A stretch of 64,000 nucleotides of DNA. It comes from Sutcliffiella horikoshii. GTDB lineage: Bacteria; Bacillota; Bacilli; Bacillales; Bacillaceae_I. The stretch spans positions 2,418,001 to 2,482,000 of the forward strand of contig NZ_CP020880.1 in assembly GCF_002157855.1 (NCBI RefSeq), given 5' to 3'. The notes under the pieces were generated by a model that had not been told where the DNA came from, ran no database searches, and saw only the letters and a list, made by a program, of their open reading frames with translations. Made by a program: the position numbers and the translations under genes. Positions 1-64,000 of this stretch are shown here, one piece after another; the stretch's first letter is position 1, and each line of letters starts with the position of its first letter.

Positions 1-547
1 TTTTAAGTTCTTTCAACTTCTCTTCTATCTTATCAAGCCAACGGTTGAATAGTTCATCATAACACGGCCATTCTCCCGAAAGTTGATTTAAAACGACAAG
101 GGAGTCGCCCTTAAAGGTAACTTCCATCGCACGGATTTCAAGTTGTTCCAATTGTTGGACCAGAAAATAGAACGCTGCATACTCCGCTTCATTGTTCGAT
201 TCCAATTCTTCAAGCCTTGCATTAATTCTGTATCTGTAGTCTTTTCTATTTTGATTATAATAAACCACATTTCCGATTCCCGCCAGTTTGGTATCAACGT
301 CGTATCCTCCATCAAAAAAGGCGACAACATCCGAAATACCTATTTCACTCTGCTTAATCCATTTGTTTATTTCTTTTTTAGTCCACTCTGACCCATCCTG
401 ATCAAAAAAAGAAAGACGTTTTACTCTTCCCGTCTTTTCTATATCTTCAGCAAGCCTAAGAGCGAGCCTAATATCCAGTTCTTCACTTCTAAAAGTGGTT
501 TCAATATGTTTTGGAGTGTGGTAGTGCCATTCTAAAGTTAATTTCAT
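1..547 (-). CDS. ypeP: RNase H-like protein YpeP, 3' part missing
   Basis: The first 182 residues are open on the minus strand and run off the left edge of the window. The start is ATG at 547, with AAGGGG about ten bases upstream. The fold is RNase HI-like: carboxylates are visible at D79 (in FFDGGYD), E122 (in NEAEY) and D148 (in KGDS), spaced as in the RNase H catalytic core. The ~75 N-terminal residues are an extension ahead of that core. In B. subtilis ypeP lies beside ypdQ, as here, although the two genes are divergent in this window. Nuclease activity is inferred from the motifs only. The C-terminus cannot be judged. Confidence 0.8.
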   Translation of the reverse strand, partial: MKLTLEWHYHTPKHIETTFRSEELDIRLALRLAEDIEKTGRVKRLSFFDQDGSEWTKKEINKWIKQSEIGISDVVAFFDGGYDVDTKLAGIGNVVYYNQNRKDYRYRINARLEELESNNEAEYAAFYFLVQQLEQLEIRAMEVTFKGDSLVVLNQLSGEWPCYDELFNRWLDKIEEKLKELK

Positions 548-716
548 TTTTTGGGTATCCCCTTTACTACTAAGTAATTCTTACTTATACCCCTTAGACG
601 TAAAAAGTATGGGTATTATGGCTTTAATACTTTGTTATTATTGTGTATTCTTATCTTATCACAGGACATATCGAAATATGTTCGTGTAACACTTATTTAA
701 TAGGTAGGCGAATGCA

Positions 717-1109
717 ATGATTGAAGTATATATTGACGGGGCAAGCGCAGGGGATCCCGGTCCTTCTGGAGCTGGTATATTTATTAAAGGGCATGGACGG
801 GCTGAACAATACAGTATTCCGCTTGGAATGATGTCGAATCATGAAGCAGAATTTCATGCGTTGATTGAAGCGTTGAAAATTTGCACAAAACAAGGCTATC
901 AAATTGTTTCTTTTCGAACAGACTCTCAGGCGGTGGAGAGTGCAATGGAAAAGCGCTTTGCTAAAAAACAGCAATACAGCGTGCTGTTGGAGGAAGCTTT
1001 GCGTCTGTCCGATCAGCTTGATTTATTCTTCATAAAATGGGTGCCGAGCAAAGAGAATAAAGTGGCGGATGAGTTGTCGAGGAAGGCGATTCAGCTTAAT
1101 AATAAGTGA
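717..1109 (+). CDS. ypdQ: RNase HI-like protein YpdQ
   Basis: A 130-residue, single-domain RNase HI-type protein. All four acidic positions of the DEDD active site are present: D7 (in YIDGAS), E45 (in HEAEFHAL), D69 (in RTDS) and D118 (in KVADELSRKA). Such enzymes cut the RNA strand of RNA-DNA hybrids. The protein lacks the basic protrusion of E. coli RNase HI, so substrate handling may differ, and activity should not be assumed. It is transcribed divergently from the ypeP-type gene at the left edge. A long tandem repeat array follows directly downstream. Confidence 0.85.
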   Translation: MIEVYIDGASAGDPGPSGAGIFIKGHGRAEQYSIPLGMMSNHEAEFHALIEALKICTKQGYQIVSFRTDSQAVESAMEKRFAKKQQYSVLLEEALRLSDQLDLFFIKWVPSKENKVADELSRKAIQLNNK

Positions 1110-1129
1110 TAGTATGGTGGAATTTGGAT

Positions 1130-1600
1130 TCTCCCTTACCGTTTGGGCTTTTGGTGAGTTGCTTCGGGCGTTGAGACGGCTTCTCTCTTACCGTTTTGGG
1201 TTTTGGCGAGCTGCTTCGGGCGTTGAGACGGCTTCTCTGTTACCGTTTTAGGTTCTGGCGAGCTACTTCGGGCGTTGAGACGGCTTCTCTCTTACCGTTT
1301 TAGGTTCTGGCGAGCTACTTGGGGCGTATAGAATGCCTCTATCTTACCAAACAGCCCTTCCCCGAGTTGCTTCGGGCATATAGAACGCCCCTATATTACC
1401 AAACAGCCTTTTTAATAGCTGCTTCGGGCATATAGAACGCAACTATCTTACCAAACAGCCCTTCCCCGAGTTGCTTCGGGCATATAGAACGCCCCTATAT
1501 TACCAAACAGCCTTTTTAATAGCTGCTTCGGGCATATAGAACACCCCTATATTACCAAACAGCCCTTCCCCGAGTTGTTTTGGGCATATAGAAGCAGCCA
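1130..1600. repeat. Tandem array, 52-bp unit, GCTTCGGGC family
   Basis: The region between ypdQ and the next gene is a degenerate tandem array. The marker GCTTCGGG or a close variant recurs at 1161, 1213, 1265, 1317, 1369 and 1421, each exactly 52 bases apart, and continues to about 1600. The left units contain GAGACGGCTTCTCT. The right units contain ATATAG-AACGCCC-CTATAT, a 6-bp stem with a 7-nt loop. Because 52 is not a multiple of three, and stops occur in all frames, it is not coding. The unit length equals that of the arrays near 17, 19, 40, 61 and 63 kb. Confidence 0.85.
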
Positions 1601-1625
1601 TTTAATATCTACCCCCACAATCAAA

Positions 1626-1654
1626 AAACTTTCCCGACAAAATCAGGAAAGTCC
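1626..1654 (-). terminator. Intrinsic terminator after the DUF6123-like gene
   Basis: ACTTTCC and GGAAAGT form a 7-bp stem. On the minus strand it is followed by TTTTTTG. It lies at the 3' end of the minus-strand gene 1656-1928. Confidence 0.75.
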
Positions 1655-1655
1655 T

Positions 1656-1928
1656 CTAAATAATCTTTTTTTCCTTGGCCAATTCAAAAGCAGCATGCTT
1701 AGTATGGACTTGTTCCTGTTTGATCATTTCCAAGAATGATACAAAGAAACTTCCATCAAATTGCTTTTGAGCTTTTAGTGTAATCTCAATGGCTATGTTG
1801 ACTAAGTAGTCTGAGCTATCTGTATAGTGCTTTCCAAATTCTATAAAACCAAGAGAATCTTCTCCGAATTTAAAGCCTCTTGCGGTAAGTTGCTGAAGGT
1901 ATTCTTCTGTACTCCATGATTTGTTCAT
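1656..1928 (-). CDS. Small conserved Bacillaceae protein (DUF6123-like)
   Basis: A 90-residue soluble acidic protein with no signal or membrane segment. The central pattern (RGFKFGEDSLGFIEFGKHYT, then SDYLVNIAIEITLKAQKQFDG) resembles my memory of the Bacillaceae family annotated DUF6123, whose function is unknown. A GGATGGGTAAAC stretch precedes the ATG. It has its own terminator downstream, and the gene upstream on the same strand is the PAP2-like membrane protein. The family name is from memory; function is not assigned. Confidence 0.6.
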   Translation of the reverse strand: MNKSWSTEEYLQQLTARGFKFGEDSLGFIEFGKHYTDSSDYLVNIAIEITLKAQKQFDGSFFVSFLEMIKQEQVHTKHAAFELAKEKKII

Positions 1929-1990
1929 GTTTACCCATCCTTTTGTTCGTCCCCTTCCTCAATTTTACCGCAAAATTTGTCGTTTGCCCA

Positions 1991-2479
1991 TCAAAGTTTG
2001 TCCCAAAGTTCCAATTTTTTCTTTTTAGGCAACAGGCGCATTCCTAAAAAAGCGAGAGCGATTCCGAATAAAGCCCCACCAACTACTTCCTCCGGTTGAT
2101 GCCCCAACCGTTCTTTCAAACGCTTTTCTAATTTGTCATGCACATTCTCATCAGGTTTTCCCTCAAGTCTATCCAGCTTTTCAGCAAGATCATTTACTGC
2201 AAGAGTAATTTCACCTGTTTGTCTTCTGACTCCTTGTGCATCATACATTACGATGAGGCCAAATATGGTGGAAAGCGCAAAATCAATCGTTTTAAATCCC
2301 CTTTTTAAAGCAATAATGGTGGCTAATGCAGATACACCTGCCGAATGTGAACTTGGCATTCCTCCTGTTTCAAAGAAAGTACTCCATTCCCATCTGCCTG
2401 TTCTAAAAAATTTTATTGGAATCTTTAGGAATTGTGCCAACGTGATAGCACTTAATGCAATTTTAAGTGGTCGGTTCAA
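1991..2479 (-). CDS. Divergent PAP2-family membrane protein (YuiD-like)
   Basis: A ~162-residue membrane protein related to acid phosphatase/vanadium haloperoxidase-like proteins such as B. subtilis YuiD. Family signatures visible are GGMPSSHSAGV, YDAQGVRRQTGE and a C-terminal LGHQPEEVVGG followed by a last membrane segment. I prefer the TTG start at 2479, because AGAGGTG lies just upstream and the protein then begins LNRPLKIALSAI like its relatives. An in-frame ATG at 2521 would add 14 unusual residues. Substrate is unknown. It is divergent from sspL. Confidence 0.75.
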   Translation of the reverse strand: MNRPLKIALSAITLAQFLKIPIKFFRTGRWEWSTFFETGGMPSSHSAGVSALATIIALKRGFKTIDFALSTIFGLIVMYDAQGVRRQTGEITLAVNDLAEKLDRLEGKPDENVHDKLEKRLKERLGHQPEEVVGGALFGIALAFLGMRLLPKKKKLELWDKL

Positions 2480-2575
2480 ACTAATCACCTCTAGTGTAGT
2501 TTGAGTAAATCTGAACTTCACAATGCAACATAATTTTTAGCTGAAAAAGGAAAACTACTAACGGAGGTGAGAAGC

Positions 2576-2716
2576 ATGAGTAGAAATAAGTCTGCCAACA
2601 GAGGAAAAAAAGCACCTGGAGTCAACCCTCAAGGTTACGGTCAAGATACGGAATTTGCTCAGGAAGTAAACTCCAAGCTTGAAAATAAAGCGAAAAAAGA
2701 TAACACAAAACGCTAA
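2576..2716 (+). CDS. sspL: Small acid-soluble spore protein L
   Basis: A 46-residue, Lys/Asn-rich peptide preceded by GGAGGTGAG. The VNPQGYGQDTEFAQ segment and the C-terminal KLENKAKKDNTKR match the layout of B. subtilis SspL, whose tail reads ELEERAKKSNTKR. SspL is a minor spore-core protein made in the forespore. It is monocistronic, convergent with ypcP, and both share the hairpin directly downstream. The identification rests on the C-terminal similarity and on conserved position next to ypcP/ypbS. Confidence 0.8.
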   Translation: MSRNKSANRGKKAPGVNPQGYGQDTEFAQEVNSKLENKAKKDNTKR

Positions 2717-2750
2717 AAAAGAGAAGATGACTTGCTCATCTTCTCTTAAC
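2717..2750. terminator. Bidirectional terminator between sspL and ypcP
   Basis: AAGAGAAGATGA and TCATCTTCTCTT form a ~12-bp stem around a short CTTGC-type loop. It overlaps the ypcP stop codon, so it can serve both convergent genes. Confidence 0.75.
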
Positions 2751-3615
2751 AAACTTTATCTATAAAGCCATGCAAATTCTTGAATTCAAGCTCGTCAAAT
2801 TTATTTGCTACTTTGTTGCGGTCAATCGTGATAGTCGCATCATTCAATTCACAAGAAACCGGTACATCACACTTGATTGTTGCAAGTTCCCTTGACAGGT
2901 GCAACAATTCCAAGCTGTCTTCAAATTTCTGACGTTGACTTTTCGTAAGAGCTGACAGGTTTTCTAAGATCCCGTCTACTGTCTGATACTCCATCAACAA
3001 TTTTGTAGCAGTCTTTTCTCCAACACCTTTAACTCCAGGGTAGTTATCACTGCTGTCCCCCATAATGGCTTTAAGATCAATGAGTTGTTGCGGTGTAAGG
3101 CCTTTTTTCTCATAGAAGCCATTTTCGTCTAAGACTTCATAGTTGCCATAACCTTTCATTAACAACGCTACTTTAATATTTGGTTTGATCAGCTGCAGAA
3201 CGTCTTGGTCACCAGTCAGAATGATGACTTCCGCTTCTTCCCGATAAAGTTCTGCAAGGGTTCCTAAGCAGTCATCAGCTTCAAAGCCTGCAAGTCCGAT
3301 ATTGGGAATGTCAAACGCCTCTACCACTTCTTTCACAAGATCAAATTGAGGAATCAACTCTTGTGGTGGAGCAGGTCTGTTTGCTTTATAGTCATCAAAC
3401 ATTTCTGTACGGAACGTCTTGCTTCCCATGTCCCAGCAGCAGACAACATGTGTCGGCTCGAACGTTTCCATGGAAGTTATCATATGTTTAACAAATCCCT
3501 GAATAGCATTTGTTGGGATTCCGTTGGATGTATACATGAAGCGATTATAAACACTGGTTGCGAAAAAAGAACGGAATAATAAAGCCATTCCATCTATCAG
3601 TAATACTTTTTTCAA
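2746..3615 (-). CDS. ypcP: 5'-3' exonuclease / flap endonuclease paralogue YpcP
   Basis: A 289-residue stand-alone homologue of the N-terminal 5'-3' exonuclease domain of DNA polymerase I. Metal-binding acidic clusters are visible at D8 (LLIDGMALLFR), in GFEADDCLG and TGDQDVLQL, and in GDSSDNYPG. GVKGVGEKTA is the helix-hairpin-helix DNA-binding motif. In B. subtilis this protein overlaps with Pol I in removing RNA primers and flaps. It has its own GAGGGAGTG-type ribosome site. No polymerase domain is present, as expected for YpcP. Confidence 0.9.
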   Translation of the reverse strand: MKKVLLIDGMALLFRSFFATSVYNRFMYTSNGIPTNAIQGFVKHMITSMETFEPTHVVCCWDMGSKTFRTEMFDDYKANRPAPPQELIPQFDLVKEVVEAFDIPNIGLAGFEADDCLGTLAELYREEAEVIILTGDQDVLQLIKPNIKVALLMKGYGNYEVLDENGFYEKKGLTPQQLIDLKAIMGDSSDNYPGVKGVGEKTATKLLMEYQTVDGILENLSALTKSQRQKFEDSLELLHLSRELATIKCDVPVSCELNDATITIDRNKVANKFDELEFKNLHGFIDKVC

Positions 3616-3693
3616 AAGAACACTCCCTCTCTTATTCCGTTTCTGATTATAGCATAAATCAGGGTATGTGGACAGGCTTCACAACGCAGTATG

Positions 3694-3730
3694 TAAAAAG
3701 CCATCACCTATAAAAAGTGATGGCAAAAAA
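3694..3730 (-). terminator. Intrinsic terminator of the 44-aa gene
   Basis: GCCATCAC at 3700 pairs with GTGATGGC at 3717 around a 9-nt A-rich loop. A/T tracts lie on both sides. It follows the minus-strand small gene 3733-3867. Confidence 0.7.
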
Positions 3731-3732
3731 TA

Positions 3733-3867
3733 CTATTGATTCTTCTTATTTGTCATTTTGGCTGCTTCGTATTCCGCATAAGAAGCAAACTCTGAATCCA
3801 TGTTGCCTTTTTGTTTAGCGTTGTTGTTACGCTGTGCATTGGCATTTCCTTTTTTCGTACGTCCCAT
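3733..3867 (-). CDS. 44-aa Asn/Lys-rich small protein, possibly spore-associated
   Basis: An ATG at 3867 is preceded by a strong AAGGAGGAG at 9-nt spacing and opens a 44-codon frame. The product starts MGRTKKGNANAQRNNNAKQK and ends in EFASYAEYEAAKMTNKKNQ. It is hydrophilic with no hydrophobic run. The N-terminal composition and the EFAS motif recall gamma-type small acid-soluble spore proteins, but it is too short and lacks their repeats. That similarity is suggestive only. The gene has its own terminator. Confidence 0.65.
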   Translation of the reverse strand: MGRTKKGNANAQRNNNAKQKGNMDSEFASYAEYEAAKMTNKKNQ

Positions 3868-3952
3868 TCTAAATCTCCTCCTTCATATGGTGGATCTCTT
3901 ATAGTTTGCGCAAGAGGAAACCATTTCAGTGAGGGTAAATTTAGTTCTTTAT

Positions 3953-4780
3953 TTAAGAAATTGGGTTGTCTGTGTAACTTATCCAGTCACTCCAGCTACC
4001 GGCATACAGTTTTACTTTTTCATAACCAGCTTCTTTTAGGGCCAGAAAAGTCGGGCAGGCAGTGACACCGGAACCGCAGTAGACGATAATTTCTTTAGAT
4101 GGATCAAGATTAGAAAATCTTTCTTTCAACTCTTTCGCATTTTTCCAAATTCCATTCTCTATATTCTCCATCCAGAAAAAGTTAAGAGCTCCAGGAATAT
4201 GACCGGCAACCTTATCTATTGGTTCTTCTACTCCCTTGTAACGGTTAGGTTCTCTTGCATCAAGAAGGTATGCTGCACCACTTTCAAAGGCAGATAGTTG
4301 AGATTTGACATCTTCCATCCCAGTTATCAAATTTTCTTCCACTTTAAACGTAAATGTACCACGCTTTTCTTGTATAGGCACTTCTGCTGTTACAGGATAA
4401 CCTTGCTTCATCCAATGACTATAGCCACCATCCATAATCCATACATCCTCATGACCTAAAACCTTTAGCAAAAACCACAGCCTTGAGGCCATCCCACCGT
4501 TCTGGTCATCATAAATAAGTACCTTGCCACCATCATGGACCCCAATATTTTCTAGCTTAGAATGAAGTTCCTGGAAATCTGGTAACGGATGTCTGCCTCC
4601 ATGTTTACCGACTGCACTGGATAAATCTTTATTTAAGTCCAAATAATGTGCCCCTGGGATGTGATGATCTTTATATTCCGCACGGCCCTTATCAGGTGCG
4701 GGAAGATGGAAGCGACAATCAATGACCGTGAGATGGTTTAAGTGCTCCATCACCCAATTTACCGATACAATATGTTTCAT
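3953..4780 (-). CDS. Tandem-rhodanese sulfurtransferase (SseA type)
   Basis: A 275-residue protein with two rhodanese domains. The C-terminal, catalytic half holds the active-site loop CGSGVTAC with the nucleophilic cysteine near residue 235. The N-terminal half keeps the DCRFHLPAPDKGRAEY and HIPGAHYLDL elements but lacks a catalytic cysteine, as usual. These enzymes move sulfane sulfur from thiosulfate or 3-mercaptopyruvate to acceptors. CGSGVTA resembles the mercaptopyruvate type more than classic thiosulfate rhodaneses, so the donor remains an inference. It is the last gene of a minus-strand run reaching back to dynA. Confidence 0.88.
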   Translation of the reverse strand: MKHIVSVNWVMEHLNHLTVIDCRFHLPAPDKGRAEYKDHHIPGAHYLDLNKDLSSAVGKHGGRHPLPDFQELHSKLENIGVHDGGKVLIYDDQNGGMASRLWFLLKVLGHEDVWIMDGGYSHWMKQGYPVTAEVPIQEKRGTFTFKVEENLITGMEDVKSQLSAFESGAAYLLDAREPNRYKGVEEPIDKVAGHIPGALNFFWMENIENGIWKNAKELKERFSNLDPSKEIIVYCGSGVTACPTFLALKEAGYEKVKLYAGSWSDWISYTDNPIS

Positions 4781-4797
4781 GCTTTCCCCTCCGCATG

Positions 4798-5055
4798 TTA
4801 ATTACTTCGAGAAACAAATTCCTCTACCATTTCTTTTGTTACCAGTTGTCTTTGAGGTGCAATTCCTTTTCGAGCAAGGTCGTTTATTCTTTTGGTAACC
4901 TCATTAATTTTTTCGGTTGTATATGGTTTCTTTTGACGGCAAAGTACGATTGCCTCTTCTATGTATGCTTCTCTTTGATGCTCAAGTTGTAAAAAATTCA
5001 TGACTACTTGATTTTGTTTTCTTGAATGTTCACTTATCGCTTTATGTACGCTCAT
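4798..5055 (-). CDS. ypbS: DUF2533 family protein YpbS
   Basis: An 85-residue helical, soluble protein. The sequence MSVHKAISEHSRKQNQ, then EAYIEEAIVLCRQKKPYTTEKINE and a VTKEMVEEFV tail, is the pattern I associate with the Bacillus YpbS/DUF2533 family of unknown function. GGAGGAACAACC lies upstream of the ATG. It overlaps the gene upstream by 14 bases, which implies translational coupling. It sits between that four-cysteine protein and the sulfurtransferase. Confidence 0.75.
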   Translation of the reverse strand: MSVHKAISEHSRKQNQVVMNFLQLEHQREAYIEEAIVLCRQKKPYTTEKINEVTKRINDLARKGIAPQRQLVTKEMVEEFVSRSN

Positions 5056-5260
5056 GGTTGTTCCTCCAATGTATCTGTTCTTTTTTCATTAATTGTATTA
5101 TGTTCTCTTTCGGTTGCCAACAATCAAATTTATAATGCGGCTTTGTTTCAAAACCAAGTCTACTGCAACGGTAAATGGAATGAGTATCTAATTTTATCAC
5201 TTGATAATGTATACAGGTAGCACAAGCATGAAATCTGTTAACTTTTGTGATCTCACTCAC
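5042..5260 (-). CDS. Small four-cysteine protein, possibly metal-binding
   Basis: A 72-residue protein with CATC at residues 13-16 and further cysteines in YRCSRLG and FDCWQP, a layout that could bind zinc. The start is GTG, overlapping the stop of the nucleotidyltransferase gene, so the two are translationally coupled. The 3' end overlaps ypbS. I do not recognise the family by name. Position in the dynA-nucleotidyltransferase-ypbS run suggests cotranscription, and nothing more about function. Confidence 0.65.
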   Translation of the reverse strand: MSEITKVNRFHACATCIHYQVIKLDTHSIYRCSRLGFETKPHYKFDCWQPKENIIQLMKKEQIHWRNNHERT

Positions 5261-5999
5261 CTTCTATTCCTAACTGTTGAAAAAAAAGTTCCTCTAATAC
5301 GGAGAGTTTCACCTTCCCTTCTTCTAGGTGAACCATTAACTCTTCAGAAGCAGTAATAAAATTACTTACCTTTGCAAAAAGTTGTGAAATGAGTGGAATA
5401 TCGGTTACTTCTTCTCCAGTCTTCAAGCAAAATAAAAGAGATGATTCTTCATTGGTAAATGTGTTGCTATTCTTAATAAGATGTTGAAATTCGATGGTTG
5501 CGAACTCATCATTGTGTATAACCTGCTCTAACATCAAAGAGGCCCGGACGGCATGAACAAGGTGAGAAGCGACATTCTTTTTACTCCAAGCATGAAGATT
5601 GTTCTTTGCCATGTTCGCATAATGAAATGCAAGGACTTTTCTGGAGTAATCTTTTAAAATTATGTCATTTAAAGGAAGCATGGCAACATCCAACTCCCTA
5701 TATACAATAGGAGATAGCATCCATTCATATAAAGAGGGATTGGATTTGCCAGCCAATAACAATGCCTTCTTCAGGTCCCAGCCCTGAATGTCGTACATGT
5801 CATCCTGCTGGGAAATGGTATCTTTCTTCTTTCTCAAAGAAAGGTAATCTTTAAGGGGAGCAATGTAGATGAACCTGATATCAAAATCACTGCTTTCGGT
5901 AGCAAGACCATATGCCCTGCTACCCGCTTCACAAGCATAAAGGATCTTCACATTATGTTTTAATTCCAAACTTGCCAGTCTATCCTCTATCCGGTTCAC
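5253..5999 (-). CDS. Nucleotidyltransferase-fold protein (YcgL-like)
   Basis: A 248-residue protein beginning with a minimal nucleotidyltransferase core: GSRAYG at residues 26-31 and DFDIR at 38-42, i.e. the GS...DxD signature. It resembles B. subtilis YcgL-type predicted nucleotidyltransferases. The helical C-terminal half has no recognised motif. The start is GTG at 5999 with AAGGAGGAGAACAG before it. It follows dynA after 12 bases, so the two are probably cotranscribed. Substrate unknown; the family call comes from the motif and overall length. Confidence 0.75.
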   Translation of the reverse strand: MNRIEDRLASLELKHNVKILYACEAGSRAYGLATESSDFDIRFIYIAPLKDYLSLRKKKDTISQQDDMYDIQGWDLKKALLLAGKSNPSLYEWMLSPIVYRELDVAMLPLNDIILKDYSRKVLAFHYANMAKNNLHAWSKKNVASHLVHAVRASLMLEQVIHNDEFATIEFQHLIKNSNTFTNEESSLLFCLKTGEEVTDIPLISQLFAKVSNFITASEELMVHLEEGKVKLSVLEELFFQQLGIEGE

Positions 6000-6011
6000 C
6001 TGTTCTCCTCC

Positions 6012-9000
6012 TTATTTTTTATGCTGTTGTATTTGTTGTAGAACACGTTCTAATTGAGGAATGTCCTGTTCTTGTTCAAGTGCTGACTGCATTCCTTCAT
6101 AATAGTCCTCAAGCTGTCTCAAGATATACTTTTTGACCTCACCAAGAGAATTCTCCAGTTCTACTTTATAATGATGAGTTAGTTCCTGTGAACTTTCCTT
6201 TAAGTAGGAGTCCATTAAAGGAGACAGTTGATCCTCTAGGAACTGGGCCATCTTTTGTTTTTCGTTTTTCTCGAAAAATGCTTTCGAATTTCGGTAGTGG
6301 CCTAAAGTTTGTTTCTCGAGTTTTGTAGAAATGGAAGGAAAAGAACTTTCCACTTTAAAAGGTGTAAACTCCTCCGCCTCCAACATACGCAGGGAAAGTT
6401 GAGATTCCACCTTTTGTGCCTCCGCTTCCAACTCCTTTTGCCAGGAGTTCAAGCTCTTACGGATAAAGTTCTCTGTCCGCACAGTAGTTGCTCTGACTTC
6501 TTGGGAAAGATTGTGAAAAATGTCTGTTACAAGTTCATGCAGGCAACGGATAAGCTGTTCCTTCATATTCCGTCCGTCCTCCCTGATCACTGCAGGGTTG
6601 AAACTTTCTTTAAAGAAATCAGAAAATCGTAATAATGTTCGTTGCTTAATGTAATAAACTAATTCGTTAACCTCTTGCTTAAGCAACGTATAAAAACTTT
6701 CCGTTGCGTACCCATCAATGTAACCTGCTAGCTTGACTTTATTAGTGCTGTACTGAAGTTGTAGTTTTTTCTTTTCCTCAGACCCAAGTTTAGCCTGTTG
6801 GACAAAATGGTCAAACAAAGCCACTGCTCGGTTCAAATCCGTTTGAGCTGCATGGAGACTCATCTCAACCAAGTCAGACTGAATGAAGTCTGAAAATGCA
6901 TGTTCAAAATCATTCATCAAAGAGCTTTCCAAAAATGGATGTTCAAATGGGCGGTTTTCTTTTTCCTTCAGTGCAAGCAGACTTGAAACTGGATACAATC
7001 TTGGATGACGAATTCCATAAGCAGTCAATTGATCTTCCACATAGTCACATACGAGTTCAAGTTCTTCCTCATTATTTGCAAGATCTGCTGCATTAACAAG
7101 AAAGAACATCTTATCCATGGCAAATGCGTCTTTTACCCTGCCCAATTGAATCAAAAATTCCCTGTCTGCCTTTGAAAAAGCATGCTGGTAGTAGGTGACA
7201 AAGAGAATCGCATCAGCATTCTTAATATAATCAAACGAAACATCGGTATGCCTAGCATTGATAGAGTCCGCTCCAGGTGTATCCACCAAAGTCAGCCCCT
7301 GTCTTGTAAATGGGCAGTCATAGAACACTTCAATCCATTCCACAAAACAGGATTTCTCTTCTTGCGCGACATAAGCTTCAAACTCATCTAGTGTCACTTG
7401 TTGGAGCGTTCCCAATTTCGTCTTCATTTCCTCCCAACCTGTTAAGAAGGCCTTTAGAAAATGAAAATGCGTCTTCTTGTTGGCATCCAGCTCAAGATGC
7501 TCATTTTTAGATATCATGCTCTTGATTGCCGGAACGGCTTCCTCCAGACCCAAAACTTCCATATTGAAAATCTGTAAAGCCTGTTTGACATCCTGAACCA
7601 GCTGTGCTGTTGTCTTCATTTGTACACAAACTGTTCCATGAGGATGATCCTTCGTTACAGGAGAGATTTTGTTGATGGATGCAGTTGTTGGGTTTGGGGA
7701 AACAGGCAGCACCTTTTCTCCAAATAAAGCATTAGCAAGAGAAGATTTACCTGCACTGAATGCACCAAATAACGCAACTGTAAAGGTCTGGTTTTCGATT
7801 TTCCCTGCTCTTTTTTTCAAGTCATCAACAATCGTTTGAAACCCGTGTATCCCCTTTAAAAAGCTTGCAGTCTCATGAAGTCCCTTGACTAACTTTGCGG
7901 GGTCATTCTGGTTAAATGTATCTTGAGTGCCTTCTTGTTTTTGAACGTCCTCTTTTTGCTTAATTATCGAGGAAGGCAATTCATCTCCGCGAACTTTTTT
8001 ATAAGAACGGTTCAGATATTTGGTAATAAGGTTTTCTGTTTCCGTTTGATCTAAAGTCTCTACGGTCTTAACTAAAATACTGTTAAGCTCTTCGTATTGC
8101 TGTTCTAGTTCCATATGAAGCAGTGTTATGGCTTCTTGGGCATGATGTACTCTTTCTAATTTTTCCACTTCCACAGTTAATTCTTTTGTGCTTTCTTGCA
8201 TATGCTCTTCGAGTCTTTCAAAGTAATCTTCCATCAGCCTTTGTACTCGTTTTTGGTATTCTAACTTGATGGAATGAGCTAAATCTTTTGTATAATGCAA
8301 TACAGCATTGCCGGTATGGCCAGCACCAGGTTTTACATGGCTGGCAACAAACTCTTCCGTAATAGGAACAGTAAGCTCTTGAACTTTATCAAAAGTCGCG
8401 GGTGTATAAAAGTTTTGATCTTTTAGAAAGGTAATAATATGTTCATGAATGAACTTTTCCACCTGTGTTTTCACACGCTCGCCTAAATCACTTCGAAAAC
8501 CGGCACTTCTTAATTCACGCTCTTCTTGTGTTTTCTTTCCTGCGAACAGAAGGCCCACCTTAAACCCTTTTTGTTGCGATTCGAGATAGCGTTCAGCTAG
8601 CTCCCTCATCTCAAATGGTGTGATATTGGCATTTTCCAAGATCCGCTTTGTTTGATTGATAAAATTCTCTTTCGCTTCAGCTGTTTCAGTTTGGATGGTC
8701 GTTAGTTTATCTTTTTTAATCCTTAACGTTTCACCAACATCATTTGGCAGGTCCCCTACAGAGTGAATTGTTTGCTCATGGCGCTCCATTTCCTCTGCCC
8801 TTTGATCGAGTTGCCATTCTTTATGTTCATCCAATACTTGAATGAGCGCTCGCTCGATCGTTTTTGGCAAGATATCCAACTTGTCTTGTCTAAGGATTTG
8901 AAGCGTTTCTTTAACAATCGAAAGATCGTTAAGAGGATGGTTGGTTTCTTTTAAGCTCGTAAAATAAATGCTTGCAGGTATAATTCCCCAATCTCCAAAG

Positions 9001-9695
9001 GACTCCATTATTCTCTCGTTATATGTGGCAAACGGGATTTCTTCCTCCCGATGCTTATCAATTTGGTTAACGATTAAATAGATCTTTTTTTCCTTGTCTT
9101 GAAGTTCTTTAATAAACTTGAGATTCACCTCAGACTGGACGTGATTATAGTCCATCACATAAAAAATGACGTCTGCCAAATGCAAGGCTGATTCTGTGGA
9201 AATGCGGTGCGCATCATCTGTAGAATCCACCCCTGGAGTGTCTAAAATGACCATATCAGAAGGAAGTTTTTCAAACGGATATTGATACTCAACGGCTTCT
9301 ACTTGGTCTCCGTTTTTACAATACGCTTTAACATGCTCAAATGAGACTGGCGGTAGAATCTCGAGCGATTCTCCCTCAAAAAAATGAACATGGGCAAGCT
9401 CTTCCCCATTTTTTATTTGGACAACATTGGCGGAAGTTGGAATAGGACTAGCCGGTAGAATTGCCTCCTCCAATATCTCATTGATAAAGGATGACTTCCC
9501 GGCTGAAAAATGTCCGCAAAAAGCTATACTTAATTCCTTTGTTGTATGTTTATGTAAAAGTTCTGCCACTTTTCTCGCACTTTTTTGATCACCGCGCTGG
9601 TGCAGCTTATCTAGCACTAGCTGCAGTTTTATTTGGAGTTGACTTGTCTCCTGTACTTGCTGCTGAATCTGCTGTTTTGGATTGTTTGATCCCAT
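6012..9695 (-). CDS. dynA: Bacterial dynamin-like protein DynA (double GTPase)
   Basis: A ~1,227-residue head-to-tail fusion of two dynamin-like units, as in B. subtilis DynA/YpbR. Each unit has a P-loop: GHFSAGKSS near residue 61 and GAFSAGKSS near residue 642 (counted from the chosen start). Each also has a DTPGVDST or DTPGADSI switch, with long coiled-coil stalks between. DynA tethers and fuses membranes and protects cells against membrane damage and phage. I prefer the ATG at 9695, with AAGGGGA eight bases upstream. An in-frame ATG at 9776 would add 27 residues. The gene leads the run that continues to the sulfurtransferase. Confidence 0.93.
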   Translation of the reverse strand: MGSNNPKQQIQQQVQETSQLQIKLQLVLDKLHQRGDQKSARKVAELLHKHTTKELSIAFCGHFSAGKSSFINEILEEAILPASPIPTSANVVQIKNGEELAHVHFFEGESLEILPPVSFEHVKAYCKNGDQVEAVEYQYPFEKLPSDMVILDTPGVDSTDDAHRISTESALHLADVIFYVMDYNHVQSEVNLKFIKELQDKEKKIYLIVNQIDKHREEEIPFATYNERIMESFGDWGIIPASIYFTSLKETNHPLNDLSIVKETLQILRQDKLDILPKTIERALIQVLDEHKEWQLDQRAEEMERHEQTIHSVGDLPNDVGETLRIKKDKLTTIQTETAEAKENFINQTKRILENANITPFEMRELAERYLESQQKGFKVGLLFAGKKTQEERELRSAGFRSDLGERVKTQVEKFIHEHIITFLKDQNFYTPATFDKVQELTVPITEEFVASHVKPGAGHTGNAVLHYTKDLAHSIKLEYQKRVQRLMEDYFERLEEHMQESTKELTVEVEKLERVHHAQEAITLLHMELEQQYEELNSILVKTVETLDQTETENLITKYLNRSYKKVRGDELPSSIIKQKEDVQKQEGTQDTFNQNDPAKLVKGLHETASFLKGIHGFQTIVDDLKKRAGKIENQTFTVALFGAFSAGKSSLANALFGEKVLPVSPNPTTASINKISPVTKDHPHGTVCVQMKTTAQLVQDVKQALQIFNMEVLGLEEAVPAIKSMISKNEHLELDANKKTHFHFLKAFLTGWEEMKTKLGTLQQVTLDEFEAYVAQEEKSCFVEWIEVFYDCPFTRQGLTLVDTPGADSINARHTDVSFDYIKNADAILFVTYYQHAFSKADREFLIQLGRVKDAFAMDKMFFLVNAADLANNEEELELVCDYVEDQLTAYGIRHPRLYPVSSLLALKEKENRPFEHPFLESSLMNDFEHAFSDFIQSDLVEMSLHAAQTDLNRAVALFDHFVQQAKLGSEEKKKLQLQYSTNKVKLAGYIDGYATESFYTLLKQEVNELVYYIKQRTLLRFSDFFKESFNPAVIREDGRNMKEQLIRCLHELVTDIFHNLSQEVRATTVRTENFIRKSLNSWQKELEAEAQKVESQLSLRMLEAEEFTPFKVESSFPSISTKLEKQTLGHYRNSKAFFEKNEKQKMAQFLEDQLSPLMDSYLKESSQELTHHYKVELENSLGEVKKYILRQLEDYYEGMQSALEQEQDIPQLERVLQQIQQHKK

Positions 9696-9843
9696 TTCTA
9701 CTGTCCCCTTAGTTGTGTGTATCATTTCTCCGCTTCTTAAGTCTATTTTACTTGATGTTGCAGTATTTTCCCACATAAGACGCCCTATTTATTAATATTT
9801 TTGTTAAAGAAACTTGTGCATGATTTTGATTAGGCAATTTAAT

Positions 9844-9882
9844 AAAAAAAGGGCCTCCTACATGTATGGATGTAGCAGACCC
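9844..9882 (-). terminator. Intrinsic terminator of the Fur-box small gene
   Basis: GGGCCTCCTACAT at 9851 pairs with ATGTAGCAGACCC, a 13-bp imperfect stem with a 6-nt loop. On the minus strand it is followed by seven T residues. Confidence 0.85.
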
Positions 9883-9890
9883 TGTATGTA

Positions 9891-9986
9891 TTATTTTGTT
9901 GTTCTTGGCTCACAAGTATGCTGTAAAACAACTTTCATTAAAACCGAATATGCTACCACAGTCGTACCAATTAACAATAATGTCAT
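9891..9986 (-). CDS. 31-aa hydrophobic peptide under a Fur box
   Basis: ATG at 9986 opens 31 codons. The product starts MTLLLIGTTVVAYSVLMK and continues with VVLQHTCEPRTTK, which looks like one membrane-spanning helix followed by a short Cys-containing basic tail. GAGGGGG lies 10 bases upstream, a sigma-A promoter and perfect Fur box lie ahead, and a strong terminator follows, so this is a complete minimal transcription unit. Iron repression is inferred. It cannot be assigned to a known family. The small Fur-regulated proteins FbpA-C of B. subtilis are a precedent for size only. Confidence 0.7.
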   Translation of the reverse strand: MTLLLIGTTVVAYSVLMKVVLQHTCEPRTTK

Positions 9987-10011
9987 GTTGGTATGTCCCC
10001 CTCGTTGATAG

Positions 10012-10051
10012 TGATAATTATTATCATAATCATATCAGCTTTCAAGCCAAT
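10012..10051 (-). promoter_or_regulatory. Sigma-A promoter overlapped by a perfect Fur box
   Basis: On the minus strand, TTGTCA is followed after 17 bases by TATGAT. Immediately downstream, at 10012-10026, lies TGATAATTATTATCA, an exact match to the B. subtilis 7-1-7 Fur consensus. The box covers the expected transcription start and lies 26-40 bases before the ATG of the 31-aa gene, a standard position for repression by Fur-Fe(II). Confidence 0.85.
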
Positions 10052-10063
10052 TGACAATGACTT

Positions 10064-10633
10064 TCATTCAGATTCCTTCTGAAAAGTTGGAGAAAACCGA
10101 TTTCGGTCCTCCATATAAGTGGCATAGTTGGTTGTCAATTCAGCTAATGCCCTTTCTTCAAGGGGAATGCGTACACTTAACATCCAAGCGTTTAGAATGG
10201 TAAAAGCAATAGCGGTGTAAAATGCATGAAACATTAAGGGAATTAACAGAATTTCTAACACGACAATCGTATAGTTAGGATGGCGTAAAAACTTGTAAGG
10301 GCCTGTTTTCACTATGGATGCATCTGGCAAGATCAGTACCTTTGTGTTCCAATACTTACCTAGTGACTGTATAGACCATACTCGAAGGGATTGTGTCATG
10401 ATAAACAGACTGAGGATTGCCGGCCAAAAGGGACTTAGTGTTCGGTCGAACAAGATGACCTCCAATAAGAAACAAGTTAAAAAAGCAACATGCAGACTGA
10501 CCATGTACTTGTAATGCTCTTTGCCGTATTCTTTTGCACCCATTGATTTAATCCATTTTTCATTTCTTCTTGCAATGCCTAGCTCCACGACTCTTTGTGT
10601 GACGATAAATGCAAAAAACAATGCGAAGATCAT
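10064..10633 (-). CDS. ypbQ: Alkylpyrone O-methyltransferase BpsB (YpbQ)
   Basis: A 189-residue integral membrane protein of the isoprenylcysteine carboxyl methyltransferase family. LRHPNYTIVVLEI is the family's SAM-binding RHPxY signature, followed by the typical C-terminal EERALAE and YxxY-type segments. In B. subtilis this protein (BpsB) methylates the alkylpyrones made by the type III polyketide synthase encoded next to it. Here its start lies 8 bases after the bcsA stop, so the two are an operon. Topology is several predicted membrane helices. Confidence 0.88.
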   Translation of the reverse strand: MIFALFFAFIVTQRVVELGIARRNEKWIKSMGAKEYGKEHYKYMVSLHVAFLTCFLLEVILFDRTLSPFWPAILSLFIMTQSLRVWSIQSLGKYWNTKVLILPDASIVKTGPYKFLRHPNYTIVVLEILLIPLMFHAFYTAIAFTILNAWMLSVRIPLEERALAELTTNYATYMEDRNRFSPTFQKESE

Positions 10634-10640
10634 TTTTACC

Positions 10641-11720
10641 TCACTCCCATTCTAATAACAGCATTTCGGAACTGAAACCCGGTCCAAGTGCAGCTGCAAT
10701 CCCTTTCTCCCCTTTTTTCGGACCCTTTTCCATGATTTCCTTTAACACATATAGGACAGTGGCAGAAGACATATTGCCATATTCTTTTAATACCTGTAAG
10801 GAGGTATCCAGCTTTTCTGCCTCTAACCCTAAACACGATTGGTATGCTTCTAATACCTTTTTTCCACCAGGATGTAAAACAAAATGGTCCAGTTCTTCTA
10901 GTTTTACGTGATGGTTTTCTAGGAACCTTGTGACATTAGGTGCCAGCCAGTTTGTGATGATAACAGGAATATCTCTTGAGAAAACGACATAAAGTCCCTC
11001 ATTCTTAATCTCCCAGCCCATCACGTCTTCTGAATTCTCCATTAACGTTGACTGACTTCCTAGCACTTTAGGATAAGGCCCTTTACTGTCTATCTGCACC
11101 TCATCTCCAACCATGAGTACACAGGCAATGCCATCTGCAAAAAGGGAGGTTCCTACTAGATTACTTTTCGACCGGTCATTTTTCTGAAAGGTAAGACTGC
11201 AAAGTTCCACACATAATACAAGTACCTTGGCTTTTGGAAAAGCTAGACAATATTCATATGCTCTAGAAAGTCCCGCAGCTCCGCCAGCACAACCGAGTCC
11301 CCAGATTGGTATTCTTTTTGTGTATCGTGAAAACGGAAGGATATTCATGATTCTAGCTTCAATGCTTGGTGTGGACATTCCTGTAGTAGATATATAAAAA
11401 ATAGCTTCAATATCTTCATATGCTATAGATTGTGAGAGCGTTGCAGTGTTGTGTAAACATGCATTTATTGCCTCTGCTCCATACGCAACTGCCTCTGTTA
11501 TGTATATATCATTTTTCTCTTGCAATGTATGCGGTTCCCTGAACCACTCAACATTTCTCGCAAAATGCCGTTTTTCTATTTGGCCATTCTGAAAGACAGT
11601 AAGGAGGCGATTAATATCTTTAAAAGACTCTTCGAATAGTTCTTTCGCAAATTCAACAACCGTATCTTGTTGGATCGGATATTTGGGAATGGACGTTCCA
11701 ACAGACAATATTTTTGGCAT
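10641..11720 (-). CDS. bcsA: Type III polyketide synthase BcsA/BpsA
   Basis: A 359-residue chalcone-synthase-like enzyme. The catalytic triad is visible: C144 in WGLGCAGGAAG, H283 in VLHPGGKK and N316 in YGNMSSATV. The family condenses long-chain acyl-CoA with malonyl-CoA to form alkylpyrones. The adjacent ypbQ product would methylate these. It leads a two-gene operon. The ATG at 11720 is preceded by GAGGTGCTCG. The length is normal and there is no sign of damage. Confidence 0.92.
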   Translation of the reverse strand: MPKILSVGTSIPKYPIQQDTVVEFAKELFEESFKDINRLLTVFQNGQIEKRHFARNVEWFREPHTLQEKNDIYITEAVAYGAEAINACLHNTATLSQSIAYEDIEAIFYISTTGMSTPSIEARIMNILPFSRYTKRIPIWGLGCAGGAAGLSRAYEYCLAFPKAKVLVLCVELCSLTFQKNDRSKSNLVGTSLFADGIACVLMVGDEVQIDSKGPYPKVLGSQSTLMENSEDVMGWEIKNEGLYVVFSRDIPVIITNWLAPNVTRFLENHHVKLEELDHFVLHPGGKKVLEAYQSCLGLEAEKLDTSLQVLKEYGNMSSATVLYVLKEIMEKGPKKGEKGIAAALGPGFSSEMLLLEWE

Positions 11721-11821
11721 AATTCGAGCACCTCATCCGGATTGGTACTGTTACTTTTTCCAGAATTTATATATTTATACCAAAGGTTTACTATCTCAGA
11801 GGGAAAACCCTTAGGAAAACA

Positions 11822-11853
11822 AAAAAACCTTCCCAAACTAATTTGGGAAGGTA
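11822..11853 (-). terminator. Intrinsic terminator downstream of the GNAT gene
   Basis: ACCTTCCCAAA pairs with TTTGGGAAGGT, an 11-bp perfect stem with a 4-nt loop. On the minus strand it is followed by TTTTTTTG. It separates the acetyltransferase gene from bcsA. Confidence 0.85.
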
Positions 11854-11936
11854 CATGTCGTTTTAAAGGAGTTGTTGTGTTGTGCATTTTTATTATAACG
11901 AATACCGCTAAAATTATCACTATAAATAATTGGAAA

Positions 11937-12470
11937 TCAATTTTTGTAGAACTTTGCCATCCAAAGTTCATCAACATATTCTCCATTAATAAAGGCTTGT
12001 TCTTTTTGATTTCCTTCTTCGTGAAATCCATATTTTTTATAAAGTTGATAAGCTACTTGATTAGATGAGAAGACGGTTAACGATAATTTCCTGATATGTT
12101 GTTCACACCACATATCCGTATAATCCATGATTTTTTTACCAATGCCTAGCCCTTGAGCTTCTTCAGCGAGCCACGTCCGAAATAAACCTGTATGCCGCTT
12201 CATTTGTATTTCCCCCCGTATTACACGGGCTATCCCGACCACTCTTCCATTACGTTCTACTCCAATATACATATTTTCCTTTTTCTTCATATCTCGGATG
12301 AAAAGTTTTTCTTCCTCGCGAGTTCGAGGGACATCCTTTTGTATGTATTGACCCGCAGCAATAATACTCTCCACTGCTGTCACAATATCTCCTGCATCTG
12401 ATTCTTCCACCGGTCGCAAAATGACGGTCGATTCATCTTTAGCTGTAAATTCAAAACGTAAATCTAACAT
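11937..12470 (-). CDS. GNAT-family N-acetyltransferase
   Basis: A 177-residue acetyltransferase of the GNAT superfamily. The acetyl-CoA loop is visible in EEAQGLGIGKKIMDY (the Q/RxxGxG/A motif), and the C-terminal NQVAYQLYKKYGFHEEG motif is typical. The first 35 residues (DESTVILRPVEESDAGDIV) match the start of RimI/RimL-type GNATs. Substrate is not predictable. It is monocistronic with its own terminator. A GGAGGAACATC ribosome site precedes the ATG. Confidence 0.85.
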   Translation of the reverse strand: MLDLRFEFTAKDESTVILRPVEESDAGDIVTAVESIIAAGQYIQKDVPRTREEEKLFIRDMKKKENMYIGVERNGRVVGIARVIRGEIQMKRHTGLFRTWLAEEAQGLGIGKKIMDYTDMWCEQHIRKLSLTVFSSNQVAYQLYKKYGFHEEGNQKEQAFINGEYVDELWMAKFYKN

Positions 12471-12639
12471 GATGTTCCTCCTATAAACTCTTTAGGTACT
12501 ACATCCTACTTCATTTATCTTTATTCTTCAACAAAAAACCCTTTATCAACCATGAAATTGCTGAAATTTGTTGAAAAATAGAATAGGAAGTATGGTATGA
12601 TTAATTTGTACTATTCAGAAGAATTAAAGGAGGTGCCAA

Positions 12640-13098
12640 ATGTCCCTTTCAGAGAACTTAACACAGATCTTCGACAGGACTTTAGACTCGTTTAAAATGG
12701 TTATCCCAATAGAATTCACCTTTGATCAACCTCGTTTATATACGGAAAACCTAACAAATGTTACCTACGGTGTGCTTATCATGCTAACCGGTGACATTCG
12801 TGGTCAGTTGATTATCCAAGGAGACCAACATGCTTTTCAGCACATCGGAGAAATGATGTTTGGCATGCAGCTAGAAGGTGAAATGCTTCAATCATTTACA
12901 GGAGAGCTTGGAAATATGATTGCCGGAACCCTTTCATCAAAAGTCGCGGGTAGCGGAATCAATATGGACATCACACCTCCTGACGTATTGAGCGAACAAC
13001 AAAAGGAATTTCATTTAATGCACAGGATACATACCCCAGTTTATTTAAAAGATACACTGCACATGCAGATCATTATGGAGTTGGAAGAAGCTTCGTGA
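12640..13098 (+). CDS. CheX-family chemotaxis phosphatase-like protein
   Basis: A 152-residue protein of the CheC/CheX/FliY fold. The phosphatase signature S-x3-E-x2-N is at S85, E89 and N92 (in QSFTGELGNMIAG), with a proline pair at 113-114, matching the usual distance. CheX proteins dephosphorylate CheY-P. There is only one copy of the E-x2-N motif, as in CheX and unlike CheC. No chemotaxis or flagellar gene is nearby, so its partner must be encoded elsewhere. AAAGGAGGTG precedes the ATG and a terminator follows. Confidence 0.82.
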   Translation: MSLSENLTQIFDRTLDSFKMVIPIEFTFDQPRLYTENLTNVTYGVLIMLTGDIRGQLIIQGDQHAFQHIGEMMFGMQLEGEMLQSFTGELGNMIAGTLSSKVAGSGINMDITPPDVLSEQQKEFHLMHRIHTPVYLKDTLHMQIIMELEEAS

Positions 13099-13105
13099 TA
13101 ACTTG

Positions 13106-13130
13106 ACCCTCCATTATGGCGGGTTTTTTT
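13106..13130 (+). terminator. Intrinsic terminator of the CheX-like gene
   Basis: ACCCTCC pairs with GGCGGGT with one mismatch, followed by seven T residues. Confidence 0.75.
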
Positions 13131-13135
13131 GCATT

Positions 13136-13166
13136 AAAAAAAGACCAGAGTTTAACCCCCGGTCCT
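13136..13166 (-). terminator. Intrinsic terminator of ypwA
   Basis: GACC and GGTC stem flanks, read on the minus strand, are followed by a run of T residues just beyond the ypwA stop codon. The stem is short. Confidence 0.6.
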
Positions 13167-13177
13167 TCTGCTACTTA

Positions 13178-14695
13178 TCATGTTAATTGATAAATTTTAT
13201 TATACTTATCTTCAAGATACTTTATGAGGTAGTCCGCATTTAACTCTTCCCCTGTTACATCCTTCAAGATCTCCAATGGCTTTTTCAATTTACCGTGTTG
13301 ATGTACTTTTTCTGTTAGCCAATCTTTCACCGGTTCAAGATCTCCCTTTGCTAACAGCTCATCATAGTTTGGCAAATCTTTAAGCATTGCTTGTTTAAAT
13401 TGAGCTGCATACATATAACCTAATGCATAAGAAGGGAAATATCCGAAACTTCCACCAGACCAATGCACATCTTGTAATACACCTTTGGCATCATTTGGAG
13501 GGGTGATACCAAGATAACTCTGATATTTTTCATTCCAAGCCTTTGGAAGGTCCTCCACTTCCAACTCATCATTAAAGAGCGCTTTTTCCAATTCATAACG
13601 AATCATGATGTGTAAAGAATACGTTAATTCATCAGCTTCAATTCTTATCAATGAAGGTTTAGATTCGTTAATTGCAAGGTAGAATTCCTCTAGGCTGATC
13701 TGATCAAACTTGCCGCCCGCATAACGTTGCAGGCTCTCATAGTGACGTTTCCAGAAGTTTTCATGACGGCCTACAAAGTTCTCATAAAATAAGGATTGTG
13801 ATTCATGAATCCCCATCGATGTCCCAGTGCATAATCCTGTTCCTTGAAGTTCTTTGGAAATATTCTGCTCATACAGCGCATGTCCACATTCGTGAATGGT
13901 TCCAAAAACAGCCGTTCTGAAATCCTCTTCGTCATATTTCGTCGTGACACGAACGTCTCCAGGGTTCAATCCAATTGCGAAAGGATGGACGGTTTCATCC
14001 AGTCTACCTGCATCAAAGTCATACGATAACTCCTTTAATATCTCTAAGCTGAAATCGCGTTGCTTGTCTTTTGGAAATGGTACCAACAATTCATTTGCCC
14101 TTGGTTGAACGGAGGAATCTGCAATATTTTGAACGAGAGGCACAATTCTTTCTTTTAGTTTAGCAAACACCTCATCCAACTTCTCCACTGTGATTCCCGG
14201 TTCGTACATATCTAATAATGTATTATATTTGTTTCCTTCATAGCGCCAGTACTCTATGAATTTTTTATTGAAAGCAACCAATTTTTCTAAATACGGTTGT
14301 AAAAGAGAGAAATCCGATTTTTCTTTTGCTTCTTCCCAAACAGACTCTGCTTTGGTTGAAAGCACTACATATTCTTGGTATTCTTTTGCTGGAACTTTTT
14401 TATTGCGGTCGTAGTTCTTTTTACTTTCTAATAAAGAGGCTTTTGTAATGTCATCCAGTTCGTTAAAAGTTTCTTCATTCAGAAGTTGGGTTAGATAGCT
14501 TGCCATTTCTTCTGATGTGGACATGTTGAATACTTCTGAGGACAGAATACCGATGACGTCTGAACGACGATCTACTCCTTTTTTAGGGGCACCTGTTCTG
14601 AGGTCCCAGAATATAAGAGACAGTGCTTCGTTATAACTATCCATTTTGTTGATATGATTTAAATATTCTTCTTTTACTTTGCTGATTTCTATCAT
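13178..14695 (-). CDS. ypwA: M32-family metallocarboxypeptidase YpwA
   Basis: A 505-residue enzyme, the normal length for peptidase family M32 (thermostable carboxypeptidase Taq type; B. subtilis YpwA). The zinc-binding HEXXH is HECGH near residue 268, preceded by FGTIHE, and the family's HESQSLFYEN and GLNPGDVR segments are present. These are cytosolic carboxypeptidases that remove C-terminal residues from peptides. It is monocistronic: a terminator follows, and the CheX-like gene converges on it. GGGGGAGATAC precedes the ATG. Confidence 0.93.
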   Translation of the reverse strand: MIEISKVKEEYLNHINKMDSYNEALSLIFWDLRTGAPKKGVDRRSDVIGILSSEVFNMSTSEEMASYLTQLLNEETFNELDDITKASLLESKKNYDRNKKVPAKEYQEYVVLSTKAESVWEEAKEKSDFSLLQPYLEKLVAFNKKFIEYWRYEGNKYNTLLDMYEPGITVEKLDEVFAKLKERIVPLVQNIADSSVQPRANELLVPFPKDKQRDFSLEILKELSYDFDAGRLDETVHPFAIGLNPGDVRVTTKYDEEDFRTAVFGTIHECGHALYEQNISKELQGTGLCTGTSMGIHESQSLFYENFVGRHENFWKRHYESLQRYAGGKFDQISLEEFYLAINESKPSLIRIEADELTYSLHIMIRYELEKALFNDELEVEDLPKAWNEKYQSYLGITPPNDAKGVLQDVHWSGGSFGYFPSYALGYMYAAQFKQAMLKDLPNYDELLAKGDLEPVKDWLTEKVHQHGKLKKPLEILKDVTGEELNADYLIKYLEDKYNKIYQLT

Positions 14696-14837
14696 ATGTA
14701 TCTCCCCCCAATATCTCTAACTACAAAATAATAATAGAGCTACTGTTAAGAATACACAATTTTCTCACTAGTTGGCAACAGGTTTGGAGGAGATGCTTAT
14801 GGAAAGTTAGAAGTTTCTAACATATATGAAGTCCCCT

Positions 14838-14962
14838 TGTTGATTGCAGTGGAAGGCGCGCAGACGCCCGCGGGAGGAAGGGACAGGGGAGACCCCGCAA
14901 CGAAGTGAGGAGGCTCCCGGACCGCCCGCAGGCAAGCGAAGCGCCTGGAATGGAAATCAACA
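14838..14962 (+). repeat. Dispersed ~125-bp repeat, copy A
   Basis: The 14696-15032 gap between ypwA and ypvA is mostly this element. It is bounded by TGTTGATT and AATCAACA (8-bp inverted ends). Internal GC-rich segments include GGAAGGCGCGCAGACGCCCG, GAGACCCCGCAACG, GAGGAGGCTC and GCAAGCGAAGCGCCTGGAA. It is nearly identical to the copy at 30258. An open frame across it is accidental. Confidence 0.85.
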
Positions 14963-14988
14963 GTTTTATACACTTTCAATATTTAAGG

Positions 14989-15019
14989 AAAAAGCACCGA
15001 ATTTAGCTCCGGTGCTTTT
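14989..15019 (-). terminator. Intrinsic terminator of ypvA
   Basis: AAAGCACCG pairs with CGGTGCTTT, a 9-bp stem with a 10-nt loop, flanked by A and T tracts. Confidence 0.85.
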
Positions 15020-15031
15020 GGTGTTTGTGAA

Positions 15032-16951
15032 CTATTGTGTTACTGGACTGGTCGGTAAGACACCTTCAATTTTTGCACGTACAGCTTCCGGCAATCCAGA
15101 TGGCAGATAGACGGTAATTTCTCCGCTATCATCTGTCGTACGGATAAGGCGGCCCATTCCTTGACGAAGACGAAGTAACATATACGGAACATCAAGTTGC
15201 ATATATGGATCCTCAAGACCTTTTCGCTTAGCCGCAAAAACCGGATCATTTGGTGGAAACGGCAAGGACCAAATAACAACATTTGACAAGGAAGGTCCAG
15301 GTATATCCAACCCTTCCCATAAATGATAAGCACAGAGAACCGCACTTTCTTCATTTTGGAATTCAGAAACCAATACACTGATTTCCTTTTCTCCTTCATA
15401 GAGGAATGGAAAATCGGTATTTTCGGCATTTTCGGCTTTGAATCTTAATAATTCCTCTTTAGTCGAAAATAAGACTAAGGTTCTTCCGCCATTTCTATTA
15501 ATGGAATCCATTGTCCTATTGAATTTTGTAAGGAAATCCTCTTCGACCGTTAATGAAAGTTTCATATTTTCCTCATAATCAAATGGAGAATTAATGGAAA
15601 AGGATAGATAATCTTCAATACCTAATGAAGATGCAAGATAACTAAAGTTCTCATTGTCAGATAAAGTTGCAGAAGAGAAAATAAAAGGAATTTTCTTAGA
15701 AAAAACATTTTCCCTTAATACTTCTTCGACTGTTTTTGGCATTACCACAAGTGTCAGATCCTTATTTGCATGTTCCGCCCAAGCTATCACATCTTCTTTC
15801 GATAAAAGCAACTTTAATAAAAATTCAATAGAATCCAAGTATTCCTCCACAATGTGCAGCTGATAATGATCTACCGTGTGGAGTTCTCCTTCAAATACAA
15901 GCTGATTCCCTATCTCTTCTATTTTTGCCAGAAGATCTTGGGCACTTTTCACAAGACGGGTATCCATCGTGATATCTTTACGGTCAGAGCCCTCTATGTT
16001 TGTCAGATTTTCTTCCAACATATCAAAAAACACGTCGTTTGCCTGTAAAGAATCCTCTACTAAGTAAGCAAACTCTTCCCTTAAATCGTTTCCTAATAAA
16101 CGGGTTAGAATTTCTTCCACTTGTTGATTTTTAATTTTGTAGGTTAATGCCTTTTGGGCAGCAAACTCCAGTAAATGTCCTTCATCAAAAACGACACTTG
16201 ATGCTTCTGGCAATAGAGGAAGCTGGCCTTCCCTTTTCCTTTTTTCAAATGTCCAAACATGTTCCATGTAGAAATCATGTGAGCAGATAATCAAATCTGT
16301 TGACTTTCTGTAATGATCGCGGGAGAGAGTTTGTCCACAACGATGGCGTTTTTCGCAGCTGAAACAATCCTGGAACGTGTCCCATCCGACCATGTCCCAT
16401 TCTTCATCATTCAACTTTGCATAATCTTTTCGATCTCCATAAGGATGAAAAGATTGCATCGCAGCAGGTTTCGTCACAAAGTTTGGAAGTGCATCATACA
16501 CTTCATCTATGTTGTCGTTATCATATTTATTAACGGCATGATCTAATTTGTTTAAACACAGGTATTGTTCTGGAGATTTGGCTAGACGTACATCCATTGT
16601 AATATCTAGGACCTTTGATAGTTTTGCTATGTCTCCTTCTTTTTTGACAAGCTGCTCAATCAGAGACTCATCAGCACAGGTTATGATAGCAGGCTTCCCC
16701 ATATACCTTGCATAACAGATTGCATATAAAAGGTACACCATCGTCTTCCCAGTTCCAACACCGGCTTCCGAGAAAATCACTTTTTTCTCTTTAAACGCCC
16801 TCTCCAGTTGGAAAGCCATAAAAATCTGTTCATCACGCAATTCAAATCCAGCTTCAGGTAGGATGTCGTAAAACACATCCCCAATCCATTCGTTCAGGCG
16901 ATCGAAAAAAGCATCCCCTTTGTTCATTGTAAATGGCAGACGATTATTCAT
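15032..16951 (-). CDS. ypvA: XPD/DinG-type ATP-dependent DNA helicase YpvA
   Basis: A ~639-residue superfamily 2 helicase. Walker A is GVGTGKT near the N-terminus, and Walker B is FDEGH. Cysteines in EQYLCLNK and DCFSCEKRHRCGQ are the probable [4Fe-4S] ligands, as in XPD and DinG. Motif VI is intact (RLRQGMGRLIR). I choose the ATG at 16951, because CGGAGGTACATAGAA precedes it. An ATG at 16981 would add ten residues. This is the helicase-competent member of the pair with DinG at 44-46.7 kb, whose motifs are degraded. Its cellular substrate is not established by sequence. Confidence 0.9.
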   Translation of the reverse strand: MNNRLPFTMNKGDAFFDRLNEWIGDVFYDILPEAGFELRDEQIFMAFQLERAFKEKKVIFSEAGVGTGKTMVYLLYAICYARYMGKPAIITCADESLIEQLVKKEGDIAKLSKVLDITMDVRLAKSPEQYLCLNKLDHAVNKYDNDNIDEVYDALPNFVTKPAAMQSFHPYGDRKDYAKLNDEEWDMVGWDTFQDCFSCEKRHRCGQTLSRDHYRKSTDLIICSHDFYMEHVWTFEKRKREGQLPLLPEASSVVFDEGHLLEFAAQKALTYKIKNQQVEEILTRLLGNDLREEFAYLVEDSLQANDVFFDMLEENLTNIEGSDRKDITMDTRLVKSAQDLLAKIEEIGNQLVFEGELHTVDHYQLHIVEEYLDSIEFLLKLLLSKEDVIAWAEHANKDLTLVVMPKTVEEVLRENVFSKKIPFIFSSATLSDNENFSYLASSLGIEDYLSFSINSPFDYEENMKLSLTVEEDFLTKFNRTMDSINRNGGRTLVLFSTKEELLRFKAENAENTDFPFLYEGEKEISVLVSEFQNEESAVLCAYHLWEGLDIPGPSLSNVVIWSLPFPPNDPVFAAKRKGLEDPYMQLDVPYMLLRLRQGMGRLIRTTDDSGEITVYLPSGLPEAVRAKIEGVLPTSPVTQ

Positions 16952-17043
16952 TTCTATGTACCTCCGAGAAAAAGTTTGCATCTAGTCATTATCTATTAAT
17001 TAGGGGGTGCTTGTCAAGCTGGGGTATTGGGAGTCTTCATTAT

Positions 17044-17295
17044 GAAGACTTCTCTCCCTCGTTTTCCGCTTCACTGAAGTCTTCATTCGCTTCATGAAGA
17101 CTTCTCTCTTTCGTTTCCTGCTTCACTGATGTCTTCATTCGCTTCATGAAGACTTCTCTCCTTCGTTTCCTGCTTCACTGATGTCTTCATTCGCTTCATG
17201 AAGACTTCTCTCCCTCATTTCCTGCTTCACTGATGTCTTCATTCGCTTCATGAAGACTTCTCTCCCTCGTTTCCTGCTTCACTGATGTCTTCATT
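17044..17295. repeat. Tandem array, 52-bp unit, left part
   Basis: Five units begin with GAAGAC at 17044, 17096, 17148, 17200 and 17252, exactly 52 bp apart and 85-100% alike by eye. Each junction holds GTCTTCAT-TCGCTTC-ATGAAGAC, an 8-bp perfect inverted repeat around 7 nt. The array continues at 18795 beyond the IS256-family element, so the two blocks were one array before insertion. It is not a CRISPR, because the stretch between hairpins is conserved rather than unique. Confidence 0.9.
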
Positions 17296-17392
17296 GATTA
17301 AGTCTATATAATTGTGTAAAAAGAAAGGCCATTATCAATGTCCGTGTTACAATGTGTTCGACGAAAAACAATCACACACGGAGGCAATGATA

Positions 17393-18559
17393 ATGACCAA
17401 CATTAATATTACTATAAATTTGGAACAACTTAAAGCCGAGGTAGAAAAAAGCTCTTTAGGATCCCCGGTAAAAGCATCTTTAGCCCTTGTATTGAATTCG
17501 CTTATGGAGAAAGAAAGGGACGAATATATTAATGCTCTCTCTCACGAGAGAACGGATGACCGCAGAGGATATCGGAATGGCTACTATGAACGAGAATTAA
17601 TTACCGGCACTGGCTCACTCACATTAAAGGTTCCCCGAACTCGTGATGGTGAATTTTCAACTTCTGTATTCCAAAAGTATGAGCGATGCGAACAAGCTCT
17701 AATTCTTTCTATGATTGAGATGGTTGTAAATGGAGTCTCAACTCGTAAAGTTACCAAGATTGTAGAAGAACTGTGTGGAAAAGGTGTATCTAAATCACTA
17801 GTATCTAACCTCACTAAATCATTGGATCCAATAGTTAATGAGTGGAGAAACCGCCCACTAAACACCCTTTATTATCCATACATATATGTTGATGCCATGT
17901 ATATTAAAGTTCGTGAGAACGATAGGGTTGTTTCAAAAGGAGTACTTATAGCTTGCGGTGTAAACGAAGAAGGACATAGAGAGATTATTGGGTTAAGGGT
18001 TACCCATGGGGAATCAGAAGAAAGTTGGTCTAATTTCTTTGATCACCTAAAATCAAGAGGGATACAATCACCTAAGATGGTGATTTCTGATGCACATGCA
18101 GGGTTAGTGGCTGCTATAAAAGAATCCTTTTTAGGAACCTCTTGGCAAAGGTGTTGTGTTCATTTTCTTAGGAATATAATGGACTCCTTTCCTAAGAAAA
18201 ACTCTTCAGAAGCAAAAACAGAACTCAAGGAAATCTTTAGAACATCCAACATTAAATTGAGCCGAGAACTGAAGCGCGACTTTATTGAGAAGTATTACGA
18301 AGTAAAAGGGTTTACTAAGGTAATTGAAACGTTGGATGCTGGCTTTGAAGATGCAATGCAGTTTCATTCTCAAAAAGCTGAGCTTCACAAACACTTACGT
18401 ACAACCAATATGCTAGAAAGAGTAAATAGGGAAATAAGGAGAAGAGAAAGGGTAATTCAAATTTTCCCGAACGATCAATCTGCAATACGTATAATTGGAT
18501 CTGTACTGATGAAAATGGAGGAAGAATGGAGTAAGTCAAAGTATATACACCATATCTAA
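17393..18559 (+). CDS. IS256-family transposase
   Basis: A 388-residue mutator-type transposase starting at ATG 17393 with CGGAGG eight bases upstream. An in-frame ATG at 17312 lies within the inverted-repeat end and is unlikely. Family landmarks are RRGYRNGYYER near the N-terminus, the first catalytic Asp in YIYVDAMYIKV, the second in MVISDAHAGL, the zinc-type segment WQRCCVHFLRN, and the C-terminal NMLERVNREIRRRERV that carries the catalytic Glu. No frameshift or internal stop is present, so it could be active. Confidence 0.93.
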   Translation: MTNINITINLEQLKAEVEKSSLGSPVKASLALVLNSLMEKERDEYINALSHERTDDRRGYRNGYYERELITGTGSLTLKVPRTRDGEFSTSVFQKYERCEQALILSMIEMVVNGVSTRKVTKIVEELCGKGVSKSLVSNLTKSLDPIVNEWRNRPLNTLYYPYIYVDAMYIKVRENDRVVSKGVLIACGVNEEGHREIIGLRVTHGESEESWSNFFDHLKSRGIQSPKMVISDAHAGLVAAIKESFLGTSWQRCCVHFLRNIMDSFPKKNSSEAKTELKEIFRTSNIKLSRELKRDFIEKYYEVKGFTKVIETLDAGFEDAMQFHSQKAELHKHLRTTNMLERVNREIRRRERVIQIFPNDQSAIRIIGSVLMKMEEEWSKSKYIHHI

Positions 18560-18794
18560 GTAAAATAGTTTTTTAATTCCCTAAACGGAATTATGTGAAC
18601 TGTCACATTAATGTTTGTTAATAAAAAAGCGCTTACAGTGACTGGGCCATAAAAAGGGAAAATTTTACCCCCTAGGGGGTAAAGAATACACCCTAAACCT
18701 TTAAGAAGAACAAGACCTGAAAACATAACCCCATAACACATTTAGCATTAGATCTCATTGTAACTATTTTTACACATTAATATGGACTTGACTT
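18560..18794. other. Non-coding right end of the IS256-family element
   Basis: The 3' end of the element holds TAATTCCCTAAACGGAATTA and the palindrome TTACCCCCTAGGGGGTAA, followed by the right inverted repeat. No gene is supported. An open frame on the minus strand at 18556-18741 has no ribosome site. The CCCCCTAGGGGG palindrome may act as a terminator or shield for the transposase. Confidence 0.5.
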
Positions 18795-19275
18795 CTTCAT
18801 TCGCTTCATGAAGACTTCTCTTACTCGTTTCCGGCTTCACTGGTGTCTTCATTCGCTCCATGAAGACCTCTCTCCTTCGTTTCCGGCTTCACTGATGTCT
18901 TCATTCGCTTCATGAAGACTTCTCTCTTTCGTTTCCGGCTTCACTGATGTCTTCATACGCTCCATGAAGACTTCTCTCCCTCGTTTTCCGCTTCACTGAT
19001 GTCTTCATTCGCTCCATGAAGACTTCTCTTACTCGTTTCCGGCTTCACTGGTGTCTTCATTCCGCTTCTTGAAGACTTCTCTCCCTCGTTTCCGGCTTCA
19101 CTGAAGTCTTCATTCGCTTCTTGAAGACTTCTCTCCCTCGTTTCCGGCTTCACTGAAGTCTTCATTCGCTTCATGAAGACTTCTCTCCCTCGTTTCCTGC
19201 TTCAACAAGGTCTTCATTCGCTCCATCAAGACTTCTACAACTCGTTTCCTGCTTCAACAAGGTCTTCATCCCTTA
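18795..19275. repeat. Tandem array, 52-bp unit, right part
   Basis: This is the continuation of the array at 17044. GAAGAC starts fall at 18811, 18862, 18914, 18966, 19018, 19071, 19123 and 19175, i.e. 51-53 bp apart, and two decayed units reach about 19270. Most units keep the GTCTTCAT-7-ATGAAGAC hairpin, though some have CTTCTTG or CTCCATG variants in the arm. A 73-codon frame on the minus strand across it is a by-product of repetition. Confidence 0.9.
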
Positions 19276-19289
19276 CTCCAACCAAAGTA

Positions 19290-19313
19290 AAAAACCTCCC
19301 AAAAGGAGGTTTT
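19290..19313 (-). terminator. Intrinsic terminator of the 64-aa gene
   Basis: AAAACCTCC pairs with GGAGGTTTT around a 4-nt loop, giving a compact terminator just past the stop of the gene at 19318. Confidence 0.85.
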
Positions 19314-19317
19314 CCGC

Positions 19318-19512
19318 TTAGTTCTTTGTAATATGGATAATCTCATCATCAAGCAGGGTGGCGTACAGCATTGCTTTTGTATATTCATCACGTGCAGCAT
19401 TCATTCGTTCTACACATTCATGATTATCTAGCAGGTTTTCACTTGCAAGGCGCTGATAGCTACTTTCCAATGCTTTGGAGATCCTCATAAAATCATTCAC
19501 ATGCAAAGGCAT
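19318..19512 (-). CDS. Hypothetical 64-aa helical protein
   Basis: A 64-residue soluble, mainly helical protein (MPLHVNDFMRISKALESSYQ at the start) with balanced charge and no membrane segment. TTTGGAGGGATTTCT precedes the ATG, and a strong terminator follows, so it is very likely a real monocistronic gene. It lies where B. subtilis has the small gene yptA between ypvA and ypsC, but I cannot confirm homology from memory. Function is unknown. Confidence 0.7.
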   Translation of the reverse strand: MPLHVNDFMRISKALESSYQRLASENLLDNHECVERMNAARDEYTKAMLYATLLDDEIIHITKN

Positions 19513-19605
19513 AGAAATCCCTCCAAACAGTATTCATAGGAGTATTCTATGCCCAATTTCTGAAGTTTATTCATCTAGGATGTTTAGTAAATTTATATAA
19601 TTTGT

Positions 19606-19818
19606 TTAATCGTCATTACTTGAAGAACGATCTTTGGAGCTCTTCTTATCACGTTCTTCCTCTTTCTCATATTTAATATCTTCAAGAGGAAGTTCATCAA
19701 TCGGCATGACAAGTTGATCTCGGTTTTTCTGATTCTTTTTGTTTTCCTTAAAAGCTTTGTCTTTCTCGTTTCTCTCAAGTAGAGTTTTTTCTTTCGTTTG
19801 GTCTCTCACCACAATCAC
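19606..19818 (-). CDS. Hypothetical ~70-aa very hydrophilic protein
   Basis: About 70 residues, almost half Lys, Glu, Asp or Arg, with a Ser/Asp-rich C-terminus (KKSSKDRSSSNDD). AAAGGAGTG lies a few bases before a cluster of GTG codons at about 19812-19818. The exact GTG is uncertain by up to three codons. The composition suggests an intrinsically disordered protein. It lies directly downstream of ypsC on the opposite side from rnpB. Family not recognised. Confidence 0.6.
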   Translation of the reverse strand: MIVVRDQTKEKTLLERNEKDKAFKENKKNQKNRDQLVMPIDELPLEDIKYEKEEERDKKSSKDRSSSNDD

Positions 19819-19864
19819 TCCTTTTTAGGAGTGATTCCCTCTACCTGATGGGGATAAACGTTTT

Positions 19865-21019
19865 TTACCCTTTTCTAGGTGGACGCTTGCCCCAATATTG
19901 ATATAAGTCGGTTTTGATGAAACCATTAAATAACTTACGTTTCTTGGTCGCTTTCTTTCCATAGAAGCTTTCAAATCCTTCATGAGATGTCAGCATATAA
20001 ACAGACCAAGTATCTAGTTCAGAGAAAGCCTTCCCCATCTCGCGATACATCTTCTCCACTTCCGGTCGCTCTCCTAGACGCTCCCCGTATGGAGGGTTTC
20101 CGATAATGACACCATACTCTTTTCTTGTGGTGAAATCTCTTACTTGCATTTGTTTGAAATCAATTAATTCTCCAAGGCCTGCTTCAAATGCATTTTCTTT
20201 AGCGATAGAAATCATGCGGTGATCGATATCATATCCTGCAATATCTAGCTGCTGGTCATAGTTTGCTTTATCTTCCATTTCCTCGCGAGCCTGACTCCAA
20301 AGGTCATCCCCAATCCAATGCCAGTCTTCTGAGACAAAGTCGCGGTTGAAGCCTGGAGCAATGTTTTGCCCAATGAGTGCTGCTTCTATTGGAATCGTAC
20401 CGGAACCGCAAAAAGGGTCTGCAAAGGGCTTATCAGGATGCCAATTTGTCAACATTACCAATGCTGCCGCCAATGTTTCTTTTAATGGCGCCTCCCCTTG
20501 ATCTGCACGATATCCGCGTTTATGCAACCCGATTCCAGAGGCGTCAATCGTAATTTGCGCTACATCTTTCAGCAGGGCAACCTCAATTTTGTAAACGGCC
20601 CCTTTTTCATCTAACCATGCAGACTGTATCTTGTAATGCGATTTCATCTTTTCCACTACAGCTTTTTTAACGATAGCTTGGCAGTCTGGAACACTAAAGA
20701 GCTTCGATTTTACAGACTTACCGATAACCGGGAATTCGGCATCTTCAGGTAAGTAGTCTCCCCAAGGCAATGCTTTCGTCTTCTCAAATAGTTCCTCAAA
20801 AGAAGTGGCTTTAAATTCTCCTACCACTACTTTGATTCTGTCTGCTGTCCGTAACCACAGGTTTGCCCTGCAAATGGCCATAGCGTCTCCCTTAAAGATG
20901 ACCTTGCCGTTGTCAACCGTACATTCATATCCTAAATCTCTTACTTCTTTTGCCACTAGCGACTCTAATCCCATTGCCGCGGTTGCAATTAATGTGTAGT
21001 TTTTCATTGTATGATTCAC
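19865..21019 (-). CDS. ypsC: THUMP-domain 23S rRNA guanine-N2 methyltransferase YpsC
   Basis: A 384-residue protein (380 if the second Met is used). An N-terminal ferredoxin-like/THUMP module (residues ~1-160) binds RNA. The class I methyltransferase domain follows, with DPFCGSGTIPIEAAL as the SAM motif and the catalytic NPPYGERL motif for N2-guanine methylation. It corresponds to the N-terminal half of E. coli RlmL. In B. subtilis ypsC is next to rnpB and gpsB, as here. It is complete. Confidence 0.9.
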   Translation of the reverse strand: MNHTMKNYTLIATAAMGLESLVAKEVRDLGYECTVDNGKVIFKGDAMAICRANLWLRTADRIKVVVGEFKATSFEELFEKTKALPWGDYLPEDAEFPVIGKSVKSKLFSVPDCQAIVKKAVVEKMKSHYKIQSAWLDEKGAVYKIEVALLKDVAQITIDASGIGLHKRGYRADQGEAPLKETLAAALVMLTNWHPDKPFADPFCGSGTIPIEAALIGQNIAPGFNRDFVSEDWHWIGDDLWSQAREEMEDKANYDQQLDIAGYDIDHRMISIAKENAFEAGLGELIDFKQMQVRDFTTRKEYGVIIGNPPYGERLGERPEVEKMYREMGKAFSELDTWSVYMLTSHEGFESFYGKKATKKRKLFNGFIKTDLYQYWGKRPPRKG

Positions 21020-21091
21020 CCTAACTCATATTCAAATTCTATTATGTATTATTATCACAAAATCTTCGCCTCATATCCCATCTATCAAATA

Positions 21092-21118
21092 AAGCTCTCC
21101 TGGCAACAGGAGAGCTTA
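21092..21118 (-). terminator. Intrinsic terminator of rnpB
   Basis: AAGCTCTCCTG pairs with CAGGAGAGCTT around a 4-nt loop, 33 bases beyond the RNase P RNA 3' end. Confidence 0.85.
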
Positions 21119-21150
21119 TGTTACATAATCATAGTTGGATGTGACATTCA

Positions 21151-21557
21151 ATCAATAGTGATCTGTAAGCCATGTTCTGTTCCTTTGTACTGCAAACGGA
21201 TCGCTCCTTGTACGCAGGTGGTAACCATCTGTCTACAGAAACTTAAAGTATCTGTCCCTCTCATCGTTGGATTCCTTAGAGAAGGTGCCCCTACCATTAT
21301 TTGGGTTTCTCGCTCGAGGGGTTTACCTCGTTCCACTCTTACAATTTCTTGTAAGACTACGTCACTGTGGCACTTTCAAGGTATTAACACCATATCTTAA
21401 AGACTTAGGTGCGTTCCCTGCCGTTAGCTTCGTCCGAAAACCAAGCTACCCTAGCTTATTTTTTCGCTAGGCACGAACACTACAGGCATCTCAGCCTGTG
21501 CGAGCATGGACTTTCCTCTACAGCCGAAACTGTAGCGGTTACCCAATCACTATTGAT
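21151..21557 (-). ncRNA. rnpB: RNase P RNA, Bacillus type (type B)
   Basis: The minus strand carries the universally conserved RNase P RNA elements. These are GAGGAAAGTCCATGCTCGC near the 5' end, TGAAAGTGCCACAGTGACG, GGAACGAGGTAAACCCCTCG, GAGCGAGAAACCC and the 3' ACAGAACATGGCTTACAG. ATCAATAGTGAT at the 5' end pairs with ATCACTATTGAT at the 3' end to form helix P1, which sets the boundaries at about 407 nt. It lies between ypsC and gpsB as in B. subtilis. It is the catalytic RNA of tRNA 5' maturation. Confidence 0.97.
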
Positions 21558-21570
21558 GTCAGCAAGATAT

Positions 21571-21599
21571 AGTATAGTAAATTTGAGCGATGATTGCAA
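21571..21599 (-). promoter_or_regulatory. Sigma-A promoter of rnpB
   Basis: On the minus strand, TTGCAA is followed after exactly 17 bases by TATACT. The -10 box lies about 13 bases before the P1 helix, as expected for rnpB transcription. Confidence 0.8.
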
Positions 21600-21612
21600 C
21601 TGTAAATTACTG

Positions 21613-21918
21613 TCAGTCGTATAATTTACTTCCGAATACATGCTTTTCTAAATTTGATAACCTTCTTAGGATATCAAAATTCGTAGATCCGCTGTTGGTG
21701 TTTGAAGGCTGGGGTTTTTTCCCCGCTTCTTCCACTTGGCGTTTAAGCCTGGCATTTTCTTGAACAAGCAAGTCATATTCTTGATAAAAGGTTTCATAAT
21801 CCTTAATGACGACATCTAAGAATTTGTCCACATCTTCTGCTTTATAGCCTCTCATGCCTGATTTGAACTCTTTTTCTAGAATTTCTTTTGACGTTAATTT
21901 AATTTTATCTGATAGCAT
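21613..21918 (-). CDS. gpsB: Cell division/peptidoglycan regulator GpsB
   Basis: A 101-residue DivIVA-like coiled-coil protein. The N-terminal membrane-binding and PBP-binding domain includes [14 protein letters not shown] and a heptad coiled coil ([17 protein letters not shown]). A linker of about 20 residues ([12 protein letters not shown]) and the short C-terminal trimerisation helix ([14 protein letters not shown]) follow. GpsB shuttles PBP1 between septum and side wall in B. subtilis. ponA, its partner, is encoded 13 kb away in this window. Confidence 0.95.
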
Positions 21919-21989
21919 AAGTTCCTCACCTCTATGCGAGTGCCCACATTAGTTGATGGGTCACTTCTCAATTTCTCTATTTTCCATTC

Positions 21990-22562
21990 TTACCACTCTT
22001 GATTGTTATTGAACTGTTCTTCTTCAACCACTAGTTGAAGTTCATAGCTGTCAATTGTATATATAGGATAATCTGTCTGAGCTGACTTTTTATGTGCCAT
22101 GTCTATTATATATTGAGGACTACCCGGGCCCTCTTCATCGTAAACCACCAATAGGGCGTCCGATTTATCCACAACAAACTGATTTTTTAATCTCAGTTGA
22201 AGTGGGGATTCGTATTTCTTTTTTGTAATAGAGTCAATATGATTAGCTTGCGACAAAATAGACTCATAATACTCCTTATTTTGTTCGCTCCATTTTTCTT
22301 CCTGTTGCAAAAATGGTGTAAATACGGCAAGTTTTAACTTAGGAAATTCCGCTTGCAGGTCATAAACAACTTCTGCAGCCCAAAGTTCCACACCCAACTG
22401 CCCGCTAATAACAACCCATTCTAACTCATTATGCTCTTCTAGTAAAGCAGTCAAGCGTTTCTGAATCGCTCTTTTAATGTAGTGAATGGCAGGATCATCC
22501 TTTTTAAATATCTGCAGTTCCTGGGGTTTATACCCTGTAATTACTAATACTTTCATAAGCAC
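21990..22562 (-). CDS. ypsA: SLOG-fold DUF1273 protein YpsA
   Basis: A 190-residue member of the YpsA/DUF1273 family with a Rossmann-like SLOG nucleotide-binding fold. It begins [15 protein letters not shown] and has the conserved [13 protein letters not shown] glycine-rich region and [14 protein letters not shown]. In B. subtilis and S. aureus YpsA influences cell division, and it neighbours gpsB, as here. The ligand is not established by sequence. It stands 71 bases upstream of gpsB and is probably cotranscribed with it. The second Met (residue 3) is an equally good start. Confidence 0.9.
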
Positions 22563-22640
22563 CTCTACTTAAAATAATAAATAGAAAGCCAGAAAAGCGC
22601 AAGTGTTAACCGATAAGTGGAGTAGGAACGTTTATGTAAT

Positions 22641-22669
22641 GGAAAAAGAACTGACTTAAAGCCAGTTCC
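22641..22669 (-). terminator. Intrinsic terminator of cotD
   Basis: GAACTG pairs with CAGTTC around an internal AAAG loop and is followed on the minus strand by TTTTTCC. Confidence 0.7.
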
Positions 22670-22707
22670 CTTTCGATATTTATCATGCAAAACAAGTATA
22701 AACTTGC

Positions 22708-23145
22708 TTATCTTCCATAGCCGCATTTACCAGGCATTCCGCCATGGCCCATTCCAGGGCCTTGTTGGGCACCCATTACTTGGCCAGGCATTCCCATCTG
22801 ACCGTATCCAGCGTTGGTTTGTGCTCCCATCACTTGACCAGGCATTCCCATTTGACCATATCCAGGGCCGGTTTGTGCTCCCATTACTTGACCAGGTTGA
22901 CCACCCATTCCAGGGCCACCTGGGCCACAGTTGAAGTGTTGGTGTGACACAGAATCTACCATGGAATCTGTGTGTGGGAAATAGTGTTTGTGTTGGAACT
23001 GTTGGTTGTTTACATATGTTGTGTGTGAAGGATGAATGTGAGGAACCTCAGTAGTAGAATAAAGATTTTTTACACAACATTTTGTAGGATGGACAATTGG
23101 TCCCATCGAGTTTGGTCCCATCATGTTAGGTCTGCAGTTGTACAT
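22708..23145 (-). CDS. cotD: Inner spore coat protein CotD
   Basis: A 145-residue His/Cys/Gly/Met-rich coat protein. The N-terminal half keeps the CotD pattern: MYNCRPNMMGP, IVHPTKCC, VPHIHPSHTTYVNNQQFQHK and HYFPHTDS. The C-terminal half is a Gly-Met-Gln tail with three repeats of GYGQMGMPGQVMGAQ-type units, longer than in B. subtilis CotD (75 aa). CotD is laid down in the inner coat under mother-cell control (sigma-K, GerE in B. subtilis). GGAGATCGAAAGT precedes the ATG. The reading is monocistronic. Confidence 0.88.
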   Translation of the reverse strand: MYNCRPNMMGPNSMGPIVHPTKCCVKNLYSTTEVPHIHPSHTTYVNNQQFQHKHYFPHTDSMVDSVSHQHFNCGPGGPGMGGQPGQVMGAQTGPGYGQMGMPGQVMGAQTNAGYGQMGMPGQVMGAQQGPGMGHGGMPGKCGYGR

Positions 23146-23264
23146 ACTTTCGATCTCCTTTCAATTTGTTTTTCTCTTTACATTAACAAACTATGAAAGA
23201 AGTGAGATACATGTACTAATACAAACACCTATTTTCTTAATTTAAATACATTTTCCTACCATTT

Positions 23265-23363
23265 TTATAGTAAAATCGTGTAGATATTATCCTTTAAATT
23301 GGAAAGTCCAAATAACGTAAGACCGATAACAACAAAAAACAAACATAAAATAAATCTAGACAA
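23265..23363 (-). CDS. Candidate 32-aa single-span membrane peptide, TTG start
   Basis: In the 23146-23485 gap, a TTG at 23363 preceded by GGGAGAGAGAGCACG opens 32 codons. The product (LSRFILCLFFVVIGLTLFG, then SNLKDNIYTILL) has one strong hydrophobic helix after a single Arg, typical of small Bacillus membrane proteins. The evidence is only the ribosome site, the composition and the absence of other content in this gap. The family is not recognised. Confidence 0.45.
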   Translation of the reverse strand: MSRFILCLFFVVIGLTLFGLSNLKDNIYTILL

Positions 23364-23485
23364 CGTGCTCTCTCTCCCATATAACTAATAGTAATTTTGT
23401 CATTCACAATAGTTAATTTTACATGGTAAAAAGCACGTTGACAATATATGTTTTGCAGAAATTTAGACAAAATGTGAAAATATTT

Positions 23486-24754
23486 TCAATTTCTTGATTT
23501 ATTTTTAAGACGTTTAATTCTTTTTTCAAAATCAGCTAACATTGCACTTTTATTTTTCGAAGTTTTATTATTAGATGACTTATAAAATTCGAGTGATTTC
23601 TCCGCATAAAATAAAGCAAGAGTGTAGTCTTTTTCTTTATGCTCAAGTATTTTAGCAATTTCTATTCCGGCTGTTTCTTTATATAGATTATTCTCATCCG
23701 CAAAACATTTTTGAAATAATATTTTTGCCTCTTTATAGTTCTGTTCCTTTTTCTTTAACATACCTAAATTAAAGGTGGCTGGGGGAGAAGAGTCAGAAAT
23801 ATTGGTATATAACGCTTTAGCCGCTTCCTTCTCTCCCAATACGTCATACCAACGCCCTATTTCATACTCTTCCATTTTATCTCTTTGCTTGTTATCCACT
23901 AACAGGAGCGAAGACAGATGCGCATACAAGGTAATCAGGGTCAACACATCCCATTCATTGTGCTTCATTACTCCTTTTATCCCTTGCATTTCATGTGTTT
24001 TTACAAAATCAAAATATATCATCGGTGCCAAAAATCCAGGGATATCGTCTTGCCTCTCAATTTCTAGGATTTCTTTTTCTACATTTGCAAGTCTCACTGA
24101 TTCTAATTTATTCTTCCATAGTCTTCTTGACGCGTGTAAAAGGTCATAATGTCCAAAGGCCGGCAGTTTCGGGACATGTTCTCTTATAAGAGTATGCCGT
24201 GTTTTTACTTGAGGCCAGTCAAATGCCTTGCCATTATAAGTTACAAGCGTCGTATAATCGACTTCCTCAAGGAAGCTCTGATAAAGGGCAACTTCATTTC
24301 CCGGTCCAGGTAAAAGGTGTTGTCTGACTATTACCTTATCACGCAACACTCTTGCATATCCTAGCAAGAAAATAGTTGTACCTGTGCCACCACTGAGCCC
24401 AGTTGTTTCTGTATCAAAGAAAAAAAGATCTTTTGCCTGATGACCTTTTGCAGACAACGGATGCTCCACTCCTGATTCTTGCCATTTATCCATAACAGGC
24501 AACAGATCCCCTAACCGATACCTCCCATGTTTATAGTTCAGGTCATATTCCACTTCTCTTATAAGACAGTACTCTCCATTTGCAAAGTATGGGGTGACAC
24601 CATACTCTTCCCATTCACCTAAATTAGGGATACTTGCAGGTGGAGAGTCTTGGTGCTTTGGTATCCTTTCACCTATTCCTTCTTCTTGCGGTGCTTCAGA
24701 AGGTTTTGATTGGAGATGCCTTTTCATTCTATTTAATTTATTTTTCATGCTCAT
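23486..24754 (-). CDS. mrfB: DEDD exonuclease MrfB (YprB)
   Basis: A 422-residue protein with an RNase H-like exonuclease domain (residues ~100-275). FFDTETTGLSGG is the first acidic motif, VTYNGKAFDWPQ the second, and the HNEWDVLTL region the third. The C-terminal ~130 residues form TPR-like helices (ATFNLGMLKKKEQNYKEAK). In B. subtilis YprB was renamed MrfB, the nuclease that works with MrfA in repairing mitomycin C adducts independently of UvrABC. It follows mrfA after 14 bases, so they form an operon. Confidence 0.9.
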   Translation of the reverse strand: MSMKNKLNRMKRHLQSKPSEAPQEEGIGERIPKHQDSPPASIPNLGEWEEYGVTPYFANGEYCLIREVEYDLNYKHGRYRLGDLLPVMDKWQESGVEHPLSAKGHQAKDLFFFDTETTGLSGGTGTTIFLLGYARVLRDKVIVRQHLLPGPGNEVALYQSFLEEVDYTTLVTYNGKAFDWPQVKTRHTLIREHVPKLPAFGHYDLLHASRRLWKNKLESVRLANVEKEILEIERQDDIPGFLAPMIYFDFVKTHEMQGIKGVMKHNEWDVLTLITLYAHLSSLLLVDNKQRDKMEEYEIGRWYDVLGEKEAAKALYTNISDSSPPATFNLGMLKKKEQNYKEAKILFQKCFADENNLYKETAGIEIAKILEHKEKDYTLALFYAEKSLEFYKSSNNKTSKNKSAMLADFEKRIKRLKNKSRN

Positions 24755-24768
24755 ATGCTTATCCCCCT

Positions 24769-27036
24769 TTACACAAGCTTTTGAAGTAGAGAGAGTGCCA
24801 ATTCTTTGGAGTCCTCATCAGGATAATCTGCACCGATGCATGAAGGGCAACCAGAGCGACACGGACAGTTTCCGATTAATTCACTTGCACTAGTAAGCAA
24901 CTCATTAATATAGTCGTATGCTTTTTCACTTAACCCGACTCCTCCTGGGTAGCGGTCATAAAAATAGACCACAGGCTTCTCATCGTGAGTGGATTTGACT
25001 TGAGGGACCACCTGCATATCCATCGGTTCACACATTAATAACAGCGGAGTTACGTGTTTCAGGGCATGAGCGATGCCTAATAGGCTCTTTTCTAAATCAT
25101 CACCTTTTAGCCGCTCTGTAATCTCTTCTTCAAGGGTAATCCACGTTGCACTTGTTTGCAGCTCTTCTTCAGGCAGGTAAATGGGGCCAGATCCGATGTT
25201 TTCGTGAGTTTCAAATTTAATTTTTTTGAAAATAGTGGCCATTGCGCGTACCGACACATCCCCAAAGGAAATGGTGCCAGCTTGGTAATCGGTCTGTTTG
25301 TCCACTTCAAGCACATCAAGGGAAACAGCAAGATTTGCATCGGTAAAATAATCAACATTTACTTCCCTTACAAATGCTTTCTTCTCTTCCCAATCAAGTT
25401 TCTCTACCTGATATTGAACGCCCTGATGCAAGTAAATCGCTTCATCATGAAGCAACGTCATCGAACTGAAACGGTCCATTTCCCCAATCACCTTGTTTGC
25501 AGGTTCTGATGATTGGTCAATGATAATGACATTTTCCTGAGAGGCTGAACGCAAACTGATGTTATGTGCCGGGAAGGCATCATTCATCCAGTGCCATTTG
25601 CCTCCGTTTTCATGGAGTACTCTTTCTTCTGTCAAATAATCTAAAATGTCCTCAAGCTCCACTCCATCAAAGGTATCGCCCTCTTTAAACGGCAACTCAT
25701 ATGCAGCACACTTTATATGGTCTACAAGGATAACAAGATTGTTTGGATTGATTCTTGCTGATTCTGGATTGCTTTTCAGAAAGAACTCCGGGTGTTGTAT
25801 GACATATTGATCTAAGGGATTAGAGCTCGCCACCATGACAATCACCGCTTCCCCCTGCCTGCGTCCGGCACGGCCAGCCTGTTGCCAAGCACTTGCAATC
25901 GTTCCCGGGTATCCTGTCATGATACAAACCTGCAATTGACCTATATCTACACCAAGTTCCAGCGCATTTGTACTAATTACACCATATATTTCACCATTTC
26001 TTAACCCTTTCTCAATCGCTCGTCGTTGCGTTGGAAGATAGCCTCCCCTGTATCCTTGTATGGACTTTTCTCCAAGTTGATTTTTAACCAGTTCTTTAAG
26101 GTACGTTAATAAAATTTCTACCCGAACTCTGCTTTTTGCAAAGACGATGGTTTGAATTTTCTCTTGCAGAAACTCTGCAGCCAGCTTTCTTACCTCTAAC
26201 GTCGCACTCCGTCTGATATTCAGCGGTTTATTGACAATTGGAGGGTTATAAAAGACAATATGCTTTTTACTGGATGGAGCTCCGTTATTATTAATTAGTT
26301 CAAAGGACTCTCCGGTAAGCTCTTGAGCCAGCTCTTTCGGATTTGCAATTGTTGCAGATGTGCAAATGAACGTCGGGTTGCTTCCGTAAAATTTACAAAT
26401 CCGTTTCAACCTTCTAATCACATTAGCTACATGACTTCCAAACACCCCTCTGTACGTGTGCAATTCGTCTATTACGATATATTCTAGATTTTCAAAAAGA
26501 GAAACCCATTTTGTATGGTGTGGAAGGATGGCAGAATGAAGCATATCGGGATTAGTGATAACGACATGCCCTGCTTTTCTTACCTTTTGCCTGATGGTAG
26601 GTGCCGTGTCGCCATCATATGTATAACTGTTGATCGGCACACCCATTTGAGTAATAATTTCGTTCAATTCACTCTTTTGATCTTGCGCAAGTGCTTTTGT
26701 AGGAAACAGGTACAGTGCTCGCGCATCATTGTTTTGCACAATTTTCTGTAGGACCGGCAAGTTATAGCACAAGGTTTTTCCTGAAGCTGTGGGAGTGACA
26801 GCCACAAAATGCTTTTTATTGGTTGCAGCATCAAACGCTGCTGCTTGATGGGTATATAAAGAGTTGATCCCTCTTTCAGTCAAGGACTTCAACAAACGTT
26901 CATCTATTTGAGCAGGAAACGGAACAGTTTGTGCTTCTTTTGGTGGAACTGTTTCCCAATGTACGATATTTTTTGCTATTGATTCCTCACTTTTCATCCA
27001 ATCAATAACTTCATATATTGTTTTTCTCCATTTCAT
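24769..27036 (-). CDS. mrfA: DEAD/DEAH-type helicase MrfA (YprA)
   Basis: A 755-residue SF2 helicase with a DUF1998-type C-terminus. TPTASGKT is Walker A, IDELH is the Walker B/DExH box, and QQAGRAGRRQGEAV is motif VI. CPCRSGCPSC near the C-terminus is the four-cysteine metal site required by this family. In B. subtilis MrfA is a 3'-5' helicase for mitomycin C repair together with MrfB. It is the first gene of the operon. A near-consensus LexA-type box lies 35 bp upstream. Confidence 0.93.
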   Translation of the reverse strand: MKWRKTIYEVIDWMKSEESIAKNIVHWETVPPKEAQTVPFPAQIDERLLKSLTERGINSLYTHQAAAFDAATNKKHFVAVTPTASGKTLCYNLPVLQKIVQNNDARALYLFPTKALAQDQKSELNEIITQMGVPINSYTYDGDTAPTIRQKVRKAGHVVITNPDMLHSAILPHHTKWVSLFENLEYIVIDELHTYRGVFGSHVANVIRRLKRICKFYGSNPTFICTSATIANPKELAQELTGESFELINNNGAPSSKKHIVFYNPPIVNKPLNIRRSATLEVRKLAAEFLQEKIQTIVFAKSRVRVEILLTYLKELVKNQLGEKSIQGYRGGYLPTQRRAIEKGLRNGEIYGVISTNALELGVDIGQLQVCIMTGYPGTIASAWQQAGRAGRRQGEAVIVMVASSNPLDQYVIQHPEFFLKSNPESARINPNNLVILVDHIKCAAYELPFKEGDTFDGVELEDILDYLTEERVLHENGGKWHWMNDAFPAHNISLRSASQENVIIIDQSSEPANKVIGEMDRFSSMTLLHDEAIYLHQGVQYQVEKLDWEEKKAFVREVNVDYFTDANLAVSLDVLEVDKQTDYQAGTISFGDVSVRAMATIFKKIKFETHENIGSGPIYLPEEELQTSATWITLEEEITERLKGDDLEKSLLGIAHALKHVTPLLLMCEPMDMQVVPQVKSTHDEKPVVYFYDRYPGGVGLSEKAYDYINELLTSASELIGNCPCRSGCPSCIGADYPDEDSKELALSLLQKLV

Positions 27037-27070
27037 TACAACTCACCTCATTGTCTATTCTCTATTTTAG

Positions 27071-27084
27071 CGAATAAGCGTTCG
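27071..27084 (-). promoter_or_regulatory. Candidate LexA/SOS box upstream of mrfA
   Basis: CGAATAAGCGTTCG matches the Bacillus LexA consensus CGAAC-N4-GTTCG at nine of ten fixed positions; the only change is T for C at the fifth base. It lies about 35 bp before the mrfA start. One match could be chance. Confidence 0.5.
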
Positions 27085-27098
27085 GTTAGTAAAGTGCA

Positions 27099-27141
27099 AA
27101 AAGAAAAACCAAGCACACATAATGTACTTGGTTTTTCTTTT
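27099..27141. terminator. Intrinsic terminator of the YdjO-like gene
   Basis: AAGAAAAACCAAG pairs with CTTGGTTTTTCTT, a 13-bp stem with terminal A and T tracts. It can work on either strand. Confidence 0.85.
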
Positions 27142-27149
27142 GACTATAT

Positions 27150-27362
27150 TTACATCTTCTGATTTTGACTGTAATTATTGATGACTGCTAGCACTTTGGT
27201 GGATTGTGTCATGCTGCTATGGCATAGAGGACATGTCGGGATGTCACTTTCGCTGTTCTTGAAGTTATCTCTCATCCAACCATTGCAATCCTCAGATTCA
27301 CACACCCATACTTTCGTTTCTTCGGTAACGATTTCTTCTACTTCTCTTCTTCCAAAAGCCAT
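27150..27362 (-). CDS. YdjO-like small zinc-ribbon protein
   Basis: A 70-residue protein with two CxxC-type pairs: WVCESEDCNGWMRDNF and PTCPLCHSSM. These match the B. subtilis cold-inducible protein YdjO in motif order and length. The four cysteines suggest a zinc ribbon. The biochemical role is unknown. AGGAGAGTGGTACT precedes the ATG. It is monocistronic, between mrfA and the hsp20 gene. Confidence 0.8.
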   Translation of the reverse strand: MAFGRREVEEIVTEETKVWVCESEDCNGWMRDNFKNSESDIPTCPLCHSSMTQSTKVLAVINNYSQNQKM

Positions 27363-27639
27363 AGTACCACTCTCCTATCTTTTGAGGTGGGGCGCAGTTT
27401 ATCCTCACTAATATACTCTTAGTATGCCAATATACGAGGAAAAAATAAGAAAAAAATAAAAAAACCATCCTCGTCATACAATCTCTTCCAATATATTATA
27501 GCATAAATTCAAGGGAATTGCATTTTTCTCCATGATTAATAAGTTGCAAAATCCGCAATAAAAAGACATAAAAAACATAGTAACCCACCTAAGCCCAACT
27601 TAATATAGTAATGATAAAGAGCAAGAAAGGAGCCACACC

Positions 27640-28104
27640 ATGAAAGACGAACAGGATAAGCTTTCTAATAAGAAAGTCCCTCAAAATAATATTATGACAT
27701 CAATTGATGCATTTTTCACAAGCTCCCCGATTAAAGGGATGCTTCAGCAAATGGATAATTTTTTCGGTCATGCATTCACAGAAGCTTCCTTGCCAGTGGA
27801 AACAAGAGAAACAACAGGAGAATTTATCGTCATCTGTAAGCTCCCTGGGATTAAAAAGGAACAAATTACAATAGAAACTTTTGATCGTTACTTAACCATC
27901 GGAGTAAAAAATGAAGAAAAGCTCGAAACAATCGATGAATCAAGTTCTTATATTAGCAACAGCTATACCATGAAACACCAAAAACGGACTATACCCGTTC
28001 CAGCATATGTAAAATTGAATGCGCTTCAAGCAAATTACCGAGACGGTCTACTCCAAATCCGCATACCAAAGAAAAACATCAAGCAAATCAAGATTGATGA
28101 CTGA
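27640..28104 (+). CDS. Small heat shock protein, Hsp20/alpha-crystallin family
   Basis: A 154-residue chaperone with an alpha-crystallin domain at residues ~55-150. ETTGEFIVICKLPGIKKEQI starts the domain, and the C-terminal LQIRIPKK carries the IxI/V motif that docks to neighbouring subunits. Such proteins hold unfolded proteins for refolding or act in the spore coat or spore core. AGAAAGGAGCCACACC precedes the ATG. No CIRCE element is seen upstream, so HrcA control is unlikely. The nearest B. subtilis analogue is not certain. Confidence 0.87.
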   Translation: MKDEQDKLSNKKVPQNNIMTSIDAFFTSSPIKGMLQQMDNFFGHAFTEASLPVETRETTGEFIVICKLPGIKKEQITIETFDRYLTIGVKNEEKLETIDESSSYISNSYTMKHQKRTIPVPAYVKLNALQANYRDGLLQIRIPKKNIKQIKIDD

Positions 28105-28280
28105 AAAGTATAAGAAGAACCGAAAGAAAACGCTATGTCCTATTAAACCTTAGTTTTTTAGTAATCGTCGCTGTTCCTTTCCGCAAATGGCTTCGCTTTC
28201 CGCGGGACGGTGCTTGAGCCTCCTCACTTCGTTGGAGGCCACTGAAAAAGTTCTTAATTTTAGATATTGTTAAGACACCG

Positions 28281-28406
28281 CTTTTGATTTCCGCAAATGG
28301 CTTCGCTTTCCGCGGGGCGACCTTGAGCCTTCTCACTTCGTTGCGGGGTCTCAACAATGTCGCTTCTTCCCCCGCTGGAGTCTACGCCATTTGCTCCATT
28401 CAAAAG
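28281..28406 (-). repeat. Dispersed ~125-bp repeat, copy C2, inside the IS
   Basis: This copy is bounded by CTTTTGA and TCAAAAG and lies between the left terminal repeat of the IS1182-family element and its transposase gene. It carries the same internal blocks as copy D at 44 kb, including GGCGACCTTGAGCC and CAACAATGTCGCT. The adjoining stretch to 28521 contains only the transposase leader and ribosome site. Confidence 0.85.
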
Positions 28407-28521
28407 ATAAAAATTGAATGTACAATTCGTACTTAATTAAGCAGAAGAATGTTTAAATTACAACTTTCTTCTGCTTTTTTGTTTTATAATATTTTTATAA
28501 AAAGTTTTAGGTGGTATCCAA

Positions 28522-29976
28522 ATGATTTCTAATCAAGAGTCCTTTAACCTTAGCCCATTCTCAGCGATATATGATATCGTAGTCCCCAAAAATAATATGC
28601 TTCGTCAAATAAATGAACTAGTAGATTTCTCTTTTATTCTTGATGAACTAAAAACAAAATACTGTTTGGATAATGGTCGTAACGCTATCCCGCCTATTCG
28701 TATGTTCAAATACTTGTTGTTAAAATCTATTTATGATTTGTCAGATGTTGATGTTGTTGATCGATCCCAATACGATATGTCATTTAAGTATTTTCTCGAG
28801 ATGGCTCCAGAAGATCGTGTCATTGATTCAAGTTCATTAACGAAATTTCGAAAGCTCCGTCTTAAAGACGTGGGATTATTAGATATGCTTATAGAGAAGA
28901 CAGTTGAGATTGCATTAGAAAAAGGAATCATAAAAACCAATACCATAATAATAGATGCCACCCATTCAAAAGCTCGATACAATCAAAAGTCCGCGACTGA
29001 ATTTCTACAAGAAAAATCAAAAAATGTGAGAAGAGCTATTTACCAGATAGACGAATCGTTAAAATCAAAGTTACCACAGAAGACGACATCTAATGATGTC
29101 GAAGAGGAATTAGCTTATTGCCGTAAAGTGATTGATACGGTAGATGAAATCCCGCAAGTTGCTTCTATACCAGCAGTTAGGGAGAAGTTAAATATACTGA
29201 AAGAAGTTGTGGAAGATTACACAGAACAAATAAGTTATTCCAATGATCCAGATGCTCGCAAGGGACATAAAACTGCTGACTCCTCTTTTTTCGGATTTAA
29301 AACTCATATCGCAATAAGTGAAGAACGTATTATTACAGCTGCAGTTATTACAACAGGTGAAAAAAGTGATGGGAAATACCTTCCTGAATTAATTGAGAAA
29401 ACCGTAAAAGCTGGGATGGAAGTTGATACAGCCATTGGAGATACCGCTTACTCAGAAAAAAATAATATCTCCTACACAAAAGAGAATAATATAGCACTCA
29501 TCTCTAAATTAAATCCTGTTATTCAAGGGACTCGTACAAAAGAGGATGAATTTGAGTTTAATAAGGATGCAGGCATGTATGTATGTAGGGCGGGACACCT
29601 GGCATTTAAGTTAAGACGACAAGGCAAGAAAAATGTGGCGAAAAACCGACGTGAAACCTATTACTTTGATATCGAAAAGTGTAAGGTCTGTCCTTTCAAA
29701 GAAGGTTGTTATACAGAAGGTGCAAAAAGTAGAACATACTCTATTACTATAAAATCAACAGAACATAAAGAGCAGGAGGAATTTCAAAATACCGAAGGTT
29801 TTAAAGAAAAGGCGAAATCCAGATATAAGATTGAAGCGAAAAACAGTGAACTAAAGCATAGACACGGGTATGATACAGCCTCCTCCGCGGGTCTATTAGG
29901 TATGGAGGTACAAGGTGCCACAGCGATATTCGCTGTCAACCTAAAGAGAATACTAAAACTAATAAATGAAAAATAG
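28522..29976 (+). CDS. IS1182-family (DUF772 type) transposase
   Basis: A 484-residue transposase, complete. The N-terminal DUF772-like region includes AIPPIRMFKYLLLKSIYDLSD-type sequence. The DDE core includes IIDATHSKARYN, IGDTAYSEKNN and a late Glu in KARYKIE/ELKHRHGYDTA. A four-cysteine insert (VCRAGH, CKVCPFKEGCY) is typical of IS1182 members. TTAGGTGGTATCCAA precedes the ATG. No frameshift is seen, so the element may be mobile. Confidence 0.92.
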   Translation: MISNQESFNLSPFSAIYDIVVPKNNMLRQINELVDFSFILDELKTKYCLDNGRNAIPPIRMFKYLLLKSIYDLSDVDVVDRSQYDMSFKYFLEMAPEDRVIDSSSLTKFRKLRLKDVGLLDMLIEKTVEIALEKGIIKTNTIIIDATHSKARYNQKSATEFLQEKSKNVRRAIYQIDESLKSKLPQKTTSNDVEEELAYCRKVIDTVDEIPQVASIPAVREKLNILKEVVEDYTEQISYSNDPDARKGHKTADSSFFGFKTHIAISEERIITAAVITTGEKSDGKYLPELIEKTVKAGMEVDTAIGDTAYSEKNNISYTKENNIALISKLNPVIQGTRTKEDEFEFNKDAGMYVCRAGHLAFKLRRQGKKNVAKNRRETYYFDIEKCKVCPFKEGCYTEGAKSRTYSITIKSTEHKEQEEFQNTEGFKEKAKSRYKIEAKNSELKHRHGYDTASSAGLLGMEVQGATAIFAVNLKRILKLINEK

Positions 29977-30098
29977 TAAAGTACAACGTTTATAGGGCAA
30001 CTTTTTATCCTTTTCGGAGAAAAAGTTGCCCCTTTTTTTGTGAATCTCATTTCTGAATGTTTTTCATTCAAAAATAATTATAGTTTTTCAGTGGCCTC
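29977..30098. other. Right end of the IS1182-family element
   Basis: AGGGGCAACTTTTT at about 29995-30040 reads as an inverted repeat around TCCTTTTCGGA and ends in TTTTTTTG, a likely transposase terminator. TTCTGAATGTTTTTCATTCA and the right terminal repeat follow. Confidence 0.55.
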
Positions 30099-30257
30099 CT
30101 TCGTTGCGGGGTCTCAACCTACCGTTACTCCCCCGCTGGAGTCTTCGTCATTTGCTCCAATCCACAGCTGAAAATAACTTAAACGAAACGTTAATGTTTT
30201 TTTCAGTTAAAACATTTAGAGTGCTTTTCATAAACCTTTTATTGAATGAAGCCACCT

Positions 30258-30383
30258 TGTTGATTGTAGTGGAAGGCGCGCAGACGCCCGCGGGAGGAAG
30301 GGACAGGTGAGACCCCACAGGCGCAGCCGAGGAGGCTCACGGACCGCCCGCAGGCAAGCGAAGCGCCTGGAACGGAAATCAAC
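30258..30383 (+). repeat. Dispersed ~125-bp repeat, copy B
   Basis: Bounded by TGTTGATT and AATCAAC. It is almost identical to copy A at 14838, differing by a few bases such as CACAGGCGCAGCCGAGGAGG in the middle. It occupies most of the gap between the IS1182-family element and the gene at 30452. The remaining 75 bases (30170-30257) hold no recognised signal. Confidence 0.85.
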
Positions 30384-30415
30384 CGTTAGATAGAATTTTT
30401 AATTCTTCTAGCATT

Positions 30416-30449
30416 AAAAAGCAGTCACCACTGGGAGTGACTGCTTTTG
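30416..30449 (-). terminator. Intrinsic terminator of the 49-aa gene
   Basis: AGCAGTCAC pairs with GTGACTGCT, a 9-bp perfect stem, followed on the minus strand by TTTTTAATGC. Confidence 0.8.
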
Positions 30450-30451
30450 CT

Positions 30452-30601
30452 TTAGTTTTTATGTGATTTTGATCCGTACTTCGCATTCTCTTCAGGAGTT
30501 GAATCCATTTGGATGCTTGCGAGCTCCTTAGACACTTCTTGCTGATGCTGATTAGAAGGATATTTGTTCTTACGCTCTCTATTATCATTTCTATTTGTCA
30601 T
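30452..30601 (-). CDS. 49-aa hydrophilic small protein, possible spore protein
   Basis: ATG at 30601 (a second ATG lies three bases upstream) with TTTTGGAGGCGTT ahead opens 49 codons. The product starts MTNRNDNRERKNKYPSNQHQ and ends ENAKYGSKSHKN. It is Asn/Lys/Gln-rich, without hydrophobic segments, and has its own terminator. The composition is like minor spore-core proteins, but I do not recognise the family. Confidence 0.65.
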   Translation of the reverse strand: MTNRNDNRERKNKYPSNQHQQEVSKELASIQMDSTPEENAKYGSKSHKN

Positions 30602-30694
30602 CATAACGCCTCCAAAAAATATAATTCCCTACCTTTATAGCTTGGATGGAATCATCATTTTTATGATTGGAAATAAAAGTCCAAATCCAAAATT

Positions 30695-30723
30695 ACATAA
30701 AACCTTCTCCGGCACACATGATA
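30695..30723 (+). promoter_or_regulatory. Candidate forespore (sigma-F/G) promoter
   Basis: ACATA is followed after 17 bases by CATGATA, close to the forespore consensus GYATA and CATnnTA, about 25 bases before the 62-aa gene. It is suggestive only. Confidence 0.35.
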
Positions 30724-30743
30724 AACAATAGGAGGTGTAAAAG

Positions 30744-30932
30744 ATGAGCAAACAATATAAAAAAGTGTATGCAAGTCCATCCACTTCGCCATCACTTGTG
30801 ATAAAAACGAATCTTGATAAAGAGCAGAAAGAGGAAAATCCATATTACAGCTCCTCTCTTAACCATCAGGAAGAAGAAAAATTGGACAACTACTTTTTTG
30901 AACAAGATCCAAAAGGCGATTACCATAAGTAA
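30744..30932 (+). CDS. 62-aa hydrophilic protein with strong ribosome site
   Basis: A 62-residue charged protein (starts MSKQYKKVYASPSTSPS, ends FFEQDPKGDYHK) with no membrane segment. ATAGGAGGTGTAAAAG precedes the ATG, and an intrinsic terminator follows its stop codon. It is divergent from the 49-aa gene. The possible forespore-type promoter upstream would fit a sporulation role; that is inference. Family not recognised. Confidence 0.65.
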   Translation: MSKQYKKVYASPSTSPSLVIKTNLDKEQKEENPYYSSSLNHQEEEKLDNYFFEQDPKGDYHK

Positions 30933-30936
30933 TGTT

Positions 30937-30960
30937 AGGAGAGATCTTCTCTCTCCTTTC
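30937..30960 (+). terminator. Intrinsic terminator of the 62-aa gene
   Basis: AGGAGAGA pairs with TCTCTCCT around a 5-nt loop and is followed by TTCTCTTC. The T tract is interrupted. Confidence 0.6.
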
Positions 30961-31041
30961 TCTTCAAATTGGGAGAGATGAAAGTAACACATGGTTTTAC
31001 ATATATCAAAATAAGATGCCCTCAATAGGAAGGCATCTCAT

Positions 31042-31665
31042 TTATGCTTTAAATGTGGCCGCAAGACCTTTAAACATATTGTTAAGTTGGTTTACCGTAT
31101 TCATCATTTGACCTGCAGTGTCCATCATTTTTTTCATATCAACATTGCCGTCCTGCCCTTTAAACTGATTCATGAAGGAATTCACTTGGGATGTTTGAGG
31201 TTTCGCTGATTGCCCCTGTGTTGGATATGGATTCATGAATGGCATGCTCATTTGATTTGGCATGACGTTACCCGCCGGCCCTCCAGCCTGTTGTGGTAAT
31301 CCTTGAGGATAGCCGTTTTGACCCAATCCACCAAACGGCATGCCTTGAGCAAAACCGTTCTGTCCCATACCTCCCATCGGCATAGTTTGTGGGAAAGCAT
31401 TTTGACTCATATTATTCATCATGTTAAAAGGAAAAGCAGAATTTTGCATCCCATTCCCTGAAAACGGCATTGTATTCATATAGTCGGGAAGCATGCCTTG
31501 TTGATTCATCCAGCCTCCATTCATTACCTGTTGCGGATACATCCCTTGCATGGATCCAACGCCTGAATTAGGCAATAAATTATTTAAAAAAGGAAGCTGA
31601 CTTAACATATTCAAATTCCTAGTATGTGATAAATGTCTAGGCCTTGCATACATTCTCCTAAACAT
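31042..31665 (-). CDS. yppG: YppG-like Met/Gly/Asn-rich protein (spore coat-like)
   Basis: A 207-residue protein. The N-terminus is basic (MFRRMYARPRHLSH). Residues ~30-140 are low-complexity Met/Gly/Gln/Asn with repeats such as GLGQNGYPQG and GMGQNGFAQG. The C-terminus, FKGQDGNVDMKKMMDTAGQM followed by MNTVNQLNNMFKG, is the conserved YppG module. In B. subtilis yppG follows yprA. Coat location is often assumed for this family, without proof here. AGAGGAGGGATTTGA lies upstream of the ATG. Confidence 0.8.
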   Translation of the reverse strand: MFRRMYARPRHLSHTRNLNMLSQLPFLNNLLPNSGVGSMQGMYPQQVMNGGWMNQQGMLPDYMNTMPFSGNGMQNSAFPFNMMNNMSQNAFPQTMPMGGMGQNGFAQGMPFGGLGQNGYPQGLPQQAGGPAGNVMPNQMSMPFMNPYPTQGQSAKPQTSQVNSFMNQFKGQDGNVDMKKMMDTAGQMMNTVNQLNNMFKGLAATFKA

Positions 31666-31869
31666 TCAAATCCCTCCTCTTTTCTAGCTATATATAACGT
31701 ATGAAAAAAACTAGGAAAGGTGCCTACTCCACTTTCCTAAACAAGCGTTTTAAGCTCTTGCCACAATACTCCATTTTTGTCCCAATTTGTCGGAAGTTTC
31801 ATTATTTCAAAAACAAGAAAAATTTATTTTGCATGCTATGATGGAACTAACTTCAAAGGGGGGATTGGA

Positions 31870-32073
31870 TTGGTACTTGAAGAGTTGCGTCATAAATTTT
31901 TAAGTTGTAAAACCTATGAACCAATGGAGCATAATGAATTAATGGATTTTGCCAGACAGCTGTACCTTCGAGGAGAATTAACGATTGGTCAGTTCCGCAA
32001 TCTTATTCGTGAGCTCGAGTCAAAGGGTGCTGTACCGCCAAACACGTTTGAAGACATTTTAGAAGTAACATAA
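31870..32073 (+). CDS. yppF: YppF-like small protein
   Basis: A ~67-residue protein read from TTG at 31870, preceded by AAAGGGGGGATTGGA. The body (LEELRHKFLSCKTYEPMEHN, then ELMDFARQLYLRGELTIGQF) matches the YppF family. The frame is open further upstream to an ATG at 31777, but that extension has no ribosome site and is not conserved in my memory of the family. The product is soluble and helical; function is unknown. It stands alone between yppG and the 54-aa gene. Confidence 0.72.
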   Translation: MVLEELRHKFLSCKTYEPMEHNELMDFARQLYLRGELTIGQFRNLIRELESKGAVPPNTFEDILEVT

Positions 32074-32193
32074 TAAGCAGTACTTTCAGGAGACCTTAAT
32101 GGGTCTCTTTTTTTATGTCAACAGTACAGATAATTAAGTAATGATAAGAGCGATTGCGTGGAAAGCTAAGAAGGAGAAAAAGGAGGGATATAG

Positions 32194-32358
32194 ATGAGTC
32201 GCGGTAAAAACTTTAACCATAAGAAAAAAGGCCACGAACCTACCATTGGTGCACAGCCAGCTGAAAAAAAGGTCTTCGAAAAAGTGGAATACGCAATTGA
32301 GCCTGTCGCAACTGCTGAAGAACGCCCTGTAACAAACAAAGCAGAAAAAGACCGTTAA
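32194..32358 (+). CDS. 54-aa hydrophilic small protein
   Basis: ATG at 32194 with AAGGAGGGATATAG upstream opens 54 codons. It begins MSRGKNFNHKKKGHEPTIGA and ends ERPVTNKAEKDR. It is highly charged and without hydrophobic stretches. A strong bidirectional terminator follows eight bases after the stop. A small spore or stress protein is possible, but the family is not recognised. Confidence 0.7.
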   Translation: MSRGKNFNHKKKGHEPTIGAQPAEKKVFEKVEYAIEPVATAEERPVTNKAEKDR

Positions 32359-32363
32359 ACATG

Positions 32364-32397
32364 AAAAGCCTGATCTTCCATTGATCAGGCTTCTTTA
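32364..32397. terminator. Bidirectional terminator, 54-aa gene and yppE
   Basis: AAGCCTGATC pairs with GATCAGGCTT around TTCCATT. T-rich flanks lie on both strands, between two convergent genes. Confidence 0.85.
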
Positions 32398-32403
32398 AAT
32401 AAT

Positions 32404-32766
32404 CTAGATATTTTTGGATATTGCATCATTCAAAACATAGCGAATAGATTGAAGCATACCTTTGAACCGTTTTTCGCGTGTGTCCGGGTAAAAACATTGC
32501 ACTGCAACCATATTTATATTTTCAACCGTGCTATCTATCTGTTGAACGTGTATATATTTAGGTTTATCTGACAGTATCCAGTTTTTAACTCTGCTCTCCC
32601 ATTTCTCGACAGTCGCAAATACACCATCAGCATACGGCTTAACTGTTTGAAAAAAATCAGGTTCTTGGTTACTAACTTTGGCTGCCATAAAGTTTTCTTC
32701 TATCCGATCCAATTCCACTAAGAGCTGATTTGTTAATTCTTTTACACTTTTATCATTGCCAGACAT
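32404..32766 (-). CDS. yppE: DUF1798 family protein YppE
   Basis: A 120-residue all-helical protein of the YppE/DUF1798 family. It begins KSVKELTNQLLVELDRIEEN and contains the conserved DFFQTVKPYADGV and CFYPDTREKRFKGM segments. The B. subtilis protein is of similar length with a four-helix bundle fold and unknown role. It lies 36 bases downstream of the yppD-like gene on the same strand. Confidence 0.85.
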   Translation of the reverse strand: MSGNDKSVKELTNQLLVELDRIEENFMAAKVSNQEPDFFQTVKPYADGVFATVEKWESRVKNWILSDKPKYIHVQQIDSTVENINMVAVQCFYPDTREKRFKGMLQSIRYVLNDAISKNI

Positions 32767-32802
32767 TTCTCTTCACCTCTAGCAATACATTACCACATGT
32801 TC

Positions 32803-33060
32803 TTATACAGAGTAAGCACTTTGCCGAAAGTCAATTGATTTTGGAGAGTGAATTTTCAACAACCGTTGTTCACCCATCACTTTTTCCACTTCATCTAGCG
32901 TGACGTGCAGCCGTTTAATCTGATGTTTCATGACTTCTTCCATCTCTTCTCGCTCTATTTTAAGTGAATTTGACATTGTCTCTTCCAATACATCCATTTG
33001 AAGCATCATTTCATTGAACAAGTCCGCAATCTCATTTCTTGAAACAATTACATTGGACAT
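32803..33060 (-). CDS. YppD-like coiled-coil protein
   Basis: An 85-residue acidic, helical, probably coiled-coil protein (EETMSNSLKIEREEMEEVMK). I choose the ATG at 33060, because the in-frame ATG at 33075 overlaps the GGAGGGGA ribosome site. Its position just upstream of yppE and beside sspM corresponds to B. subtilis yppD. Sequence homology to YppD is plausible but not verified. Function is unknown. Confidence 0.65.
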   Translation of the reverse strand: MSNVIVSRNEIADLFNEMMLQMDVLEETMSNSLKIEREEMEEVMKHQIKRLHVTLDEVEKVMGEQRLLKIHSPKSIDFRQSAYSV

Positions 33061-33251
33061 ACAAATCCCCTCCATACTTTGTTAGTTTATATTTTCTGCA
33101 TTCATCCTCTACTCCCTTCCTGTGCGACAAAACTAGAAGCAATTCGCCAAAGAAAGTGTTTATTTGCAAAACACCTTCCATTTTTCGCATGATTGATTGC
33201 CTAATTGTAAAAAATAAGAAGGTAAAAAATACAGTAATAGGAGGTACCGTA

Positions 33252-33356
33252 ATGTCTAAACAAAAGAAAAATCAACAACAACGTAAAAATCAAGTAGAAA
33301 GCGCACCAGGCCAGGAAGATAAAAAATTAAAAGGGCCAAACCGCCCTTCTACTTGA
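33252..33356 (+). CDS. sspM: Small acid-soluble spore protein M
   Basis: A 34-residue peptide, MSKQKKNQQQRKNQVESAPG followed by QEDKKLKGPNRPST. B. subtilis SspM is also 34 residues and ends DKKLGGPNRPST, so length and C-terminus match. It is a minor forespore-specific protein. ATAGGAGGTACCGTA precedes the ATG. The open frame extends upstream to 33039 but the ribosome site fixes the start. In B. subtilis sspM also lies among the ypp genes. Confidence 0.88.
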   Translation: MSKQKKNQQQRKNQVESAPGQEDKKLKGPNRPST

Positions 33357-33369
33357 TCTCAACCATCAC

Positions 33370-33399
33370 AAAAAACAGCTCCTTTTACGGGGCTGTTTA
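33370..33399. terminator. Terminator between sspM and yppC
   Basis: AAACAGCTCC and GGGGCTGTTT form the stem, with A and T tracts on both sides, serving two convergent genes. Confidence 0.8.
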
Positions 33400-33403
33400 T
33401 TTG

Positions 33404-34420
33404 CTATAGCCATTTTTTTAAAGCAATTAAGCTATGCATCTGATGCTGTTTGTGTAAAAACCACTTCGTAATTTCTATTTCATCGGTATCTGTTTTCGCA
33501 GGCATTTCCCTCCATTTAGAAAGATGTCTTGCCTGCTTAAAAACCCAGTCGTCTTGGAGGATAGGCTGATGGGGAATAACGGGATAAGCCGCCCTAAGAA
33601 ATGGTGTTTCTCGAAATAGCCCTTTATGTAGATACTGCTCATAATCATACCTCGCCCCTGTATGTTCTGTGTTCTGCGAAAAGTTCACAAAGGAGTCCGA
33701 AAAATCCGGGTCAAATAAAAGATTTGCCAATCTCTTCCCCAATTCAATTCTATTATGGAGCTTTTGAAATCCATGAACAGAATATCCATACATCTTCCCC
33801 TTAAGTGTTGGAAAAATGACACAACTGAAATGACCAAGATCTTGAAAGGTATATACACTTGTTCCAAAAACTTTTCTTTTTAGTTTTTTGTTATGCAGAA
33901 CCGGTTCTTGGATTAGATTTTGTTCATTAATAATAAGGGATGTCATTAACCTTGTCATATCCCTTCTTTCCCAAAAACATTGCCATTCTGCTTCCATAAA
34001 ACAGGAAACATGAAACTCTTTTAGTAAATGAAATAAAGGTTTGTTATATCTCTTGGACAACTCATAGACTAATAATTGTGGGTACGCATCCTGAAAGATC
34101 ATCCAATTTGCTAATTCATAGGTGATAAATATCGGGTATCTTTTTCGCCATTCTAATGCAAGCTTGAACCATTTCCCCTCCAAATCCGTCATATTCCAGC
34201 CAGCATTGCGGGATACCATGCTGGCCAAAAAGGCCCACCGAATTTCTTTGTTTCTATCATAATAACCTGCATAGGCTTTTGTCCTAGAAATATTGTCAGC
34301 ATTGTATTTTGCTGTATTTTTTCTGATAGTAGTGATAAAATTATTCTCTTGAAAGGAGTACTTGTATTTCAATCTTCTTTCTCGTATTTCCGAATAGAGA
34401 GTTACATGTTTCACGTACAT
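33404..34420 (-). CDS. yppC: DUF2515 family protein YppC
   Basis: A 338-residue soluble protein of the YppC/DUF2515 family. Landmarks include NISRTKAYAGYYDRNKEIRW near residue 45, FLASMVSRNAGWNM, and a C-terminal domain ending in ITKWFLHKQHQMHSLIALKK. In B. subtilis it lies beside recU, as here, in divergent orientation. Enzymatic function is unknown. A GAAAGGAGAAGAATATGT region precedes the ATG at 34420. Confidence 0.82.
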   Translation of the reverse strand: MYVKHVTLYSEIRERRLKYKYSFQENNFITTIRKNTAKYNADNISRTKAYAGYYDRNKEIRWAFLASMVSRNAGWNMTDLEGKWFKLALEWRKRYPIFITYELANWMIFQDAYPQLLVYELSKRYNKPLFHLLKEFHVSCFMEAEWQCFWERRDMTRLMTSLIINEQNLIQEPVLHNKKLKRKVFGTSVYTFQDLGHFSCVIFPTLKGKMYGYSVHGFQKLHNRIELGKRLANLLFDPDFSDSFVNFSQNTEHTGARYDYEQYLHKGLFRETPFLRAAYPVIPHQPILQDDWVFKQARHLSKWREMPAKTDTDEIEITKWFLHKQHQMHSLIALKKWL

Positions 34421-34514
34421 ATTCTTCTCCTTTCAAACAAAAAGTGACAAAGGTTACAAAAAGATGACGTTTTTTTCTAATATAAGATTAGTTTTAGTCT
34501 AGAGGGGGAAATTT

Positions 34515-35111
34515 ATGACTATACGATACCCAAATGGTAAAGTATTTCAGGCAAGTAGCAATTCGCCTTCCAAAAAGACTGGTCCAACATTGTATGGTAA
34601 CAGAGGGATGAGTTTAGAAGATGATCTTCATGATTCCAATATGTATTACCTCCACCAAGGAATTGCTGTTGTCCATAAAAAGCCGACACCAATCCAGATT
34701 GTCGATGTGCATTATCCTAAAAGAAGTGCCGCTGTCATTAAAGAAGCATACTTTAAACAAGCCTCGACTACAGACTTTAATGGAGTATACAAAGGAAGGT
34801 ATATTGATTTTGAGGCAAAGGAAACGAAAAATAAAACTTCCTTCCCTCTCCAAAACTTTCATGAACATCAAATTCAACATATGCGGCAAGTAGTGAAACA
34901 AAATGGAATCTGTTTCGTCATATTAATGTTCAGTCTTTTTAATGAAGTCTATCTGCTACCGGCCGATAAATTATTTCATTATTGGGACAGGAAAGAATCC
35001 GGTGAAAGAAAGTCTATTACAAAACAAGAAGTCGAACGCGATGGCTACTTGATCCCTCAAGGTTATCAGCCGAGAATCGATTACATCAAAATAATAGACA
35101 CTTATTATTAA
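34515..35111 (+). CDS. recU: Holliday junction resolvase RecU
   Basis: A 198-residue nuclease. The conserved N-terminal YPNGKVF and the catalytic core [20 protein letters not shown] (metal-binding Asp, Glu and Lys) are intact. So is the [13 protein letters not shown] stalk segment. RecU cleaves four-way junctions during recombination and chromosome segregation and helps RecA loading. It is the first gene of the recU-ponA pair; TAGAGGGGGAAATTT precedes the ATG. yppC is divergent upstream. Confidence 0.95.
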
Positions 35112-35156
35112 CAGCTCCGGAATAACTGTATGTGTGAAGAAAGGCAGGTCTGAAAC

Positions 35157-37859
35157 ATGACTGAAAAGTATCAATCTAGAGAACAGAGACGACAAGCTAT
35201 GCAAGAAGAACGCAGTGCAAAATCCGGCACGAAAAAGAAAGGTCCTAAGAAAGGCTTATTCAAAAAAATATTCTTATCTGCACTTATTATCGGTATTGTA
35301 GGATTATTAACAGGTATAGGTACCTTCGCTTACTATGTTCAGAGCACGCCACCGCTGGATGAGACATTACTAAAAGTCCCTGTTCCTTCCAAAGTATATG
35401 GGATGGATGGAGAGCTGGCTGCTGAAATAGGCGGGCATGAAGCTCGGGAGTATGTAGAATCAGATGAAATCCCTGACCTCGTAAAAGATGCCTTCTTGGC
35501 TACAGAGGATGTACGTTTTTACGAGCATAATGGAGTAGATTACAGACGTTTAGCTGGAGCGGTATTGGCAAACGTTACAAGAGGCTTCGGTGCTGAAGGT
35601 GGAAGTACCATTACTCAGCAGTTAGTAAAATTATCATTTTTATCAACTGATAAAACCTTAAAGAGAAAAGCGCAGGAATTCTATTTGGCTTATCAACTAG
35701 AATCCCGTTTTACAAAAGATGAAATTTTGGAAATGTACTTAAATCGTATTTATTTTTCAAATTATGCATATGGAATTTCCAATGCTGCAATGAATTATTA
35801 TGGGAAATCTCTTGATGAGTTAGAACTGCATGAAGCAGCGATGCTTGCAGGACTCCCACAAAGTCCTAACAACTATAACCCTGTCACAAATCCTGAAAAT
35901 GCTGAGCAACGACGTAACATCGTCTTAACTCTTATGGTGAAGCATGGAAAGATCACAGAGGAAGAAGCAGATGAAGCAAGAGCCATTCCAGTAGACTCCA
36001 CTTTGACAGACGATGTGGAGAAAACGAATTACTCTAATAAGTACAACGCTTTTATTGATCGAGTAATTGAAGAAATATCTGATCAATTAGGCGATGTGGA
36101 TCCTCAGGCAGACGGGCTAGAGATTTACACAACTCTAGATGTGAATGCACAAGAACAAGTGGAATATATCTTATCCGATGAAAGTGGTATTCCACATCTA
36201 GAAAATGAAGATTATCAAGCAGGTATTGCATTGATTGATACCCAAAGTGGAGAAATTCGCGCCATTGGCGGCGGTAGAAACCATATGAAGACAGGTACCA
36301 ATTATGCAACAGATATACGAGTTCAACCAGCGTCAGCGATTAAGCCGATACTTGACTATGCGCCTGCAATTGAATTTTTGGATTGGTCCACTTACCATCA
36401 AATTAATGATGAACCTTACAGTTATTCTTCTGGAACTGAGATTAATAACTGGGACAACAAGCATAAAGGTTACCTAAGTATGCGACAACATCTGGCAGAT
36501 TCCCGTAACATCCCTGCATTAAAAGCTCTGCAAGAAGTTGGTTTGGATAGAGCAAGGGACTTTGCTGTGAAACTGGGCATACCACTAGAAGAAGAAATAA
36601 ACGAAGCATATGCAATCGGTGGATTTTCTAATGGTATCTCCCCTCTTCAAATGGCTGGAGCATACAGTTCATTTGGTAGCGGCGGAGTATATACTGAACC
36701 ATTCGCTGTGACGAAAGTCGTCTTCCAAGATGGTACTAGTGTAAACCTTAATAAAGAGTCAGAAGTTGTAATGAAGGATTCCACTGCTTTCATGATTACA
36801 GATATGCTTAAAACATCTGTACGAAGCGGATTAGCCAATGCTGCAAATGTACCTGGATTAAATATCGCAGGGAAATCAGGAACCACTAACTTCGCTGAGG
36901 ATACCATTTCAGAATATGGAATACCTGAAGGCGGGGTTCCAAGCACCTGGTTTGCTGGGTATACACCAACATATACTGCAACGGTATGGACAGGATTCAG
37001 AAGAACAGGAACAGATAATTATCTGCGACCAATTAACGGTTCAAATCAAGACCAGTATCTATCAAGGATTATCTTTAAACAATTAATGGAGAATATATCC
37101 ACGACAAGCGAAGACAAATCAGACTTCCCTGTTCCTAACAGTGTTGTCCGTGTTCCAATTGAAAAAGGATCAAATCCTCCATTAAAAGCAAGTGAGTTTA
37201 CACCTTCAGATCAGATTACGAATGAATATTTCATAAAGGGAACAGAGCCAACAAAGGTTTCAAAAGAATATGATAAGCTACCTACTCCAACTGGTTTCAC
37301 AGCCCAATATGATGAGGAAGCTAATGTTATTAATCTAAACTGGAAGTATCCTGAAGACCGCTTAGAAGGCGTAACATTTACTATTAATGTAGCTGTTAAT
37401 GAAGGGTCTCCTCAACCTCTGACAGAAACAAAAGATCTTGGTTTGGTTGTGGAATCACCTGATCCTGGGGCTACCTTCACCTTTGAGGTTGTAGCAGTAC
37501 AGGATGAAAACAATGAAAATAAAAGTGACGCAGCAACACAGACGATAACGATTCCTGAAGCGGTCGAAGAGGATGATGAAAGTATCATTCCAGAGATTCC
37601 TGGTGACGGCGAAGAAGAGCCTCCAGGCGATGGCGAAGAACCTCCGGGTGACGGCGAAGAACCTCCGGGTGATGGCGAAGAGCCTCCAGGCGAAGGCGAA
37701 GAGCCTCCAGGCGATGGCGAAGAACCTCCAGGTGACGGCGAAGAACCTCCGGGTGATGGCGAAGAGCCTCCAGGTGACGACGAAGAATCTGATGATGCAG
37801 ATACACAGAGCAACACAAATCGAAATGGACAACGTGATGATTCAGAAGATGACGATTAA
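35157..37859 (+). CDS. ponA: Class A penicillin-binding protein 1 (PonA)
   Basis: A 900-residue bifunctional peptidoglycan synthase. A basic cytoplasmic tail and one membrane segment (~residues 35-62) lead into the GT51 glycosyltransferase (EDVRFYEHNGVD, GGSTITQQLVK). The transpeptidase has its SxxK at SAIK near residue 393, then SRN, and KSGTTNF near residue 572. A fibronectin-III-like domain follows (~710-800). The last ~95 residues are acidic low-complexity repeats of GDGEEPP. It is cotranscribed with recU, 45 bases upstream. GpsB, encoded in this window, is its known partner in B. subtilis. Confidence 0.95.
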   Translation: MTEKYQSREQRRQAMQEERSAKSGTKKKGPKKGLFKKIFLSALIIGIVGLLTGIGTFAYYVQSTPPLDETLLKVPVPSKVYGMDGELAAEIGGHEAREYVESDEIPDLVKDAFLATEDVRFYEHNGVDYRRLAGAVLANVTRGFGAEGGSTITQQLVKLSFLSTDKTLKRKAQEFYLAYQLESRFTKDEILEMYLNRIYFSNYAYGISNAAMNYYGKSLDELELHEAAMLAGLPQSPNNYNPVTNPENAEQRRNIVLTLMVKHGKITEEEADEARAIPVDSTLTDDVEKTNYSNKYNAFIDRVIEEISDQLGDVDPQADGLEIYTTLDVNAQEQVEYILSDESGIPHLENEDYQAGIALIDTQSGEIRAIGGGRNHMKTGTNYATDIRVQPASAIKPILDYAPAIEFLDWSTYHQINDEPYSYSSGTEINNWDNKHKGYLSMRQHLADSRNIPALKALQEVGLDRARDFAVKLGIPLEEEINEAYAIGGFSNGISPLQMAGAYSSFGSGGVYTEPFAVTKVVFQDGTSVNLNKESEVVMKDSTAFMITDMLKTSVRSGLANAANVPGLNIAGKSGTTNFAEDTISEYGIPEGGVPSTWFAGYTPTYTATVWTGFRRTGTDNYLRPINGSNQDQYLSRIIFKQLMENISTTSEDKSDFPVPNSVVRVPIEKGSNPPLKASEFTPSDQITNEYFIKGTEPTKVSKEYDKLPTPTGFTAQYDEEANVINLNWKYPEDRLEGVTFTINVAVNEGSPQPLTETKDLGLVVESPDPGATFTFEVVAVQDENNENKSDAATQTITIPEAVEEDDESIIPEIPGDGEEEPPGDGEEPPGDGEEPPGDGEEPPGEGEEPPGDGEEPPGDGEEPPGDGEEPPGDDEESDDADTQSNTNRNGQRDDSEDDD
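37598..37790 (+). repeat. 21-bp coding tandem repeat in the ponA tail
   Basis: About eight units of roughly 21 bp (GGCGAAGA-CCTCC-GG-GA type) encode GDGEEPP, with one GEGEEPP variant. Synonymous changes separate the units, so the repeat is not newly made. Confidence 0.85.
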
Positions 37860-37861
37860 CA

Positions 37862-37896
37862 CAAAAAGGGCTACCGTCGCAGGTAGCCCTTTTTGT
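37862..37896. terminator. Bidirectional terminator, ponA and ypoC
   Basis: AAAAAGGGCTACC pairs with GGTAGCCCTTTTT around a short loop. It lies between two convergent genes. Confidence 0.9.
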
Positions 37897-37905
37897 ATAC
37901 TTTTT

Positions 37906-38409
37906 TTATTTTTGCTCTAGTGCCTTCATTTTGTAAAAAAGCTTGGCGCTTTCTGTGTAAAGCTGTTGAAGCTGAATAAACGCATGATACATCTCAGGTT
38001 TTTTAATGACAAACTCCAACCTCTCATCCACATTTATCGGCTTCCAATTCAACTTCTGCGATTCTTTTTTCCAATCCGTTAAACTTCTTACAGGTTGACC
38101 ATTTATCCAGAACAACAATTGCAGGTACCAAGCGATTGGAAGAATGATTTGTTCCCTTGCTTCCTTTCGATTCCTACCTTCATGGAGATTATTTAAATGC
38201 GTTTCTTTTTCTTTCCATCTATTGAGGATAAGCGGTATCGAGTCACTTGTCATCTCCCAAGGCAATTGATGTGGCGCTGCTCCTTGATAGTATGCAATAT
38301 CATATTTAAATGGCATTTCAACGGTATCTTCTATTCTAAAGTTCTTTATGGAAATGGTGTCTTGATCCGAATAAAAATGGGGATGGAGAAAGGCTTCTGG
38401 TATCTTCAT
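37906..38409 (-). CDS. ypoC: YpoC-like protein
   Basis: A 167-residue soluble protein of unknown function. PWEMTSDSIPLILNRWKEKE and WYLQLLFWINGQPV are the recognisable segments of the YpoC family. It overlaps the nth stop codon by one base and lies in the dnaD-nth-ypoC order of B. subtilis, so it is translationally coupled with nth. No catalytic motif is visible. Confidence 0.82.
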   Translation of the reverse strand: MKIPEAFLHPHFYSDQDTISIKNFRIEDTVEMPFKYDIAYYQGAAPHQLPWEMTSDSIPLILNRWKEKETHLNNLHEGRNRKEAREQIILPIAWYLQLLFWINGQPVRSLTDWKKESQKLNWKPINVDERLEFVIKKPEMYHAFIQLQQLYTESAKLFYKMKALEQK

Positions 38410-39062
38410 TAGCCCACCTTCTTCTTCATTCTCTTCTTACCTTCCCTGCACATTTCAAGTAACGGACAGCTTTCACATTGAGGGTTCTGAGCTTTGCAAT
38501 GATATCTTCCGAAGAAAATTAGTCGATGATGCGTATCAGACCACTTCTCTTTTGGTATTTTTCTCATTAAAGTTTTTTCTACTTCTAAAACGCTATCTTT
38601 CCATTTGCAGATGCCCAATCGTTTACTCACTCGTTCTACATGAGTATCAACAGCAATAGCCGGAACCCCAAAGGCAACGGATACAACCACATTGGCCGTT
38701 TTTCTGCCTACACCTGGCAACTTGACGAGTTCATCCCTCTCTTTAGGAACTTGTCCATTATATTCTTCCAAAAGGAGTTGGCATAAGGCCCTAATGTTTT
38801 TTGCTTTATTTCGATAAAGGCCAATAGAGCGGATATCCTGCTGTAATTCCTCTAGTGTAACTTCAAGATAATCCTCAGGTTTTTGATACTTTTCAAACAG
38901 GTTCTTTGTAACCTTATTAACTAGTGCATCTGTACATTGAGCGGACAGCGCAACAGCAATTACTAGTTCGAAAGGATTCTTATGATTTAATTCACAATGT
39001 GCATCAGGAAACATTTCCCCCATCACATCTACTACTTCTTTTATTTGTTTAAGATTTAACAT
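38409..39062 (-). CDS. nth: Endonuclease III
   Basis: A 217-residue base-excision DNA glycosylase/AP lyase for oxidised pyrimidines. The helix-hairpin-helix LPGVGRKTANVV holds the catalytic Lys, AVDTHVERVSKRLG holds the catalytic Asp, and the [4Fe-4S] cluster is C-x6-C-x2-C-x5-C in HCKAQNPQCESCPLLEMC. Length is typical. It belongs to the dnaD-nth-ypoC set, but a hairpin terminator lies between dnaD and nth, which may limit read-through. Confidence 0.95.
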   Translation of the reverse strand: MLNLKQIKEVVDVMGEMFPDAHCELNHKNPFELVIAVALSAQCTDALVNKVTKNLFEKYQKPEDYLEVTLEELQQDIRSIGLYRNKAKNIRALCQLLLEEYNGQVPKERDELVKLPGVGRKTANVVVSVAFGVPAIAVDTHVERVSKRLGICKWKDSVLEVEKTLMRKIPKEKWSDTHHRLIFFGRYHCKAQNPQCESCPLLEMCREGKKRMKKKVG

Positions 39063-39092
39063 TCCATATGTCCTGCCTTTCCGAAATTGATA

Positions 39093-39132
39093 GAAAAAGG
39101 AACACGCAATTCCACATTACGCGTCCCCTTTT
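39093..39132 (-). terminator. Possible terminator between dnaD and nth
   Basis: On the minus strand, GGGGACGCG pairs with CGTGTTCC with small mismatches around a 12-nt loop and is followed by TTTTTC. Confidence 0.6.
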
Positions 39133-39133
39133 G

Positions 39134-39844
39134 TTAATCAAGCCAGTTATAAAATGGAACAGTTGAATTGCTTGATTTATTTTGCGGTATAGGTGTTGGC
39201 TTTTGTTGATTTTTACGGAACTTCTTACCATAATCGTTGGCTTGATTGATTGTTTTAATTCCATTCTTTTTCCATTCAAAAAGAATCCTATCAATATAAC
39301 GGAAATTCAACTTACCAGAAATAACAGCTTCTCTTAAGGCAGCTTTAATAATGGTTGGATCATGATGATCTTGGTCCATCCACATATTCAGAGACTCACA
39401 CTCAAACGGTGATAAAGGTCTTCCAAATTCCTGCTCAAACACTGTATAGAGATTCATTTCTTGTTGTTGATTCATGGATTGTGTGGTTTGCTTGTTTTGG
39501 TCCATCATATAGGTAATCATCTTTTCCCAAAGGGGTTGGAGTGAATAGCGTTCGTATTTGATGGAGTATTCATCCATTTCATCACTAATGGATACATACC
39601 CTTTTTGAAGTAGATGACGCAAGATTTCCATACATTCTGATGGGTCAATTGTCATCTTATCTGCGATTTCCATAGGGGTTGGAAAAATAATTCCACTTTC
39701 CACGAAAGAATGTACATGTAGAAGAAGGATAAACTCTTTTTCATTTAACCCTAGATTTACGTAATTGTTCAACAAATATTTAGGAACGGACAGGTTGCCC
39801 TCTTCCATGAATTGAATAAATTGCTCTTTTTTCATCTGAGACAC
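39134..39844 (-). CDS. dnaD: Replication initiation protein DnaD
   Basis: A 236-residue primosomal protein. The N-terminal winged helix (residues 1-~115; VPKYLLNNYVNLGLNEKEFI) is followed by the DnaD/DnaB2 C-terminal domain (FEQEFGRPLSPFECESLNMW, then AVISGKLNFRYIDRILFEWK). It acts with DnaA, DnaB and DnaI to load the replicative helicase. In B. subtilis it is downstream of asnS, as here. In this genome a 52-bp repeat array of ~400 bp separates asnS and dnaD. Confidence 0.93.
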   Translation of the reverse strand: MSQMKKEQFIQFMEEGNLSVPKYLLNNYVNLGLNEKEFILLLHVHSFVESGIIFPTPMEIADKMTIDPSECMEILRHLLQKGYVSISDEMDEYSIKYERYSLQPLWEKMITYMMDQNKQTTQSMNQQQEMNLYTVFEQEFGRPLSPFECESLNMWMDQDHHDPTIIKAALREAVISGKLNFRYIDRILFEWKKNGIKTINQANDYGKKFRKNQQKPTPIPQNKSSNSTVPFYNWLD

Positions 39845-39975
39845 CTCTCCGATAAGTATAACAAATTTCTAGTGATTCTTCATAGGTAATATATTTCAAT
39901 CTGTTGATGGATATTTAATGTTTTTTGAATTACAGGGACAATTCAGATGCAGGTATAACTCTAGCTGAGTTCCAA

Positions 39976-40400
39976 AAGACCTTTCCCGCCCGTGATTGGG
40001 CCAACTGGTGTCTTCATTCCACTTCTCAAGACCTTTCTCAGCTGTGATTAGCGCTACTGATGTCTTCATTCACCATCTCAAGACCTCTCTCAGCCGTGAT
40101 TGGGCCAACTGGTGTCTTCATTCCACTTCTCAAGACCTCTCTCAGCTGTGATTGGGCCAACTGGCGTCTTCATTCCACTTCTCAAGACCTCACTCAGCTG
40201 TGATTGGGCCAACAGATGTCTTCATTCCACTTCTCAAGACCTCTCTCAGCCATGATTGGGCCAACTGGTGTCTTCATTCCACTTCTCAAGACCTCTCTCA
40301 GCTGTGATTAGCGCTACTGATGTCTTCATTCACCATCTCAAGACCTCTCTCAGCCCAGTAAGGTTCTACTCCAGGTCTTATTCCACTTCGAAGTCTTGAG
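39976..40400. repeat. Tandem array, 52-bp unit, AAGACCTCTCTCAGC family
   Basis: The gap between dnaD and asnS is an array. AAGAC starts lie at 39976, 40028, 40080 and 40132, and further at 52-bp steps to about 40340. Typical unit content is AAGACCTCTCTCAGCTGTGA, then TTGGGCCAACTGGTGTCTTC and ATTCCACTTCTC. Two sub-types alternate (TTGGGCCAACTG versus TAGCGCTACTGA). The stem is reduced to GTCTT-AAGAC. No coding frame is supported. Confidence 0.88.
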
Positions 40401-40433
40401 ACGAAACTTTCCTTACAAAAAAGTTCATAAAAA

Positions 40434-40470
40434 CAGTCACCCGTCTTCAAAGCGGGTGACCATTGTTTTT
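40434..40470 (-). terminator. Intrinsic terminator of asnS
   Basis: GTCACCCG pairs with CGGGTGAC around a 9-nt loop. On the minus strand it is followed by TGTTTTTATG. Confidence 0.85.
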
Positions 40471-40471
40471 A

Positions 40472-41764
40472 TTATGGATATAGACGGTTTAGTAATCTTG
40501 GGAATGGAATTGCTTCACGAACGTGCTCTGTTCCGCTGATCCATGCTACCGTACGCTCAAGGCCTAGTCCAAAGCCGGAATGAGGCACAGATCCGTATTG
40601 GCGAAGCTCTAAGTACCACTTGTATGCATCAGACTCCAAGTTATGCTCTTCTAAGCGTTGTTTTAGCAGGTCATAGTCATGAATACGTTCAGATCCACCG
40701 ATGATTTCTCCGTACCCTTCAGGTGCGATAAGGTCTGCACATAAAACGACATCGTCGCGTTCAGGATGTGGCTGCATGTAGAATGGTTTGATTCCTGTAG
40801 GGTAATGAGTAATGAAAACAGGCATATCATAGCTTTCAGCGATTGCTGTTTCATGAGGTGCACCGAAATCATCGCCCCACTGGATATCATCGAAGCCTTT
40901 TTCATTTAAGAATTTAATGGCATCATCGTAAGAGATTCTTGGGAATGGAGATTGGATTTTTTCAAGCTTTGAAACATCTCTATCCAGAATTCCTAATTCC
41001 AATTTGCAGTTTTTCACAACTGATTGAACGATGAAAGAAACATATTGCTCTTGAACGACCAGGTTGTCTTCGAACTCATAGAACGCCATCTCAGGCTCAA
41101 TCATCCAGAACTCAATTAAGTGACGTCTCGTTTTAGATTTTTCCGCACGGAATGTCGGTCCAAATGAGAATACTTTACCAAGCGCCATCGCTGCAGCTTC
41201 CATGTAAAGTTGTCCACTTTGAGAAAGGTATGCATCTTCGTCAAAGTATTTTGTTGCAAACAGTTCAGATGTTCCTTCAGGAGCACTGCCTGTTAATATT
41301 GGAGGATCTACTTTAGAGAACCCATTATCGTTAAAGAATTCGTAAGTCGCACGAATTACTTCATTTCTGATTTTCATGATGGCATGTTGTTTTTTTGAAC
41401 GCAACCATAAATGGCGGTTGTCCATTAAGAATTCTGTTCCATGATTTTTTGGAGTGATCGGGTAATCAACCGCTTCATGAATCACTTCTACTCCTGTTAC
41501 ACCAAGTTCGTAACCAAATGGGGATCTTTCGTCCTCGCGCACGATTCCTGTTACGTAAACAGAAGTTTCTTGCGTGACAGATTTTGCTGCTTGGAAAACA
41601 GACTCCTCTACTTCCGCTTTTACGACTACTCCTTGGATAAACCCTGAACCGTCACGTAATTGTAGGAATGCAATTTTCCCGCTTGATCTTTTGTTGGCAA
41701 TCCAAGCACCGATAGTTACTTCTTCTCCAACATGTTTATGTACTTCAATTATTGTTGTTTTCAC
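40472..41764 (-). CDS. asnS: Asparaginyl-tRNA synthetase
   Basis: A 430-residue class IIb synthetase. An OB-fold anticodon domain ([20 protein letters not shown]) is followed by the catalytic core with motif 2 ([19 protein letters not shown]) and motif 3 ([15 protein letters not shown]). It charges tRNA-Asn directly. The upstream 130 bases show no T-box elements. In B. subtilis it lies between aspB and dnaD, as here. The gene is intact with a terminator. Confidence 0.96.
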
Positions 41765-41883
41765 TACTTAATTCCCTCCAGCATTGTTCTTGCAATATAT
41801 TTACACTTTTATGTACATATCCTCTATTATACAAGCCTGTAATATGGTAAGCAAACAATTTTCCATACATTCTGCATAAAAGG

Positions 41884-41907
41884 AAGGCTAAGTAAAATTA
41901 CTTAGCC
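41884..41907 (-). terminator. Terminator overlapping the aspB stop codon
   Basis: GGCTAAGTAA pairs with TTACTTAGCC, with only two unpaired bases, followed on the minus strand by TTCCTTTTATG. It includes the aspB stop codon and should reduce read-through into asnS. Confidence 0.75.
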
Positions 41908-43085
41908 GCCACCTTTGCCATATAGTTTGCAATACGTTCTACAGCACTTTCCAATAAGTCGAGACTTGTTGCATAAGAAAGACGCACATAATCATCCGCT
42001 CCAAATCCAGAACCAGGGACAAGTGCCACTTTTTCTTCTTCCAGCAAAGCTTTTACAAAACTGTCTACATCGTTAAAGCCAGCCATTTTTGCCGCTTCAA
42101 TCGCTTTAGGGAAAAGGTAGAAAGCTCCTTGTGGTTTTAGGCAATGGAAACCAGGAATTTGATTTAGTTTTTCAAAAATAATGTTTAATCTCACTTCAAA
42201 AGCTTGACGCATTACTTCAACATCATCTTGCGTTCCTTGATACGCAGCAATCGTTGCATATTGGGAGATGGATGTAGGGTTGGATGTACTATGACTTGCT
42301 AAATTCGTCATCGCGCTGATGATGGTCTGATTCCCTACAGCATATCCAATTCTCCATCCTGTCATAGAGTGAGATTTAGATACCCCGTTAATGATGACTG
42401 TTTGCTCTTTTAGTTCTGGAGAAAGTTGAGCGATAGATACGTGCTTGTTTCCATCGTATAAAAGCTTTTCATAAATTTCATCCGATACGATTAGAATATT
42501 ATGTTCTAGACATACTTTCCCTAACTCTTCTAGTTCCTCCCTCGTGTAAACCATGCCTGTTGGGTTACTTGGAGAATTCAATACGACTGCTTTTGTTTTT
42601 GGAGTAATAGTTGCTTTAAGTTGCTCAGCAGTAATCTTAAATTGATTTTCTTCCTTGCCTTCTACATAAACTGGTACTCCTTCAGCAAGTTTTACTTGTT
42701 CTGGATAGCTAACCCAATAAGGAGTAGGAATGATCACTTCGTCTCCTTCATCAAGGATAACTTGGAAAAGTGTGTAAAGAGCGTGCTTAGCACCGATGCA
42801 GACAATTACTTCGGATGGTTTGTAAGTCAATTCTTGATCTCGCTCGAGTTTATTGATAATTTCTTTTTTCAAGGCAGGAAGTCCGCCTGATGGCGTGTAT
42901 TTAGTAAATCCTTTATCCATCGCCTCTTTTGCAGCGTCCATAATATGTACTGGCGTATTGAAATCAGGTTCACCTGCTCCTAAACCAATGACATCATGAC
43001 CTGCGTCTTTAAGTTCTTTTGCTTTGGCCGTAATTTCCAAAGTTGTGGATGGTGTTAATGTTGATACCCTTTTGGCTAATTTCAT
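41898..43085 (-). CDS. aspB: Aspartate aminotransferase AspB
   Basis: A 395-residue PLP enzyme of fold type I, subgroup I-gamma. The PLP lysine lies in NGVSKSHSMTGWRIGY. NSPSNPTGMVY is the conserved substrate and cofactor loop, and the arginine of RLSYAT is near the C-terminus. It interconverts aspartate and 2-oxoglutarate with oxaloacetate and glutamate. It follows ypmB after 21 bases in the ypmA-ypmB-aspB cluster. Confidence 0.94.
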   Translation of the reverse strand: MKLAKRVSTLTPSTTLEITAKAKELKDAGHDVIGLGAGEPDFNTPVHIMDAAKEAMDKGFTKYTPSGGLPALKKEIINKLERDQELTYKPSEVIVCIGAKHALYTLFQVILDEGDEVIIPTPYWVSYPEQVKLAEGVPVYVEGKEENQFKITAEQLKATITPKTKAVVLNSPSNPTGMVYTREELEELGKVCLEHNILIVSDEIYEKLLYDGNKHVSIAQLSPELKEQTVIINGVSKSHSMTGWRIGYAVGNQTIISAMTNLASHSTSNPTSISQYATIAAYQGTQDDVEVMRQAFEVRLNIIFEKLNQIPGFHCLKPQGAFYLFPKAIEAAKMAGFNDVDSFVKALLEEEKVALVPGSGFGADDYVRLSYATSLDLLESAVERIANYMAKVAAK

Positions 43086-43106
43086 TTTTACTTCCTCCCG
43101 CTACCA

Positions 43107-43580
43107 TTAAAAGATTATTCGTTGAAAGTATTCTCCGTTTTCGAATTTCACGTAATACAGATTATATTGATCATTGCTGTCTTTAAATTTAATTTCCCAC
43201 AATGGTGTGTTTTTCTCCATCGCAAGGGAGATGGAAATAATCTCTTTCGGTTCCCTGTCTGTTTGAAGATAGTTCAAAACTTCTTCTTTTGGGATGCCGT
43301 CTTTCATCTTCATTGTATGGACGATTTCCTTGCTTTCTTTCACCCACACAACAAGCTCTTCTTTTTCGCTATCTGTTCCTTGTACGATAACATAGGAGTT
43401 TGTTCCATTGTATGCCGCTACTTCTTCCACTGATTGTAGCTCTGCCCCTTTTTGGGCAACTGCCACCCCTTTTTCAATCTCATCTTTAACTGGTGACATG
43501 GCTGTTTGATATATAGAGATAAATTGCCACAAAATGATGATGGCAATCATGATAATGCTAAAAATTACCCACTTTTTCAT
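43107..43580 (-). CDS. ypmB: Membrane-anchored PepSY-like protein YpmB
   Basis: A 157-residue protein. The N-terminal membrane anchor (WVIFSIIMIAIIILWQFI) leads to an extracellular part of about 130 residues with two PepSY-like units (EEVAAYNGTNSYVIVQGTDS and LWEIKFKDSNDQYNLYYVKF). The role is unknown; the fold suggests protease or peptide interaction. It follows ypmA and precedes aspB, as in B. subtilis. GAAGTGATGAA overlaps the start. Confidence 0.85.
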   Translation of the reverse strand: MKKWVIFSIIMIAIIILWQFISIYQTAMSPVKDEIEKGVAVAQKGAELQSVEEVAAYNGTNSYVIVQGTDSEKEELVVWVKESKEIVHTMKMKDGIPKEEVLNYLQTDREPKEIISISLAMEKNTPLWEIKFKDSNDQYNLYYVKFENGEYFQRIIF

Positions 43581-43592
43581 TTCATCACTTCT

Positions 43593-43763
43593 TTATGTAC
43601 GATATATTGTAAAAACTGCTTTTTCTTTATCTTCCTGGTCTAAAGCCAAGCCAAACATAAGGTTTTCTCGCTTTAATGTTCTGTTTAAAGTATCCACGAT
43701 TTTATACAAATCGGATGAGTTTTCCACTGTCACAGTTGACAAAACCTCAATTTTACTTTCCAT
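43593..43763 (-). CDS. ypmA: YpmA, 56-aa conserved protein
   Basis: A 56-residue protein starting at 43763 after CAGGAGGATTTTGGG. Its sequence, MESKIEVLSTVTVENSSDLY through KRENLMFGLALDQEDKEKAV to FTIYRT, is almost the same as I recall for B. subtilis YpmA. Function is unknown. It heads the ypmA-ypmB-aspB cluster. It is missed by ORF filters because of its size. Confidence 0.88.
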   Translation of the reverse strand: MESKIEVLSTVTVENSSDLYKIVDTLNRTLKRENLMFGLALDQEDKEKAVFTIYRT

Positions 43764-44001
43764 CCCAAAATCCTCCTGCGTTTAAACAATTTTTGTTACT
43801 TATACTGACCTGAATTGCTGGTTAGAATATAAGTACTGAATCACCTATAGTGTTCAAACACATTATAACAGTTTCTATTCAGTTAAGTACATTGATGTAC
43901 GTGAAAGTATAAAATTTGCTTCTATCCCACACCAACTTGATGGGTGAATCTTTCTAATATGGAAGATTCACTCCTTTTTTAGTTATGGTTTCATATACGC
44001 C

Positions 44002-44129
44002 GCAGTTGATTTCCGCAAAAGGCTTCGCTTTCCGCAGGGCGACCTTGAGCCTCCTCACAACGCTTCAGGGGTCTCAACAATGTCGCTACTCCCCCGCTGG
44101 AGTCTTCGCCTCTTGCTCCAATCTACTGC
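44002..44129 (-). repeat. Dispersed ~125-bp repeat, copy D
   Basis: Bounded by GCAGT (44002) and ACTGC (44125), next to TTGATTTCCGC and GCTCCAATCT. Internal blocks are GGCTTCGCTTTCCGC, GGGCGACCTTGAGCCTCCTC, GGGGTCTCAACAATGTCGCT and CCCCCGCTGGAGTCTTCG. It fills a third of the dinG-ypmA gap (43764-44151). The rest of that gap holds only a GTGAATCTT/AAGATTCAC hairpin at 43944-43970 of unclear orientation. Confidence 0.85.
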
Positions 44130-44151
44130 TTTAGACAAGTTTAAATTTAGA

Positions 44152-46686
44152 TTAGTTTATATTATTCATGATGGCAAAGAAGGAGTCTTTTTTTACTATG
44201 GCGTTTGGGATGTCTTGTAGAAAGGTGTTACCGTATCTTTTTTCCACCACTCGCTTGTCAAAGATAAATATCTCTTTAGGTCCTTCTGCTTCTAAAAAGC
44301 GACCTATCATTGCTTTGAATCTTAGGACTGCTATTGGTAATGATACATCTGTGAACGAATTGCGGCCCTGGCTTTCGACTGTGGCAATTTTTGCAGCCAT
44401 CACCGGTTCATCCATTGATTTAAATGGTAGTCGCATGACAACGAGTGTGTCGATCTTTTCCTCTTGAAGGTTAACTTCTTCTAAAAAACCGTTTGTAACG
44501 AACAATATGGCCTTTTCAAAATTGGAAGCCGCTTTTAGTATTTTCTGCTTTCCTCCTGACAAGCTACTTTGACTGACCACTACTGTTCCTTCTGCATTTG
44601 GCATAGATTTGATTGCTTGGTACACAGAGGTCAACATCTCAAGGGAAGAAAAGGTAACAAGTATTCTGCCGCCTCTATCTTCCAAAAGCTCTAAAAGTTG
44701 CATGGCAGCGATCTCGTTGAATGCTTCATTTTTTCCTCTTGTAATTGCCGGCATGTCTGTCGGAATAAATACGCCGGGGTAATTCGTTTCTTTATTTTCA
44801 ACAGTTATGGTCTTTGGATAGAAGTCTGTAAGTCCTAACTCCTCAAGCATATAATCAAAATTCTTGTCCACACTTAACGCTGGTGAAATAAACAGTATAC
44901 TGCTTTTTTGCTGATAGAACTTTTCAGCAAGACTATGGGAAACATCAAGTGGCTGCTCATAGATGGTAACCGAATTCTTTGCCCCTTTTGTATGGACATC
45001 AAACCATGTCAATCCATGTTTCTCAACACTGAATAATAGGGCGTGAAAAGTGTCCCTCATTTGCTTCAATGCTGTCGACTCGGCTTCTTTCTCCAATGAT
45101 AACAACACTTCAGTCAATTTCATATAAAGCCTTTGGGCAGCTTCTAGAACTGCATACCACCCTGGTGATTTTTCCTTTAACACATCAAATCTGTATATTA
45201 CCCTTGATTGACCTTTCTTTGTTCTCAAAAGGGAGTAGCTTCGTATCAACCGGAAAGCCTCGTCCAGCTCTTCTTTTGCCTGTTGGACAACTGTTGTTTC
45301 CTTTAGTCTCGATAAGGCAAAATATAAATCCAGATAGCTGATTTCTTTCCCAAGGAACCTGCTTACACTTTGTTGAAACAGACTGGCATCTTCTACAAGA
45401 AAATGTTCTAGTTGCATAAATGCTTCAGGACTCCAAATTTCTTTTGCAAGAAACATGTGATTAGTAAAGATGATGGAGGCACGTTTTACCCTATTCTTTG
45501 CTCTTGAATAAAAACAAAGATCATCCTGTGACTCGCCTGTGGATTCTCCGTAAGAACAGTTAATGGAGTCCCAAAGCAATTTCCCCCCAGAAGATAGGGA
45601 AAGCTCTTCCATATCTCCTGTTTCGGTTTCTGTTAACCAAACGAGAATTTGCGCCTTTGTTAAAACAGCATCATAGTTATCATCCGCTTCTGCTAGCACT
45701 GACACTAATCTTGACAAGCTTAGATAGTAATACTTCCCTTTTATTTCTGATAGGAGAAATGCTGCTTGTTTATTTAGAAGTAGAACTTGCTTTTCGAGCT
45801 CCCGTTTTGATTCTTTCGATGCAGAACTGACTACTACCTGTTTATTGTTCTCAAGAGCAAAAGCTAATGCACCAAGTGTATGCATTTTTTGGGAAGTTGT
45901 AATTTCCAGTAAGCCGTGTTGCCTCGCATCTAGAAGGGCAGTTAATTCTTTATCAAAGTGATTTAACAAACCCTTTACTTCGGTTAGCATCTCACTTTTG
46001 GCTTTTCCAAGTACTTCTATAGATTCTAACGGAACTTTTCTAACAGCTAGCTTTTCATCGTAAAGAACATGGTTAAGAGAAGAGGACACTCCCTTTTCTT
46101 GAAACAAGAGGTGAATATCACTCTTCATCGTATGTAAGAATGTATGTAACTGATTGATGGTAATGGAAGGAAGAGTCTTGATCTTCTCCAAAAGTTTCAG
46201 AAAAATGATAGCTGTAGCTTCCGCATCACTGTCTGCTCTATGTGGATTATCATGGTTCAATTCATAAAAAACCGATAAATCCGTTAGTTTATAGCTCTTC
46301 TGGGTAGGTAGTAAAATTCTTGCAAGTTCCACTGTATCAAATGTATTCCCTGAAAAAGTTGGATGACCGCTTGTTTTCAGTTCATGTTGTAAAAAAGAAA
46401 GGTCAAAAGGTACATTGTGAGCCACTAATGATGATCCTTTTAGCATCTCACATAGCATAGGAGCAATTTGTGCAAATGTTGGTGCCCGACCGACCATATC
46501 CTGATTAATATTGGTTAGTTGTTCAATAAAAGGCGGAATGGTACATTGAGGGTTTACAAAACTTGCAAAGCGCTCGACTATTTCACCATCTTCTATTAAA
46601 ACAGCGCCAACTTGTATTATTTTGTCATTTTTCTTGGGAGTATTCCCTGTCGTTTCCAAGTCAAGAACGACAAATCGCTGTTTCAT
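44152..46686 (-). CDS. dinG: DinG-family protein: active exonuclease, degenerate helicase
   Basis: An 844-residue protein. The N-terminal DnaQ-like 3'-5' exonuclease is intact: VLDLETTGN (D9, E11), AHNVPFDLSFL and HRADSDAEATA. The XPD-like helicase part is degraded. At ~258-270, where GTGKT is expected, the sequence reads EITTSQKMHTLG. The DEAH box region reads FLVEDASLF near 430. Motif VI reads KAMIGRFLEAEG instead of QGxGRxIR. B. subtilis DinG is longer (about 930) and keeps GIGKT. Loss of ATPase with retention of nuclease is known for S. aureus DinG. Here this is inferred from motifs. Confidence 0.88.
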   Translation of the reverse strand: MKQRFVVLDLETTGNTPKKNDKIIQVGAVLIEDGEIVERFASFVNPQCTIPPFIEQLTNINQDMVGRAPTFAQIAPMLCEMLKGSSLVAHNVPFDLSFLQHELKTSGHPTFSGNTFDTVELARILLPTQKSYKLTDLSVFYELNHDNPHRADSDAEATAIIFLKLLEKIKTLPSITINQLHTFLHTMKSDIHLLFQEKGVSSSLNHVLYDEKLAVRKVPLESIEVLGKAKSEMLTEVKGLLNHFDKELTALLDARQHGLLEITTSQKMHTLGALAFALENNKQVVVSSASKESKRELEKQVLLLNKQAAFLLSEIKGKYYYLSLSRLVSVLAEADDNYDAVLTKAQILVWLTETETGDMEELSLSSGGKLLWDSINCSYGESTGESQDDLCFYSRAKNRVKRASIIFTNHMFLAKEIWSPEAFMQLEHFLVEDASLFQQSVSRFLGKEISYLDLYFALSRLKETTVVQQAKEELDEAFRLIRSYSLLRTKKGQSRVIYRFDVLKEKSPGWYAVLEAAQRLYMKLTEVLLSLEKEAESTALKQMRDTFHALLFSVEKHGLTWFDVHTKGAKNSVTIYEQPLDVSHSLAEKFYQQKSSILFISPALSVDKNFDYMLEELGLTDFYPKTITVENKETNYPGVFIPTDMPAITRGKNEAFNEIAAMQLLELLEDRGGRILVTFSSLEMLTSVYQAIKSMPNAEGTVVVSQSSLSGGKQKILKAASNFEKAILFVTNGFLEEVNLQEEKIDTLVVMRLPFKSMDEPVMAAKIATVESQGRNSFTDVSLPIAVLRFKAMIGRFLEAEGPKEIFIFDKRVVEKRYGNTFLQDIPNAIVKKDSFFAIMNNIN

Positions 46687-46784
46687 TTTTTAATCCACCT
46701 CATTACATCTGTTCAACATATATAAAAGGTACCATAGAGATCATCTGAAAAAAATATGTATTTTTATTTTTCCCATGTTTAAAT

Positions 46785-46811
46785 AGAAAAACCCCCTGTT
46801 TTGAGGGGGAT
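46785..46811 (-). terminator. Intrinsic terminator of panD
   Basis: CCCCCT pairs with AGGGGG around GTTTTG and is followed on the minus strand by GGTTTTTCTATT. Confidence 0.85.
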
Positions 46812-46823
46812 ATCTATATATCA

Positions 46824-46854
46824 GTTGATTTTCGTGCCTTCCACTGCAATCAAC
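46824..46854 (-). repeat. 31-bp remnant of the dispersed repeat
   Basis: On the minus strand, GTTGATTGCAGTGGAAGGC (the left 19 bases of copies A and B) joins directly to ACGAAAATCAAC (a right end). Only the two ends remain. It looks like an internal-deletion derivative between panD and its terminator. Confidence 0.75.
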
Positions 46855-46870
46855 AGGTTGTTGCATTTAT

Positions 46871-47257
46871 TTATAACATTACGGTCGCGGCTGGTTCTGT
46901 GCCCAGCATTTCTATGATTTCGTTGTATTCGTTCATGACCGCGACTTTCGGTTGATGGTCTTTAACTTTTTCCTCCGCCATCATTGCATAGGATATGACG
47001 ATGATGACATCTCCTTCTTGCACGAGTCTTGCGGCCGCACCGTTTAGGCAAAAGTCTTTTCCGCCTCTTTTACCAGGTATAATATATGTTTCAAACCGGG
47101 CGCCGTTATTATTGTTTACAATTTGTACTTTTTCGTTTGCAGCCATACCTACTGCATCGAGAATGTCCTCGTCAATGGTAATACTGCCTACATAATTCAA
47201 ATTAGATTCTGTTACCCTAGCTCGATGTATTTTTGCATTCATTAGTGTACGAAACAA
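46871..47257 (-). CDS. panD: Aspartate 1-decarboxylase
   Basis: A 128-residue pyruvoyl enzyme making beta-alanine for pantothenate. The self-cleavage site is the G24-S25 pair in NYVGSITID, giving the pyruvoyl alpha chain. The [15 protein letters not shown] and [12 protein letters not shown] segments are typical. It starts three bases after the panC stop and ends the panB-panC-panD operon. The length is normal. Confidence 0.96.
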
Positions 47258-47260
47258 TTT

Positions 47261-48121
47261 CTATTCCCCCTTAGAGTATGAAAAAACAATGTTGTCTATC
47301 AGCCTTGCCTTTGAAAATTTAACTGCTATAGCAATAATGATGCTCTCTTCTTCCTTTACCTTCTTCAGTTCTTGAAGGGTAGGGTATGCGTAGATCTCCA
47401 CATATTCCGCTTTGTATCCTGTATGAAGGAGAATATATTCCTCCATTTCTTGTTTTACGGTGTGTACTTCCATTCCCACTTCCAACTGTAACTTACCGAG
47501 TGCAAGTGCTTTAAATAGGTATGGAGCTTTTGTTCTCTCCTCTTGGTTTAAATACACATTACGGGAGCTTTTGGCAAGGCCGTCTTCTTCCCGGACTGTC
47601 CCCACTCTGACCAAGTCAATAGGTAGATGATAATCATTTATTAAACCATCAATCACTGCAACTTGTTGTGCATCTTTCATGCCGAAATATGCTGTATCTG
47701 GTGTGACAATCTGGAACAGTTTCATGACTACGGTCGCTACTCCGTCAAAGTGACCTGGACGATGTTTACCGCAAAGTACGTCCACTCGCTGTTCCACTTT
47801 TATAATGGTTGTTCGATTTTCTTGATACATCTCTTCTACTGTAGGGTAAAAAAGATAATCCACTCCACGTAATGCTGCAATCTCTTCATCTCGTTCAAAA
47901 TCACGTGGATAGGCGTCTAAATCTTCATTAGGTCCAAATTGCAAAGGATTTACAAAAATACTTAACACGACGATGTCATTGTTTTCGCGAGCTTCTTTTA
48001 GTAGAGTCTGATGTCCTTCATGAAGATAACCCATCGTCGGAACGAAACCGACCTTTTTACCTTGTTGTTTTTCTATTTTCATGACACGTTGCATGTCAGA
48101 TATTTGTTTAATGATTTTCAC
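47261..48121 (-). CDS. panC: Pantothenate synthetase
   Basis: A 286-residue ligase joining pantoate and beta-alanine with ATP. PTMGYLHEGHQTLL holds the HxGH nucleotide-binding motif, and GLAKSSRNVYLN holds the KMSKS-like lysine region. FGMKDAQQVAVI lies between them. It follows panB after five bases and precedes panD by three, so the three are translated from one mRNA. Confidence 0.96.
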   Translation of the reverse strand: MKIIKQISDMQRVMKIEKQQGKKVGFVPTMGYLHEGHQTLLKEARENNDIVVLSIFVNPLQFGPNEDLDAYPRDFERDEEIAALRGVDYLFYPTVEEMYQENRTTIIKVEQRVDVLCGKHRPGHFDGVATVVMKLFQIVTPDTAYFGMKDAQQVAVIDGLINDYHLPIDLVRVGTVREEDGLAKSSRNVYLNQEERTKAPYLFKALALGKLQLEVGMEVHTVKQEMEEYILLHTGYKAEYVEIYAYPTLQELKKVKEEESIIIAIAVKFSKARLIDNIVFSYSKGE

Positions 48122-48126
48122 GGTTG

Positions 48127-48957
48127 TTATCCCCCATATAATCGATGCAGCGTTTCCTCTTTCATCGTAAAACTATGTTCCGGTTTAGGAAAAATGTTTT
48201 CTTTCACCTCATGAACATACTGTTGCAGACCATCTTTCATTAGCACTTGCGAATCCACATACGATTGCACAAACTTTGGAACCCGGTCTACTCCGTATTT
48301 CACGACATCGTGGTAAACAAGTACCTGTCCGTCAACATCAATTCCTGCACCTATCCCAATCACGGGAATGCTAAGTTGAGCTGCTATATCCTTGGCTAGT
48401 TGCATTGGCACACACTCTAATACTAGTGCCATTGCCCCTGCCTCTTCAGCTGTTCTTGCATCTTGGATCATTTTTTTGGCACTTTCCACATCTTTCCCTT
48501 GCACTTTGTAGCCGCCAAGGACACCCACTGATTGCGGTGTCAGTCCAAGATGCGCAACCACTGGTATTCCGGCGCTTGTCAAAGAGGAAATAACATGGAA
48601 CACTTCCCCGCCACCTTCTACTTTCAGCGCATGTGCCCCTGACTCCTGAACAATCCTTTTGGCATTCGTAAGCGTGTTTTCCATGGAAAGATGATAGGAC
48701 ATGAAAGGCATATCTGTTACGACAAATGTTGAAGGTGCTCCGCGTTTTACAGCTTTTGTATGGTGAATCATATCATCCACTGTTACAGGTACCGTAGATT
48801 CGTACCCAAGGACTACCATGCCAAGGGAATCTCCCACAAGGATCATGTCGACTCCCGCTTCTTCTGCAAGCTTGGCAGAAGGGTAGTCGTATGCCGTTAA
48901 CATGGCGATTTTCTCCTTGTTTTTTTTCATTTTTAGAAAGTCCGATGTAGTTTTCAT
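48127..48957 (-). CDS. panB: Ketopantoate hydroxymethyltransferase
   Basis: A 276-residue TIM-barrel enzyme that forms ketopantoate from 2-oxoisovalerate and methylene-tetrahydrofolate. [15 protein letters not shown] holds the metal-binding Asp, KVEGGGEVF and [12 protein letters not shown] follow, and [17 protein letters not shown] carries the catalytic Glu-equivalent region. It is the first gene of panBCD. GGAGGACGGAAA precedes the ATG, and a structured leader of about 230 bases lies upstream. Confidence 0.96.
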
Positions 48958-48994
48958 TTTCCGTCCTCCTTTTTAATAAGGAGAGGAAAAGAAC

Positions 48995-49030
48995 CGAAAA
49001 AAATCCCTCTTTTGCGCATGCGAAAGAAGG
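48995..49030 (-). terminator. Terminator-like hairpin in the panB leader
   Basis: On the minus strand, CCTTCTTTCGC-ATG-CGCAAAAGAGG is followed by GATTTTTTTC. It lies only ~40 bases before the panB start, too close for a new promoter after it, so it may be an attenuator rather than the birA terminator. Confidence 0.65.
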
Positions 49031-49069
49031 ATGTAGTGGATAGCTCAAAAAATCATTCAGTTCAATCCC

Positions 49070-49171
49070 TCTGTCCCAGTCCTTTGGATCAAGGCAGATA
49101 TTTGGTTGGTTGTATATATAACTAGAAAAATATGTTGTCAGGTGCAGTTCATTTATAGATACTGCCCAACA
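49070..49171 (-). promoter_or_regulatory. Candidate pan-motif leader RNA (tandem bulged hairpins)
   Basis: Two hairpins are visible on the minus strand. The first (49133-49171) pairs TGTTG-GG-GCAGT with ACTGC-A-CC-TGA-CAACA, with bulged A and TGA. The second (49070-49098) pairs TCTG-CC with GG-GA-CAGA, also with a bulged GA. A TATAAT lies about 15 bases upstream of the first hairpin (49176-49181). Tandem stems with bulged A residues before panB fit what I recall of the pan RNA motif in Firmicutes. This was not tested by alignment. Confidence 0.5.
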
Positions 49172-49209
49172 CCACTATTATAGTGTATGTGATGAAAGAA
49201 TGCCATCAT

Positions 49210-50208
49210 TTAATCGCTTCCAATTTGTATATCCGCTGAGTGTATATAGTGGACTACTTCTTGGTCATCTTCAAGCATTAACACACCGTCTTCTGTTATG
49301 CCTTTTGCTTTCCCTTCGAGGGTTCCTGTAATTGTTCGGGCAATGATTCTTTTCCCTATACTGATAGCATAAGATTCCCACAGTAACTTTATCGGATAAA
49401 AACCATGCTGCAAATACTTTTGATACAAGTTTTCAAATTTCATGAGGATGGTTTGGATCAGCTCTGCTCGATTGACCTTTTCCCCTAGTTCGATGGACAA
49501 GGATGTTGCAATGGAATGAAGCTCTTCCGGGAATTGTTCCAAAGATTGATTCACATTTATCCCCATGCCGATAATGACAGAATTGATCTTATCTGCTTCT
49601 GCCTGCATCTCCGTCAGGATACCGACTGTCTTCTTTTTATTGATCAAAATATCATTAGGCCATTTAATATCCGGACGTAAACCGGTGACTTCTTCAATAG
49701 CCTGAGTGATGGCAACTGCTGTCAATAAAGTAAGTTGAGGTGCTTTAGCAGGTGGCAGGTTCGGACGCAAGATCAGACTCATCCAAACACCGGTATATTT
49801 CGGAGAGTACCATGCTCTGCTTAGCCTTCCTCTTCCAGATGTCTGTTCCTCTGCCACCACCAAAGTTCCTTCAGGTACACCATCATAGGCTAGTTGGTGG
49901 GCAATTTTTTGAGTAGAGGTAACGGAATCTTCAAAATGAATTTTCCGGCCAAGCGTTTCTGTTTTTAACCCTAGAGAGATTTCATTATGAGATATTTTAT
50001 CGGGAATGGTCTTAATCCGGTATCCTTTTCTTCTTACCGCCTCAAGCTCATAGCCTTCCTGCCTCAAGTCTTCGATATGCTTCCAAACGGCTGTCCTTGA
50101 GCACCCTAACTCTTCGCTTATCTTTTGGCCAGAAAGGAAATCACCTTCAATTTCGGTGAACATTTTCAATAATCTCGATCGTATTTCTGTAGCCAATTGT
50201 ACACCCAC
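49210..50208 (-). CDS. birA: Biotin protein ligase / biotin repressor BirA
   Basis: A 332-residue class II ligase. The N-terminal winged helix (ISEELGCSRTAVWKHIEDLR) binds DNA. The catalytic core contains the biotinyl-AMP loop TSGRGRLSRAWYSP and the KWPNDILINKKKTVGIL motif. It biotinylates carboxylases and represses biotin genes. The start given is GTG, 43 bases inside the cca 3' end. A TTG four codons later is an alternative, since AAGGAG lies just before. The overlap implies translational coupling with cca. Confidence 0.93.
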   Translation of the reverse strand: MGVQLATEIRSRLLKMFTEIEGDFLSGQKISEELGCSRTAVWKHIEDLRQEGYELEAVRRKGYRIKTIPDKISHNEISLGLKTETLGRKIHFEDSVTSTQKIAHQLAYDGVPEGTLVVAEEQTSGRGRLSRAWYSPKYTGVWMSLILRPNLPPAKAPQLTLLTAVAITQAIEEVTGLRPDIKWPNDILINKKKTVGILTEMQAEADKINSVIIGMGINVNQSLEQFPEELHSIATSLSIELGEKVNRAELIQTILMKFENLYQKYLQHGFYPIKLLWESYAISIGKRIIARTITGTLEGKAKGITEDGVLMLEDDQEVVHYIHSADIQIGSD

Positions 50209-51383
50209 TCCTTCAAAGCCGCTCTTTCATTTTTAGTTTCCTCATAAATCAAAGCCATTTCCATGTCTGACAGTATCTCGGAGATCCACTTACCTCGTTT
50301 TCCTCCTGCCAGTTCCATCAAGTCATGACCATCAAAAACAATATCTTTCAAACTGTAAATTGGCAGGTTCTCAAATAATTCATATATCTTCTTTTTAGAA
50401 GTATCTTCGTCCAAGCCTAGCACAACCATCACTTGATGTGCTTCTAAGGACCGTTCAAGTCCTGCTCTGTATACAAATTCACTCTGCCAGTCCTGGTGCT
50501 GGATTTTATCCATAAGCAGTAGATTTTCTGCAACCGACTTAACGATTTTCTTTGGTAGTTTCCAGCTCACTAAGAAATCTTCCACTTCTGCCTTGTCAAT
50601 CTTCAAACCATATGCCAATACAGTCCAAACGGGAGATCGATTGTTAAGACGATATAGCGGCACATCCCCTAGTTTCAGCAATTGCTCCTTTTTCCCATCT
50701 AGTAGGGGGAGGAATGAATGAAGGCCTGTGGCAACCAACAGTTCTAAGCCAAACTTTACTCCTTGTCCAAGAATGAGCTTTTCCATTTCTATCGTCTTTC
50801 TTTCAATAGAAACGTTCTCAAGCAATGCATTGTCTGCTTGAATCCCCAAGAAGGTTTCCGCTTCTAAAGAAAAAGACAATTGACTGGCAAAGCGGACAGC
50901 CCGAAGCATCCTCAAGGCATCCTCCCTGAATCGGTCCTTTGCCTTACCTACGGTTCGAATAACTTGCCTATTGATGTCTTTCTCTCCATCAAATGGATCG
51001 ATAATTTTGCCGTGTTTATTCATCGCAATTGCATTCATTGTGAAATCTCTTCGTTTCAAATCTTCCTCTAAGCTCTTTACAAAGATCACTTCATCTGGAT
51101 GACGATTATCTGTATAGTTTCCATCTGTACGAAACGTTGTCACTTCATAGCTTTCTTGCTCTGTCGTGATGACAATGATTGTTCCATGTTCCGCACCGAC
51201 ATCAACCGTCTTTGGAAAGATGGCTTGTATTTCTTCTGGAGTGGCGGAAGTGGCAATATCGATATCCCCTATCGCTCTGTCCATCAGGGTATCCCGAACA
51301 GAGCCTCCCACAAAGTAAGCTTCATGTCCGTTCTCTTCTAAACGCTCTATGATTTCAATTCCTTGTTGGAAGGCTATGTTCAT
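50166..51383 (-). CDS. cca: CCA-adding tRNA nucleotidyltransferase
   Basis: A 405-residue class II CCA-adding enzyme. YFVGGSVRDTLMDR and GDIDIATSATPEEI form the nucleotidyltransferase motif with two catalytic carboxylates. RDFTMNAIAMN is motif B/C, and EDALRMLRAVRFASQL is the conserved neck. It rebuilds the 3' CCA of tRNAs. It lies 16 bases after bshA and overlaps birA, in the order known from B. subtilis. Confidence 0.95.
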   Translation of the reverse strand: MNIAFQQGIEIIERLEENGHEAYFVGGSVRDTLMDRAIGDIDIATSATPEEIQAIFPKTVDVGAEHGTIIVITTEQESYEVTTFRTDGNYTDNRHPDEVIFVKSLEEDLKRRDFTMNAIAMNKHGKIIDPFDGEKDINRQVIRTVGKAKDRFREDALRMLRAVRFASQLSFSLEAETFLGIQADNALLENVSIERKTIEMEKLILGQGVKFGLELLVATGLHSFLPLLDGKKEQLLKLGDVPLYRLNNRSPVWTVLAYGLKIDKAEVEDFLVSWKLPKKIVKSVAENLLLMDKIQHQDWQSEFVYRAGLERSLEAHQVMVVLGLDEDTSKKKIYELFENLPIYSLKDIVFDGHDLMELAGGKRGKWISEILSDMEMALIYEETKNERAALKEWVYNWLQKYDRDY

Positions 51384-51399
51384 CGTTACTCCCCCGTTT

Positions 51400-52533
51400 T
51401 CATCCCTCGTGCTTAATCAATTGTTTATACATATCTTCATACTGCTCGACTATTCTTTGGGAACTGAAATGCTCTTTTACTCTTGAAATAGCATTTTCAG
51501 CAAATTCTTTATGAAGGGCTGCATTATCCAATATTGTTACCGCATTTTTTGCTATATCTTCCACATCTCCAACATCACTTAAGTATCCGGTTACTCCGTC
51601 GTCTATCACCTCTGGTATTCCACCAATCTTGGTGCCTACAGAAGGAACGCCGCACGCCATTGCTTCTAATAACACCAGTCCAAAGCTCTCTTTTTCAGAT
51701 AAAAGAAGCATAAGGTCGCTGATAGAGTATAAGTCCTCAAGGTTTTCTTGCTTTCCTAAAAATAGAACCTTATCTTTCAACCCAAGTTCTTTCACTAGAT
51801 TACAGACTACTGAAATTTCGGGTCCATCTCCAACAAGAAGCAACTTGGATGGGACCTGCTTTTCAATAAGATGGAATGATTTCACAACATCCTGCACTCT
51901 CTTTACCTTCCGGAAATTGGACACATGGATGACAACTTTTTCATCATCAGATATGCCGTATTGTGTTTTTAGGTCTTGCGTATCCTTTTTCGAATATACA
52001 CGCTCATCAATGAAGTTATAGACAGTCTGAATGGCCTTTTTTGGCTGCAGTAGGTCATATGTCTGTTGTACTAGTGACTCAGATACCGCCGTTACCACAT
52101 CCGACCCTTCAATTCCGAAGCGAATCATATCGTTTAATGAAGGATCGTACCCTAGAACTGTTATATCTGTCCCATGTAAGGTGGTCACTATTTTCAATTG
52201 ATCATCTGTCATTTTTTTCGCCAAATAAGCACAAACGGCATGTGGAATCGCATAGTGTACATGCAGAAGGTCTAATTTTTCCCTTTTTGCCACTTCTGCC
52301 ATTTTGCTTGCTAAGGCCAAGTCATATGGCGGGTATTGGAAGACAGAGTACTGATTCACCTGTACTTCATGATAATAAATATTGCTATACACTTTATTTA
52401 ATCTAAAAGGCATACTCGAGGAGATGAAGTGAATTTCATGCCCCTTTTCCGCCAAAAGTTTCCCTAATTCCGTTGCAATTACTCCAGATCCCCCTACGGT
52501 CGGATAACAGGTAATGCCTATTTTCAATTTCAA
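51400..52533 (-). CDS. bshA: N-acetylglucosaminyl-malate synthase BshA
   Basis: A 377-residue GT-B fold glycosyltransferase (family GT4). It begins [20 protein letters not shown] and has [17 protein letters not shown] and the [19 protein letters not shown] donor-binding motif. It makes GlcNAc-malate, the first step of bacillithiol synthesis. The start follows directly after the bshB1 stop, so both bacillithiol steps are cotranscribed. Confidence 0.95.
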
Positions 52534-53244
52534 TTAAATCCCACCTAGTAAATCATAATTTAGGACAAGTGGTCCTTTGGCAAAAAAGCCTTCCGCGTAC
52601 GTGGAGCCGATTTGCTTGCCATATGCCCGTTCGCGGCTTATGACTGCGTCCACGTATCCATTGGTAAGCGGCGTATCGACTCCATCTTTATCTTTCTCGA
52701 ATTGACTGGTATAGGCTTGGAGAGCCAATGCTTTTTTGTTTATTTGATCAGATATATCTATGTAAAATTCGGGTTTATTCATCCCATTTATTTGATAAAA
52801 ATAAAGGTTTTCTGGTTTATGTGCCTTTTGGTTCTTCCCGTCTCCCACCATTCTGACTCCAGAAGAAAAGACTGCTTCTTCCACTAGCTTAGCGCAATTC
52901 CCATGGTCAGGATGTCGGTCCTCATGATAAGGCGCAAAGATTATTCGCGGCCTGTAAGTTCGAATAACAGAAATGATCTCGGTTATGTATTCTTCTTTCA
53001 GATATAAGCCTCTATCCGGCAGGGAAAGCTGAATAAGTTCATCCAGTTCCAGTATACCTGCGGCCTTGGCTGCTTCCTTCTGGCGTATTTCCACGGTTCC
53101 ATTGGATGATTTCTCTGCATGAGTCAAATTACAAATACCGATTCTAAAACCTTTTTCTTTTAGCTTGGCAAGGGTCCCTGCCATACCGATTTCTACATCA
53201 TCGGGGTGTGCCCCAAAAGCCAGGATGTCTAATGGTTCAGTCAT
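52534..53244 (-). CDS. bshB1: N-acetylglucosaminyl-malate deacetylase BshB1
   Basis: A 236-residue zinc deacetylase of the LmbE/PIG-L family. [15 protein letters not shown] supplies metal ligands and the catalytic Asp, and [13 protein letters not shown] supplies another His. It removes acetate from GlcNAc-malate in bacillithiol synthesis. I choose ATG 53244, which overlaps the mgsA stop by eight bases. A longer frame to 53307 would invade mgsA. Confidence 0.94.
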
Positions 53245-53656
53245 GACTTTCCGCCTCTTTACCGTGTACAATTTCTCTCCAGCTAAGTTCTCCTCTTGCA
53301 AGGCCATGAATTAAAATCTCCGCGGTTCCCATATTGGTTGCCAGTGGGATGGAATATACGTCACATAAACGAAGCAATGCTGTCACATCCGGTTCATGAG
53401 GTTGAGCAGTCAATGGATCACGGAAGAAAATCACCAAATCCATTTTATTTTGGGCTATCATAGCACCAATTTCTTGATCCCCACCAAGTGGTCCGGACTT
53501 AAATCTATAAATTGAAAGACCTGTAGCCTCTGCAATTCTAAGGCCGGTTGTACCTGTCGCAAAAATCTCATGCTTTTCCAAGATGGTTTTATAAGCCGTA
53601 GCAAATTGTATCATATCCGGTTTTTTCTTATCGTGTGCAATTAATGCTATCTTCAT
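53237..53656 (-). CDS. mgsA: Methylglyoxal synthase
   Basis: A 139-residue enzyme converting dihydroxyacetone phosphate to methylglyoxal and phosphate. The phosphate-binding GTTGLRI and the [17 protein letters not shown] stretch are present, and the catalytic Asp lies in [20 protein letters not shown]. It follows dapB after 13 bases. Its product is a toxin detoxified with bacillithiol, whose genes follow in the same operon. Confidence 0.95.
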
Positions 53657-53669
53657 GACAGTTCCCCCG

Positions 53670-54473
53670 TTACTCGATAATATTTTCCAAGCCGTACACT
53701 AACTCTTCCAAATTCATGATTGTTTCCACAGACAATTTGACCCCAGACATGAAGCTTGCACGATTGTAAGAATCATGGCGAATTGTCAAGGATTGTCCTT
53801 CTCCCCCAAACATCACTTCTTGGTGTGCTACAAGTCCAGGCAATCTGACACTATGAATGCGAATTCCGTCTTTCGTTTCTGCTCCTCTTGCCCCTTGAAT
53901 TGTTTCCTCTTCCTCCGGATGGCCTTGGCGTTTTGGCTCACGCGTTTTGGAAATAAGTTCTGCTGTCTTTATCGCTGTACCTGATGGAGCATCCAATTTT
54001 CTGTCATGGTGCAATTCCATGATTTCCACGTCTTGAAAATGCTTCGCTGCCATTTGGGCAAATTTCATCATTAAGATAGCTCCTACCGCAAAGTTTGGTG
54101 CAATGATGACACCAACTTTTTTGGATGCTGCAAGGTCTTTAAGTTCTTTAAGCTCTTCTTCATTAAAGCCTGTCGTCCCAACTACGGGGCGAATCCCATA
54201 TTCCACCGCAAGTTTCGTATTAATCTTTCCAATCTCAGGAGTGGTAAGGTCTATGAGTACATCTGCTTCCACTTCTTGAAAACAGGTTCTTGGGTCATAG
54301 TAAATTGGGGCATCAATGTTAGGGAACCCTTCTACTTCAGACAGTAGTTTGCCTTCATTCACTCTGTCTAGGCAAGCAACCAACTGAAAGTGTTCTGTGT
54401 TATGTATTAAATCTACTGCTTCTTTTCCCATCCGTCCACGTGGGCCCGCAAGAATGATCTTGATGTTTTTCAT
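53670..54473 (-). CDS. dapB: 4-hydroxy-tetrahydrodipicolinate reductase
   Basis: A 267-residue NAD(P)H enzyme of the lysine/diaminopimelate pathway, which also feeds dipicolinate in spores. The N-terminal GPRGRMGKE is the nucleotide-binding loop, and [10 protein letters not shown] follows. [20 protein letters not shown] is the DapB signature with catalytic His and Lys. It overlaps ypjD by one base. Confidence 0.96.
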
Positions 54474-54817
54474 TATTTCCCTTCCTCCTCAATCCTTGTC
54501 CATCTATCTTTATCTCTCGTTTGAAACTTTTCCATCACACGGTCGTGTGCTTCCTGTAAATCTATATTAAGAGAATTGGCGAAGCAGATCATGACAAACA
54601 GCATATCACCTAATTCTTCTTCCACCGTATTTTCTTTCTCTGTACTTTTTTTCGGCTTTTCCCCGTAATAGTGATTAACTTCCCTGGACAACTCTCCAAG
54701 TTCTTCTGTCATCCTCGCAAGCATCGCTAACGGACTGAAATAACCTTCTTTAAATTGGGAAATATAATTGTCAACTTCCTTTTGCATTTCTTGCATCGTT
54801 TTTTCACTCATGCACAT
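54473..54817 (-). CDS. ypjD: MazG-like nucleotide pyrophosphohydrolase YpjD
   Basis: A 114-residue all-helical NTP pyrophosphohydrolase of the MazG superfamily. The metal-binding ExxE and ExxD pairs are in [12 protein letters not shown] and [11 protein letters not shown]. Substrate is probably a non-canonical or canonical NTP; this is not defined by sequence. It is the first gene of the ypjD-dapB-mgsA-bshB1-bshA-cca-birA run. ATG at 54817 or the third codon (ATG) is possible. Confidence 0.9.
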
Positions 54818-54899
54818 GTCACCTCACCCTATCATGTTAGCTAAAACCTTATCATTTGACAAATGATTGAGCTTGATTTATTGAAACACGCAACACCCT

Positions 54900-55028
54900 C
54901 CTGACGATTGTAGTGCAAGGTGTGACACTCCGGCGGGAGGTAGCGGTAGACTTGAGACCCCGCAGGTAAAGCCGAGGAGGCTCAAGCAGAGCCCCGCGGA
55001 AAGGGAACACCTGGAACGAAATCGACAG
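54900..55028 (+). repeat. Dispersed ~125-bp repeat, copy E
   Basis: Bounded by CCTG and CAGG around GACGATT and AATCGAC. Internal blocks are CTCCGGCGGGAGGTAGCGG, CTTGAGACCCCGCAGG, GAGGAGGCTCAAGC and GCGGAAAGGGAACACCTGG. It lies between divergent ypjD and the YitT-like gene. The flanking ~110 bases on each side hold the promoters, which I could not place with confidence. Confidence 0.85.
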
Positions 55029-55140
55029 GAAGTGATAGGCAAAACAAATAATAAGCCTAATCCTTTATCTCATTTACTTATCTTCTTCTTGTCTATTATA
55101 ATAGAGAGGTTGTAAACTATCTAGGTCTTGGAGGTTCATC

Positions 55141-56016
55141 ATGTTAAAAGGCTTGAAAATAAAAAATATTATCTACATACTAATCGGTTCTGCCATTTTC
55201 GCATTTGGTCTTGTCAACTTCAACATGCAAAACAATCTAGCAGAAGGCGGCTTTACCGGTATCACACTACTTTTATACTTTCTTTTCCGGTTCGATCCTT
55301 CCTATACTAACCTTCTCCTTAACATCCCTATATTTTTCATTGGGTGGAAGCTACTAGGAAGAAATACGTTTTTTTACACACTGATTGGGACGTTCAGCTT
55401 GTCTTTATTTTTATGGATATTCCAAAGAGTCCCTTTAATGTTCCCTCCTCTTGAGAATGACTTAACTTTGGCAGCGTTGTTTGCAGGAGTGTTCATCGGG
55501 ATAGGATTGGGGATTATTTTCCGATACGGAGGAACTACAGGCGGCGTGGACATTATCGCACGGCTTGCGCACAAATATATTGGCTGGAGTATGGGAAAAG
55601 CAATGTTCATGTTTGATGCTGTTGTGATTGTGCTTTCATTGATTATGTACTTAACTTACCAGGAAGCGATGTACACACTTGTTGCTGTGTTTGTTGCCGC
55701 CCGTGTAATTGATTTTATGCAAGAGGGAGCATATGCGGCTAAAGGGGCAACCATTATTTCTGAAAAGAATGAAGAGATTGCATCCAAAGTACATGAGGAA
55801 ATGGACCGTGGTGTGACTATATTGCGTGGACAAGGCTCCTTTTCAAAGGTCGAACGCAATGTATTGTATTGTGTTGTTGCCAAAAATGAGCTGGTAAAGT
55901 TGAAAAATGTCATCACTTCTGTTGATCCGCATGCGTTTGTTGCGGTCAGTGATGTACATGACGTGCTTGGGGAAGGCTTTACGTTGGATGAGAATAAGAA
56001 TCCGGTGGAGCGATAA
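55141..56016 (+). CDS. ypjC: YitT family membrane protein (YpjC-like)
   Basis: A 291-residue protein. Five to six membrane segments (residues ~10-200; FGLVNFNMQNNLAEGGFTGI and GLGIIFRYGGTTGGVDIIAR) are followed by a C-terminal DUF2179 domain (KGATIISEKNEEIASKVHEE and GVTILRGQGSFSK). The B. subtilis homologue in this place is ypjC. The transport substrate is unknown. TTGGAGGTTCATC precedes the ATG. It is transcribed opposite to the flanking genes. Confidence 0.85.
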   Translation: MLKGLKIKNIIYILIGSAIFAFGLVNFNMQNNLAEGGFTGITLLLYFLFRFDPSYTNLLLNIPIFFIGWKLLGRNTFFYTLIGTFSLSLFLWIFQRVPLMFPPLENDLTLAALFAGVFIGIGLGIIFRYGGTTGGVDIIARLAHKYIGWSMGKAMFMFDAVVIVLSLIMYLTYQEAMYTLVAVFVAARVIDFMQEGAYAAKGATIISEKNEEIASKVHEEMDRGVTILRGQGSFSKVERNVLYCVVAKNELVKLKNVITSVDPHAFVAVSDVHDVLGEGFTLDENKNPVER

Positions 56017-56021
56017 TATTA

Positions 56022-56095
56022 ATACATGAGAGGTCTTTGTATGAAGACCTCTCTTCTTCGGATTTCTTGCTTTAGAGGTCTTCATAGTCACATCG
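56022..56095 (+). terminator. Terminator-like hairpin related to the 52-bp repeats
   Basis: GAGAGGTCTT pairs with AAGACCTCTC around TGTATG, followed by TTCTTCGG and a second GAGGTCTTCAT. The sequence resembles one isolated unit of the GAAGAC arrays, placed just after the YitT-like stop codon. Confidence 0.55.
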
Positions 56096-56100
56096 AACAA

Positions 56101-56131
56101 AATAAAGCAGCCTGCTCACACAGGCTGCTTC
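56101..56131 (-). terminator. Intrinsic terminator of the zinc metallopeptidase gene
   Basis: AAGCAGCCTG pairs with CAGGCTGCTT around a 6-nt loop and is followed on the minus strand by TATTTTG. Confidence 0.8.
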
Positions 56132-56137
56132 CAAAAT

Positions 56138-56842
56138 CTATTCCCTACTACCCAAATAAATCAAAATAAACCTCACAAGCTCCGCCACTGCCACAGCAGC
56201 AGCTGCCACATAGGTCAATGCCGCGGCATTCAGTACCTTCTTCGTTTCCCGTTCCTCATTATTATTAATGATTCCAAGCGACACCACTTGATCCATCGCC
56301 CGGTTGGAAGCGTCGAACTCAACAGGCAGGGTGACCAGCTGAAACAGCACCGCAGCCGCCATAAAGATGATCCCGACAAGAATCAGGTTACTCGCACCGA
56401 AGATAATCCCGGCGAAAATCAAGAAAAATGACATATTCGATCCAAGACTTGCAACCGGTACTAACGAATGACGAAACCGTAAAAACGCATAATTCTGATT
56501 GTCCTGAATGGCGTGGCCAACTTCGTGAGCAGCAATTGCCGCACCAGCAATGGAATTACCATGATAATTATGGGATGACAATCTGATGGTTTTTGAGCGA
56601 GGATCATAATGGTCCGTCAAATGACCCCTGGTCTCTTCCACCCTCACATCGTGAATTCCGTTATCATGTAATATTCTCCTAGCAACCTCTGCCCCCGGCA
56701 TTCCGGATGAGGAAGCGACTTTAGAATACCTTTTATATGCGTTTTTCACTCTTGACTGCGCCCATAATGGGACAATCAGTAAAAATGCAAAGTAGATTAG
56801 ATACATTCCCAATCCCATTAGTAAGTCCCTCCTTAGCTTCAT
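56138..56842 (-). CDS. Membrane zinc metallopeptidase (YugP-like)
   Basis: A 234-residue membrane protein of the YugP-type neutral zinc metallopeptidase family. The N-terminal helix is followed by the HEVGH zinc motif at residues 106-110 (AIAAHEVGHAIQD), a segment of membrane helices (~125-175), and the LPVEFDASNRAM sequence typical of the family. Substrates are unknown. In B. subtilis yugP lies elsewhere, so its presence between ypjC and ypjB is a local difference. It has its own terminator. Confidence 0.88.
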   Translation of the reverse strand: MKLRRDLLMGLGMYLIYFAFLLIVPLWAQSRVKNAYKRYSKVASSSGMPGAEVARRILHDNGIHDVRVEETRGHLTDHYDPRSKTIRLSSHNYHGNSIAGAAIAAHEVGHAIQDNQNYAFLRFRHSLVPVASLGSNMSFFLIFAGIIFGASNLILVGIIFMAAAVLFQLVTLPVEFDASNRAMDQVVSLGIINNNEERETKKVLNAAALTYVAAAAVAVAELVRFILIYLGSRE

Positions 56843-56903
56843 ATCACATAGCTAAATGTAGTCTTCCTATTAGGATTATTTTATTTGCTTTATTTTATCC
56901 CTG

Positions 56904-57701
56904 TCAATCTTTAAGCTTTTTCCTCATCTCGAGCTTTTTTGCCCCAAGGTATTTACGGAAGGCGACATAGGACAATGTTAATAAAATAAAGCTCCCTGTT
57001 GAAATCATGACCCATAAGAACGACGGATCTGTTTCGTCTTCTTTAAGCTCTTTAAAAAGTGCTTTAAGATCGGCTTCAATAACCTGCATATCATCAAATT
57101 CCTCTGAATGAGATAGCAAAGCCTCCCTGTTTTTATCCAAATAATCAATATGGGCATCGACTTTTTGTATATGCTCTGGCTTAACATCCATCCTAACACT
57201 AGGATGAATCATATCGTATTCCAATAACAGTCTTCGATATAATGCTTCATACGTATCACTGTCCCTGGTATCAACAGAATCCTTCAATTGTTGAAATGTC
57301 ATGATAAGAGGATCTTCCATCTCCACCCACATCGGCTGGTGCTCGGATGTCATGGCATCTACTGCCAAACGGAGTCTAATGATTGCCCTAACTTTTTCTT
57401 CATGTGGAAGAAGTGTGTCACTGAGGGAGGCCATTGATTGTTGATGAACCACAGAAATAATCCTTACTTCATCAGGGGGAATCTGCTGGTTCGTTACCAT
57501 CAGCTTAGTAAATTCATCAGAAAAAATATCCAGCAGGTTGTGTGCTTCTACATATCTTTCCGTTTTTACAAGCTGTAGAGCATCATCCATTATAAAGTTC
57601 AGGGCAAAGGGCTCCAAAGTTTCATGAGAGTGTGCTTTTATACCTGTCGGGAAAATAAGTAAAAATAATAGTATGGCTACTATAAGTTTTTTTGCTTTCA
57701 T
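56904..57701 (-). CDS. ypjB: Sporulation protein YpjB
   Basis: A 265-residue secreted-anchored protein. A signal peptide (KKLIVAILLFLLIFPTGIKA) starts it, the ~200-residue extracytoplasmic part is helical, and a C-terminal membrane anchor ends it (WVMISTGSFILLTLSYVAF) with a basic tail. It matches the YpjB family annotated as sporulation protein. Molecular role unknown. It lies downstream of ypjA on the same strand. AGGGACAAGCG precedes the ATG. Confidence 0.82.
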   Translation of the reverse strand: MKAKKLIVAILLFLLIFPTGIKAHSHETLEPFALNFIMDDALQLVKTERYVEAHNLLDIFSDEFTKLMVTNQQIPPDEVRIISVVHQQSMASLSDTLLPHEEKVRAIIRLRLAVDAMTSEHQPMWVEMEDPLIMTFQQLKDSVDTRDSDTYEALYRRLLLEYDMIHPSVRMDVKPEHIQKVDAHIDYLDKNREALLSHSEEFDDMQVIEADLKALFKELKEDETDPSFLWVMISTGSFILLTLSYVAFRKYLGAKKLEMRKKLKD

Positions 57702-57760
57702 CGCTTGTCCCTCCCATATTCTCTACTACATGTTATGAGAGGGTGGACAAGGTTAGAACA

Positions 57761-58360
57761 TTAATCCATGCTCAGCTTCATTCTACTTTTTCGTAAAGAG
57801 AAATAATACGCGACGCCAATGGAAAATATACTTAACCAAAAAGTGAAATAGCCAATCTGAGGCAAATATTTCATCAAGCTTCCGTACCAAGGCATCATTT
57901 TAAATACATAGTCTATAACATCATTATGTAAAGTCCAAATTCCTGCGGCAACAAGATGCCATAGTCTGAAACGATAATACGGACTATACAGCACTCCTTG
58001 CACAGCCATCGCTCCATGGGAAACAATCAGCATATATCCCTCTATCGGCAAATAGCCAGTTTCCATGAGCGTTAATATATTCATCACTACAGCCCATATT
58101 CCATACTTCACTAGCGTAATAATCGCTAACGCCTCAAACAGCTTGAAATTCCTTTTTAAAATAAAACCTGCTAAGACAAAACAGAAAAAGAGGCTTGCCG
58201 TAGGACTATCTGGGACAAAAATAAGAAAGATAGCTGGAGTTTCTGCTAATTGATAGCCATACCATATGTACCCATAGATGGTGCCAAGAACGTTAATGAT
58301 TAGCACCAGCCATAGCATTACCGGCGTCTTTAATAAATGTATAAACCAAGTTAACATCAT
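57761..58360 (-). CDS. ypjA: DUF1405 membrane protein YpjA
   Basis: A 199-residue polytopic membrane protein (about six helices) of the YpjA/DUF1405 family. FVPDSPTASLFFCFVLAGF and IEGYMLIVSHGAMAVQGVLY are conserved segments. There are several charged or His residues in the helices (YRFRLWHLVAAGIWTLHNDV). Function is unknown. Its constant position downstream of qcrABC hints at respiration or spore function, which is inference. It is separated from qcrC by a terminator. Confidence 0.85.
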   Translation of the reverse strand: MMLTWFIHLLKTPVMLWLVLIINVLGTIYGYIWYGYQLAETPAIFLIFVPDSPTASLFFCFVLAGFILKRNFKLFEALAIITLVKYGIWAVVMNILTLMETGYLPIEGYMLIVSHGAMAVQGVLYSPYYRFRLWHLVAAGIWTLHNDVIDYVFKMMPWYGSLMKYLPQIGYFTFWLSIFSIGVAYYFSLRKSRMKLSMD

Positions 58361-58394
58361 GTTTCCTCACTTTTTTTATTGATGTTTCCATTAT

Positions 58395-58424
58395 ACAAAA
58401 AAGCTGGCTAAATTAGCCAGCTTC
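58395..58424 (-). terminator. Intrinsic terminator of qcrABC
   Basis: AAGCTGGCTAA pairs with TTAGCCAGCTT with a minimal loop and is followed on the minus strand by TTTTGTATAA. Confidence 0.85.
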
Positions 58425-58428
58425 ATTG

Positions 58429-59223
58429 TTATTCTGCTTCTGCAGCTTTTTCATTCATTTCAACTAAGTAGTCACCTAGGATTTTAAGTTCTTCGTCTGA
58501 ACCTTTGAAAATCCCAGCTCCCATATCACCTTGACCTTCTACTGCAATCTTCTGATAATCTTCAGATGCATAGTCAGGGTTGTCTAATAAGGATGGAGCT
58601 ACACCAGGGCTACCTTGCAAGTTGTTAGCATGGCAAGAAAGACAGGTGTTTTCTTGAAGAATCAAGTAACCTTCTGCATTCTCATCAATTTCAACCGCAA
58701 GTTCGTCTCTAATCTCACCTTGTTCTGCCGCAGCTTCCCAGTCATGAGAATCTACAGACTGCCAAGTTAAGAAGAAGATTGAAGCAATACCAAGTAGCAT
58801 AAGACCAGTTGCGATTGGACGCTTACTTGGGCGACGCTCAGGACCACGGTCTAAGAACGGAGCAAGTAGCAATGCACCAAACGCAAGACCAGGCATAATC
58901 ATTGCACCAATAACCGTGTATGGTCCAGCTGCATAACGATATTTAAGTAGTTCGTATAAGAATAAAAAGTACCAGTCTGGTAACGGGATATACGCAGTAT
59001 CAGTAGGATCTGCGATACGCTCTAATGGTGATTGGTGAGCGACAGTCAGGCATAGGAATGCGATTAGGAAAACCGCACCAACCATCCATTCTTTTAGCAA
59101 GAAGTTTGGCCAGAATGCTTCCGTTTTACCAGGAAACTCGGAATAGTCTTTTGGAATATTAGGTTTGCGTACTGCCGGGACACGCGAGTCACCAACAAAC
59201 TTCATACCTTTTCCTCTATGCAT
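58429..59223 (-). CDS. qcrC: Menaquinol:cytochrome c reductase cytochrome b/c subunit QcrC
   Basis: A 264-residue fusion of cytochrome b subunit IV with a cytochrome c domain, typical of Bacillus bc complexes. Membrane helices lie at ~48-65, 105-122 and 138-155. PLPDWYFLFLYELLKY is the quinol-site PDWY region. The heme c motif is CLSCH at 194-198. It ends the qcrA-qcrB-qcrC operon, 37 bases after qcrB. GGAGGGGAACCTAT precedes the ATG. Confidence 0.95.
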   Translation of the reverse strand: MHRGKGMKFVGDSRVPAVRKPNIPKDYSEFPGKTEAFWPNFLLKEWMVGAVFLIAFLCLTVAHQSPLERIADPTDTAYIPLPDWYFLFLYELLKYRYAAGPYTVIGAMIMPGLAFGALLLAPFLDRGPERRPSKRPIATGLMLLGIASIFFLTWQSVDSHDWEAAAEQGEIRDELAVEIDENAEGYLILQENTCLSCHANNLQGSPGVAPSLLDNPDYASEDYQKIAVEGQGDMGAGIFKGSDEELKILGDYLVEMNEKAAEAE

Positions 59224-59260
59224 ATAGGTTCCCCTCCTTTGTTATCAAAAATAATGAATC

Positions 59261-59935
59261 TTATAGCGGTCCAGAAATACCTTGCTTACGAATCATGACA
59301 AAGTGAGCACCCATCAAGCCGAATAGAGCTGCAGGTAAGAAGAATACATGAATCGCAAAGAAACGAGTCAGTGTTTGCGCACCAACAATTTCAGGATGTC
59401 CAGCAAGTAACGTTTTCACCATATCTCCTATTAAAGGAGTTGCAGCGGCGATCTCTAACCCTACTTTTGTAGCAAATAATGCTTTCATATCCCAAGGTAA
59501 TAGGTAACCTGTAAAACCAAGACCTAACATGATGAAGAAGATAAGTACTCCTACCACCCAGTTAAGTTCACGTGGTTTTTTATATGCACCTTGGAAGAAA
59601 ACACGTAGTGTATGTAAAAACATCATTACGATAACTAAACTCGCTCCCCAGTGGTGCATACCGCGTACGATTTGACCGAACGCAACTTCATTTTGTAAGT
59701 AATAAACGGATTCCCACGCATTTTTAATGTCTGGAACATAGTACATAGTCAGGAACATACCTGATAGTACTTGGATAACTGTTACGAAGAACGTCAATCC
59801 ACCAAAGCAATAAACGAATGCGGAGAAGTGATGTGCTGGGTTTACGTGCTCAGGTACCTCGTGGTCCGCAATATCGCGCCACATCGGCGTAATATCTAAT
59901 CGTTCGTCAACCCAGTCATAAATCTTATTTAACAA
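59261..59935 (-). CDS. qcrB: Menaquinol:cytochrome c reductase cytochrome b subunit QcrB
   Basis: A 224-residue cytochrome b6-type subunit. Four membrane helices carry the paired heme-binding histidines (RGMHHWGASLVIVMMFLHTL and FFAIHVFFLPAALFGLMGAH). GYLLPWDMKALFAT is the conserved PW-type region near the quinone sites. It starts three bases after the qcrA stop. With QcrA and QcrC it forms the complex III of this organism. Confidence 0.96.
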   Translation of the reverse strand: MLNKIYDWVDERLDITPMWRDIADHEVPEHVNPAHHFSAFVYCFGGLTFFVTVIQVLSGMFLTMYYVPDIKNAWESVYYLQNEVAFGQIVRGMHHWGASLVIVMMFLHTLRVFFQGAYKKPRELNWVVGVLIFFIMLGLGFTGYLLPWDMKALFATKVGLEIAAATPLIGDMVKTLLAGHPEIVGAQTLTRFFAIHVFFLPAALFGLMGAHFVMIRKQGISGPL

Positions 59936-59938
59936 TTA

Positions 59939-60448
59939 TTACGCCTCCCCTTTAGGTTTTGCGCTACCTAGATATACTTTTCCATCTTCCACTTTATGTT
60001 CGTAAACATCTAGTGGAGCAAGTGGAGGTGTATTAGGTACGTTGTCACCATTTTTTTCATACAAGCCATAGTGGCATGGACAGAAGAATCTATTAGGATT
60101 CGCTTCATCAGAAGCCCAGTTCACCGTACAGCCAAGATGCTTACATACAGGAGATAATGCAATTACATCTCCGTTTTCGGATTTAAAAATCCAGGCAGAT
60201 CTTGGTTCTTCAGATTCATACCATGCATCAACTTGATCAATTTTAAAATCAAAACGTTGTGGTTCTGTTGTTAATTCGCTTTCATCACATACAGCGACCA
60301 TATCTTGATCTGCACCCGCTTTAAGCACAGGATCAATTGCAAAACGAACCATTGGCATCAGCATACCTGCTGCCATGAAACCGCCTACACCAGTAAGGGT
60401 ATAGTTTAAGAATTGACGTCTAGACACGCGATGGTTTTTCTCACTCAT
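59939..60448 (-). CDS. qcrA: Rieske iron-sulfur subunit QcrA
   Basis: A 169-residue protein. A twin-arginine-type N-terminus (VSRRQFLNYTLTGVGGFMAA) directs it to the membrane. The [2Fe-2S] ligands are C102 and H104 in CKHLGC and C123 and H126 in CPCH, with the C107-C125 disulfide pair. It oxidises menaquinol and passes electrons to cytochrome c. It is the first gene of qcrABC. Confidence 0.96.
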   Translation of the reverse strand: MSEKNHRVSRRQFLNYTLTGVGGFMAAGMLMPMVRFAIDPVLKAGADQDMVAVCDESELTTEPQRFDFKIDQVDAWYESEEPRSAWIFKSENGDVIALSPVCKHLGCTVNWASDEANPNRFFCPCHYGLYEKNGDNVPNTPPLAPLDVYEHKVEDGKVYLGSAKPKGEA

Positions 60449-60494
60449 TGTTTTCCCCCCTCTATAGAAAGAACTAAGTCCATACGGACAGTAG

Positions 60495-60500
60495 ATTATA
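60495..60500 (-). promoter_or_regulatory. Extended -10 element upstream of qcrA
   Basis: On the minus strand, TGTTATAAT gives a perfect TATAAT with the extended TG, 47 bases before the qcrA start. No good -35 is seen at 17 bases, as is acceptable for extended -10 promoters. Confidence 0.45.
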
Positions 60501-60694
60501 ACACATAGAAAACTAGGACATTCTCATGATATATCAATCTTGTCCCAAGGTCAATAATCTCCTGCCTTGAAAAAATGGCAAGGTTGTGACTTATTTTCAA
60601 TCCTTTTAAAATATTTTTGTTTTTTTATTGCTTTTTTAAAATTGTTTTGCTAGCAGTTTGCCTTTTGGGATATTTTGCACCATTTACTATACTT

Positions 60695-61153
60695 TTAATC
60701 CTGCCATTTTTGAATAAACATCGGTAATAATTGATTCATCTGATCTTGAATGATTTTCTGTTTATATTTATCTTCCATATCTTCTAAAGGAATCGCAGGA
60801 AGCCATACAAGCTTTCCTTCTAATTGCTGTTCCTTTTGACTCCAAGAACTGTCAGATGTCATGAGAAATACATGTTTAATATTGTTTTCTTTAATATGTA
60901 GAGAAAGATTGTTAAGCTGAGCTACTTTGTTTTCTGCATGATCTGATTCGATATAGCTAAATGGCGGCAACAGGATCACTCTTCCTTTAAACTGCCTTTC
61001 CAATTCGTAACTTAATATGTGTATGTATTCTCCGTGAGAGGCAATCGTTTTAATGTTGTCCCCAAAACTAATCGGCATCAGGGGAATGATGACAGTATCT
61101 ATATATTCTTTTGCTTGAACGTACTGGGAGATATCTTTGCTTGTCCATTTCAT
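60695..61153 (-). CDS. ypiF: DUF2487 family protein YpiF
   Basis: A 152-residue soluble protein of the YpiF/DUF2487 family, starting MKWTSKDISQYVQAKEYIDT, with TVIIPLMPISFGDNIK and the hydrophobic core HVFLMTSDSSW. Function is unknown. In B. subtilis ypiB, ypiF and qcrABC form one cluster. Here an IS3-family element and repeat array separate ypiF from ypiB, so ypiF must now use another promoter. Confidence 0.85.
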   Translation of the reverse strand: MKWTSKDISQYVQAKEYIDTVIIPLMPISFGDNIKTIASHGEYIHILSYELERQFKGRVILLPPFSYIESDHAENKVAQLNNLSLHIKENNIKHVFLMTSDSSWSQKEQQLEGKLVWLPAIPLEDMEDKYKQKIIQDQMNQLLPMFIQKWQD

Positions 61154-61339
61154 GGTTTCGTTTCACTCTTTCTTTGAGGGATTTGGTGTGTTTCTTTAAA
61201 TATAAGTTTTGAAGTGGTAGAGGTCAAATGTTTAGGGAGAACTCACCTATTTTTCCACCTGTGAACAAAAAATCACTTGTGTATTAGCACATGAGTTTCA
61301 TCATTGACCATTTGAATGAAATTTTTTGTCATTGCTGTC

Positions 61340-61450
61340 TTCAAAATGGTGATGAGAACCTCTCTTCTCTTTTTTCCTCCTCACTCACGTCTTCATGCCT
61401 ACCATGAGGACCTCTCTTTTCCTTTTTTCTCGTCACTGAGGTCTTCATAA
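61340..61450. repeat. 52-bp repeat array, left of the IS3-family element
   Basis: GAGAACCTCTCTTCTC at 61354 and GAGGACCTCTC at 61406 are 52 bp apart. GTCTTCAT-GCCTACC-ATGAGGAC shows the same hairpin with one mismatch. The array continues at 63115 on the other side of the element. The 61154-61339 part of the gap shows no recognisable feature. Confidence 0.8.
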
Positions 61451-61495
61451 TGAACTGCCCCCTGTCAAGTAGACACTCGAAATAATAAAACAAGA

Positions 61496-62377
61496 CTAAG
61501 CGGTCTTAGCCCTGTATTCTAAAGGGCTAAGACCGTTTAAACGTTTTTGATAGCGGTCATGATTATAAAAATGAATGTACTCATCAATCGCCTCTTCAAG
61601 ATCGTCGAACGTTTCATATTTCTCCAAATAATACTTCTCGCATTTCAATGTCCCCCAAAAAGACTCTATTGGACCATTATCAATACATCGTCCAACTCGG
61701 GACATACTATGAGTCATCTTTGCTGTATCAATTTTTCTTTTGAATTCAAGGTGGGTATATTGAAATCCTCGATCACTATGTAAAAGCGGCTGTTCACCAT
61801 TCAACATGGCAGTTGCTTGATCCAAGGTTTTAAACACTAGCTGATTGTTATTTTTAAGTCCTAACACATAACTAATAATAGCCCCATCATATAAATCTCG
61901 AATGGCACTCAAATAAGCCTTTGTAGCCTTACCGAACTTAAACTCCGTAACGTCCGTCACCCACTTTTCATTTGGCTTTTCCGCTTGGAATTCCCGGTTT
62001 AACAAGTTTTGGGCAATATGATTAGGGGTCGCTTTTTTGTAACGGCTCTTTTTTCTTCGAATAATGCTTTGAATGCCTAAAACACGCATTAATCTATAGA
62101 TACGTTTATGGTTATAAGCTTTTCCTAACTTTCGATTCAAAGTAATGGCCACTCTACGATATCCATAAATCCCCTTCACTTTTTGGAATATAGTAGAAAT
62201 CTCTTTCATTAACTTTTCACTTTCCCGTTCACGTTTTGAAGGCTCGCGCTTCAACCATTTGTAATAGGCAGACCGGGCAATCTCCGCAATGTCACAGAGC
62301 ATCACGATAGAAAATCCTTCTTCCTGTTCCAGTTCCTGAATAGCTAAATATTTCTCCTCATGGCGTACCTGACTTAT
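61496..62377 (-). CDS. IS3-family transposase OrfB (frameshift product)
   Basis: The DDE integrase half of an IS3 transposase. Catalytic residues are visible in WVTDVTEFKF (Asp), LLHSDRGFQYT (Asp) and ESFWGTLKCEKYY (Glu). An ATG lies at 62305, but the frame is open upstream and joins orfA in the -1 frame at CAAAAATAAG, continuing KISQVRHEEKYLAIQELEQE. So the natural product is probably an OrfAB fusion. AGGAGG stands just before the junction. Confidence 0.88.
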   Translation of the reverse strand: MSQVRHEEKYLAIQELEQEEGFSIVMLCDIAEIARSAYYKWLKREPSKRERESEKLMKEISTIFQKVKGIYGYRRVAITLNRKLGKAYNHKRIYRLMRVLGIQSIIRRKKSRYKKATPNHIAQNLLNREFQAEKPNEKWVTDVTEFKFGKATKAYLSAIRDLYDGAIISYVLGLKNNNQLVFKTLDQATAMLNGEQPLLHSDRGFQYTHLEFKRKIDTAKMTHSMSRVGRCIDNGPIESFWGTLKCEKYYLEKYETFDDLEEAIDEYIHFYNHDRYQKRLNGLSPLEYRAKTA

Positions 62378-63048
62378 TTTTGCCTCCTTTCGATCTCCTC
62401 TAACTTTTTTAGAAATGCGTTCTCAGCTCGCAATCGTTCATTTTCCCTTTCTAGCCTATGCATCTCTCGTTGTATTTTCTGTTCATGAGAAAGTTCCACT
62501 TCTTCCTTTTTCCTCCCACGTTTATCTCGGAGGGCTTCTTCGCCACCATTCTCATACTTTTTAACCCATTGATACACTTGTTGGTAAGAGACCTGGAAGG
62601 TCTCAGCTGCCTTATGGAAATCCATGCCGTTCTCTAGATAATAGTGCACAATCTCTATTCGTTCATTTAAGGTAGTTTTTCTTTTGTTAGTCATAGTGAA
62701 TTTCCTTCCTTTTGAAGTATCCTTTAACTCTCTATGGCTATTATAATTCTTAATCCACTTTTGGAGGACAGATTTACTTGATATTTCATACTTCCTAACA
62801 AGTTCTTTTTGAGAATACCCACCGTTAAGGTATTCATGGACTACCTTCAGCTTATATTCCTTCGAATACGCTTTTGAGGTAGGGTGTAAACCTTTCTCCC
62901 CCAGACTTTCATATCTATCGATCCAATTATATATAGTGGATGGACTAACATTATTTATATGGCCTAAATCTGTAATAGTGTGCGTGCGATTTTCCCAGGC
63001 TCTTATGACATTGATTTTGACATCGAAAGAGTTAGCTTTTTTTGACAT
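62374..63048 (-). CDS. IS3-family transposase OrfA (helix-turn-helix)
   Basis: A 224-residue DNA-binding half with two or three helix-turn-helix modules (SPSTIYNWIDRYESLG, KSVLQKWIKNYNSHRE and YQQVYQWVKKYENGGEEALR) and a C-terminal leucine-zipper-like segment (LERENERLRAENAFLKKL). It is longer than the usual ~100-residue IS3 OrfA, as in IS150-group elements. The stop at 62374 is within the frameshift site. Confidence 0.88.
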   Translation of the reverse strand: MSKKANSFDVKINVIRAWENRTHTITDLGHINNVSPSTIYNWIDRYESLGEKGLHPTSKAYSKEYKLKVVHEYLNGGYSQKELVRKYEISSKSVLQKWIKNYNSHRELKDTSKGRKFTMTNKRKTTLNERIEIVHYYLENGMDFHKAAETFQVSYQQVYQWVKKYENGGEEALRDKRGRKKEEVELSHEQKIQREMHRLERENERLRAENAFLKKLEEIERRQK

Positions 63049-63114
63049 AATAAATACTCCCCTTAGCAGAAACAGATTTTTAGTTTTTTATCTGTCTACT
63101 TAAAAGGGAGCATA

Positions 63115-63295
63115 TCATAACGACGATGAAGACTTCTCTTCTCCTTTTTCCTTCTCACTCACGTCTTCATAACGAATATGAGGACCTCTCTTCCCGTGTT
63201 TCCACCTGACTCACGTCTTCATAACGACGATGAGGACTTCTCTTCTCCTTTTTCCTCCTCACTCATGTCTTCAACCTAACAATCAAGAATAACCC
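63115..63295. repeat. 52-bp repeat array, right of the IS3-family element
   Basis: Units start at 63128 (GAAGAC), 63180 (GAGGAC) and 63232 (GAGGAC), exactly 52 bp apart. The first junction is GTCTTCAT-AACGACG-ATGAAGAC (reconstructed across the insertion), an 8-bp stem with a 7-nt loop. No gene is supported here. Confidence 0.85.
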
Positions 63296-63325
63296 TGAAG
63301 ACTATTCTAATATTTTTCCATCATT

Positions 63326-63353
63326 AAAAAACCCCCAACACTTATGTTGGAGG
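63326..63353 (-). terminator. Intrinsic terminator of ypiB
   Basis: CCCCCAACA pairs with TGTTGGAGG around a short loop with one mismatch. On the minus strand it is followed by TTTTTTAATG. Confidence 0.8.
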
Positions 63354-63362
63354 TGAAGAATT

Positions 63363-63899
63363 CTATAATCTTTTCAACTGACCTGTAAGTTTACGAAACG
63401 CCTCTTCATCTTGCCGGTCCAACGCTTCATCAATTAATTTCAACAGCTTCTCTTTTTGAAAGGTGTAAATGGATTCTTCTAGCATCCTTTCTGCTAAGAT
63501 CCGATCCTTTTCATTGATTTGGGGCTGTTTAGGCATAAACGGATTATCTTCAAGCACCGCAGCGTATTGTGGGGAATGATAGACTGACCGGAAATTTAAT
63601 TGTATATAAATATCCTCATCACGATTAAGCCTGATGTCATGGAAGGATTTTTCGGCGTCCGTCGTCATGACATTTTCCTTATAGAATCTGAATGGAACTT
63701 CTTCTACACAATGGGTTGACATGATAATTCCCCGTGGACAGAACTGGGCTTGCTCGACAAAGTGAACTTTCTTCATCAACTGGTCATGACTCATTAAATA
63801 GTTTAAAATCCATACACATTCACGTCTTTTTAACTGATAGTTTCCTAAGAACCACCTTATAAAGTCCTTCTTCTCGTTGACAGATACAGGGGTAGCCAC
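63363..63899 (-). CDS. ypiB: UPF0302 family protein YpiB
   Basis: A 178-residue protein of the UPF0302/YpiB family. It starts [20 protein letters not shown] and has [20 protein letters not shown] and [20 protein letters not shown]. The last ~45 residues form the small IDEAL-like segment ([20 protein letters not shown]). Function is unknown. The start is GTG at 63899 with GGAGGGACGATAGTT before it. It follows ypiA after about 30 bases. Confidence 0.88.
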
Positions 63900-63931
63900 A
63901 ACTATCGTCCCTCCTCTGCGTAGAATATATC

Positions 63932-64000
63932 CTACTCTTGTAAATTTAAATACAGATCTTGCAATTCTATGTTGGTTGGGTCAAGTTGTATTAGTTTTTC
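63932..64000 (-). CDS. ypiA: C-terminal end of YpiA (TPR protein), partial
   Basis: The last 22 codons of a minus-strand gene that enters from the right edge: [20 protein letters not shown] then QE and a TAG at 63932. The LDPTNIELQ pattern is typical of a tetratricopeptide repeat. In B. subtilis the TPR protein gene ypiA is directly upstream of ypiB, which supports the name. The frame and stop are certain; identity is by synteny. Confidence 0.65.

Follow-up and report, generated by a model that had tools for sequence, protein, structure and literature searches.

A 52-bp tandem repeat array in Sutcliffiella horikoshii, its published class and a possible role as phased protein-binding sites

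Plasmid iterons and partition sites are helically phased protein-binding arrays, with sites repeated at whole helical turns, and the palindromes of the REP/BIME kind serve as insertion targets of certain IS elements. REP/BIME elements are extragenic palindromes that lie behind genes (PMC3733652). The closest described system, the constant-length tandem repeats catalogued by Subirana and Messeguer (2021, PMC8161180), comes from 176 Bacillus genomes, in which 51-53-nt repeats form the commonest class (1886 of 4029). As given in that catalogue, the 52-nt repeats are constant in length, variable in sequence and without a tested function; a polymerising nucleoid protein or small RNAs were proposed to account for them, and RNA-seq data show the B. 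coagulans 52-nt repeats to be transcribed.

We analysed a stretch of 64,000 nucleotides (the window: positions 2,418,001-2,482,000 of the 4.28-Mb S. horikoshii contig NZ_CP020880.1) that holds a 52-bp tandem array at 17033-19269. This array almost certainly falls into the class of intergenic 52-nt tandem repeats of constant length that has been published for Bacillus and related bacteria, and both the kind and the family of repeat are already known (PMC8161180). Family 22_52_12, listed for B. horikoshii in Table 1 of that paper, matches the unit of the array at locus L013 at 52 of 52 positions, with N counted as a match, and the unit of the window array at 35 of 52, and family 20_52_13 of sp. 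m3-13 matches the L013 unit at 48 of 52. An earlier note on this DNA, made from the letters alone, had known of no described Bacillus repeat of this form, which was wrong, and had named beforehand, as a refutation, the finding of a catalogued repeat; this is what we find, the B. horikoshii family of PMC8161180 fitting the genome.

Like the repeats of Subirana and Messeguer, those studied here have non-coding units of 51-53 bp, mostly in 4-10 copies and in several families per genome, and their length is held while the sequence varies. In the published account the sequence is unconserved between species, with short within-species signals that often occur together with their reverse in the same repeat. 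Unlike that account, we find a TAGA-N5-TCTA dyad core that recurs in several genera (AGA-N5-TCT is present in 4 of the 20 repeats of Table 1 that were compared), and arrays that are polar, lie behind gene ends and are targeted by one IS family. The main text of PMC8161180 makes no mention of orientation, leading strand, downstream, insertion sequence or transpos*; relative to this paper only, replichore orientation, gene-end position, the dyad core across genera and IS targeting are additions that were not found there. A constant repeat length with free sequence is thus a published puzzle, which the core, the gene-end position and the IS targeting make experimentally approachable. The 20-21-nt constant-length repeats of the same catalogue also have a length near whole helical turns, although their unit length differs and they are not present at the window array. 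REPs, in turn, are not strict 52-bp head-to-tail arrays. The 52-bp arrays resemble iterons and partition sites in having sites spaced by whole helical turns but, unlike them, are dispersed over the chromosome at tens of loci, and their cognate protein is putative. A distant blastn search of plasmids gave no match to the right half of the window array, and viral contigs gave 0 matches to a triple TAGA-N5-TCTA at exact 52-bp steps.

The array in the window and its relatives in the genome

The array comprises about 14 units, the outermost partial, and its steps are 52 bp throughout save one of 53 (the two steps 19001-19106 span 105 bp), bearing out the roughly 14 units at 51-53-bp steps reported previously. 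It is not, as had been claimed, one continuous array over 17044-19275: a 1.5-kb IS256-family insertion sequence (17296-18793, + strand), whose ends GATTAAGTC... and ...GGACTTGACT were placed by eye with the help of the flanking sequence and the target duplication, separates a left half (17033-17295, +), with a family A unit of approximately CTGATGTCTTCATTCGCTTCATGAAGACTTCTCTCCCTCGTTTCCTGCTTCA, from a right half (18794-19269, +). The element carries an ORF for a 388-aa IS256-family (Mutator) transposase (17393-18559, +; Pfam PF00872, E 3.3e-133) with about 53% amino acid identity to the IS256 and IS1542 transposases. Its 8-bp target-site duplication TCTTCATT, also identified by eye, has its left copy at 17288-17295 and its right copy at 18794-18801 (both +), and falls within a hairpin arm of an array unit. 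The inverted repeat GTCTTCAT-N7-ATGAAGAC, which the note had called perfect in each unit, is perfect in 9 of the approximately 14 units and has one mismatch in 3 more, so that it is present as described, though not in all. Just beyond the 3' end of the array, between it and the upstream gene, direct reading revealed a terminator-like hairpin with A and T runs (19289-19313, no strand assigned). The array was rightly taken to be non-coding, since 52 is not a multiple of 3 and the arrays are intergenic (40 arrays, crude ORF calling), and rightly distinguished from CRISPR, since the whole 52-bp unit repeats without unique spacers.

The four other 52-bp loci that had been noticed in the window are present, although the unit of one of them, at 1126-1620 (+), differs: it lacks the GTCTTCAT arms, carries an ATAGAA-N3-TTCTAT core and partly alternates as 104-bp dimers. 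The remaining three are a divergent family A array between asnS-like and dnaD-like genes (39939-40402, +), two family A units at 61332-61435 (+) and three at 63106-63273 (+). In a genome sample of 864 kb, made up of the window and of 40 stretches of 20 kb at even intervals, autocorrelation yielded 16 segments of period 52, corresponding to 15 arrays, the halves of the window array being counted separately. With multiples of three and values close to a multiple of 52 set aside, each other period gave 1-2 segments; as period 52 far exceeds these comparable periods, the 52-bp arrays are not a product of chance. The arrays make up 0.69% of the sample and 4.8% of the sample DNA outside ORFs. Their unit types include family A, the ATAGAA-N3-TTCTAT type (1126-1620 and others), a GTCCTCGT / ACGAGGAC type and more, and two arrays of the genome have 53-bp units.

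The 80 matches listed in a scan for the family A hairpin come from strains of Sutcliffiella (Bacillus) horikoshii and from 'Bacillus' sp. RO1 and RO2. Searches with the RNA model R1 scored 150 candidates per genome, with the matches listed in part, and the resulting counts are lower bounds; R1, which finds family A only, matched in at least 10 of 16 genomes of the genus and in 0 of 2 in other genera of the family. Genomes G011 and G014 contain 52-bp arrays of other sequence, and G014 has at least 29 R1 matches as well. The gap between asnS and dnaD holds a 52-bp array in 5 of 16 species, with a weak two-unit trace in a further genome (G003); presence thus varies at an orthologous site, and single arrays are dispensable. 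A leader of ~150 bp with a strong hairpin was detected in 9 copies in the genome, all beside arrays, and a tail is common to 11 of the 31 array flanks compared. When the composite of leader, array and tail was checked for MITE character, its outer ends appeared fairly sharp, with terminal inverted repeats and target-site duplications not established.

Constancy of length, orientation and gene ends

Adjacent family A units are spaced by exactly 52 bp in 114 of 118 cases in the S. horikoshii genome and in 633 of 681 at loci L035-L154 (spacings under 200 bp in both sets), while adjacent unit pairs differ by 6.4-6.8 substitutions. The indel/substitution ratio is 0.004 in the arrays of the genome itself and 0.008 at L035-L154, a figure that excludes six irregular spacings of 79-144, as against 0.049 in the leaders of six arrays, a ratio that reflects 12 indels in 15 non-independent pairs.

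The R1 matches listed for the genome mark 36 loci (three with a single listed unit), of which the 14 to the left of ~2.1 Mb are all on the minus strand and the 22 to the right all on the plus strand. In the stretches sampled, GC skew changes sign between 2.051 and 2.138 Mb, and the switch in orientation coincides with it for all 36 listed loci. Adding L014, the window array at 39939, eight arrays outside family A (L157, the second array of L163, L165, L170, L171, L189, L192 and the window array at 1126) and four found through the IS (L029-L032) brings the arrays examined in the genome to 50, and 47 of these follow one orientation per replichore; the orientation of the ten arrays outside family A was assigned by eye from shared motifs. 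The exceptions are L029, L031 and L032, all from the set of four that only the IS had revealed. In another species (G007) one switch point fits 45 of 46 clusters. Among the matches listed, array density seems higher near the terminus in both S. horikoshii and G007.

Of 39 assignable arrays (40 rows less L189, which had no ORF in reach), 36 lie behind a leading-strand gene whose 3' end faces them, as judged by crude ORF calling (longest ORF within 900 bp, with weak calls, e.g. beside L015 and L022). L029 and L031 break this rule and L032 has a lagging-strand gene in that place. In 27 of the 36 cases the gene's 3' end is no more than 110 bp from the hand-set array end. The gene on the other side is lagging-strand and convergent in 8 rows, and in all 8 the array still follows the leading-strand gene. 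Polarity is not special to these arrays, as an unrelated dispersed repeat of ~320 bp is equally polar in all of its best 40 matches (27 minus, 13 plus). Moreover, gene orientation explains part of it, since 80% of ORFs of at least 150 aa (484 of 605) are on the leading strand. Strict replichore marking as the sole cause of the polarity is weakened by the ~320-bp repeat and by the exceptions L029, L031 and L032.

Dyad symmetry and a core that recurs in other genera

Across 54 non-redundant units (51-53 bp, less than 72% identity) the best inverted repeat scores 7.3 on average, as compared to 4.6 in dinucleotide-preserving shuffles. It exceeds the shuffles (p<0.05) in 26 units and has p of 0.05 or more in the other 28; many of the units are related through family A, so that a combined p-value overstates their independence. 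AGA-N5-TCT is present in 15 of the 31 units outside family A (shuffles: mean 0.4, maximum 4), and with any other spacer the AGA/TCT core occurs in no more than 5 of the 31.

The role as a structured RNA that the note had offered is unsupported within family A insofar as a covarying RNA is meant, as judged by RNAalifold and pair counts. RNAalifold predicted no structure for 90 units of the genome, and the stem columns, in these 90 units and in a set of 130, are conserved in sequence and show no covariation. Columns 9/25 read T-G 66, T-A 53, C-A 10, T-T 1 and C-G 0 times among the 130 units, and C-G once among the 90, which hints that family A keeps one intact half-site rather than a base pair.

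To follow the core across genera we searched 397 genomes (135 genera) of the order for pairs of TAGA-N5-TCTA cores lying 37-67 bp from each other, and for the reversed control of this pattern. The pattern matches in 50 genomes (24 genera) and the control in 34, nearly always singly, so that single matches are often due to chance. Five or more matches are found in 31 genomes of 16 genera, as compared to one control genome (7 matches), as counted by eye; 347 genomes lack the pattern. At 23 loci (22 fetched, plus L295, added because of its array) the core spacings under 120 bp are 52 in 45 of 62 cases and 42, or about four helical turns, in 6, five of them in one genus, whereas spacings of 47, 59 and 61 look like chance. 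Spacing by 52 bp is seen in nine genera. The outer arms differ between genera: an arm pairs with its own partner at a mean of 6.5 of 12 positions versus 4.0 with the partner from another genus, a comparison given without a p-value that comprises 14 rows, at least two of them seemingly chance, and in which swapped values reach 10 but own values no more than 8. The 64-kb window itself has no double TAGA-N5-TCTA at 52 bp.

Sampling for period 52 found one array region in 200 kb of G011, one in 200 kb of G014, one weak region in 200 kb of G002 and none in 200 kb of G017, which is from another genus. Five segments were found in 140 kb of G186, all in a stretch chosen for its IS locus, and none in G113 (80 kb), G152 (100 kb) or G023 (80 kb); G113 has 238 double-core matches genome-wide, so that its 80-kb sample was too small.

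Possible roles, and the targets of the insertion sequence

Duplex phasing would account most simply for a length that stays fixed while the sequence drifts, and the dyad core suggests a dimeric binder. Our preferred reading, to which we give a probability of about 0.45, is that the arrays are helically phased sites for a putative dimeric DNA-binding protein with a likely role in local chromosome (nucleoid) organisation. This is the chromosome-binding protein array that the earlier note suggested; it is also proposed in PMC8161180 and is unproven. Each unit would be a dyad-symmetric DNA site, and with units five helical turns apart (52 = 5 x 10.4) the putative protein could bind unit after unit on the same side of the duplex, forming a regular nucleoprotein array in the DNA just past the ends of leading-strand genes. 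We propose that unit length is under selection because phasing is, while changes in sequence are tolerated provided that the dyad survives. Within a locus, slippage or unequal exchange would multiply the arrays, nine of which carry the shared ~150-bp leader, and the IS256-like element would land in arrays by recognising either the phased DNA or the bound protein. Several observations speak against phased protein sites. The arrays of a single genome are built from different unit sequences, an unexpected situation if one sequence-specific protein binds them all; the orthologous asnS-dnaD site has an array in some species and none in others; the conserved length could partly reflect common descent and homogenisation; in 28 of 54 units the best inverted repeat does not stand out from the shuffles; and 347 of 397 genomes of the order have no core pattern.

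The chief rival, possible though doubtful, is that the arrays are neutral or selfish minisatellites: an ancestral 52-bp composite of leader, array and tail would have spread behind terminators without host function, with slippage and gene conversion maintaining its length. The leader copies, 9 of 9 beside arrays, the tail in 11 of 31 flanks, the coming and going of arrays between species, the equal replichore polarity of the unrelated ~320-bp repeat (best 40 matches) and the IS copies tolerated inside arrays all fit such an origin. It does not sit well with indels that, relative to substitutions, are 6-12 times rarer than in the leaders, with the unlike units of other genera, which also keep 52, or with the recurrence of the dyad core. 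It appears quite unlikely that the arrays act as a transcribed hairpin RNA (an sRNA, a sponge, a terminator or a 3'-end element), a role put forward in the literature. While the inverted repeat exceeds the shuffles in about half of the non-redundant units and RNA-seq data, according to PMC8161180, show transcription of the B. coagulans 52-nt repeats, the 90 units and their stem columns gave neither a predicted structure nor covariation. Furthermore, the two Rfam matches in the window are not at an array, the window array is separated from the upstream gene by the terminator-like hairpin, and RNA hairpins do not need a fixed 52-nt period.

The orientation data bear on two further explanations. 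We consider it very unlikely that the arrays are polar marks read in replication or segregation by an FtsK/SpoIIIE-like translocase or a fork-associated factor. The flip at the GC-skew switch (36 of 36 listed R1 loci, and 45 of 46 clusters in G007, skew being available for S. horikoshii only) and the density that looks higher near the terminus would be expected of such marks, but the ~320-bp repeat is as polar, gene orientation accounts for much with 80% of long ORFs on the leading strand, and the rule fails for three of the four arrays that came to light only through the IS. In B. subtilis the SpoIIIE octamer is GAGAAGGG; its frequency in the 16 array segments is 0 per kb. Recruitment of Rho by C-rich antisense arrays, stopping antisense transcription into leading-strand genes, is hardly credible. 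The C/G ratio of the written strand is indeed 1.75, as compared to 1.10 in the flanks and 1.21 in the lagging-strand background, and the arrays are antisense behind gene 3' ends; however, C/G is near 1 in 2 of the 16 array segments (0.92 and 1.15), and Rho leaves the fixed 52-bp period and the dyad unexplained.

Returning to phased protein sites, it is conceivable, if on the unlikely side, that the 52-bp (perhaps also 20-bp) arrays of Bacillales are phased nucleoprotein landmarks based on the recurring dyad core and that a lineage of IS256-family transposases has evolved to target the phased structure whatever its sequence. Attraction of an IS to fixed-period arrays whatever their sequence would be an unusual form of target choice; if true, the element would be a bacterial insertion sequence that targets satellites, and it would offer a way to the binding protein. 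Each of the eight copies of the IS in the genome sits within a 52- or 53-bp array or at its border, and the unit sequence differs among these arrays; if sites were random outside ORFs (arrays being 4.8% of this DNA), the chance of this would be ~3e-11. Sister species contain 13 near-complete relatives of 73-97% identity (six in G002, five in G004 and one each in G005 and G009). Nine of these were examined (L232, L243, L254, L233, L234, L235, L244, L255 and L283): seven lie within 51-53-bp arrays or border on them, an eighth is in a 41-bp array and L233 is in none. Among the weaker relatives and IS-end fragments of other genera, 7 of 25 loci (L282 and L284-L307) have a 52-, 53- or 20-bp array in the DNA retrieved around them, namely L282, L286, L293, L295, L297, L298 and L300. 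The 20-bp arrays are at three loci of IS256-family relatives in other Bacillales (L286, L297 and L298) and flank the match on both sides in L298 only; L307 holds a repeat of period 42, perhaps a coding one. Finally, in a check of 21 loci, partly picked because arrays had already been seen there, 19 had both IS ends, and 18 of these 19 are at arrays.

Arrays as sites of the IS256-family element

All eight copies of the IS256-family element in the genome sit in 52/53-bp arrays, some of which differ from one another in sequence: the copy in the window (17296-18793) and those on the 4.28-Mb contig, C1, at 398574, 496071, 1242093, 1788824, 2026267, 2169214 and 2383994. In another genome (G002, locus L244) an IS copy is held by a 41-bp tandem array. 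Within arrays of three further genomes, G005, G010 and G013 (loci L239, L247, L248, L257 and L258), we detected a remnant of the IS right end of about 45 bp, which in several cases forms the junction of two arrays with different unit sequences; these joined arrays look as if they had been fused by recombination between IS copies.

Array leader and dispersed repeat

A leader of about 150 bp, comprising a GC-rich 10-bp hairpin followed by T-rich DNA, was located on the minus strand at L013:1208-1365 and in eight more places, with arrays adjoining every copy (9/9). The genome also carries a partly self-complementary dispersed repeat of about 320 bp (L017:2850-3790, minus strand; query 428-750), present in approximately 40 copies whose orientation follows the replichore, as judged by the 40 strongest genome hits.

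Other arrays and periods

Our two-core pattern scan located a further own-genome array of TAGA-N5-TCTA cores at 52-bp steps (C1:60546-60714), which lies outside the orientation counts. In genus g38 (L336, L337) the steps of such arrays are 42 bp rather than 52 bp, approximately four helical turns. Loci of other Bacillales with IS256-family relatives (L286, L297, L298) carry 20-bp tandem arrays, flanking the IS256-family match on both sides at L298; these represent the other published constant-length class (PMC8161180).

Other features of the window

A 21-bp tandem repeat (37598-37787) lies within a 900-aa ORF, and a protein with repeated transposase-type helix-turn-helix domains is encoded at 62374-63048, between the 61.3-kb and 63.1-kb repeats. 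Rfam matches comprise RNase P class B RNA (21161-21550) and a pan motif (49067-49168).
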